Below, piece by piece: positions 1 through 38,128 of a stretch of 38,128 bases of DNA (positions are counted from its first letter, which is position 1; every line of letters begins with the position of its first letter). The DNA comes from Streptomyces thinghirensis (GTDB lineage Bacteria; Actinomycetota; Actinomycetia; Streptomycetales; Streptomycetaceae), in NCBI GenBank assembly GCA_021502835.1, contig JAKFGP010000039.1:1-38128 (forward strand). The letters run 5' to 3'. The notes below the pieces were generated by a model that worked only from the letters and a program-made list of their open reading frames with translations, made no database searches and was not told the origin of the DNA. A program made the translations under genes and the position numbers.

Positions 1-140
1 CAGTTGGGCAACTTGGCCGCCCAGAGCCCCGCGACGACTCGACCACCAGTTGGGAATCGCGACTCGATCGCTCCGTAAGACAACGTCGGCGGGGGTCGTC
101 TGCGGGACCGGATGCGACGACGAGCTGGCGGAGGGGGAAC
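1..140 (+). other. 5' non-coding end of the IS110-type element
   Basis: The 140 bases before the transposase start contain no credible reading frame. In IS110-family elements the non-coding end next to the transposase encodes the bridge (seeker) RNA that guides recombination, so this stretch could hold part of that RNA. What is visible is a repeated CAGTTGGG word (near 1 and 47). The true IS end may lie before the window. The bridge RNA assignment is inference from the family. Confidence 0.3.
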
Positions 141-1325
141 GTGCCCGAGATCTGGGCCGGACTGGACATCGGCAAGAAGCACCACCACGGTAGTGTCGAT
201 GCCGACGGCAAGCGGCTGCTGTCCCGCCGTGTGATGAACGACGAGAGCGAGCTGCTCCAGCTCATCGCCGACGTCCTGGAGATATCCCGCGACGTGCTGT
301 GGGCCGTGGACATCAACACCGGCATCGCCGCCCTGGCCATCGGCCTCCTCCTGAACCACGGACAGTCCGTGGCCTACCTCACCGGCCGGACCATCCATCG
401 GGCGTCCACTACCTACCGCGGCGAAGGCAAGACCGACGCTCGCGACGCCTTCATCATCGCCGACCAGACCCGCATCCTGCGACGTCAGCACGCTCCGCCC
501 CGGCGACGACATCGCCCTCGACCTGCGACTCCTCACCGCCCGGCGCTTGGACGTCGTCCACGACCTGTACCCGCCAGATCAACCGCCTGCGCGCCCAGCT
601 CCTGGAATTCTTCCCCGCCCCTCGAACGGGCCCTGGACCTGACGAAGAAGGGCCCCGTCATCCTGCTGACCGCCTACCAGACCCCGGCCGCGATCCGCCG
701 CATGGGCGTCCGACGGCTGGAGACCTGGCTGCGCAACCGCAAGGTCCAGAGGGCTGGCGCGCTCGCGGCCGCGGCCGTGGAAGCAGCCCAGGCCCAGATG
801 ACCGCCATGCGCGGCGAGGCACCCGGCGCCGAGCTCGTCGGCCGCCTCGCCTGTTCGGTGGCACTACCCACAAACGACGGGGCAGCCGAACTCGACGCCC
901 GGATCGAAGCCCGCTTCCGCCAGCACCGGGACGCCGAGATCATCCTCAGCATGCCCGGCATGGGTCCCACCACCGGCGCCGAGTTCATCGCCGCGACCGG
1001 CGGCGACCTCGCAGCTACCAGGTCCCGACCGTCTCGCCGGGTTCGCCGGACTGGCCCCAGTCCCCGGGGACTCCCGGAAAAGTCCAGCGGTAACCTGCGC
1101 CGGCCCCGCCGCTATCACCGCGGCCTCCAACAGCCGCCACTCTACCTCTCCACCCAGGTCGGCGTGTTCTTCTGCCCCGTCTCGAGGCGTACTACGACAG
1201 GAAGAGAAAAGAGGGCAAGGGACACAAGCAAGCTGTCATCGCCCTCGCACGCCGACGCGTCAACGTCCTCTGGGCCATGATCCGCGACCACACTCTCTTC
1301 CAGGCCCCCCAGTCGCTGGTGCCTA
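141..1325 (+). CDS. IS110/IS117-family transposase, frameshifted
   Basis: This is a DEDD-type IS110-family transposase, which catalyses site-specific insertion using a RuvC-like N-terminal domain and a C-terminal serine-bearing Transposase_20 domain. The N-terminus shows the LDIGK aspartate and the diagnostic KTDARDAFIIAD block at about residues 98-109. Further on, GMGPTTGAEF, SGNLRRPRRYHRGL and RRRVNVLWAMIRD match the C-terminal domain. The reading frame breaks near 480-620, again near 1010-1080 and near 1130-1180, after which the match continues to about 1325. The length of about 395 residues is normal for the family. The start at 141 is a GTG behind GGAGGGGG. The similarity runs end to end, so sequencing errors are at least as likely as decay. 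Confidence 0.85.
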
Positions 1326-1342
1326 GGACGGCATCCTTGCGG

Positions 1343-2047
1343 TCACGGCACCGGCTCAGCCTGGCGGCGGTTGAAGCCGGTCCGCTCCTGTGGCCGCGGT
1401 ATGCTGTCCGAGCGCCACGTAGTGAGACGAGGGTGTCCCGCGAGTTCGGCGCGGCCGGTGGCCCACAGCAGAGTGAGCCAGGGGATCCCCCACCGCCCGG
1501 AGCTTCCGGGAACAGGCGGGCGAGCACCCGCGAGCAGAGAGCGGAGGGTGGGGTCCAAGCAAGCCCGAAGCCTTCTGCCAGATCGTGCATGTGCACCAGC
1601 GTCTCTTGCAACGCCAATGCCGCGAAGCCTTCGGGGTCCGACACCCCGGCGGCGTGGTGGGCGCGGACCTGGGGCGGCGTCGTACGCACCATGGCGACCA
1701 ACAGCGCGCCGCACGCCTCAAGCACCCTGCATCAGGCCGGCCGGACCCGCGTCCCGTTCTGCGTGGACGAAGACCATGGGTCCGTCCGGCCTCTTTCTGG
1801 CTCAACGCGAAGGGGCACATGGGTGTCCAGCGGCGGGTTCTGCGGCCCCAGTTGCACGGCGTGGTACAACAAGTCGTTGGCGAGATGCTCGACGGTCTCC
1901 CAGCAGTCCCACTCCAGCGAGCCGGCCTATCCCCCACCTCTCCGGGGGTGCGTCCGAAGGACGCTCACGGCTAAGCCGCACGGCAAACTCAACGTCGTCC
2001 GCAGTAATGGGAGACAGGACTGATCCGGCTTCGGCTGATCGAGACAT
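1343..2047 (-). CDS. Maleylpyruvate isomerase N-terminal/DinB-like protein, frameshifted
   Basis: The protein resembles Streptomyces members of the mycothiol-dependent maleylpyruvate isomerase (MDMPI/DinB-like) superfamily, cytosolic four-helix-bundle enzymes that usually act on thiol or mycothiol substrates through a metal site. The N-terminal part reads SPITADDVEFAVRLS, a middle frame gives LEWDCWETVEHLANDL, and then VRAHHAAGVSDPEGFAAL and ETLVHMHDLAEGFGLAW appear with the expected histidines, followed by LLWATGRAEL and a C-terminal LTTWR. These pieces lie in three frames in the correct order, so I treat them as one broken gene of about 230 residues. The ATG at 2047 gives the best start. 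The 3' end lies close to the IS110 end. The substrate is unknown. Confidence 0.7.
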
Positions 2048-2340
2048 GACAGCACCGTATCGCGGGGGAAGAGGGCAACCCCTTCCATCTGGTGGAACGC
2101 CTTGCCTGCCCGGGGAGAGGTCTCAACCAATGGGTGAGCGCCGAACCGAGCTTGACAGTCAGCATTGGGAAGTTGCCTTCAGCTTTCACGAGATCAGCGA
2201 CTACTGGGACACGATGCCCGCGGTAGGTACTACGGGGACGGCCTCGGTGGTCAGCGGCAGCCGAGAGTCCACGTCTTTACGCATTTGTTGGCGACCCCGA
2301 CAGCTGTGACCTCGTCACCTTCACGCGCGATAGCTGAGAG
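2048..2340. other. Intergenic region without a recognised gene
   Basis: About 290 bases separate the isomerase-type gene from the repeat region. Open frames here are short and have no family-like composition. It may hold the promoter of the minus-strand isomerase gene. I see no clear terminator or operator. Confidence 0.4.
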
Positions 2341-2359
2341 GCATCTGAGAAGGCTTCTG

Positions 2360-3205
2360 CCGGCTTGGTCGGCCTGACCACAGCCCCGACCATGGGCCCG
2401 ACCACGACTGACGGAGGACGCGCGCCGGCACCGAGGAGGGCGACGGCGTGACTCCCGGCTGTGTATCGGCGGGCCGACTGTGCAGCCTGGGCGACTGCGT
2501 ATCCGCGCTGTGCCTGGTCGCCGCGCTCGCCGACTGTGCAGGACCCCGCCGTCGTTGTGCAGGCGCCTGCACATTGAGCGCCGGCAGCTTTGTGCAGCCG
2601 CGAGTGTGCACACCGCCATGCACGCGACTGGCGCCCTTGGTCGGCCCGACCACGGGGCCGACCAAGGCTGGTCAGGGACATGGCGCGGTTTTGTGGCGGA
2701 TGTCCGGAGACGGGTGGTCGCCCGTCTGGTCGGTGGGGGAGAGGCCGGCTTGGTCGGCCCGACCATGGGGCCGACCATGGCTGGTCGGGGGCATGCCGCC
2801 GTTTCGTGCCGGGTGGCCTGAGCCGTAGATGAGTGGCCGCCCGTCTGGTCGGCCCGACCACGGTCCACGGCAGGGTCTGCAGCCAGGGTAGGAAGCCACG
2901 TCGCGGCATGCCGACGGTGCAACAGCGGATCGACTGTGCAGCCTTCCGTGACTGTGCAGTCCGCTTTGCACAGTCGGCGCGCACGCCGACTGTGGACGAC
3001 CCCGCCTTCGTTGTGCAGCCGCGTGCACACTGAGCGCCGAGCCCAGTGCGCAGTCGCGAGTGTGCACACCGTCTGCAATACGCGAAGGCTCTCCTTGGTC
3101 GGGCCGACCATGAGACCGACCACGGTTGTTCAGCACGCCTGTTGTCGGATCGTGACCTGTGGTCGGGGGTTGTGGTCGCCTGTCTGGTCGGGGCTGGCCG
3201 GTGGG
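2360..3205. repeat. Origin-like non-coding region with two interleaved repeat families
   Basis: Two motif families alternate. Family 1 is GGTCGG/CCGACC, often palindromic as TGGTCGGCCCGACCA (2638, 2751, 2847, and with GGGCC near 3095), with extra half-sites at 2365-2404, 2716-2795 and 3160-3190. Family 2 is TGTGCAG with inverted forms CTGCACA, TTTGCACAG and TGTGCACAC, clustered at 2478-2620 and again at 2932-3080. The two family-2 clusters look like diverged copies of one segment: both pass through GACTGTGCAG, a CGTTGTGCAG site, TGAGCGCCG and GCGAGTGTGCACACCG. The region has no convincing CDS and lies directly upstream of two Rep-like genes, so a replication origin or operator role is likely but inferred. 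Confidence 0.65.
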
Positions 3206-3359
3206 CTGACCGTCATGGATCTTGTGTGTGTCGCCTCATCTGATGCACCGGGCCAGCTTGCTGTCCTGGTCCGGCTGCCGGGCCTCGGCGGCTGCGCGTA
3301 CCCGGTAGCGCGGGGAGTCGCGGTGAGTCGCTTCGGGGCGGGGGATTCGCCGGGGCGCG

Positions 3360-3731
3360 ATGGCCGCTGATCAGTTCACGCAGATCGCCAGCGGCCTGTT
3401 CCGAGACGGCCGGCTGTCCACCGGGCGAAGGGGATCTTCGGGTACGTCAGTACGCACCACCAGTGGCTGGCAGGTGACGCTCGCCGGCCTCGTCCGCGTG
3501 GGCCCCGATGGCCGGGACGCGGTACGCGCCGGCCTGAAGAGCTTCAGGAGCACGGCTACCTGGTCCGTGAGCGCCTGCGCCGCCCCGACGGCACCCTCGG
3601 CGAGAGCGTCTACTGCATCACCGACCACCCCGCCGTCCTGGACATGACGCTGGCCGCAGCCGACTCGGTGATCACGGTTCCGGAGGCCGATCGCACCGGA
3701 GGCTTCGGCGGGGGGATCCGACGGGGCGTGA
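3360..3731 (+). CDS. Rep-like winged-helix protein A (short paralogue), frameshifted
   Basis: The protein starts MAADQFTQIASGLFRDGRL and, across two frame changes, continues with KGIFGYVSTHHQ, SGWQVTLAGLVRVGPDGRD, then HGYLVRERLRRPDGTLGES and YCITDHPAVLD. This order is typical of a Streptomyces plasmid family with a winged-helix DNA-binding domain resembling replication initiator or DnaD-type N-termini. It lacks the long C-terminal region of its neighbour. The stop TGA overlaps the ATG of the next gene (TGATG at 3729-3733), which implies translational coupling. It lies just downstream of the repeat-rich region, which it may bind. Replication initiation or its regulation is the likely role, not proven. 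Confidence 0.6.
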
Positions 3732-4838
3732 TGGCGGGTGATCAGTTCACCCCAGATCTCCAACGCGCTGTTCCGCGACGGCGGGCTGGGCTTCAAGGCG
3801 AAGGGGATCTTCGGATACATCAGCACCCACCGGAGCGGCTGGCAGGTCACTGTCGCCGATCTCGTGCGCTGCGGTAGTGAGGGGCGTCGACGCGGTGACC
3901 ACCGGGCTCAAGCAACTGGAGCAGCACGGGTTCCTCCACCGCACCCGTGAGCGCAATTCAACGGGACGCTCGGTCAGGCCCTGTACGTCATCACCGACCT
4001 GCCCGCCTCGCAACACCCCAGGTCACATCCAGAGTCGGGTTTTCCAGGACTGGATGAACCTACGTTGGCTGATCCCGGCACTTAGAAGACCAACAGAAAG
4101 AAGACCAACAAGCAGAAGACCAGGCCCCCTCCGTCCCTGCGACCGCGCCACCAGTTCGCGGGACTCCTCGGGGAAGGGGCCAGCCGGACGCAGCAGCGTC
4201 CCCGGCCGACAGCACACCCGCGACTCCGCCGGCGCCCGGCGCCTCGCCGGCCACCCCGCCCGTGCCTGCAGCCGATGAGATGCATTCCGGAATCCAGCTA
4301 CTGCTGGAGATCGGCGCCGCCCGTCCCGAGCTGCTGCTGACCGGGAAGGCGCTGACCGACCAGGGCCGGGTCGTGACCGTGATGCTCGAATCCGGCTGGA
4401 CGCGCACCCAGCTGCGCCACGTCATCGCCGGCCGCCCCCCTGCCCGCCCCGGTGCGCACCAGCGTCGGCGCGATCATCGCCGCCCGCCTGCGTGCCGCCA
4501 GGCCTCACCCACCCCCGCCACCCTCACCCGCCCGCACCACCCCGGCGACGCCCTGGACGACGAACCGCCCGCCCACCGGGCGGCGCTCGAACGGCCGTCC
4601 ACGGCGCCGCGCGCCGCACCGTCGCCGAAGCTCTCACCTACCGCGCGCTGGTGGAGTGCGCCGGCTGCGGCGTCCCCGGCACCGCCCCCGGCGAAGACCT
4701 CTGCCCGGCCTGCCTCAACTGGCCCCTGTGCTCCACCTGCCCCGGCCCACCCCACGCCGCGCCCACCCCCACAGCGACGGCCGCTGCACCACCTGCGCCA
4801 CGCCCTTCACCAGCCCGACGGAAGGAAGTACGCCATGA
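3731..4838 (+). CDS. Rep-like protein B: winged helix, proline-rich linker, zinc ribbon; frameshifted
   Basis: The N-terminal domain (QISNALFRDGGLGFKAKGIF, HRSGWQVTVADLVRC, then TTGLKQLEQHGFLHRTRER) is paralogous to protein A. After a frame change comes an acidic/proline-alanine linker (LEDQQKEDQQAEDQ and a PATPPAPGASPATPP stretch). A helical block (LLLEIGAARPELLLTGKAL, GWTRTQLRHVIAGRP) and a C-terminal zinc-ribbon-like segment follow, with CAGCG, CPAC and CSTC pairs plus a further CTTC in another frame. The total is about 370 residues, the size known for this plasmid family. Its stop overlaps the next ATG (ATGA at 4835-4838). I infer a plasmid replication or origin-binding role from family context and the adjacent repeats. 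Confidence 0.65.
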
Positions 4839-5205
4839 CCACCCCGACACCCCCGGCCAGCGGCTCCACAAACCCGTTGCGCCCGTTCCGGCAGCAGCCC
4901 GGGCGGTGGGAGAGGGCACAGGCCCGGCGCTGCGCGACGGCCATGTCTGCTGCGGCGGTGAGTATGCCAAGGGCTGCGAGCCCGTCCTGATCCGCGAGCG
5001 GACTGGGTGGGGGTGGATCGACTGGACGGTGCCGGTCGACGGGAGCCTGCCTGAGCAGCCTGACGGGATCGCCGTGTTCAGCCCGGTACGACCCGCGCGC
5101 AGCGCGCTTGGGCTGCGCTGGCTGCCCGACGGTCGGCATATCGGATCCGCCTCGGCCCACTGGCCGTACGGCCGGCCGCGGCCACTGTCTCGGTCCTCGC
5201 CCTGA
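4835..5205 (+). CDS. Hypothetical protein with Cys pair, frameshifted
   Basis: The gene begins at the ATG overlapping the Rep-like B stop, preceded by GGAAGGAAG, and reads MTTPTPPASGSTNPLRPF. After a frame change near 4890-4930 the plausible continuation is GHVCCGGEYAKGCEPVLI, RTGWGWIDWTVPVDG and LRWLPDGRHIG, ending at 5205. The aromatic/acidic composition of this second part looks like a real folded domain. I do not recognise the family. Position and overlap place it in the Rep operon. Confidence 0.45.
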
Positions 5206-5207
5206 TC

Positions 5208-5701
5208 GCGGCGACCCCTCGCCATCCTGCGCAGCAGCGTTCCACTGAGCGTCATCCTGCCGGCGGCCGCCCTGGCCCCGCTGCTGTTGAGTACTTGCCC
5301 GACGTCCTCGATGCCCGCGCCGGCGGGGTTGCCCGCATCCTCGACGCCGGACCCGCCTGCCGCTACCTCCACCGCCTCGCCGCCCTGCGCGCCGCGCGCT
5401 CACCAACGCGGCCGCCCGCAGCAACAGTACCAGGTGACAGCGAGCTGCGCAGGTCGGTCGCCACCTGCTGTTCGACACGGCAGACCCCTCCAGCGCCGGA
5501 CACCGCTTTCGTCTCCGTCGTGCTCATCAGCCAGGAGCACCGATGCTGCAGCTCGTCGCCCAGACCGCCGAGATCCTCACGCCCACGGCCGAAGAAGCGC
5601 CATCTGTCACGCCCTGGCCGGTCGGACGGCCAGACGGCGGGGCTCTCCCAGACCCCGCCATCAGCCCTCTACCAACTCCACAGCGCCCGCTTCACCGATG
5701 A
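5208..5701 (+). CDS. Hypothetical protein, frameshifted, boundaries uncertain
   Basis: The best protein-like pieces are YLPDVLDARAGGVARILDAG with CRYLHRLAALRAA at about 5290-5400, then HLLFDTADPSSAGHR and MLQLVAQTAEILTPTAEE in another frame, ending at TGA 5699-5701. A 52-codon frame starting at ATG 5543 is intact and could be a separate small gene. No domain is recognised. The stop lies immediately before the strong Shine-Dalgarno AAGGAGGG of the next gene, which fits one operon. Confidence 0.3.
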
Positions 5702-5715
5702 AGGAGGGAACCAAC

Positions 5716-6297
5716 ATGTCCGATCACGATTCGAGCAGTCCCCCGGTGGTATGTACCTGCTCTTCGCCCACGAGCCGTACTATCCCGGCCCCGGCGCCCG
5801 GGAGATCAACACCAGCGTGGTGGCTGCCGACTCCGCTGCTGCACCCGCACGTGCGCCAGGCCCGACGGGGTTCGCATCCACGACCTCCTACCACGGGACG
5901 CCAGCCAGGCGAGATCATCCCGCTGGCCACCCTCACCCACGAGCTGAACGGCGGCGCCGACTGTGAAGGACCGGCGACTGGGAGGGCGTCACCTCGACCT
6001 GCTGGAGCTCGCTCATCACAGGACGATGCGACGCCCTCCGTCTCGGCCTTCCGAACGGCGCGCGCCCCTCCTGTGCACGGGACCGCACGGCTGGTCCGCG
6101 TCTTTGACGGCGCGACAGCCGACGCTGTCGTCACTTACGGCTTCTGCGGGCGCGCCACGGTCCTCGACGAAGTCGGCGTGCTCTCGCCACTGTCCTCTGC
6201 CGAGCAACCCATCTGGCCAGGGGACAGCCTCCTGCCCGCCCTGGGCCGACCTCCACCGGAGGGCGACGCCCGGCGGCTACCGAAGCGGGGCACGTGA
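5716..6297 (+). CDS. Hypothetical plasmid protein, frameshifted
   Basis: The start ATG at 5716 is set by an excellent AAGGAGGG eight bases upstream. The N-terminus reads MSDHDSSSP followed, after a frame change, by GMYLLFAHEPYYPGPGARE and INTSVVAADSAAA. A later frame gives GEIIPLATLTHELNGGAD and then a stretch with HLDLLELAHHRTMRR. After another shift the last part, VFDGATADAVVTYGF, runs to 6297 and is less certain. I do not recognise a function. Confidence 0.4.
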   Translation: MSDHDSSSPPVVCTCSSPTSRTIPAPAPGRSTPAWWLPTPLLHPHVRQARRGSHPRPPTTGRQPGEIIPLATLTHELNGGADCEGPATGRASPRPAGARSSQDDATPSVSAFRTARAPPVHGTARLVRVFDGATADAVVTYGFCGRATVLDEVGVLSPLSSAEQPIWPGDSLLPALGRPPPEGDARRLPKRGT

Positions 6298-6491
6298 TGA
6301 GGATCTTTGACATCGGCCAGGGCGGCTCGAGGCCTCACGGGCTCCGCATCTCAACTGAGTGAGGGCCGGAACGCCTTACAGGTGGCCAGCAGGAGTCGTC
6401 CGCTTGTTCACCGTGGCTGTCGGGCCGAGCAGCCGTGCCGCCTGCACATTCCCGAGCACTCCATCGCGTGCTGCGTGGTGCTAGTGGTGCT

Positions 6492-7724
6492 TCAGGCGGT
6501 GCGGTGCGCTTCTACGAAGGCCCGCAGGGCTTCCTGCGTGTGGGGAAGGCCGAGGTCCCGCAGCCGGTCTCAGCACGAGCGGATGAGCCAGGTGTGCCGG
6601 TGGTCGGCGAGATCGCGAAGATGCTGCTGCGCTACTGTTAGGTCGGTGTAGCGGGGTGCGGGGTGCGGCTGTGGAGCGGGAAGAGCTCCTCGATCGCCTT
6701 GCGGGTGCGGGACCCGTAAAGGTCCCAGCGGATGCGGGACAGGCACGCGTCGAGCGCCTCAGCGCACGGCGGCCGGGTCGAGCCGGGCGGCAGGGCGTAG
6801 GGTGCGTTCGGATGTGGCCCGAACAGGTCGCCCTCGCGGTAGTCGGTTACGCCATCGAACGGCTGCAGCAGCGGCGGTGAGTTCGGTGACAGCACGGCCG
6901 AGCAGGCCGGGGCCGACAGGGGATCCGTCGAGGATGGCGAGGCGGATGAGGGCGGTGGCCGCGCCCACCGCATCAGCGGATCTGTGGCATCCAGATGCAG
7001 GGTGATGTCCTCGGCCGTGAGGGAGGTCCGACGGGGCCTGCGCAGCAGCGCGGTGGCTGCGGTGACCGGGTCCTTATCGTGTGCAGGCAAGAGCAGGAGA
7101 CGGGGCAGGGAGGTGGTGGAGAATTCGGGAAACCACGCCAGAGGTAGGCGATCCGGGTCCGCAGTCGTGCGTCATCGTCGTCGACAGGGCGAGAAGGCCG
7201 GGGAGTTCGGCCAGGACGGCGTCGCTCGTATGACTGGTAGACCACCGGGGAGTCAGTTGCCGGCGGCCACCCGGTCCGTTCGTCCTAGCAGTTGTGCGCG
7301 CTGGTCGGTATCCGTCGCGGCGGCCAGCTGCTCCTCGTACCACGGCAGGACGCCTCGGTCGACCTCCGCCGCGGCCGCCACCCATCCGGCCACGTTGATG
7401 CCGGTGGTCACGTCGTACTCGTCGTGCCAGCCACGGCCAGGCGGGTGAGCAGCCGCATCGTGTCTCGCGGGCGGCCGCAGGGGCTGCGAGGGCGATCCTC
7501 CCGAGGAACGGCACGGCGACCGGAGAGGCCGAATAGCGGCTGCCCTGATGAAAATGCTGCAGAACAGGCTGCTGAACGCTTCCTTGCGCACCTCGTCGTC
7601 GCTCCCGCACAGGGTGCGTATGAGCCCTGGAACGTCGTGCGCCGACTCCGTAGGCGTGGGACGGAGGCTGGCCCAGTCCACATCGTCCAGCCCCCGCCAG
7701 CAGCTTCTCGTACTCGTTGATCAC
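6492..7724 (-). CDS. HEAT-repeat-type protein, frameshifted
   Basis: The start is a GTG at 7724 (VINEYEKLLAG). In order across several frames come VPGLIRTLCGSDDEVRKEAFS, SIFHQGSRYSASPVAVPFLG, TRLAVAWHDEYDVTTGINVAG, LLALVDDDDARLRTRIAYL, LAHDKDPVTAATALI and LHLDATDPLMRWGAATALIRLAI. The repeated helix pairs with D-P, V and AATAL positions are typical of HEAT-like bacterial proteins, probably protein-protein interaction scaffolds. A frame reaches TAA at 6638. Just beyond, HLRDLADHRHTWLIRSC and, after an in-frame TGA, DRLRDLGLPHTQEALRAF run to 6492 and may be the true C-terminus. The function is unknown. The IS5-type element lies about 120 bp upstream. Confidence 0.6.
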
Positions 7725-7842
7725 CGAAGAAGGATCGCAGGAGGCACTGACACAGTACGCGGCACAGCAACAGATGGTCCCGCCCGAGCGGCACCAGTCC
7801 GCAACTTGCTGCAGGTGGGGTATCGCGGCTAGCAGGTCCTGG

Positions 7843-8966
7843 GAGGTCGTTTTCCCCGTTGTTTCATCCCGAATCTGATGGTTGGTCTGCGGTGTCGGGT
7901 CGCGCCAGGAGATGGTGTTCTCGCCGGTGAGGCGGCGGGCCATGAGGTCGGTCATGGCGATGTGGATGACGGCTTCGGAGCGGGTGGGCAAGGTTTCGTA
8001 GTCGCGGGCCAGGCGGCGGTGGAGCATGAGCCAGCCGTAGGTTCGTTCGACCGCCCACCGCTTCGGGATCGGGGTGAAGCCCCTGGTCCCGGGCTTGCGT
8101 CCGGTGATTTCCATGTCGATGCGGAGAGCGGCCGCGTGCTCGACGAGGTGCTGTCGGTAGCCGCCGTCCACCCACACCTCGGATCCCGGGGTGGTCGGCG
8201 GCGACCTGGTTCAGGAGGCGCGTGCCGGCGATGGAAGTCCTGCACGCTCGCTGCGGTGACTAGGCACCGCGAGGAGGAGTCCGAGGGTGTCGGTGACGAT
8301 GCTCCGCTTCCTGCCGACGATCTTCTTTCCGGCGTCGATGCCCTGGCCGGTGGCGGGGACGCTGGTGGAGGTTTTGACGCTCTGGGCGTCGATCACGCAG
8401 GCCGACGGCTCAGCGTCACGCCCTTCCTTCTCCCGGACCAGCTGCCTGAGCAGGCCGTTGAGCTGGGTGAACACGCCCTCGTCGGCCCATTTGGCGAAGT
8501 AGCCGTAGACCGTGTTCCAGTGCGGAAAGTCGTGCGGGAGGTAGCGCCACTGAACCCCGGTCCGGTCCACGTACAAGATCGCGTCCATGATGTCGCGCAG
8601 GTCATGTTCCGGCGGCCGGCCGAAGTCCAGGGCCCTGCCCCGGCGCTCGAAGCGCCAGGCACAGCACCGGCTCGATCAACTCCCAGCGCGCATCGGACAG
8701 ATCACTCGGGTACGGGCGTCGCGTCGGCATGCTCCGGACGTACCGCCGCGGACCGAGTGCGCCCAGGCGCACAGCGACGACAACGGAAGCACTCGGCTGC
8801 GAAGACTGGGCGTCCTGGGATGAGACAGGCACAAGCCACGTCACGCCCCACCTGCCACCCCCACCTGACCAGCAAGAACCACCCCGCATCTCCAGCAGCA
8901 CGAGCACCACAACCTGCCAGCCTGGAAACCACTCGAAACGAGAGCAAGTCAGATGAAAACGACCTC
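7843..8966. mobile_element. IS5-family insertion sequence (element A)
   Basis: The element is bounded by 12-bp inverted repeats, GAGGTCGTTTTC at 7843-7854 and its exact complement at 8955-8966, and carries one minus-strand transposase. I could not confirm a target duplication, since the right flank is occupied by the next IS. The roughly 225 bases between the transposase start and the right end have no gene. Confidence 0.75.
7864..8730 (-). CDS. IS5-family transposase (element A), frameshifted
   Basis: This is a DDE transposase of the IS5 family. It starts MPTRRPYPSDLSDARWELIEP, breaks frame near 8600-8640, then gives MDAILYVDRTGVQWRYLPHD. The catalytic residues appear in VIDAQSVKTSTS (first D), WVDGGYRQHLVEH (second D) and AVERTYGWLMLHRRLARDYE (E). 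The frame also breaks near 8190-8270. Total length is about 285 residues, as expected. The C-terminal stop is probably the TGA at 7864-7866, reached by another frame change, since the current frame runs on into the HEAT-type gene. Confidence 0.88.
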
Positions 8967-8969
8967 TAA

Positions 8970-9832
8970 GACCGTGTCCTACATGGTCAGTTGGTCGTTG
9001 AACTGGTCATGGGGAGTGGGCGGTGGGGATGGATCGTGCCGGATGGCCTGTGGGAGATCGCCTGGCCGCTGTTGCCGCCGGCGCGAGGTGCGTCCGCAGG
9101 GGCGGCGGGGTTGCGAACATCGATGACGAGGCGGTGTTCGCCGCGATCATCTATGTGCTGGTCAGTGGCTGTGCCTGGCGGGCGTTGCCGCCGTGCTTTG
9201 GGGCGTCGAAGTCGACCGTGCACCGCCGGTTTCTCATCTGGTCCCGGGCCGGTGTGTGGGGACGACTGCACCAGAAGGTGCTCGAGCTCCTGGACGGCCA
9301 GAACCTCGTCGACCTGTCGCGCGCTGTCCTCGACTCCGCTCACGTCCGCGCTAAAAGGGGCGAACTTGCAGGTCCGAGCCCCGTGGATCGCGGTAAGCCC
9401 GGTTCCAAGATGCATGTCCTGTCCGACGCGAACGGACTGCCCCTACGTGTCGGAGTCTCCGCGGCCAACACCCACGACAGCCAGGCCCTGAAGCCGATGC
9501 TGTCCCACTTCCACATGGGACACGAATCCCACGCGACCGATTCCAAGCCTCAACGCCTTCATGCGGACAAGGCATACGACGTGCCTCACCTGCGGCGATG
9601 GCTCTGGGGCAAGCGCATCGGCGTCCGCATCGCCCGCAAGGGAGTCGAGTCCAGCGAGCGACTCGGTCGACGCAGGTGGGTCATCGAACGCACCATGTCC
9701 TGACTGTCCGGCTACCGCCGACTCAACCACCGCTACGAGCGGAAACCAGGCAACTACCTGGCCTTTCTCGGACTGGCCGCGGCCCTCTGCTGCTACAAAC
9801 GGCTCCGCAAAATGACCATGTAGGACACGGTC
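8970..9832 (+). mobile_element. IS5-family element B, copy 1
   Basis: The ends are perfect inverted repeats beginning GACCGTGTCCTACATGGTCA. Flanking TAA on both sides (8967-8969, 9833-9835) fits a 3-bp duplication. It sits three bases from the right terminal repeat of element A. The other copy is at 15883-16748. Confidence 0.85.
9009..9823 (+). CDS. IS5-family transposase, copy 1, with internal TGA
   Basis: The DDE transposase starts MGSGRWGWIVPDGLWEIAWP at 9009, changes frame near 9095-9110, then continues VANIDDEAVFAAIIYVLVSG. Catalytic positions are seen in LDSAHVRAKRGE, HADKAYDVPHL and RRRWVIERTMS. A TGA at 9701-9703 follows ERTMS, but the same frame continues LSGYRRLNHRYERKPGNYLA to TAG at 9821-9823. 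Relatives have Trp at the TGA position. The same TGA is present in copy 2. Confidence 0.85.
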
Positions 9833-10027
9833 TAAGCTGGTCGAGCGCGCCGGTTGCGCTTCAGCAGTCGCTGACCGCCGGGGGATCGAGGGCACGGGGA
9901 TGTACAAAACGGCTACCGCGTGGCCCTGTCGAGGCGGGAGCGAGCCGGGGCTGGACGGTGATCGGCCCGGCAGCGCAGGGGCTGACAGCCTCTGCCGGGG
10001 GTATCGCCGGTCGTCCCGCGTCAGGAT

Positions 10028-10374
10028 TCATCTCCTTGGCGCCCCCTCCCTGGAGACGGGGTTGTACCTGAGGCACTTGGTCACGGCGTCCGGCGGCAGC
10101 ACGGAACCCATGGCGAGGCCGCCCTGGGTTTCATCGACCTTGACACCCTGGGCTCCCGTTCTGGTTCGGGCAGTCCGCGTACTTGTGCATGGACTCGAGC
10201 CAGCCGTCCGGCAGGTCGGGCGTCTGCCCGTTTCCGGCCTGCATCCCTCGGAGGGACCTTTCCTGCGGTGTCGGCCGGTCGTCGGGACTCTTGGAGTCGC
10301 CCGAACCGCTGGCGCAGGCGGTCAGGGCGAGGCGAGGCTAGAGCGGGCGCTGCCAGCAGCGCGCGTGTCTTCAT
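10028..10374 (-). CDS. Putative small lipoprotein, frameshifted
   Basis: The N-terminus [14 protein letters not shown] is followed, one frame over, by LTACASGSGDSKSP, a classic lipobox (LTAC) with a serine/glycine linker, so the mature protein should be membrane-anchored outside the cell. Further pieces are NGQTPDLPDGWLESMHKYAD and, near the end, DETQGGLAMGSVLPPDAVTK. The ATG at 10374 overlaps the stop of the upstream ATPase gene (ATGA), so it is translationally coupled to the ABC transporter. It may present or sense the transporter's substrate, but this is inference. Confidence 0.6.
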
Positions 10375-11071
10375 CGGGTGTTCACCTGTTCCGTGAGCTT
10401 GCCCTTGCGCAGGCTGAGAATGCGGTCGGACTGGACAAGCCAGTTGCTGGGAGTGAGTGACGACGACCACGCACGCCCTGCTCATGAGCGAGTTCGCGGA
10501 AGGTGTCGATAATGCCCTGGGCCGTGTCCTCGTCGAGATTTCCGGTGGGTTCGTCGGCGAAGAGGATGTCGACGTCGCAGGCGAGGGCGCGGGCGATGGC
10601 GACGCGCTGCTGCTGGCCGCCGGAGAGCTGCAGCACGTTACGGGTGGCCGTCGCCTTGTCGAGACCGATCTGCTCCAGCAGGTGCAAGGCGCGGGCCTTG
10701 CGGCTTCCCGTCGCGGGTTTGGCACCGGTGATCTCCATCGCGCAGGTGACGTTCTGGAGGGCGGTCATGTAGGTAGGAGTTTGTACTGCTGGAAGATCGT
10801 GGCGGCGTGCCTGTTGCGGTAGCGGCCGAGACCCAACTTGGTAAGGTCCTGACCGTCGAAGCTGATCGTGCCGCGGGTGGGGGTGTCGAGGCCGCTGGCG
10901 AGGCTGAGCAGGGTGGTCTTGCCGCTGCCCGAGGGGCCAGGATGGTGTAGAAAGTGCCGCGTTCGAAGACGCTAGTCGATGCTCTTGAGGACCAGTGGTC
11001 CTGCGGCGCTGGCCGGAATAGGTGTGGCTGACGCCAGCGAGGTGCAGGACGGGCGGGGTGGCGGTGCTCAT
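10371..11071 (-). CDS. ABC transporter ATPase, LolD/MacB type, frameshifted
   Basis: The protein begins [20 protein letters not shown]. The Walker A region is seen only after correcting frame (ILAP then [20 protein letters not shown]). In frame later are [16 protein letters not shown] (signature), [18 protein letters not shown] (Walker B and D-loop) and a [11 protein letters not shown]-loop in a neighbouring frame. It belongs to the MacB/LolD/FtsE-like group that pairs with FtsX-type permeases for export of peptides, lipoproteins or cell-envelope-active compounds. It starts 6 bases after the first permease gene stop and overlaps the lipoprotein gene. Confidence 0.85.
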
Positions 11072-11077
11072 GGCGGG

Positions 11078-12458
11078 TCACTTGCCCTTCGTGAGGATGG
11101 TGCGGGGGGCCCGAGGCGCAGCACGGCGCTGGGGGGATCGTGGTGGCGAGCAGGCCGATGCCGAGGCCGATGCCGCCGACGGTGGCGAGGTCCGCCGGGT
11201 CGAGTGCCACGGTGATCTTGCCGATGGGGTCGGCATTCTCGACGGGCTTGTCGTTCGGGTCGATACCCTCGCCGAGGCCGGTGCTGCCGGGGGGCGGGGC
11301 CTGCCAGGGAGTCGATCTTGTGCTCGGCGGCGGTGGCTTCTTACGAGCAGCGCCTGGCCGGCGCTCTGGGTCAGGTTCGGGCGAACAGGGAACTCAGGCC
11401 GATGGCTACGGCGGCGACGACGACGATCTCCAGGGCCTGTTGGGCGATGAGTTTGCTCTTCTTCTCGCCCATGGCCAGCAGGACGCCGTACTCCTTGCGG
11501 CGCTGCTTGGACGGCGAGGTTGACCAGGAGGGCCAGGACGGCTGCGCCGGCGATGCCGCATGAGCCACATGGCGACGGTGGCGGTGGAGCTAATGCTCTT
11601 GAGCGGGCCTGTCATCTGCTGGACGGCCTTGTCGTTGGTGTCCAGTTTGAAGCCGTTGAGCGCCGAGCCGGCGATGTGCTTCGCCTCCTTCTTGAACGCC
11701 CCTGCACGTCGGCGTCCTGGAGGAGGAAGGTCGCCTGGCCGACCTGCAGTGATCCGTTGCCTTCGGAGTTGAGGGAGGACATGCTGCCCACCGTTCCGTA
11801 CAGCATGTTGGCCGGGTTGATGCCGTATTCGGCGTCGGGTTCAGTGGTGGGGCGCGGGTCCGGTAGATGCCGGCCACGGTGGGAGTCGGCCGTGGTCTTT
11901 CCGTCGTTGCCGGTCAGGGTGATCTTGTCGCCGACCTTGAGGCCGGTTCTTCTTGGCCAGCCGCTCCTCGATCAGGAGTTGCTTCTTGTCCTTGTCGGCG
12001 GCCGTGAGGTGCTTACCGGACGGGAGGGTGAACTTGCCGCTGCGGAAGTCGGGCGGCAGCGCGGGATCGAGCACGCCCATGCCCAAGGTTCCACCGGGGC
12101 CCATGGGGTCGGCAGGGCCTCCCTCGACCAGTTTGTACTTGCCCTTGACGATGGCGCGGTCCCACATCCAGTAGGTGTATTTCTGCACCTGGGGCAGAGC
12201 TCCCGAGCATCGTCGACGGTCGCCGCGTCGATGCGCGGGGCCGCATGCCGCCGCCACTGCCCTGTTGGCTGATGTCCATGTCGAGGTTGACCTCAGCGCC
12301 CACGGAGCGCTTGGCGTTCTGCTCGGCCTGGGCCGTCGCGTCGTTGATCAGGACCCCGGCCAGCACCATCACGGAGATGATGGGGAAGGTGGCGAGGTGA
12401 TCAGGGTGCGGCCTTTGCGGGCCCACAGGCTGAGCCCTGCGCGTTTGACGAAATTCAT
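11078..12458 (-). CDS. FtsX/MacB-type ABC permease 1, frameshifted
   Basis: The start at 12458 gives MNFVKRAGLSLWARKGRTLI, then a membrane segment (FPIISVMVLAGVLINDATA) and a large extracellular domain with GMGVLDPALPPDFRSGKF, LPSGKHLTAADKDKKQLLIE and SLQVGQATFLLQDADVQG. The C-terminal part holds AVLALLVNLAVKQRRKEYGV and ALEIVVVAAVAIGLSSLFART, the FtsX-type transmembrane region with its cytoplasmic coupling segment, ending GPRTILTKGK. At least four frame changes interrupt it. It is paralogous to permease 2. Confidence 0.75.
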
Positions 12459-12533
12459 GGGGATGGCTCTCTCGGTCCGGGCCATGGGGTGGCTGTTCGG
12501 GCGTTGGTGACCGGTTGCGCGGTGGTGGGCCGA

Positions 12534-13814
12534 CTAGTCGGTGTCAGCAAGGATGGAGCGGGGGTGCAGGCGCAGGATCCCGATGCCCGGGATGACGGTG
12601 GAGACCAGGGAGATCCCGAGCCCGATGCCGGCGACCTTGCCGACAGTGGCCGGCTCGACCCGCACCGTGGGCGGGAGCGATCCCGGCATCTTGTGCCCCG
12701 GCCGCCGCGACCGGTTTGTCGTTGTGGCCGCCCAGGAGCGCGTCACCCGCGGCCTGTCCGGCGAGCGAGGCCCGCCAGGGCAGCGAGCGCGACGGCGGGG
12801 CAGGGCCACGGCCGCCACCTCCACGGCGTGCTGAGCGATGAGCTTCCACTTCTTCTCGCCCATCGAAGCAGTACCCCGAGCTCGGCGCGCCGCTCGCCGG
12901 ATCTGCAGCATCACGATGAGACCGAGGATCAGCGCACCGGCCACGGCGATCACCCAGACGATCAGTCCCGCGAACGTGCCGACCTGCTGTATGGGACGGA
13001 CCTGGTCCCGGTACGCCTTGTCATTGACGCGGAAGTCGAGGCTGCCCTTGCCGAGGAGCCGCTCGGCCTCGGCGTGCAGCTGCTCGGCCTGCCCCGGTGA
13101 TCCGATCTTGAACACCGTCTCGCTGACCGCCGCGGTACCGGTACCGAGCTCCTGCGCGATGCCCACCGGTACGCACAGTGCGTTGCCGGGCAGTTCATGC
13201 GGCGGCTTCCACGCCGTCGGATCCTGCGTCGGGTCCTGGAAGACACCGACGACCTCCAGGGGCCACCGTGCGCTTGCCGTCCACGGAGCGCACCCGGACG
13301 GTGTCGCCGACCTTGAGGTGGTTCTTGTCGGCCAGGGCGCTGCTCGATCACCGCGACGCTGCGGCCTGCGTCCTTCGGGGGTGATGCCGCGGCCCGCCGT
13401 GATTTTCGTCGAGCCGTACGAGAAGGCAGCAGCATGCCCGAGTCACGGACGCCGTTCACGGCCAAAGGACCCGGATCCTCTCTCCCGGCACTGGTGCCGC
13501 CCGGCCTCGGCATGCTCGACGTCAGCGGCGTGAAGCCACGCGCGCCGGCCCGCACCGGAAGCTCCGGGTTGTAGCGGTGCACCAGGCCGAAGGCGCCGAG
13601 CCGGTCAGCCAAGGCCGGGGTGAGGTCCTTCTTCTTGACGGTCACGTCCACGCCGATGGTGCGCTGCGCGTCGGCTTCCTGGCGGGCGGCGGCGGCCCTG
13701 CAGCAGGAAGCCGCCGAGGAGCAGGGTGCAGATGATGACGAAGATCGCCAGCAAGGCGGCGGTCTTTGGCTTTCTGGCACCAAGGCTCATCCCGGCGCGC
13801 TTGACGAAGTTCAT
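12534..13814 (-). CDS. FtsX/MacB-type ABC permease 2, frameshifted
   Basis: It starts MNFVKRAGMSLGARKPKTAA, nearly the same as permease 1, followed by the membrane segment LLAIFVIICTLLLGGFLLQ. The extracellular domain includes IGVDVTVKKKDLTPALADRL, LKVGDTVRVRSVDGKRTV and LPGNALCVPVGIAQELGTGT. A C-terminal membrane core follows (VGTFAGLIVWVIAVAGALIL, MGEKKWKLIAQHAVEVAAV) and an end reading PGIGILRLHPRSILADTD. Together with permease 1 and the ATPase it should form an asymmetric exporter. Several frame changes are present. Confidence 0.75.
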
Positions 13815-14020
13815 GCCGAAGACACAAGCAGCCTGCCGTTTGCAGCAGGATAAGCGCGTTAAGCGGCATAAGGACCCGCCTGACCCTGATCTTGAGCGCC
13901 GAGGGTGCCGACTTCGACCCGGTCGCCCCACAGGCCGGCCCCGGTACAGCGCCGGCCGACTCGGGCACACCGCCCCGCGCCCTTATCCGGCTGCAATCGT
14001 GATCTTGGTTTCATGAAGGT
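13815..14020. promoter_or_regulatory. Divergent intergenic region between transporter operon and two-component system
   Basis: The 206 bases separate the minus-strand permease/ATPase/lipoprotein operon from the plus-strand regulator genes, so both promoters should be here. Short related AT-richer words (ATAAGCGCGTTAAGCGGCATAAG at 13849-13871) form a repeated AAGCG/TAAG pattern that could bind the OmpR-type regulator. GAAGG precedes the regulator start. Confidence 0.4.
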
Positions 14021-14683
14021 ATGAGAGTTCTGGTAGCCGAGGACCACCGTGTCCTCGCCCGCACTATCGCCGCCGGCCTGCGCCGACAGGCCATGGCTGT
14101 CGACATCGCCGCCACCGGCGATCAGGCCGAGCGGATGTGTCTGCTCACGGCCTACGACGTGCTCATCCTCGACCGCGACCTGCCGGTCATGACCGGCGAC
14201 GAGGTGTGCAAAGCGGCTGCGGGAACTCCAGGACCCTCCGCGGATCCTGATGCTGACCGCCGCCGGCGAGCTCACGGACAAGATCCACGGCCTCACCGCG
14301 CTTGGCGCCGACGACTACCTGCCCAAGCCCTTCGACTTCACCGAGCTCGTCGCCCGCGTACGAGCCCTGAGCCGTCGCGCACCAAAGCCGCCGCCCACCG
14401 TGCTGCGCTTCGGGAGCATCACCCTGGACGAAACACGGCACAAAGTATCCGTGGCCGGCCGCCCGCTGGAACTCACACCGAAGGAATTCGCGGTCCTGCA
14501 CCTGCTGCTTGCGGCCGGCGGCGCGCCGGTACCGCACGACGAACTCGTCCGCACCGTCTGGGACGAACACCTCGACCCACGCACCAGCGCGGTCCGCGCC
14601 ACCGTCAGCAGATTGCGCGGCAAACTCGGCGACCCCGGCCTGATTGCCGCCGACAAGGGAGAGGATACCGGCTGTGCGAATGA
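14021..14683 (+). CDS. OmpR/PhoB-family response regulator, frameshifted
   Basis: The receiver domain begins MRVLVAEDHRVLARTI and carries the phosphoacceptor D51 in VLILDRDLPV. After a frame change near 14210-14230 come LMLTAAGELTDKIHGL and GADDYLPKPFDF with the conserved Thr/Ala and Lys. The C-terminal winged helix shows LELTPKEFAVLHLLLAAGG, HDELVRTVWDEHLDP and TVSRLRGKLGD. A second shift near 14660 restores the end GRGYRLCE at 14683. Its stop overlaps the kinase start (ATGA), so both are coupled. It probably controls the divergent ABC operon. Confidence 0.9.
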   Translation: MRVLVAEDHRVLARTIAAGLRRQAMAVDIAATGDQAERMCLLTAYDVLILDRDLPVMTGDEVCKAAAGTPGPSADPDADRRRRAHGQDPRPHRAWRRRLPAQALRLHRARRPRTSPEPSRTKAAAHRAALREHHPGRNTAQSIRGRPPAGTHTEGIRGPAPAACGRRRAGTARRTRPHRLGRTPRPTHQRGPRHRQQIARQTRRPRPDCRRQGRGYRLCE

Positions 14684-15868
14684 AGCTCCGGGCACGGCTG
14701 AGCCGACTACCCTTCCGCGCTCGCCTGGCAGCGGCCATTTCCGGACTCTTCCTGCTCGCCGGCATCGCCCTGCTCGCCTTCGTGGTGCTGCTCGCACGCT
14801 ACGGAACAGCCCAGCAGGTCCAGGGAATGTCGATCACGTACGGGGACACGCCGAGCACCGCTGCGACACCCTTCGAGCCCGTACGCCCGAGCCAGCCCGA
14901 TCTCACGCATCCCGCCCCGGCCCCGAGCGACGTCGCCATGTTGCAGAAGATCGACCAGACCGTGCAGGCCGTCCAGGACACCGCGCTGCGCCAGATGGTG
15001 CTCTGGTCCGCCGTCGGACTGCTGATCACCGCGCTCCTTGCCGGGCTGCTCGGCTGGTGGCTCGCGGGTCGGGCACTGCGCCCCGTCGCCTTCATGACCG
15101 AAGCCGCCCGCCGCATCAGCGAACAGAACCTGCACCAGCGCCTGGCGCTCGCCGGCCCCGACGACGAACTCCACCGCCTCGCCGACACTTTCGACACCAT
15201 GCTCGACCGGCTCGAGAAGTCCTTCGAGAGCCAACGCCGCTTCGTCGCCAACGCCTCCCACGAACTCAAAACACCCCTCGCCGCCCAGCGCACCACCCTC
15301 CAGGTCGGCCTCGCCGGCCCCTTCCCGGGAACCTCGCCGACGTCCGCGAGGACCTGCTCGCCACCAACCGCGAAGCCGAACAACTCATCAACTCGCTCCT
15401 GCTGCTCGCCCGCAGCGACCGCGGCCTGGAAGAGACCGAGAGCGTGGACCTGACGGTCACCGCCCGGCTCGTGACCGCCGAGCTCACCCCGCAGGCATCG
15501 GCCCACGGCGTCACATCGACCTCAGCGCCGACACCCCACTGGTCGTTCGCGGCGATCCTGTCCTGCTGCACCACCTGCTGACGAACCTGATCCACAACGC
15601 CGTCCAGTACAACCACCCCGGCGGCCACGTCCGCGTACGACTCGAAACCCTCACCGTGACGGTGACCAACACCGGCCCCCACGTGCCCGCCGAACGGATC
15701 CCCGACCTCTTCGAACCCTTCCGACGCCTCGACCAAGACCGCACCGCCACCACCGGCCACGGCCTGGGCCTGTCCATCGCCGCCTCCATCGCCCAGACCC
15801 ACCACGCCACCCTGGCGGCCCGGCCCGGCCCAGAAGGCGGACTCGTACTCACCCTGTGCTTCCCCTGA
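14680..15868 (+). CDS. Sensor histidine kinase, frameshifted
   Basis: The start ATG at 14680 overlaps the regulator stop. Two membrane segments (FLLAGIALLAFVVLLARYG and SAVGLLITALLAGLLGWWLA) flank an extracellular region of roughly 75 residues. A HAMP segment (LRPVAFMTEAARRISEQNL) leads to the phosphoacceptor His (about residue 194) in NASHELKTPLAAQR. After frame changes near 15320 and 15515 the catalytic part continues with an N box (LTNLIHNAVQYN), FEPFRRLD and GHGLGLSIA, ending LVLTLCFP at 15868. Its likely role is envelope stress or antibiotic sensing, given the FtsX-type transporter next to it. Confidence 0.88.
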
Positions 15869-15882
15869 GCACCGGCCTCTTA

Positions 15883-16748
15883 GACCGTGTCCTACATGGT
15901 CATTTTGCGGAGCCGTTTGTAGCAGCAGAGGGCCGCGGCCAGTCCGAGAAAGGCCAGGTAGTTGCCTGGTTTCCGCTCGTAGCGGTGGTTGAGTCGGCGG
16001 TAGCCGGACAGTCAGGACATGGTGCGTTCGATGACCCACCTGCGTCGACCGAGTCGCTCGCTGGACTCGACTCCCTTGCGGGCGATGCGGACGCCGATGC
16101 GCTTGCCCCCAGAGCCATCGCCGCAGGTGAGGGCACGTCGTATGCCTTGTCCGCATGAAGGCGTTGAGGCTTGGAATCGGTCGCGTGGGATTCGTGTCCC
16201 ATATGGAAGTGGGACAGCATCGGCTTCAGGGCCTGGCTGTCGTGGGTGTTGGCCGCGGAGACTCCGACACGTAGGGGCAGTCCGTTCGCGTCGGACAGGA
16301 CATGCATCTTGGAACCGGGCTTACCGCGATCCACGGGGCTCGGACCTGCAAGTTCGCCCCTTTTTAGCGCGGACGTGAGCGGAGTCGAGGACAGCGCGCG
16401 ACAGGTCGACGAGGTTCTGGCCGTCCAGGAGCTCGAGCACCTTCTGGTGCAGTCGTCCCCACACACCGGCCCGGGACCAGATGAGAAACCGGCGGTGCAC
16501 GGTCGACTTCGACGCCCCAAAGCACGGCGGCAACGCCCGCCAGGCACAGCCACTGACCAGCACATAGATGATCGCGGCGAACACCGCCTCGTCATCGATG
16601 TTCGCAACCCCGCCGCCCTGCGGACGCACCTCGCGCCGGCGGCAACAGCGGCCTGGCGATCTCCCCACAGGCCATCCGGCACGATCCATCCCCACCGCCC
16701 ACTCCCCATGACCAGTTCAACGACCAACTGACCATGTAGGACACGGTC
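15883..16748 (-). mobile_element. IS5-family element B, copy 2 (inverted)
   Basis: It has the same inverted repeats as copy 1 and almost the same sequence, in opposite orientation. It is 866 bp against 863 bp, and the differences seen are mostly single-base changes in C or G runs. The flanks are TTA on the left and TAA on the right, so it has no simple target duplication of its own. Confidence 0.85.
15892..16709 (-). CDS. IS5-family transposase, copy 2, frameshifted with internal TGA
   Basis: This is the same DDE transposase as copy 1. It starts MGSGRWGWIVPDGLW at 16709 and shows VANIDDEAVFAAIIY, ALPPCFGASKSTVHRR, MHVLSDANGLPLRVGVSAAN and HADKAYDVP. Frame changes occur in G/C runs near 16090-16140 and 16620-16670 that are intact or differently wrong in copy 1. 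The TGA after ERTMS (16012-16014) is shared with copy 1. Confidence 0.83.
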
Positions 16749-16751
16749 TAA

Positions 16752-17144
16752 GAACTCCAAGCAGCCGGTGGGGAACTTCATGGAGCCTCATCACACGCCG
16801 TGCGACACCGGCGGACTCGCACGGGCCGCTGTCCCGAATGCCTGCGAGGCCACTTCTTGGGCGCGCCTGACAGTGCTCACCGCCTTTGCCGGGCAGCATG
16901 AGGCCCGCGCCCCCGGCACCGGGGGGATAGCGCCCGTAGAGCGCCCCCACGACCCGGTCATACACGGTGAGGGGGAAACGCTGGTCGACGCCCCCGGACA
17001 TCCGCCGGGGGTCGTCTTCACGTCATCGCTTCGACCTGGACCATGGTTCCTGCGGTCACGTTTGTGAGTGGCGCACGGAGCTGACTGCCAGTTTTTCAGA
17101 GAACGTCCCCGGCAGAGCTGCGGGCCTCGTGGCGATGGCCGGTG
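16752..17144. other. Region without a confidently recognised gene
   Basis: A minus-strand frame with VDQRFPLTVYDRVVGALYGR and a glycine-rich GAGGAGLMLPGK stretch (about 16860-17000) is somewhat protein-like and could be a hypothetical gene truncated by the IS. Another frame reads AQEVASQAFGTAARAS and stops near 16791. I cannot assign a family or start. Confidence 0.25.
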
Positions 17145-17168
17145 CCGCGAAGCCGTGAGGCTTCGCGG
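17145..17168 (-). terminator. Perfect 10-bp hairpin downstream of the replication-relaxation gene
   Basis: CCGCGAAGCC pairs with GGCTTCGCGG around a GTGA loop. It lies about 120 bases beyond the end of the minus-strand replication-relaxation gene. There is no long T run, which is usual for actinomycete terminators. Confidence 0.6.
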
Positions 17169-17287
17169 TGGAGAGGTGGCTGGCCACTCCGTACCGGCCA
17201 TGGTGCGGCGTTCGGCCCGCGGGAGTTCGTCGGTCCCTTGGGGAAGGCCGGGCGAGCGATCGTAGGTTGCGGGCAGGAGCGCCTTGG

Positions 17288-18203
17288 TCACAGGTTGGTC
17301 CATGGTCGGGGTTTGCCGCCGGTCAGGGCGTCCACACCGCTTGGGCGGGTCCGTGGTGTTCGATGTCTTCGAGGATGGCCGCTCCAAGGCGTACTTCGCG
17401 GGCGAGGTGGGCGACGAGGGGTGCTGGGCGACCATGGCCTGGAGGTCGCTGATCCGGTTGTCGAGTCCGGTGCGGGAGGCGCCGGTGAGGATGAACAGGA
17501 CGCGGGGGAAGACCGGGTACCAGCGCAGCCAGGCGGGTCCTGCGGTGTTCGTCCTTCGGCGGCCGACGGGTTGGGCCTCGTACTGGAGCAGCCGGGCGTA
17601 TTCGATGAGTTTCACGGCCAGGCGTTCGCTGCTCATGGTGGTGCGGTCGACTTCGATGAAGGCGCGCAGTTTCTGCCGGTGGTCGGGGCCGGTGACGGTG
17701 TAGTACATGACCGCGTCGGCCGTGACCCGTTCTCCTTCGCCGATGGAGTGGGACACCTCCGGGGTCCAGTCCCACGGGCCGTGTTCGTGTCCGAGGCGGC
17801 GGGCGTCGGTGGCGAAGGCCAGGTGGGCGCGTACGACGGCGAGCGTGTGGCTGGTCTTCAGTGAGGCAGCGGTGGCCGAGGTGATGGGGTATGGCGGCCG
17901 AGTCCCGCAGGGGCGGGCAGGTCGCGGGTCAGGCGGGCTCCTTCGGGGGTCGGGTACCAGGCGTGGGTGCGTGAGCGGTTCGCGTCCGGCAGCACCGTGG
18001 AGTCGGCGAAGCCGTCGGAGCGCAGCTTGTTCAAGACCCTGGACATCAGCTGGCGTGTCCCTTTGGGACGCAGCATGCAGCGCAGCTGGCTGGTGGTGGC
18101 GATGCGGTGCTGGCCAGGGCGGCCAGCACCTGCAGACGCAGGGGTTCGGCCGGGAGTGGGGGGACAGGCTGGTGGGTGCAGTTTGCTGTGCCGGTCTGGT
18201 CAT
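17288..18203 (-). CDS. Replication-relaxation family protein, frameshifted
   Basis: The N-terminus (MTRPAQQTAPTSLSP at 18203, behind AAAGGACC) leads, after frame changes, into a winged-helix domain: LPAEPLRLQVLAALA, then MLRPKGTRQLMSRVLNKLRS and DGFADSTVLPDANRSRTHAW. The long in-frame core has ATAASLKTSHTLAVVRAHLA, WTPEVSHSIGEGERVTADAV and the diagnostic FIEVDRTTMSSERLAVKL, then PRVLFILTGASRTGLDNR. The frame changes near 17400 and 17325, and it ends KPRPWTNL at 17288. This family occurs on Streptomyces plasmids and is associated with replication or DNA relaxation. The mechanism is poorly known. Confidence 0.8.
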
Positions 18204-18264
18204 TCAGGTCCTTTCGACTGCGCGAGCCTGGGGCGGCTGTGCCGCCGATCAGCAGACCCTTCGT

Positions 18265-18383
18265 CCCCGACCAGAGCCCCGACCACGGGACCCCGACCAT
18301 GGTCACGAACGCATAACGCCCCAGGCGGGGGCGGTGGTCGGGATGTTCGGCCCCGACCATGGGCCCGACCACGGCCCAGACCA
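18265..18383. repeat. CCCCGACCA iterons upstream of the replication-relaxation gene
   Basis: CCCCGACCA occurs at 18265, 18277, 18291 and 18351, with close variants CCCGACCA at 18364 and CCCAGACCA at 18375, and one inverted TGGTCGGG at 18335. Spacing within the two direct clusters is 12-14 bp. The word also makes up repeat family 1 at 2360-3205, and the 24 bases at 18350-18373 are identical to 2383-2406. It lies 60-180 bases before the start of the minus-strand gene, so it may be an operator or replication site. Confidence 0.7.
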
Positions 18384-18637
18384 CGGGACGGCATGCCCGG
18401 GCGGTCAGGCCGACGGCTCCCCGGGCCCGGGCAAGGCGGCAGAATTCTTGAACGAGGGCAGGTTCCGACGCGCTTGGGCGATGGCCGGTCCGCAGCAGCC
18501 GTAGCTGCTGCGGGACGCGGTGGCGAGCCGCGTCATGCCGGCCATCGTGCGGCATCCGGCCCGCAAGGGACCAGCAATCCCGTAACCGGATGCCGCGTCT
18601 GTGGGGCGGTGGGCGGATGAGCGCTCACCGCTGGTTG

Positions 18638-19337
18638 TTACCTTCGGGTGCTGCGCTGGGCGGCCTGCTCGAGGATCCGCCGGCGCGTCCACCGTCGGCG
18701 CCCGCCGTTCTCCGAGAGCGCGTCGGGGTTTCCAGCAGGGGCAGGTTGCCCTGGGAGAGGCTGCTGGAGAAGGAGTTGACACTCTTGAATCCCAGCAGTG
18801 CGGCCGCCTGGGTGGCGCCCAGGAGCTCGTCCGGGTCCCCGTCGACGGGCACGTCGGGCAGGGTGGCGCCGTGCGCTTGGCGCCGGCGCGTTTGCCGCGG
18901 CCGGGCCGGGTGGCCATCCAGTCCAGCAGGGTCTGCACGCGCCACAGCTGCCGGCGGTAGGGGTTCGCTGAGGTCCCCCATCTCCTCGACGACGTCGGGC
19001 TCGGGGAAGTAGCCGGGGTGGTCGCGGACGTAGGTGTTGACCTGGTTGGGGGTTCTTGTAGCCCAGGAACCTCGGAGGCCTCGGCCGCGTTCAGCAGATC
19101 CTCCGGATTGCGGGAGGGCGGCGTGTGGCCACGGAGTCTGGCCTGGCTGCGGCTTGCGAACCACTCGGTGACCTCCCCGTGGTCCCACAGCCGGGCGCGT
19201 CCGCGCATGCCGGCGGTCTCGGGGAAGCCGTTCTCGGCACGCTGGCCGTAGAGCATGCTGATCCGCGCGGGAGACAGGCCCTGCTCGGCCGCGATCTCGG
19301 CAGCGTCGGCCAGGCGAGGCTCACGGCGCGAGGTCAT
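18638..19337 (-). CDS. Multi-HTH (excisionase-like) DNA-binding protein, frameshifted
   Basis: The start ATG 19337 has GGAGGG eight bases upstream. The sequence shows three related DNA-binding modules: LADAAEIAAEQGLSPARISM with GRARLWDHGEVTEWFASRSQ, NAAEASEVLGYKNPNQVNTY (after a frame change) with HPGYFPEPDVVEEMGD, and ELLGATQAAALLGFKSVNSF with SLSQGNLPLLETP. Between them RRQLWRVQTLLDWMATRPGR matches the wing region. The total is about 233 residues. The family is known from Streptomyces plasmids next to replication-relaxation genes. It could regulate the operon or bind the adjacent CCCCGACCA iterons. Confidence 0.65.
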
Positions 19338-19458
19338 GGCACAACCCTCCTGTCCCAGCAGGGCGAGCCGGTCCGACCCGCAACCCACATAATGGCAGAA
19401 GTGTTGTGTGGGGTCTAGTCCGTCGCCGACATCTTCACTCGCGGTCGGCCCCAGCCGG

Positions 19459-19800
19459 TCACTCTTCGGGGACCAGGCTCACACCGCGGCGGGCTGCGTC
19501 CTCGGCCAGCTGGGGTAGGCCATGGCGGCCGGAGTCATCTCCCCATTCGGACAGAGCCAGAAGCAGGACCAGTTCATCGCGGCCCTGGGACACCTGGCAC
19601 GGCAGGCCGGCCGCGGTCACGGCCGCCACCAGGTCCCCGGCTGACGTCCCGGCGCAGCGGGCTGCCACGGTGCGGCGCAGGTCCTCGAAGCCCCGCTGGT
19701 ACAGCTCACTGGCTTCGTGCGGGAGCAGCATCAGGTCGGCGTCGTGGCGGTCCGGGGCGGCCGCGGCCAGGTCGAGGAGGCGCTGCGTGGTCGTCATCAT
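19459..19800 (-). CDS. Hypothetical protein, 113 aa, intact
   Basis: An uninterrupted frame starts MMTTTQRLLDLAAAAPDRHD and contains LLPHEASELYQRGFEDLRRT and GRDELVLLLALSEWGDDSGR, ending LVPEE. It is mostly helical by appearance, with no signal or membrane segment. GAAGGG lies ten bases before the start. The function is not recognised. It sits between the PAPS-reductase-like gene and the HTH gene on the same strand. Confidence 0.65.
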   Translation of the reverse strand: MMTTTQRLLDLAAAAPDRHDADLMLLPHEASELYQRGFEDLRRTVAARCAGTSAGDLVAAVTAAGLPCQVSQGRDELVLLLALSEWGDDSGRHGLPQLAEDAARRGVSLVPEE

Positions 19801-19836
19801 CAGCAGTATGCCCTTCAGGCGGGATCGTCGGGCGTG

Positions 19837-20861
19837 TCAGTGGGGAGCGGTGCAGCCGTCGCACAGGGCACGGCCGGCGCGGCGGGCCAGCTCCGGCTTC
19901 TTGCGCGGTTCGCGCCTCAGTGCCTGGCGGACCTGCGTCTGCAGGGCGGTGAAGTCCGGTCCGTCGTCCGGGCAGACGATGCCGGGGTCGGGGGCCTCGC
20001 AGTGTGCGGCGTGCCGGATCAGGTCGGTGATCCGCCAGTCCGGGCGGAAGCTGTCGCCACGCGTCTCGTTCGGCCTCGGCGTACAGGGCGGCCAGCCGCG
20101 GCCGCCGCCCGATGGTGAGCAGCAGGTCGCGGCGGGAGGCGAAGACGCACAGCGAGCAGGAGCAGCGGGAGGTGCCCAGCCAGTCGCCGGCGCCGGGTAC
20201 GGAGTCGTAGGTCCAGCAGGAGGGTACCGGCGCATCGGCGTGCCACTCCTTGACCGCGTCGGTCGTCCAGTCCTTGACGGGCAGCCACTCGTCGAGGATC
20301 CGTGCGCTGTTGGCCTGCACGGTGCGGAAGGCCGGGCGCTTCTTGCGGTCGGCTCCCTCGTCGCTGCGCAGGCCCAGGACCTTCAGGATCCGTACGGGCC
20401 GGCCGAGCTCGCGGGTCAGGCGGCTGACCATCGGTGTCCAGGCGCTGGAGACGACGCCTTCCTTGGCGGCCTTGCGGCAGTACAGGCTGCCCGTGCGGGG
20501 AACCGCCCGTAGGCCGCGATCTCGGTGAGCAGGCTGTGCGGCATCCGTGTGCCGTCCGGGCCCGGCAGCGTGCGGGTGACCTCGACGTGCCGGTCGGCCG
20601 GCACTCCGAAAGCGGCGCTCTGCAGCGCGGCGAGCTCGGAAACCCCCGGGTAGCGGACGCCGTCGAGACGACCGGCGGCCACTCCAGCACTCCGAGGCTG
20701 GAGTGGTAGGAGATCACCCGGTCGTCGACGCCGGCGGCTCGGGCGGCGTCCATGAAGACGGCCATCATGACCGCGCTGTCCTTGCCGCCGGACAGCTGAG
20801 GTGCGAGGAGATCGTACGAGGTCAGGTCGGGTGAGGTGGGCGCAGCGGAACGCGAAGCCAT
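19837..20861 (-). CDS. PAPS-reductase-like ATP pyrophosphatase family protein, frameshifted
   Basis: The start at 20861 gives MASRSAAPTSPDLTSYDLLA followed by the PP-loop SGGKDSAVMMAVF (residues 24-29 SGGKDS) of the PAPS reductase/adenine alpha-hydrolase superfamily. Then, over frame changes, come YPGVSELAALQSAAFGVPAD, RFPRTGSLYCRKAAKEGVV, RILKVLGLRSDEGADRKKRP and a cysteine cluster (SRCSCSLCVFASRRDLLL). The C-terminus ends ALCDGCTAPH, adding two more Cys. Such stand-alone plasmid or phage members resemble DndC-type DNA sulfur proteins and sulfate-reduction enzymes. The neighbouring Mom-family gene suggests a DNA modification role, which is inference. Confidence 0.75.
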
Positions 20862-20889
20862 GACAGAACTCCAGTGGGGGCGCAAGAAC

Positions 20890-21846
20890 TGGGTGGTGGG
20901 ACGGGTGGGGCGAGCCGGCGGGCGCCGGTGCGGAGAGCCGCTCCGGGCCGCCGTGTGCTCGGGGTCGGGGCATTTGGGGTAGGGCGGGAGCGAGGGGGAC
21001 GCCGAGCTTGATGTCCCTCCCCGTTCGCGCCGGGTACGGCCGAGCCGGAAGACCCAACGGTGGGCACCGCGGTGGCGGACGTTGCGGGCGCCAATCGCCG
21101 CCAGGGCCTCGTGCAGCCACCGCGCCGGGTCGCACCCGGTCCGGGGCCGCGGCGCACCGAGCGCCAGGAGCTGAGCGGTGGCGTACTCATAGCCCTGCTC
21201 CTGGCGGCGGATCTTCTGCGCCGTCCGGTCGTGGAAGACGGTGCCGTCCGGCAGGAGCTTCACGGTGCGGGCGGTCGCACGGCCGGTGTACAGGGCGTTC
21301 GTCGCCGCATAGATCGTCCCGACGTGCCCGGGCATGACCAGGAGTCCGGAGGCGGTCCGCCGCGGCACCGGGTCGGCGAACGAGACGACACCGCGCACTC
21401 CCCTGGGCGAGCAGGGAGGTCGAAGCAGCGGGCGAGGAACCAGCTCGCGGTGTTGCCGGGGCACTCGTCCAGCAGGACGAAGCGGGAACACTCCACGGAC
21501 TCGGTGAAGGGGCGCAGCTCCGGCAGTGGTTTGGTGAGAACGGCCGTGTTCACCAGGTACTCCGAACGCGGCGACGCCGTTGAGCCGGCGGCCGCCGTCG
21601 GCGGTGTCGTACGAGGCCGAACTGCACCTTCACCGCGGGATAGGAACGGGAGTAGTGGTGGGCGAGCACAAACGCCTTGCCGGGCTCTTCGTCGGGGATG
21701 ACGTCCACGTCGTAGCGCCGGGCGTCAAAGCCCCGGTCCCGGACATGCCGCCAGGAGTGCTTCCCCGCGCGCCACCGCTGGCACCAGGGGGACGTGGTCG
21801 GCATCTCTGCGAGGTTCTCGAACGGAAGCGGCTCCTGCACCGGCAT
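20890..21846 (-). CDS. Mom-family DNA adenine modification protein, frameshifted
   Basis: The start ATG (21846) overlaps the previous stop (TGATG). In order I see GKAFVLAHHYSRSYPAVKVQ, then NTAVLTKPLPELRPFTESVE with CSRFVLLDECPGNTASWFLA, then GVVSFADPVPRRTASGLLV followed by PGHVGTIYAATNALYTGRA, and HEALAAIGARNVRHRGAHRW. These are the hallmarks of the GNAT-fold Mom family, whose phage Mu founder converts adenine in DNA to a methylcarbamoyl form that blocks restriction. Frames change near 21540, 21420 and probably 21010. The C-terminal end is uncertain because the present frame runs into the next gene. It is likely an anti-restriction modification protein. Confidence 0.8.
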
Positions 21847-22401
21847 CACGGCGTCTCCCCGCGTGCCGGGTCCACCGCAGGAGAGGAGCTGGCGAAGAGG
21901 GAGAGCTGCCCGTCCGGATCCGGCGCGGCCGCCGTACCGGGCGCAGCCCGCCGGCCGTCGGGGCTGCGCTTCGCAGTCTTCGGTGGCCTGGCCAGCCTGC
22001 CCTCGTCGCTGTCGCCGTCGGCGTCGGCGGCGATGTGGGTGTGGGTGCAGGGGGCAGGTCCACCGGCAGGGGCGCTCGCTGGAGCGGTACCGGATCACGG
22101 CGACGACGAACCCGTCGCGGTCGGTCATGGTGCCGGCGTCGTCGTCGACGCGGGGGCCGTTGGTGCTGACGCACTGGTCGTGGTGGCCGGACCTGCAGGG
22201 GTGGCAGGTGCCGCGCTCGCACGAGCACCAGCGGTGGAATCCGTGAGGGTAGGCGGCATCGATGCGGCGCAGCGCTTTGGTCCAGGCGTTCGCGCGGACC
22301 CAGGCACCTTCCGCGTCGCTCATCGGGGAGGTAAGTGGGACGGGTATGGGGTCGAGGATGCCCATGATCGAGGCGCCCACGTAACGCAGCCAGGTGGTCA
22401 T
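21846..22401 (-). CDS. DUF6248-like Cys-rich protein, one frameshift
   Basis: The start ATG 22401 is preceded by GGAGAG. The sequence MGILDPIPVPLTSPMSDAEG, AWTKALRRIDAAYPHGFHRW, then CSCERGTCHPCRSGHHDQC, VDDDAGTMTDRDGFVVAVIR and ERPCRWTCPLHPHPH follow, which I associate, from memory, with the DUF6248 family of Streptomyces. The closely spaced Cys and His residues suggest zinc binding. After a frame change the C-terminus ends LFASSSPAVDPARGETP, and its TGA overlaps the mom-like ATG. The function is unknown. Confidence 0.65.
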
Positions 22402-22424
22402 GTCGTCTCTCCAACCGGGGAGGT

Positions 22425-22963
22425 TCAGGTGAGGGGAGCTGGGCGGTGCAGCTCGAGGTCAGGGCGTGCCAGTGCGGCTCGAAGTTCTTGTCCTGTTTGT
22501 CGATCACGCGGGCGGGCGCGGTGGCGAACAGTTCCTCGGCCATCGGCCACGCCTGGCCGCGGGGGCGGAGCCAGGCGCGGGCGCGTCCGTACACCGGGTC
22601 GTGTTCGACGTCGACGCCGTGCCGCCCGGAGACGGAGACCAGCCGACGGGCCAGCTGCTGGGGGCGGCCGGTGTCGACGCGCTCGGTGGAGCGCATCACC
22701 GGGCGCCGCCCGCCGTCGGCCGACACCAGGAACAGCCGCCGCACGCGGTACAGCGCCCACGGCATGTCCAGCTCCCGCTCGAACGCCTGAAGGCACGCCC
22801 GGTCCCGCGGCCGCGCGCGGTCGAAGAACTCCAGCAGGCTCCTGCGGCCGTACAGCTTCGCGTTGGGGTTGAGGCTCATCGCCGTGTACTCCAGGCGCAG
22901 CACCTTCGCGGCGATGTCCGGGTGGGTGCGCATGCGCTCCAGGTGGGCGGGCAGGGCGCCCAT
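22425..22963 (-). CDS. Hypothetical protein in the Mom-like operon
   Basis: The frame from ATG 22963 reads MGALPAHLERMRTHPDIAAK, VLRLEYTAMSLNPNAKLYGR, FFDRARPRDRACLQAFEREL, MPWALYRVRRLFLVSADGG and FATAPARVIDKQDKNFEPHW. A change of frame near 22470 restores the end DLELHRPAPLT at 22425, 24 bases before the next start. No Shine-Dalgarno precedes the ATG, and the AT-rich CAATTCTCAATAACTTG lies just upstream, so the message could be leaderless or start elsewhere. I do not recognise a domain. Confidence 0.5.
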
Positions 22964-23099
22964 GGAGACGGGGAAGCGGCAAGTTATTGAGAATTGAGAC
23001 AGTGGTGCGACCTTTTCTGGAGGGTAGAGCCCGGCACTGGGCGGGAGGTGGTGCGCCGGGGCGTCGAGCGTTGTCAGAGCAGGGTGGTATCTGTGCCTC

Positions 23100-23661
23100 A
23101 TGAACATTGATCAGGCGGACCCTGCTGAGTTGGCTGCACTTCGTGCGGCGTTCGATGTCGATGACGGAGGTGAGTCGGCTCTTGGCCGGGAGGCGGTCCG
23201 TGCCTTTGAGGCAGAACACGGGATCGTGCTGCCCGAGCCCTATCGGACCTTCGTCGCGGAGATAGCGGACGGTTCGTCGTCCGGGCCGCCGGAGTATGGG
23301 CTGCTGCCGGTGGCGGAGCTGCCGGACGACTGGGGTGATGACGAGGAGGAACGGGACCTGAGTAAGCCGTTTCCGCTGGCCGAGGCATGGATGTGGGAGG
23401 AGGACGAGGCTCCGGCCGATGATGCCGACGAGCTCCTTGAGCAGGTCTATAACCAAGGCTCGATCGTGCTCGGCACCGACGGATGCGCGATGAATTGGCA
23501 TCTCATCGTCACTGGGCCTCACCGAGGTCACGTCTGGCTGATCAGCGACGTCGGTGCCGTCCCCCTTCGGGTCCCAGTTCGGGTTCACCACTGGGGGACC
23601 TGGCTTGCGGGGATGGGTCCGGCACTGGGCAGAGAACAAGCCTTGGTATGACGCTGCATGA
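23100..23661 (+). CDS. SMI1/KNR4 family protein (immunity-type), one frameshift
   Basis: The protein starts MNIDQADPAELAALRAAFDV and contains AVRAFEAEHGIVLPEPYRTF, VAEIADGSSSGPPEYGLLPV, GSIVLGTDGCAMNWHLIVTG and HVWLISDVGAVPF. This is the SMI1/KNR4 (SUKH) fold, used widely as immunity proteins against polymorphic toxins. The present frame ends at 23651, but removing one C from the CCCCC run at 23559-23563 gives the family-like end SQFGFTTGGPGLRGWVRHW, ENKPWYDAA, stopping at 23661. It is the only plus-strand gene in the accessory block, and no toxin gene is visible nearby. Confidence 0.8.
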
Positions 23662-23665
23662 CCTT

Positions 23666-24279
23666 CTAGGAGGGCGGTTGATCGTTGTCCCTACCTGCCC
23701 TGATCGACTGCATGAGCTGGGTAAGAGGGACGAAGCCGTCGGCCGTTCCGAGTTCTCTCGGAGTCGGGCCGGCCGGAGTGGGGGTGTCGGTGAGTCGCTC
23801 GGCGAGTGAAGCGACTGCTCCCGGTCGCCTTCGAGGGCCTCGCGTTCGTCGTCGGTGAGGTCGAGTTGTTCGAGCATCTGATCGATGCCGTCTCTCACAG
23901 CCAGGAGCTGTCCTCGGCTGGACTTCTTGGGGACGTAGAACGGGCAGCGCGCGCAGGCCAGTCGGTGGGGGCACTTGGCCAAGAAGTCGTAGCTGCAGTA
24001 GCCCTCGCCCAGGTCGTAGTACTTCCAGGGCTGTTCTCCGCCGGCGGCGGCTCCGGTGAGGATGGATTCGCGGTCGATCAGGACCTGGATGGTGCGCACG
24101 TTGCGGGCGAAGTAGTCGGCGCCGCGCAGTGAGACGGCGGCCAGGATCAGGTCGCCGTCGACGACGTCGTCGGCCCGGGCCACGCGTGCGTGAACGGGAT
24201 CGTGGAGTAACGGGGCATGGTCGGCGTCCTGGGGATAGCAGGTGACGACGGCTTCGAAGAATTCGACGTTCTCAGCCAC
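23666..24279 (-). CDS. Recombinase/integrase C-terminal-type protein (remnant or stand-alone)
   Basis: From ATG 24279 the first 65 residues (MAENVEFFEAVVTCYPQDAD, LILAAVSLRGADYFARNV) are not typical, but the rest matches the C-terminal tail of Streptomyces tyrosine-type recombinases: IQVLIDRESILTG, EQPWKYYDLGEGYCSYDFL, AKCPHRLACARCPFYVPKKS, SSRGQLLAVRDGIDQML and LTDDEREALEGD. The C...C..H...C..C cluster suggests a zinc site. No catalytic recombinase core is upstream. The end after a frame change near 23820 is LTDTPTPAGPTPRELG and DNDQPPS. It is either a truncated integrase or a domain recruited to a new protein. Confidence 0.55.
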
Positions 24280-24459
24280 GGGGGTGTCCTCTGGTTCTCG
24301 TCAGGGGTGGCATGGGTTTCCGGGCATGGAAGGCGGCTGGGCCTGGAGCAGGGAGAAGGGTCGCCATGAGGCCGGGCGGCGTACTGCTGGCCGGGCAGGC
24401 AGGGCGCGGCCGGCGGAAGGGGTGACTGCCGCTGGTGCGGCGGTGGGATCGCGCAGGGC

Positions 24460-24487
24460 GCGGCACCGGCCGGCGAACCGGTGCCGC
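24460..24487 (-). terminator. Perfect 10-bp hairpin after ssb
   Basis: GCGGCACCGG pairs with CCGGTGCCGC around an 8-base loop, beginning 24 bases beyond the ssb stop. This is a good candidate terminator for the ssb transcript. Confidence 0.65.
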
Positions 24488-24510
24488 ACCGGGTGGCGGT
24501 TGGGGGGCGG

Positions 24511-25035
24511 TCAGCGGCCGACGTGAAGGGGAGTGCCGTCGGCTGCTGCGGGGGAAGGAGTGTCGCCGGACCAGCCTGATGACCTTCGCTCATCCCACCG
24601 GGCGGGCGGGTTGCCCGGTCGTCTCGTGGCAGGGCGGGAGGAGGACGGCGGTGCCGGGGAGGGTGGTGCGGTGACCGGCGCGGCGGCGGCCGGGCTGGGC
24701 AGGCTGGTCTCGGTGTAGGCGATGCGCTGGCGCAGGCTGATGCCGATGTCGTCGGCGCTCAGGTAGACGGCGTTGTCCCGGATCTCGGTGATCCGTCCCT
24801 GACCTGGATGCTGACCCCGTTGACGAGGGACTCGGCGGCGTTTCGGGCCAGGGTGCGCCAAGCGGTGCACACGTAGCGGATCGGAGTGCCGTCACGCCAC
24901 TTCTGTGCGGCGGCGTCCCACCGGGCGGGTGTGTCGGTGAGGCGGAAGCGGCAGACGGCGATGCCGGATTCGGTGAAGCGGACTTCTACGTCTCCGGTGA
25001 CGGTGGCCGCTGACGTGGGTGACGGAAGGGGTCAT
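24511..25035 (-). CDS. Single-stranded DNA-binding protein, frameshifted
   Basis: The ATG at 25035 follows an excellent GGGAGGTGA. After the first residues (MTPSVTHVS) the OB-fold appears over two frame changes: GDVEVRFTESGIAVCRFRLT, DTPARWDAAAQKWRDGTPIR with YVCTAWRTLARNAAESL, then GRITEIRDNAVYLSADDIG. A proline/serine-rich tail (PSPAAAAPVTAPPSPAPPS) follows. The end PLHVGR lacks the acidic DDxPF tip of housekeeping SSB, as in many plasmid SSBs. It would protect single-stranded DNA during plasmid replication or transfer. It is driven by the CACTATTAT promoter just upstream and terminated at 24487-24460. Confidence 0.8.
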
Positions 25036-25040
25036 GTGAA

Positions 25041-25382
25041 TCACCTCCCTGAAGACAAATAATAGTGGGTTGAACTGTGGGTCAACCCCCAGTCGCCGCT
25101 CGCCGCCCTCGGGCTTGCCTCGTCGGACCAGAGCGTCACCTCCTCGCAGCGCAGGTCCCACCGGCGCAGTACCCACGCCCGGCCGGCCCTCTGTGTCGTG
25201 TGGGCGATGGGGGCGGCGACGCCGAAGCGCCGCAGCCATGAGCTGAGGATGTCGGCGGTCTCGGCGCCCGGCCATTCGCCGGTGCGGGCCTGGAGGTCGT
25301 CCATCAGTGCGGCCAGATCGATGACGGCCGCGCCTTCGGGCGTGGCCGGGTCCGGTGTGATCAGCACGGCAGGCTCCTTCAT
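25041..25382 (-). CDS. Hypothetical protein, 113 aa
   Basis: The frame MKEPAVLITPDPATPEGAAV, IDLAALMDDLQARTGEWPGA, DILSSWLRRFGVAAPIAHTT, RRWDLRCEEVTLWSDEASPR is uninterrupted. Its last codons (THYYLSSGR) are read from the ssb promoter, so either the promoter lies inside the gene or a missed frameshift hides an earlier stop. The function is not recognised. Confidence 0.55.
   Translation of the reverse strand: MKEPAVLITPDPATPEGAAVIDLAALMDDLQARTGEWPGAETADILSSWLRRFGVAAPIAHTTQRAGRAWVLRRWDLRCEEVTLWSDEASPRAASGDWGLTHSSTHYYLSSGR
25059..25086 (-). promoter_or_regulatory. CACTATTAT-family promoter P1 (ssb)
   Basis: On the minus strand TTGACC (25080-25085) is followed after 15 bases by TATTAT (25059-25064) within CACTATTATTTG. 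The spacer contains a second GTTCAACCCA that partly repeats GTTGACCCA. The ssb ATG lies 24 bases from the -10, leaving a short leader with a strong ribosome site. Confidence 0.7.
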
Positions 25383-25384
25383 GA

Positions 25385-25418
<34 letters not shown>

Positions 25419-25443
25419 TGCGGTGTGCGGGGAGAGGGACTGG

Positions 25444-26051
25444 TCACCCGTCCATGGGGGCGTTCCACAGGTCCATCAGCTGTTGTTGCCCGGGGGTGAG
25501 TGCGGCCGGGCGCAGCAGGCGTGTGCGCAGGACGGGCACGTCGACGCTGATGCCGGTGGGCACTTGGGGCCTGCCGGGCGGGTGGACGAGACGGTAGGTC
25601 CGCGTGTGGATCATCCAGGCCTCGTACCGGTCGGCGGGGCTGCCGCTGCGCGCGGTGTGGCCTTCGTCGGGGAGGGAGAGGGACACGGACAGGACGGGTC
25701 GGTGCACGGGCGTCCGGCTGGGTGGCCGGCCAGGACCGGGCGGCGGCGGTAGTGCGTCGCGGTGCCGTTGAGTATGGGGCAGTGCGCGGCGGTGTACGGC
25801 AGGCACTCGGGGTGCAGCGCCGGTTCGGGGGAGCAGCCCTGGACGACGTCGGCCGGACGGACGATCAGGTAGCACCGTTCGTCCAGGGGCTGGCCGCAGA
25901 TCTGGCACAGGCGCCGCAGGAAGGCGGTGAGGGCCCGGTCGGCGTGCAGGCTGCCGAAGGCGGCATGGCCGCCGTGGACCAGGGACACCCACGGCACGAC
26001 CAGGCCGCCTGCCCGAGGCCGGCGCGCACAGCGTTGGGGTATCGAGTGCAT
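25444..26051 (-). CDS. Hypothetical protein with zinc-finger-like CxxC, one frameshift
   Basis: The protein reads MHSIPQRCARRPRAGGLVVP, WVSLVHGGHAAFGSLHADRA, LCQICGQPLDERCYLIVRPA, ALHPECLPYTAAHCPIL and GRPCTDPSCPCP, then, one frame over, VSVSLPDEGHTARSG, DRYEAWMIHTRTYRLVHPPG and LTPGQQQLMDLWNAPMDG. The CxxC, HPEC and CP spacing suggests a metal-binding domain seen in several Streptomyces plasmid proteins of unknown role. It belongs to the ParB-led gene string. Confidence 0.6.
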
Positions 26052-26091
26052 CTGTCTTTTCCTTCTGGTTCGGGGGCGGGGCGAGTGGGCG

Positions 26092-26511
26092 TCAGTTGCC
26101 GGGCGGTGGGGGAGGGCCGGTCAGGAGGTCGTCCCAGTTGGCGTAGTGGCAGCCGGTTGCCTCGTGCAGGCGAAGGTGCAGCCAGGACAGGTCCTGTCCG
26201 GTGCGGATGACGGCTTCGGCGCCGATGGCGGCGGCGCGTGGGTAGACCGTGTCGTCGTCTGTGCCGGTGAGTGCGAGGACCAGGCCGGGGCGCTGGGGCA
26301 TGTGGCGCAGCGTGAACGCGGTGTAGCTGCGCTCGTCCAGGATCACGAGCGGGGCAAGCCGGTACTCCTCGGCGCTGAACAGCGGCGAAGGCATGCGTCG
26401 CAGGGGAACCGTGCAGGGCAGCAGGCCGACCGGGTCGGCTTCCGGGCTGTCGCTGATGACGAGCACCGGCGTTCGCGCCCGGTCCCCGGGCGCTGGCGCT
26501 GAGTTGGTCAT
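26092..26511 (-). CDS. Hypothetical protein, 139 aa, intact
   Basis: The uninterrupted frame starts MTNSAPAPGDRARTPVLVIS and includes PVGLLPCTVPLRRMPSPLFS, APLVILDERSYTAFTLRHMP, GLVLALTGTDDDTVYPRAAA and WLHLRLHEATGCHYANWDDL. The alternating hydrophobic strands and helices look like a compact alpha/beta domain. No family is recognised. It is in the same direction as its neighbours. Confidence 0.65.
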   Translation of the reverse strand: MTNSAPAPGDRARTPVLVISDSPEADPVGLLPCTVPLRRMPSPLFSAEEYRLAPLVILDERSYTAFTLRHMPQRPGLVLALTGTDDDTVYPRAAAIGAEAVIRTGQDLSWLHLRLHEATGCHYANWDDLLTGPPPPPGN

Positions 26512-26730
26512 GGGTGCGGAGCGTCGTTTTCGTCGTCGGGGAGGAACGCAGGGCCGGGCAGGCGGGGCGGGGCGAACCGCGTGGGCAGCCCCCGCCCGCC
26601 CGTGCCCACGGGTCAGAAGCGGGGGCGGTCAGTCGTGTGGCGTGTTCGCGGCGGGGTCGTCGGTTGCCGGGTGGGGCCATTGCCAGCTGCCGTGGTGGAG
26701 GTCTGTCCAGCGGCAGGCGCCGTCCGGGTT

Positions 26731-27224
26731 TCACTTGACGCGCACGGGGCCCCAGCCGCCGGTCGGGTCGGTGCGGCGGATCGCCGCCGGGCGGCCGAGG
26801 AGGTGGGTGCGCCGCAGGTTGCTGCCGTCGAGCTGGGGGGCCTGGCCGTGCTGGTCCAGGGCTTGGAGTACGTCGGCGAGCAGCGCCCAGAGCTGGTCGG
26901 GGTCCTGGAGCAGGTTGCGGATGCGGCGGTCGGAGGTGACGATCCGGCGGGCGGCTTCGTCGCCGCGGCGGTACCAGGTGCCGTTGCCCGGCGCCGCCCG
27001 CACGGCGGTGCTCAGTTCCTTCACGTCCGGGCTGGCCGGTTGTCCGGGATGGGTGAGGATGCGGAACGTCTCACCCATGGCCAGGTAGTAGGCGGCTTCG
27101 TGGGCCGGCTTCAGCGGGAGGTCGCCTGCGTTGGCGGGTGACGGCTCGGACAGGGGGCGCACTGCAGCTCATGTCGCTGGCGTCCGCTCGGGCGGCTGCG
27201 ACGGCGCCGGGGGAGATGATCATG
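26731..27224 (-). CDS. Hypothetical protein, start uncertain
   Basis: The secure part is PLSEPSPANAGDLPLKPAHE, AAYYLAMGETFRILTHPGQP, DEAARRIVTSDRRIRNLLQD and LWALLADVLQALDQHGQA, ending WGPVRVK at a TGA (26731-26733). The start may be ATG 27224 (MIISPGAVAAARADASDMSC) joined by a frame change near 27165, or ATG 27162. Beyond the TGA the same frame continues NPDGACRWTDLHHGSWQWPH, which looks protein-like, so the stop could be a TGG misread. The function is unknown. Confidence 0.55.
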
Positions 27225-27350
27225 GTCGTCTCTGCTTTCTGGGGACGGTCGTGCGGAGAGGGAAGCGGCCCCGCTCTGAGGGCTGTTGGGACCGCCGGGC
27301 AGGACAGGATGGCGAGCGCTCTGCCCTGCCCGGCGAGCCAAGGGGGGCGG

Positions 27351-27722
27351 TCAGTCCTCGATGAGCTCCAGGCAGGAGAGCGGGACGCCGTTGCCGGGCA
27401 GCCGGTACCGCTTGGTGCCCTCGGGGATGCGGTGGCGGCTGCGGGGGTCGGTGCGCAGCAGCCGGGTGGAGTCCTCGTCCAGCAGGAAGCCCGCGCGCGT
27501 GCCGGTGCGGTTGCGTTCCTGGACGGTGCCGGTGAGCCTGCGCAGGCAGGCCGGGCGCAGCGAGTCGGTGATCCGGGCTCGGGAGCCCGCCGTGATGCCG
27601 TTGTAGGCGGCGGAGTCCAGTTCACGCAGCCGCGTCGCGCACGCTTCCTGCACGGCTGCGACGGCGGAGGTGTCGGGCAGCTGGCTGATGTAGGCGCGGA
27701 CCTCGCTGATGCCGAGGGGCAT
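27351..27722 (-). CDS. Hypothetical protein, 123 aa, intact
   Basis: The frame MPLGISEVRAYISQLPDTSA, VAAVQEACATRLRELDSAAY, NGITAGSRARITDSLRPACL, GTRAGFLLDEDSTRLLRTDP and GNGVPLSCLELIED is unbroken and preceded by AGGTGAAG. It starts seven bases after the ParB-like stop, so it is very likely in that operon. No domain is recognised. Confidence 0.68.
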   Translation of the reverse strand: MPLGISEVRAYISQLPDTSAVAAVQEACATRLRELDSAAYNGITAGSRARITDSLRPACLRRLTGTVQERNRTGTRAGFLLDEDSTRLLRTDPRSRHRIPEGTKRYRLPGNGVPLSCLELIED

Positions 27723-27728
27723 GGCACT

Positions 27729-29299
<1,571 letters not shown>

Positions 29300-29356
29300 G
29301 TGGCTCTCCCTCTCCTTGCCTCGGCGGCGAATGAGCGGGTCCAATCCGCGTAACTC

Positions 29357-29368
29357 AAATAATAGTGA
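29357..29368 (-). promoter_or_regulatory. CACTATTAT-family promoter P2 (ParB-like operon)
   Basis: CACTATTATTTGAG on the minus strand carries the -10 TATTAT at 29359-29364, about 60 bases before the ParB-like ATG. The TTCACA -35 of the other members is not evident here, and only a weak dyad (GCGG/CCGC) follows. Confidence 0.6.
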
Positions 29369-29383
29369 CTATTTCTCTGATGG

Positions 29384-29811
29384 CTAGACACCATCTGACC
29401 TGCGCAGATGCCGGGTGCGGCCATTGCTGCACAGCTCGTCCAGCACCCCGGGGAGAGGCGGACCGGGTGGCCGGCGCCACCCTCGGTGCAGACACCAAGG
29501 TGTCCGCACGGACCGGCGGTCAGTGGCTGATGCGGGTGACCGCGCGGGTGGGGAGGTGGACGCGCAAGGACGTCCCCGTGGCCGGGCGGGTCAAGTACCG
29601 CGAGCCGGTTGAGCGCTGCAACCAGTTCCGGGTCGGCGAAGACCTCTTCGGCCAGCGCGGCTTCCCCCACGGGCACGGCGGTCACCGTGGTCCGGGCGGG
29701 CCGGAGATCAGGCATGTCCTCGGTGTCCGAGAAGGCGGCGACGAAAGGGCTCCAGCCCAGGTCATCCCGTCGGCCGCGCGCCGTTCCAGTGGTGGTGAAG
29801 TAGGCGGCCAC
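29384..29811 (-). CDS. Hypothetical protein, frameshifted
   Basis: Protein-like pieces are MAAYFTTTGTARGRRDDLGW, SPFVAAFSDTEDMPDLRPAR, GEAALAEEVFADPELVAALN, then LTRPATGTSLRVHLPTRAVT in a second frame and VLDELCSNGRTRHLRRSDGV ending at TAG 29384. If the frames are not joined, the current reading runs through promoter P2. The start may be upstream. The function is unknown. Confidence 0.4.
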
Positions 29812-29857
29812 CGCCGGGCGTCCGTCGCCGGGCTGCCCGGCGCAAGCCTCACCCGGC

Positions 29858-29941
29858 TCACCACACCTGCCGCCACGCCTCCTCCGTGGCCGCCAGTACC
29901 TCGATGACCAGCGTATCCAGCTCCCTGGGGGCGAGGTTCAC
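29858..29941 (-). CDS. 27-residue micro-protein
   Basis: A GTG start behind GGGAGG with seven-base spacing opens an intact 27-codon frame, VNLAPRELDTLVIEVLAATE, EAWRQVW. It is acidic with a hydrophobic helix face. It lies between larger genes on the same strand. Confidence 0.4.
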   Translation of the reverse strand: MNLAPRELDTLVIEVLAATEEAWRQVW

Positions 29942-30006
29942 GCAACGCCTCCCGGACCGGATGCTGAGTCGGGGCAGTCAACCCAGTTCGGCAAGTTCCA
30001 GGGGGT

Positions 30007-30310
30007 TCACGGGCGGTCCTTGGTCGAAGGCAGGGGGCCGGGCTGTGCCGGGCCCGTGCCGTGTAGGAGTGGAGGACGAGGTGGCCGAGCAGCGTGCAGC
30101 ACACCGGCGGTGCGGTCCACGTCCTCGGGGCTGCGGCCGGTCGGGCGGTGTGTGGCGTCTCGATGTCGCTGTTCCAGGTGAACCCTGGCGGTGAGTGCCG
30201 CTCGGTACCGGGCGTGAGGTCTTCGGAGGCGCGGGGCGTTACCAGGCCGTGAGAGTGGTCGGGCGTGACCAGGAACACCGCCGCCTGCTGCGGACCGCCC
30301 GGAGGCGGGC
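30007..30310 (-). CDS. Hypothetical protein, boundaries uncertain
   Basis: The best piece is LTARVHLEQRHRDATHRPTG, RSPEDVDRTAGVLHAARPPR, ending STKDRP at 30007. The part nearer 30300 reads AVFLVTPDHSHGLVTPRASE in another frame. I cannot fix the start or the family. Confidence 0.3.
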
Positions 30311-30334
30311 GGCCCGCAGGTTGGTGTGGGCAGA

Positions 30335-30673
30335 TCAGTGGGCGACGGTGACGGTGCAGTCCGCCTCCAGGACGGCGAGCGCGGCGCGGACGGCGGCGCG
30401 GGCCCCAGTCGGGGTTGAGGACGCCGAAGTCCAGGCGCACGGCGCTCGTCCAGGTGGTCGTCGGGCATCGGCAGTGCGTGTCCGCTGCGGTATGGCGACG
30501 GCGGTCGCGGCCGCGACGCGGCTGCGGTTGTAGGCGATGGCTTCCGGGGCGGTGGCGTCGGTACCGAACGCCCCCGGGCGGTGGGCGGCAGTGCCGGCGA
30601 TACCTGCCGTGAAGCGGCGGGCGGGTTACGCAGACGGGGCCGGGCGCAGGGCGCGGCGCAGCGCTCGCAGCAT
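30335..30673 (-). CDS. Hypothetical protein, first gene after promoter P3
   Basis: The ATG 30673 has AGGAG six bases before it. The reading MLRALRRALRPAPSA is followed after a frame change by ARRFTAGIAGTAAHRPGAFG, TDATAPEAIAYNRSRVAAAT and, one frame over, VRLDFGVLNPDWGPRAAVRA, ALAVLEADCTVTVAH to TGA 30335. The second half looks like a folded domain. The function is unknown. Confidence 0.45.
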
Positions 30674-30726
30674 GGCAACTCCTGAGAGAACGGGATGCGA
30701 AGGAAGAGTGCCGCCCGGTGGGCGGG

Positions 30727-30759
30727 GTGTCGCCGGGTGGCACTCCCGACGAGCGACAC
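30727..30759 (-). promoter_or_regulatory. Inverted repeat at the start of the P3 transcript
   Basis: GTGTCGC (30727-30733) and GCGACAC (30753-30759) form a 7-bp stem, with an inner CGGG/CCCG pairing. It covers the expected transcription start of P3, so it could be an operator or a 5'-terminal RNA stem-loop. Confidence 0.5.
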
Positions 30760-30761
30760 TA

Positions 30762-30809
30762 TCTATATTAGTGTGTCATGGTGGCGTGAACCCACCCCGG
30801 ACCTGCGGG
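30762..30809 (-). promoter_or_regulatory. CACTATTAT-related promoter P3
   Basis: The minus strand has GGGGTGGGTTCACG with -35 TTCACG at 30785-30790, then a 17-base spacer and TATAGA at 30762-30767 (or TAATAT at 30765-30770 with a 14-base spacer). The sequence from the -35 upstream to CCCGCAGG (30809) matches P4 and P5 closely. Confidence 0.6.
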
Positions 30810-30929
30810 AAAAGCTGCGCACCGGCCTTCCGGCCGGTGGAGGTCAGATCGCGACGGATCCGGCGCGGCCGTCTGGATCGCCTCCTCAACGCGTGCGTTC
30901 ACCTCCGCCTTCCCGCGCTGGCCGCATAG

Positions 30930-31688
30930 ACCACCTCGACGCTACCTAGCGCTTCCGCCCCCCGGAGGCTGTGGTTCTCCCACCACCTCCTGGCCCGCTC
31001 GCCGTCCTCACGTGTCCGCGCCGGACACTGCCGATGACGAAGAACGGGCACTTCATGAGGGGGACGGGGGTCACGCCGAGTTCCTGGGCTGGGGAAAATC
31101 GTGAGCATGAGGATCACCGCGTCGGGACGGCCGGCCACGTCGACTTGCGTGGGCTGGCCCCGGACGCCCCGACCGCCGCGCACAACCTGTCGACCTGGAC
31201 GGGCGTCCAGGCCCCTCGGCCACGTGCTGATAACGCCAGACGGCTCAGGGTGCGGCGGTGCTCCTCGACCCGCGCCGGGGCGGGCGCCGGCCGCGCCTTC
31301 GGCGACCGCGCGGCGGGCGCATTCCCTCCGCCCGCTGTCGGGCGGTGATCCTCGGCCGCCTGCCGGCGTGCGGCCCTCGGCATGCACGCGGATGGCAGAC
31401 GTCTGACGATCTCGCGCGCCACGTGCCCGGCGCTGCCTGCCGTGACCCCGATCGACGGCGCCTCACCTGGGATTCGTCCGGCAGTGCGGCGTAGACCCTC
31501 AGCCGCTCGGGGCGCCGGCGGTCTGGCTGGACCAGGCGCAGGGCGCGGCCGTCGTCGTCGACGATGAGCCGTGCCGTGTCCCGCAGCTCCGCGGGGAGCG
31601 GCGCTGTACGGCAGTGCGTGCCCAGTTCGCGCGCCACGTCGGCGGCGAACGCGTCGAACTGCTCCTGGGTGGTCAATTCCTGCGGCAT
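30930..31688 (-). CDS. Hypothetical protein, frameshifted
   Basis: From ATG 31688 it reads MPQELTTQEQFDAFAADVAR, LPAELRDTARLIVDDDGRAL and PERLRVYAALPDE. After shifts come HVAREIVRRLPSACMPRAAR, ARVEEHRRTLSRLALSARG, GAWTPVQVDRLCAAVGASG and QPTQVDVAGRPDAVILMLT. The pattern recalls a family of Streptomyces plasmid proteins of unknown function. The C-terminal end near 30930 is uncertain. It overlaps the end of the upstream gene frame. Confidence 0.45.
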
Positions 31689-32168
31689 GGCGGCCTCTGC
31701 GCTGATGGTGTCGTTCTGGGTGGCGTGACGCTCTCCGCCTCGGCGCGGGCGTCGGCGGCGGTGTATCCGGTGTCGCACCAGGCGTGGCAGAGCTGGCCGG
31801 GCGGTGCGCCGCAGGCTTCGCAGTGCTCGTCGTAGTCCTCGGGGCGGAACGGGGGCAGTGGCGGTGGGCTGCTCAGTGCCGGGGGCGTCCCTGATGTGCT
31901 CTTAAGCCACCGCACTCGGCGGGCGGACAGGACGGGGGTGGTGGTCATCAGCGCGGGGCAGCTGGCCTGCCAGATCTGCTCGGGAGCTGGAGGGAGATCT
32001 GGAAGTTGGTGGCAGGGTGGATCCGCCATGTGCGGCCGTGGGAGTCGGTGACGGTGTAGGTCAGGAACTGGGGGTAGTGGTACTGGCCGTTGTCGCTCCA
32101 GTGAGGCCGGCGGCTGAGGGCGCGGCGGATCTGGGCGCAGCGTCGGGGGGCAGGGTGAACGTGGCCAC
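31673..32168 (-). CDS. Hypothetical protein with Cys cluster, frameshifted
   Basis: The GTG at 32168 follows GGAAGGACC and opens VATFTLPPDAAQIRRALSRR, PHWSDNGQYHYPQFLTYTVT, DSHGRTWRIHPATNFQISLQ. After a frame change comes LPPAPEQIWQASCPALMTT, then PPFRPEDYDEHCEACGAPPG, QLCHAWCDTGYTAADARAEA, ending PCRRN. The CEACG...CHAWC arrangement suggests zinc binding. The first half looks beta-rich. No named family is recognised. Confidence 0.5.
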
Positions 32169-32174
32169 GGGGCA

Positions 32175-32536
32175 GGTCCTTCCTCGCCTCGGCGGTGGTC
32201 CACGTAGCAGGCTGGCGCCGATGCGGGCGCTGATGTTCGCGCGCGCCGGGGTGTCGCGGTAGTCGGCCACCCGTACGTATCCGCCGCGCCTGGGGTCGAG
32301 GCGGATGGGGTCGCCTTCCTCTTCCCATCCGCTGACCAGTTGGGCGGGAGGTCGGTCACGTCGTCGGCCTCGACCCGTACGGCCCAGGTGGTCCGCTCAG
32401 GTCGCCACGCCTGGCGCCACTCCCTGCAGGACGGGGAACAGGCGGTTGAAGGTGTCGGCCAGGCCAATGCGCGGGCCTGGTGGAGGGCGGATCGTGGCGA
32501 AGCGGGAAGGGGCGGGAGCGTTCTCCCAGGGTCATC
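32175..32536 (-). CDS. Hypothetical protein, first gene after promoter P4
   Basis: The ATG at 32536 begins MTLGERSRPFPLRHDPPSTR. In another frame GLADTFNRLFPVLQGVAPGV is more protein-like, then TTWAVRVEADDVTDLPAQLV with GWEEEGDPIRLDPRRGGYVR, VADYRDTPARANISARIGAS and LLRGPPPRRGRTCP. The frames change near 32410-32430 and 32330. It ends close to the start of the next gene. The function is unknown. Confidence 0.45.
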
Positions 32537-32614
32537 AGACAGCGCACCGTCGGTCTGTCTCCCGTGTCGGGCGTCGCTTCTGGAAGCCAGTGGGGTGCGA
32601 GGAGGGGGGCGGGC

Positions 32615-32635
32615 GGGGGGAGGAGCGCGCCCCCC
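32615..32635 (-). promoter_or_regulatory. GC hairpin at the start of the P4 transcript
   Basis: GGGGGG (32615-32620) pairs with CCCCCC (32630-32635) around a 9-base loop, just downstream of the expected P4 start near 32638. Confidence 0.4.
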
Positions 32636-32644
32636 TCACACTGT

Positions 32645-32693
32645 ATAATAGTGTTTTTTGGTGGTGAGTGTGAACCCACCCCTGATCTGCGGG
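32645..32693 (-). promoter_or_regulatory. CACTATTAT-family promoter P4
   Basis: The minus strand shows GGGGTGGGTTCACACTC with -35 TTCACA at 32669-32674, an 18-base spacer and TATTAT at 32645-32650. The block CCCGCAGATCAGGGGTGG immediately upstream is shared with P3 and P5. Confidence 0.75.
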
Positions 32694-32821
32694 AACTCAC
32701 CAGCTCAGGGGGCCGCTGAGGCCTGCTGCCTCCGGGCCCGCTGGCGAATCTGCGCGTTCCACGGAGCATGCGGCCTCGCTCTCCGCGCGGCGGGCGTGGT
32801 CGTGTTCGCGACCGGCCGCGG

Positions 32822-33541
32822 TCAGGCGGTGGGGGCCAACCACTCCATGACGGAGATGTGGCGGGACAGGGAGCTGGGATAGTCGGCCAGCATCAATCAA
32901 CAGCACCAGGCGCGGGGAGACCGCGAACCAGCGCGCAACGGTCCCACCATGGCGGCCACGCGGCGCGCCGGTCTCGGTGGGCGGCCCGGGCCTTCGCCTC
33001 GAAGCGCGCGGCGTCCGGTCCGGTGGTGGGTGACCGACTCAGTCCAGGAACCGCAGCAGGCCGGGGGTGTCGTGCTGCCGGGAGGCGGTGAGTGATGCCA
33101 GCCAGGTACTCTCGTGCTGCATGACCAGGTGCTCGGCGCAAGCACGCAGTGACGGCGGTGAAGTCGCGGCCGTCTTCGAAGTACGACTCGTGCCCGGCGG
33201 CGGTCTCCATCGAATTTTACACCGAAACCTGGGGCGGCCGGTGACGTCGGGGGTGACAGCGTCGAGGGCTCCCCCGGTAGCACGCTGTGGCCGCGGGCCA
33301 GGCGCGGGGCAGCGCGCCGGCCGGGGGCGGTGGTCTGGCGGTAGGCGTTGACGGGGCCGAGACAGGCGCGCACGGCGGTGAACCGGTCCCAGTGCTGGGG
33401 GTGGTGGGTGCCGGTGACGTACACGCTGCCGCGCATCGCGCCGCCCAGCTCGAACACGACGGCGTCGCTGCTCGGGGGGGCCGGCGGTGGCGAGCACGGT
33501 GGTGCCTGCGGAGGTCTCTTGATCAGGCTGTCACGGTTCAT
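32822..33541 (-). CDS. Hypothetical protein, frameshifted
   Basis: The start MNRDSLIKRPPQAPPCSPPP at 33541 leads into SSDAVVFELGGAMRGSVYVT, GTHHPQHWDRFTAVRACLGP and VNAYRQTTAPGRR. Later pieces in other frames are AGHESYFEDGRDFTAVTACL, HLVMQHESTWLASLTASRQH, DTPGLLRFLD and, near the end, LADYPSSLSRHISVMEWLAP, stopping at 32822. The function is not recognised. Confidence 0.45.
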
Positions 33542-33703
33542 GGGCGGACACTCCTGGACTTGCGGGGGTTGGCTTCCCGGATGGCCCCGGCAGTGCCGGG
33601 CCGGTGGAAGGGGCAGGAACGCTGGCGTGCTGTCCGGCCTGACGCGCAGGCGTGGGACCCGTGCTGTCACCCTGCGGTGACGGCACGGGCGGACGTCCTG
33701 ACC

Positions 33704-34122
33704 CTAGCTCTCCGCCAAAGTGCGAGAGCTCCTCGTCGAGGCAGAGGTGACCGTGTTCCGTGCCGGGCGGCACGACGGCCTCTGTGCGGCTCCGGTGAAG
33801 GCCTCCAGGACCCGCGCCGGGGCGGTGCAACAGCGCTCCGCCCTCCTCGGCTGTCGAAGGGCGATACACGATGTCCAGGCCGCGACTGCGGCACGGCCAG
33901 ATCTGGACGTCACCGATCCCGGGGGGGACGTGGAGGCCGCGCGGTGAGGGCTTTCCGCGGGCGAACACCCCACACTCCACGGTGTCTTCGACTCCGGTGT
34001 AGAAGACGGCGCGCACGGCGTAGGGGTCGGCCGTGTCGTCGCATTCCTCACCCGGACGGGCAGGGAGGACTCACTCACAGAATCAGGCGCAGGTGCAGTT
34101 CACAGCTGACTGTGGTGTCCAT
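33704..34122 (-). CDS. Hypothetical protein, frameshifted, 3' end uncertain
   Basis: It starts MDTTVSCELHLRLIL at 34122, with a TGA after 15 codons that a frame change would remove (SESSLPVRVRNATTRPTP). The clear part is VRAVFYTGVEDTVECGVFAR, GKPSPRGLHVPPGIGDVQIW, PCRSRGLDIVYRPSTAEEGG. The tail could end at 33704 (RTLAES) or run to 33531. No domain is recognised. Confidence 0.4.
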
Positions 34123-34344
34123 AGCAACAGGGCCTTTCGCTCGGTGTTGCGGATTCGGGCTGGCCGGGAGCGGGCGGTGGGCGTGCGGCTGGCGCGGTGG
34201 CGGCGCCCGGTGGATGTCCTGGAGCGGGGACGCTGTGGGGAGGGGTCTGCGCTGCCGCCGTCGCTCGCGCTGAAGGGGGAAGGGGGCGAGCGACGGGCGG
34301 CGAGCGCCCGGGCCAGTGACCACCGGCCGGGCGGCGGCTGTGGG

Positions 34345-35039
34345 TTACGCCTGCGGCGGCTTTGTGGCGGCGGAGTTGTCCCGCTCGGTCAGGGAGACTT
34401 CCTTGCCGCACGGGCACTGGCCATGGCGGCGTGATACCAGGTGGAAGAACTTGGGCCGTTCTTGGTTGGCCGTGCGGAGGGTGCCGGCGCAGGGGCGGTG
34501 TTGGTGCAGTAGCCGTGGACGATGACAGGCGTGTCAGGCACGGGGCTCTCCTCGTTGTCGGCGTGCTGGGTGAGGACCGGGGCGGTGTAGACACTTGCGG
34601 TGTACGGCGTTGACGCCGGGGCACGGGATGACGGCGCGGCGCAGCCGGCGGTGTCCATGGGGTGCGGCCATCCGTCCCGCATGGATGTCCCGCCGCACGC
34701 GCGGGGCTGCGGTTCGCCGGCGGTGGTGGCCACCAGGACGGCGCGGCGGGACGGTGCTGCCCTCCAGCGCGAACGTCACCAGCGTCTGCACAGGGCTGGA
34801 ACTCTCGTTTCGTCCAGCACGGCCAGCCGTGCGGGGGCGTTGCCGACGGAGACATCGGCGCGGGCGGGGGTCAAGGGCGTCGTCGGTTCGGTGGACCGCG
34901 GTCTGAGCGTGTGCTCACCCTCTCCAAGGGCCTTCAAACCGCTGCAAACGCATCGCGGGTGCAGCGCGCGGCGGTGGCGACGGCGGCGTCGTCGGGTCGC
35001 ACCGCCAGTTCCGGACGTGCGTGCGCTGGCGCATCGCAC
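34345..35039 (-). CDS. Hypothetical protein, frameshifted
   Basis: Pieces in order: ADVSVGNAPARLAVLDETRV, QTLVTFALEGSTVPPRR, VATTAGEPQPRACGGTSMRD, GWPHPMDTAGCAAPSSRAPA, TPVIVHGYCTNTAPAPA and finally HGQCPCGKEVSLTERDNSAA, TKPPQA at 34345. The middle resembles a small beta-domain followed by a low-complexity linker. The first 30 codons are uncertain. The function is unknown. Confidence 0.4.
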
Positions 35040-35076
35040 TCCTTGATCGGTGATTGGCCGGGGCAGTGCTTTTGCC

Positions 35077-35110
35077 CCCCGCGCAGCGGGGTCCTCCGGG
35101 CTGCGCCCGG
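35077..35110. terminator. Two adjacent GC hairpins
   Basis: CCCCGC-GCA-GCGGGG (35077-35091) and CCGGGC-TGC-GCCCGG (35096-35110) stand four bases apart in the gene-free stretch between the DUF932 gene and the next minus-strand gene. They may act as a second terminator. Confidence 0.45.
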
Positions 35111-35266
35111 GCAGGGCGCGGCTCGCGCGGAAAGCCGGTGGTGCGGGGCTCTACTGCGCTGCGCTCCGGGGCGGCAGGGCGGGTGCGCTGCGCGCCTCCT
35201 TTCTCGGGTGGGGCGCTGCGCGCTGGGGTGCGGGGGCCCGTGCGAGGCCGGGCAGGGGAGGGGGGT

Positions 35267-35282
35267 CCCCGGCCCGCCGGGG
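35267..35282 (-). terminator. Hairpin immediately after the DUF932 gene
   Basis: CCCCGG-CCCG-CCGGGG begins six bases beyond the DUF932 stop on the minus strand. There is no U tract. Confidence 0.5.
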
Positions 35283-35287
35283 TCTGG

Positions 35288-36472
35288 TCAACCGTGCGCG
35301 GCGGCTGCGGTGAGGGCGGGCACGGCCAGTGCCTCCAGGGTGGCGGCCTGGTCGGCGTCGGTGAGGGTCTGGGCGGTCGACGTGACGGCCTGCATGACGC
35401 TCCCCGGCGGTCATCTGTCCGCCCTGGACGAAGTGGGCAAGGATCATGTCCTTGGCCTCGGCTCCGATGCTGAGCGTCTTGGTCAGTGCTCGATCGTCTT
35501 CGTCGGCTCGGCCAGCCTCTAACCGGCGGCGTCCTCCAGCTCTCGGACAGCTTCGCCTCGACGTACTCCCGTGACAGGAACGTCCGTACGGCGTCGGTGG
35601 TCTTGGACGTGATCAGTTCCGAGCGTCTTGCGCTGGGTCTGCCCGGACCAGGAAATGACGCCTTCGTCCTGCTTGCCTCCCAGGTGGCCGCGGCGCGCAT
35701 GACGTCCTTGCTCGCTGGTCAGGCCGTTGCGGCACGCACCTGGATGACCGCGCGGGGGTGATGGAGTACGCCCCCGCTCCGACCTCGCTGTTGGTGATGA
35801 CGAAACCGGCGGAGATCTACCTGGCGGCTCGTCACCGCTGCGGCCGTCGAACGGGGGAGCGGTAGCCGCGCAGCAGCTCGCGGGCATGGACGGCGACCGC
35901 TTCGCTCTCCACGCGCACGTACATGCGCCGGTCGGTGAGGTCACAGCCGGTCACGCGGGTGGGGTGCCCGGACTGCTTCACCCCGTCCAGAGCGGCCAGC
36001 AGCAGGTCGAAGTTGTCCATGAGCTTGTAGCTGTCGGACAGCAGCGCACGGGCCACGCCTTCGGCCGGCCTGCCCGGCCCCCCCTCGCCGCGGAACGCGC
36101 GGAGCATGAAACGGCGCTCCGGCTCTGGCGAAGCCACGCGTTCACGTTCTCGTCCAGAAGCGGGACATTGCCGGTGCGCATGCGGCGCAGGTAGGCGAGC
36201 GGACTGCGGAGCTTTGTCGGCGATTCCCTCGTCGGCGACGGCGGTGGGCCGGTAGATGCCGTCGACCTCCGTCACCCCGTCCTCCGTGATCAGCGACTCC
36301 ATCGCCCTCGACGTGCACGTTGCCTTCACGCAGGCGCAGGGCGGACGCGGAGCGATCACGTCCAGCTTGTGCCGCTGCTGGTCCTCCAAGATGCGGACCA
36401 GATCGGGAAGCCCGGCGTTGCGGCGCCGGTGGGGGCAACGTCCGTGGCGCGTTCGGCGAACTGCTGAGTCAT
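35288..36472 (-). CDS. DUF932 (phage/plasmid-type) protein, frameshifted
   Basis: The ATG at 36472 has AAGGA seven bases upstream (MTQQFAERATDVAPTGAATP). Corrected for frames, the sequence runs AMESLITEDGVTEVDGIYRP, NVPLLDENVNAWLRQSPERR with FMLRAFRGEGGPG, then ARALLSDSYKLMDNFDLLLA, ALDGVKQSGHPTRVTGCDLT with DRRMYVRVESEAVAVHA, RNGLTSEQ, HLGGKQDEGVISWSGQTQRK, AVRTFLSREYVEAKLSELED, TKTLSIGAEAKDMILAHFVQ and TSTAQTLTDADQAATLEAL. This is the DUF932 family of phages and plasmids. Its molecular role is unknown. Length about 395 residues fits. Confidence 0.8.
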
Positions 36473-36498
36473 GCGGTTTTCCTTCGCTGTGGTTTGCG

Positions 36499-36528
36499 GT
36501 TCGGGGGGCGGGGCCACCGCCCCCGAAC
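36499..36528 (-). promoter_or_regulatory. Strong hairpin at the start of the P5 transcript
   Basis: GTTCGGGGG(G)CGG pairs with CCGCCCCCGAAC (12 bp, one bulged G) around GGCCA. With the -10 at 36536-36541 the message should begin at about 36529, so this stem-loop would form the very 5' end of the DUF932 mRNA. Confidence 0.6.
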
Positions 36529-36535
36529 AGCTTCA

Positions 36536-36580
36536 ATAATAGTGACTTTGGAGCGAGTGTGAATCCGCCCCTGACCTGCC
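36536..36580 (-). promoter_or_regulatory. CACTATTAT-family promoter P5 (DUF932 gene)
   Basis: The minus strand carries GGGGCGGATTCACACTCG with -35 TTCACA at 36558-36563, a 16-base spacer and TATTAT at 36536-36541. GGCAGGTCAGGGGCGG upstream matches the block of P3 and P4. Confidence 0.78.
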
Positions 36581-36764
36581 CTTTAGAGGGCGGTCAAACC
36601 ACTCGAGCCAACGGTGTCCAGGCTCCCTCGCCGCACGTTGCTGACTACAGCACCGGCAACTGGCCGCGCAGCTTGCACAGGTCGTACCGCAGTGTGGGCA
36701 GCATGCTGACGGGTCACCGTGCGCGTGGAGTGGCACCTACCCAGTAGGATACCGTGAGACCGCG

Positions 36765-37133
36765 TCAGGCTGCCGTGGTAGCGCACGCTGCCAGATCGAC
36801 GGCCCGGCGCTCTGCGGGTCCTGCCAACCACGGGCCAAAGAGATCCGCCGCGCGCTCTCCGTTCAACTGCGCGAACGCGTGAGCCACGGTGGCGTCGTCC
36901 ACGGGGACCCCCGCCACGGCAACCCCGGTGCTTCCGGTACGAACCCCCATCGCCCAGCCAAGCTCGAAGAACGGCTGCACCAGTGCCAGCCACTCGCGCG
37001 ACACAAGCGCTGCGTCCGGGTCCCCCGGCTTGGCGGTCAACGTCCGTAGGGCGTAACCGGCCTGCTCCTCCTCCGCTGCCGTGACCGGGACTCCAGTCTC
37101 CTCGGCCTGCTCCGCGATCCGCGTGCTCTCCAT
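36765..37133 (-). CDS. Hypothetical protein, 122 aa, intact
   Basis: The ATG follows GGAAGGGGAAG. The unbroken frame reads MESTRIAEQAEETGVPVTAA, EEEQAGYALRTLTAKPGDPD, LVQPFFELGWAMGVRTGSTG, VDDATVAHAFAQLNGERAAD and RRAVDLAACATTAA. It looks helical and soluble. The function is unknown. It is the last gene of the P6 string. Confidence 0.68.
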   Translation of the reverse strand: MESTRIAEQAEETGVPVTAAEEEQAGYALRTLTAKPGDPDAALVSREWLALVQPFFELGWAMGVRTGSTGVAVAGVPVDDATVAHAFAQLNGERAADLFGPWLAGPAERRAVDLAACATTAA

Positions 37134-37167
37134 GACTTCCCCTTCCGTCTCGATGTTGCCGGGTGGA

Positions 37168-37196
37168 GGGGGCGCCCCGACGGGCGGGGCGCCCCC
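37168..37196 (-). terminator. Perfect 12-bp GC hairpin
   Basis: GGGGGCGCCCCG pairs with CGGGGCGCCCCC around ACGGG. It stands 10 bases after the micro-ORF stop and 35 bases before the next start, so it may be a terminator, an attenuator or an mRNA stabiliser. Confidence 0.65.
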
Positions 37197-37205
37197 CGGG
37201 GCGGG

Positions 37206-37292
37206 CTACTTCAGGAAGCCGCGAGTGCGCAGGAACTCAGCCGTGATGTGGGCGATTCCGCGCGGCTTGTAGATCTGCGGGAAGCGGCGCAT
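37206..37292 (-). CDS. 28-residue micro-protein
   Basis: The frame MRRFPQIYKPRGIAHITAEF, LRTRGFLK begins seven bases after the stop of the upstream gene and ends at TAG 37206. The basic, aromatic composition is unlike a chance frame in GC-rich DNA. The function is unknown. Confidence 0.5.
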   Translation of the reverse strand: MRRFPQIYKPRGIAHITAEFLRTRGFLK

Positions 37293-37299
37293 CTCGATT

Positions 37300-37579
37300 T
37301 CAGTCCGGCCCCTGCTCGTCCGGCTCGATCAGTTCATGGACGAGACGGTACGGGCCTTCGTCCGGACGGCATTTCCAGCACGACCAGGCCAACCTTGGTG
37401 TCGAAGCGAATTCCGGTGTAATTCGCGTCCAAGTTGTGCACGATGTTCGCACCCGCCCGCGCGCACGAAAGCGGCAGGAAGTTCGCGATGGTCCGGGCCT
37501 GAATGTTGCCAGGCCGTTCATGGGCGCGTTCTGTCCGCCGTGCAGCGGCGGACGGATTGTCGGTGATCTGGATTTCCAC
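37300..37579 (-). CDS. Hypothetical protein, first gene after promoter P6, one frameshift
   Basis: The GTG at 37579 follows GAAGGGGAAAAC. It reads VEIQITDNPSAAARRTERAH, NIQARTIANFLPLSCARAGA, NIVHNLDANYTGIRFDTKVG, LVVLEMPS and, one frame over, DEGPYRLVHELIEPDEQGPD. The C-terminal half looks like a small beta-rich domain. The family is not recognised. Confidence 0.6.
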
Positions 37580-37609
37580 GTTTTCCCCTTCGTTGGTCTT
37601 CTGCGGTTC

Positions 37610-37629
37610 CCGGGGGTCGCCTCCCCCGG
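37610..37629 (-). promoter_or_regulatory. Hairpin at the start of the P6 transcript
   Basis: CCGGGGG pairs with CCCCCGG around TCGCCT, immediately downstream of the expected P6 start near 37631. Confidence 0.5.
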
Positions 37630-37637
37630 TACTGCAA

Positions 37638-37661
37638 ATAATAGTGGCTCTTGGGTGTGAA
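37638..37661 (-). promoter_or_regulatory. CACTATTAT-family promoter P6
   Basis: CACTATTATTTGC on the minus strand has TATTAT at 37638-37643. CTTCACAC lies upstream (TTCACA at 37656-37661), but with only 12 bases between, so another -35 or an activator is likely. Confidence 0.6.
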
Positions 37662-37670
37662 GGGAAGCCC

Positions 37671-37737
37671 TGTTGACACCGTGTTGCGCCTGATGTTGCG
37701 TCAGGATGTTGCGCTAGAGGTTGCGTTCGGTGTTGCG
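37671..37737. repeat. TGTTGCG iterons with 12-13 bp spacing
   Basis: TGTTGCG begins at 37682, 37694, 37707 and 37731, with GGTTGCG at 37719 and a diverged TGTTGAC at 37671. The phase is 11, 12, 13, 12 and 12 bases. The array lies directly upstream of promoter P6. Confidence 0.75.
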
Positions 37738-37844
37738 GCACCTCCCGGCAAGCCCCTCGTAACGTCAGGTCAGAAGCCTGATGGTGCAGCGGTCGGGGTG
37801 CTGACATCCCCTCTGCTGCCACTGGTCCCCGCACGGTTGAAGGA

Positions 37845-38010
37845 TGAGTGAGGCGGGCGGGCGCGGTGCGAGGCGGCGGCCTCGGGGATCGGACGGCCTG
37901 GAGCTAAGCTTGCGCGTCGGCCGGAGCCGCCGCGCTGGAAGTGGAGGGAATGGTGGCCCGTTCGGGCCCAGAACGGACGGGGAAAAGGCCACAAGAGGCA
38001 GCACGACTAA
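37845..38010 (+). CDS. Possible small plus-strand gene, frameshifted
   Basis: After ATG 37845 (MSEAGGRG) a neighbouring frame gives IGRPGAKLARRPEPP, RWKWREWWPVRAQNGRGKGH and KRQHD with a TAA near 38010. The Trp-rich basic run is unusual for random GC-rich DNA. No ribosome site is clear, so confidence is low. The remaining bases to 38128 show no gene. Confidence 0.25.
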
Positions 38011-38128
38011 TGAGTTCTCCCGTACTCAGGGGTTGCGCTCGACCGCAGGACCAACCGGCGGGAGAAGGGAATGCAGACCCGCACCCCCCTCGCTCCAGAA
38101 GGGGCGGGGGCAGGCTCTGGTTCCAGGG

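What the first reader, a model, noticed from the sequence alone, without database searches (positions are those of the whole stretch)
19837..22963. Mom-family gene coupled to a PAPS-reductase-like gene: candidate DNA hypermodification cluster
An unknown protein, a Cys-rich DUF6248-like protein, a Mom-family protein and an SGGKDS/Cys-cluster protein are consecutive, same-strand and partly overlapping (TGATG at 21846). Mom of phage Mu modifies adenine against restriction, and PAPS-reductase-like proteins include DNA sulfur-modification enzymes (DndC). A joint modification pathway would be a new plasmid anti-restriction or defence system.
Basis: partly seen in the sequence, partly recalled or inferred. 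Interest (0 to 1): 0.75.

Follow-up and report, generated by a model that had tools for sequence, protein, structure and literature searches.

The report
Plasmid DNA-modification island with Mom
The window holds a damaged copy of a gene island known from Streptomyces plasmids, in which a Mom-type adenine-modifying enzyme and other DNA-modifying enzymes take turns in a slot between two sulfur-enzyme-like proteins; it probably shields the element's DNA from restriction, but no chemistry has been shown.

Summary
The genes are real but the reading needs correction. DUF6248, Mom and a PP-loop 'PAPS reductase-like' protein (PAPS-B) lie in that order on the minus strand. The 'unknown protein' is the C-terminal half of a second PP-loop protein (PAPS-A). 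Mom and PAPS-B are each split over three reading frames, as are other long conserved genes of the window; the pieces show purifying selection, so sequencing indels are the likelier cause. Intact relatives on Streptomyces linear plasmids show ParB-SSB-(DprA)-PAPS-A-[slot]-PAPS-B-small protein-HTH, the slot holding Mom, a cytosine methyltransferase, both, or a small TGT-fold protein with DUF6248. In 394 Streptomycetaceae genomes, 9 of 14 Mom genomes also hold PAPS-A and 11 of 14 PAPS-B, above expectation. But in a wider scan only 7 of 38 Mom groups have PAPS within 1 kb, and PAPS pairs often lack Mom. A fixed Mom+PAPS pathway is not supported; an exchangeable anti-restriction modification island is. 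Mom-like and PAPS-like genes are already reported together in accessory genes of phages and a marine mobile element. Some Mom genes sit beside a DpdA-like TGT and an SspB-like gene. No chemistry was testable.

The parts
22433..22992 (-). C-terminal part (~res.
   Evidence: alignment with intact relatives, tblastn; intact relatives match phrog_424 at 1.7e-15 and 1.1e-16
21846..22401 (-). DUF6248, Cys-rich; probable frame change near 22055; stop overlaps the Mom start (TGATG)
   Evidence: PF19761 1.2e-47; sequence
20943..21846 (-). Mom-family protein, split over three frames
   Evidence: Mom profile hits, tblastn with L003/L005 Mom; dN/dS 0.21
19837..20861 (-). PAPS-B, second PP-loop protein (SGGKDS; C, CxCxxC, CxxC), split over three frames
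   Evidence: tblastn with L002 PAPS-B, 91-94% in the first three pieces, 85% in the last; dN/dS 0.19-0.24, 0 of 60 conserved columns deviate
19459..19800 (-). 113-aa protein of unknown function, intact; follows PAPS-B in relatives
   Evidence: hyp115 profile; tblastn 77% with L006; no Pfam match
18641..19337 (-). helix-turn-helix protein, frame-broken; conserved downstream neighbour
   Evidence: HTH/DNA-binding families assigned on relatives
17291..18203 (-). replication-relaxation family protein, frame-broken
   Evidence: tblastn with L005/L006 annotated proteins
24514..25041 (-). single-stranded DNA-binding protein, frame-broken
   Evidence: tblastn with L005 SSB
27861..29046 (-). ParB N-terminal-domain protein, frame-broken
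   Evidence: tblastn with L005 ParB
23100..23651 (+). SMI1/KNR4 (SUKH-1) protein on the other strand, lying where the lost half of PAPS-A should be
   Evidence: PF09346 3.2e-8

Best explanation
The locus is a damaged copy of a plasmid self-protection (anti-restriction) island. In intact copies, plasmid-maintenance/entry genes (ParB, SSB, often DprA) are followed by PAPS-A, an exchangeable slot for DNA base-modifying enzymes, PAPS-B, a small protein and an HTH protein. SHOWN: order, strand, families, slot exchange, co-occurrence. INFERRED: in the slot, Mom puts a methylcarbamoyl group on N6 of adenine, a Dcm-like enzyme methylates cytosine, and P1 (a minimal TGT-like barrel) acts on guanine; each makes the element's DNA unfit for host restriction enzymes. 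PAPS-A and PAPS-B share with SspD a PP-loop and a C...CxxC pattern, and most likely adenylate a substrate and pass sulfur to it (or to DNA), as a pair that works alongside any of the slot enzymes rather than on Mom's product. DUF6248, translationally coupled to Mom and P1, would be a zinc-binding partner or regulator. In the window itself PAPS-A has lost its ATP-binding half, so this copy can at best be partly active.
Confidence: 0.5

Rival explanations
1. One joint pathway: PAPS-like enzymes and Mom act one after the other to make a single sulfur- or amide-bearing hypermodified adenine.
For: A PAPS gene within 1 kb of Mom in Streptomyces, Streptosporangium, Nucisporomicrobium, Nocardia and Sphingobium loci, in differing order.
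Against: Mom is exchanged for Dcm or missing beside the same PAPS pair; PAPS pairs without Mom and most Mom groups without PAPS.
Confidence: 0.12
2. A host-type defence system (Ssp/Dnd/BREX-related) that marks own DNA and cuts foreign DNA, not anti-restriction.
For: SspB-like DUF4007 (PADLOC SspB 8.2e-76) in L003; SspB-like and DpdA-like genes beside Mom in two genomes, G069 and G073; PADLOC also flags the island DprA as ShosA-like, 1.2e-29; a described system combines DUF4007, GNAT and TGT (PMC12839542, section 36 read).
Against: No nuclease, PglZ, SspC/DndD-type ATPase or cysteine desulfurase matched among the 20 island and neighbour proteins of L002, L003 and L004 scanned. Of loci L001-L129 and the window only L003, L101 and L124 match the DUF4007 protein; 4 of the 7 loci fetched for a divergent DUF4007 (L138-L141) show no Mom or PAPS; Mom with DUF4007 in 394 genomes is 2 against 0.5 expected, p 0.095.
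Confidence: 0.13
3. Unrelated cargo: plasmid-backbone genes that merely travel together; PAPS proteins serve sulfur metabolism or regulation.
For: ParB, SSB and DprA are also in the block; co-occurrence counts cannot exclude co-carriage; phage papers file PAPS-like genes under host metabolism (PMC10434257, PMC11318856, passages).
Against: Four-base overlaps of P1/DUF6248/Mom and PAPS/Mom/P1; recurrence of PAPS-Mom neighbourhood with changed order in other taxa.
Confidence: 0.17
4. In the window the cluster is a dead remnant (pseudogenes), whatever the intact system does.
For: PAPS-A is truncated at the site where L007 carries a recombinase tract; frame breaks in Mom and PAPS-B; one near-invariant Glu of Mom is read as Ala.
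Against: Frame breaks in long conserved genes across the window suggest base-calling indels; purifying selection in the pieces.
Confidence: 0.4

Closest known systems
Phage Mu Mom (DNA adenine methylcarbamoylase, PF25680, PDB 8bv8)
   Same: Homologous by profile (7.7e-10 to 8bv8; PF25680 91.5 bits for an intact relative); NCBI/UniRef already names many relatives 'Mom family adenine methylcarbamoylation protein'
   Different: On actinobacterial plasmids, ~300 aa, in an island with PAPS-like, TGT-like and Dcm genes; product not tested
Accessory gene sets holding both Mom-like and PAPS-like genes: marine 'Charybdis' elements (PMC12324425), a Psychrobacter phage (PMC10434257), a Clostridium prophage (PMC11318856)
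   Same: Mom-like, PAPS-reductase-like and (Charybdis) methyltransferase genes on one mobile element (passages)
   Different: No two-PAPS frame around a slot, DUF6248 or P1 is mentioned in the passages seen; genes not described as adjacent there
SspABCD / DndABCDE phosphorothioation (SspD/DndC PAPS-reductase-like)
   Same: PP-loop plus C...CxxC pattern; PAPS-B profile reaches SspD; SspB-like DUF4007 in a minority of loci
   Different: No SspC/DndD or cysteine desulfurase among the proteins scanned; two PAPS-like proteins instead of one; no PADLOC match for them
BREX-related capture (BRC) system with DUF4007 + GNAT + TGT (PMC12839542)
   Same: A DUF4007-TGT-Mom (GNAT) trio in L135 and L136
   Different: PglZ, DUF6079, STAND NTPase and HerA not recognised in the gene lists printed for these loci (read by eye)
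Plasmid leading-region anti-defence islands (PMC11541004)
   Same: SSB and methyltransferase beside other protective genes
   Different: Streptomyces plasmids; the words Mom and phosphoadenosine do not occur in that paper's main text; distance to oriT not determined here
Phage DpdA / 7-deazaguanine DNA modification (PMC6884629)
   Same: Many P1 relatives in actinophages are annotated 'DpdA-like tRNA-guanine transglycosylase'; P1 fold like TGT; a phrog_1279-type gene directly upstream of Mom or a Mom fragment in four genomes
   Different: P1 absent from the window; no preQ0 genes in the annotation tables of the plasmid loci shown; no sequence match to Tgt

Membership tests
Mom (PF25680) | Profile score above the curated cut-off | tested here: met
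   L003 Mom 91.5 bits vs 27.1; one window ORF tested gave 25.6, below it; window pieces match the local Mom profile at 4e-71 and 9e-27
Mom (PF25680) | Homology to the structurally solved Mu enzyme over the core | tested here: met
   8bv8_A, E 7.7e-10, profile 27-201
Mom (PF25680) | Intact open reading frame in the window | tested here: not met
   three frames
Mom (PF25680) | N6-methylcarbamoyl adenine in DNA | not testable with these tools
   needs nucleoside mass spectrometry
Mom (PF25680) | Upstream overlapping zinc-finger regulator, as Com in Mu (arrangement recalled) | tested here: inconclusive
   DUF6248 is Cys-rich and overlaps Mom by TGATG, but occurs without Mom (L004; Mom in 6 of 15 DUF6248 genomes)
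PAPS/APS reductase (CysH, PF01507) | PP-loop SGGxDS and fold | tested here: met
PAPS/APS reductase (CysH, PF01507) | C-terminal ECGLH catalytic cysteine (recalled) | tested here: not met
   A5 consensus ends in CDGC with no such motif
Dnd/Ssp phosphorothioation | DndC/SspD model match | tested here: not met
   no PADLOC family at E 0.1 for PAPS-A or PAPS-B; hhalign to SspD 5%; on the other side, the local PAPS-B profile finds SspD at 1e-6
Dnd/Ssp phosphorothioation | ATPase (SspC/DndD) and cysteine desulfurase nearby | tested here: inconclusive
   none among the 20 proteins of L002, L003, L004 scanned with PADLOC; other genes were not scanned, and a desulfurase may act from elsewhere (PMC8092258, passage)
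Dpd (7-deazaguanine) | TGT-type DpdA-like gene in the window | tested here: not met
   no hit of the P1 profile or of the phrog_1279-type profile in the window; P1 present in some relatives only
Leading-region anti-defence island | Next to oriT on the transferred strand | not tested
   oriT not mapped

The most novel reading that the evidence does not exclude
Streptomyces plasmids carry a modular armour in which several chemically different DNA marks are stacked on one molecule: N6-carbamoylmethyl adenine (Mom), 5-methylcytosine (Dcm-like), an exchanged guanine (TGT-like P1 or DpdA-like) and a sulfur mark laid by a two-protein PP-loop pair (PAPS-A/PAPS-B). The slot enzymes are swapped between plasmids to escape different host restriction systems, and the PAPS pair is the constant part. 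The direct pairing of Mom with TGT-type proteins (P1 or phrog_1279) may even make a joint GNAT-plus-TGT mark.
Probability: 0.18. Interest if true: 0.75.

Novelty: new variant of a known kind. Interest (0 to 1): 0.48.

Why it matters
DNA hypermodification is known mainly from phages; a plasmid island that swaps adenine-, cytosine- and possibly guanine-type modifiers between two constant PP-loop proteins would be a plasmid counterpart of phage anti-restriction and bears on how large Streptomyces plasmids enter restricting hosts. It also names uncharacterised partners (the PAPS-A/PAPS-B pair and DUF6248) whose function could be tested at once by mass spectrometry on existing strains.

Tried and rejected
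P1 in the window: first suspected from the order in L003, dropped when alignment showed the window's 'unknown protein' to be the PAPS-A C-terminus.

DUF6248 as a Com analogue: kept only as a possibility, because it occurs without Mom.

General Mom-TGT pairing through phrog_1279: 4 of 24 further Mom-bearing genomes have a phrog_1279 match (6 places), and none of the six ~3.7-kb stretches around them holds Mom or PAPS by profile.

A Mom-PAPS fusion: P0101 reads Mom into PAPS-B in one frame, but its linker looks frame-shifted and it stops early, so it is not used as evidence.

Phage DNA: no nucleotide match of window 19400-24300 in phages. Viral structure library: PAPS-B best hits are phage proteins named PAPS reductase.

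Literature: searches listed no title on Mom with PAPS-like genes on plasmids; 'DUF6248' occurs in none of the papers. Papers that hold both words were then opened: PMC10434257, PMC11318856 and PMC12324425 (passages) report both genes on one phage or element. PMC11309003 and PMC9301287 were seen only in the listing. The library is open-access only. Because of these papers I lowered my interest score slightly (0.52 to 0.48, and 0.78 to 0.75 for the novel case).
Full report
What is in the window. On the minus strand, from high to low coordinates, lie the C-terminal half of a PP-loop protein (22992-22433), DUF6248 (22401-21846), Mom (21846-~20943), a second PP-loop protein with SGGKDS and cysteine motifs (20861-19837) and an intact 113-aa protein (19800-19459). 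The Mom and PAPS-like genes are not intact: each is spread over three frames.

Are the breaks real? Longer conserved genes elsewhere in the window (ParB, SSB, the HTH protein, the replication-relaxation protein, an OmpA-named protein) are frame-broken too, while several short ones are open. Within the open pieces, dN/dS against close relatives is 0.21 for Mom and 0.19 to 0.24 for PAPS-B, and none of 60 near-invariant PAPS-B columns is changed. This fits indel errors in the sequence better than old decay. Two facts fit loss: PAPS-A lacks its N-terminal half, and a near-invariant Mom glutamate reads as alanine.

The unknown protein. Intact relatives are about 407 aa with a degenerate PP-loop (GLGADS) and C138, C219, C222 invariant in the eight sequences aligned; they match phrog_424, PAPS reductase, at 1.7e-15 (L003) and 1.1e-16 (L017), while the distant L053 copy matches no PHROG. 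The window keeps only the part after the CxxC. In L007 the same gene is split at the same codons by a tract with tyrosine recombinases (Phage_integrase), and its right-hand junction resembles that of the window; in L005 PAPS-B is split at its own CxCxxC codons. In the window a SMI1/KNR4 gene lies in the gap; one other ORF there (23542-24279) has no Pfam match.

The intact island. DNA search in plasmids gave 81 matching records; I opened the best eight, then six of the 102 plasmid records found with Mom and two of the 19 phage records found with P1. With profiles built from these the order ParB-SSB-(DprA)-PAPS-A-slot-PAPS-B-hyp115-HTH is whole or nearly whole in L001, L002, L004, L005, L007 and in genome contigs L017-L020. 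The slot holds: Dcm in L002 and L007; Dcm then Mom in L001; Mom in L005 and L006; P1-DUF6248-Mom in L003 and L017-L020; P1-DUF6248 in L004; a Mom fragment in L008. L003 lacks PAPS-B, and L006 and L008 lack PAPS-A. The window is DUF6248-Mom with P1 absent. Of the six plasmids opened through Mom, two have PAPS beside it (L010, L013) and four do not (L009, L011, L012, L016).

How general is it? A scan of genome contigs with a Mom alignment gave 49 loci, 38 groups at 90% identity. A PAPS gene lies within 1 kb of Mom in 7 of 38, within 5 kb in 8, within 10 kb in 10, on the same strand in all 10; several loci have short flanks. In 394 Streptomycetaceae genomes (drawn evenly from a larger group) Mom is found in 14, PAPS-A in 34, PAPS-B in 45, DUF6248 in 15 and DUF4007 in 15; only part of the candidates was scored for PAPS-A, PAPS-B and DUF6248, so these three are lower bounds. 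Overlaps: Mom/PAPS-A 9 (expected 1.2), Mom/PAPS-B 11 (1.6), Mom/DUF6248 6 (0.5), PAPS-A/PAPS-B 22 (3.9), PAPS-A/DUF6248 7 (1.3), DUF6248/PAPS-B 10 (1.7), hypergeometric p from 7.5e-5 to 1.7e-15; Mom/DUF4007 2 (0.5), p 0.095. These p-values ignore kinship and co-carriage. Mom lies within 10 kb of PAPS-B in 5 of 14 and of PAPS-A in 3 of 14. PAPS and Mom are also neighbours in Streptosporangium (with P1, overlapping by four bases), Sphingobium (339 bp, a small ORF between), Nucisporomicrobium (517 bp) and Nocardia (155 bp).

The PAPS pair without Mom. In L110-L114 the two PAPS matches are 51-69 bases apart (B-type first), with no Mom in the ~14 kb; in L115 and L116 they are about 180-190 bases apart, A-type first, again without Mom. 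In L110 and L113 a large protein that I read by eye as a conjugative relaxase follows about 3 kb downstream. So the PAPS pair is the more constant part and Mom an option.

Links to known systems. L003 carries an SspB-like DUF4007 protein (PADLOC 8.2e-76). In G069 and G073 an SspB-like gene lies 1.3-1.6 kb from Mom, and a DpdA-like gene (phrog_1279, 4.6e-78 and 7.6e-70 for the two tested) lies 33-48 bp upstream of Mom in G069, G073 and G211 and of a Mom fragment in G128 (the G128 fragment is not among the 14 Mom genomes). Four other divergent DUF4007 loci (L138-L141) show no Mom or PAPS. A 2026 survey describes a BREX-related capture system with DUF4007, a GNAT and a TGT, the GNAT sometimes fused to the TGT (PMC12839542, section 36 read). 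Among phages carrying only a DpdA gene, Orion had no deazaguanine while Salmonella phage 7-11 had a little dADG (PMC6884629, passages), so a lone TGT-like gene proves nothing.

Already in print. A marine mobile element has an accessory module with methyltransferases, PAPS-reductase-like and Mom-like proteins (PMC12324425); a Psychrobacter phage and a Clostridium prophage carry both genes (PMC10434257, PMC11318856; passages). The joint carriage is therefore not new; the two-PAPS frame with an exchangeable slot on Streptomyces plasmids was not seen in the passages and listings I read.

Verdict. The best reading is a plasmid anti-restriction island with exchangeable base modifiers between two PP-loop proteins. 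Chemistry is inferred from families, not shown.

Noticed in passing
window ~22985; L007 ~5238 and ~9054; L005 ~11355 and ~16101: Recombinase-bearing tracts (L007, L005) split PAPS-A and PAPS-B exactly at their conserved CxxC / CxCxxC codons, as if these codons were an attachment site; the window's PAPS-A ends at the same place.
   Followed up: partly
   Followed up: partly
window 17291-29299: Frame breaks in longer conserved genes, which suggest indel-rich sequence data rather than gene decay.
   Followed up: yes
window 23100-23651: SMI1/KNR4 (SUKH-1) gene on the plus strand inside the broken PAPS-A.
   Followed up: no
L006 1-6755: Type III CRISPR-annotated genes (RAMP, Cmr3 family, Cas6) upstream of the Mom-PAPS-B part on a 57-kb Streptomyces plasmid.
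   Followed up: no
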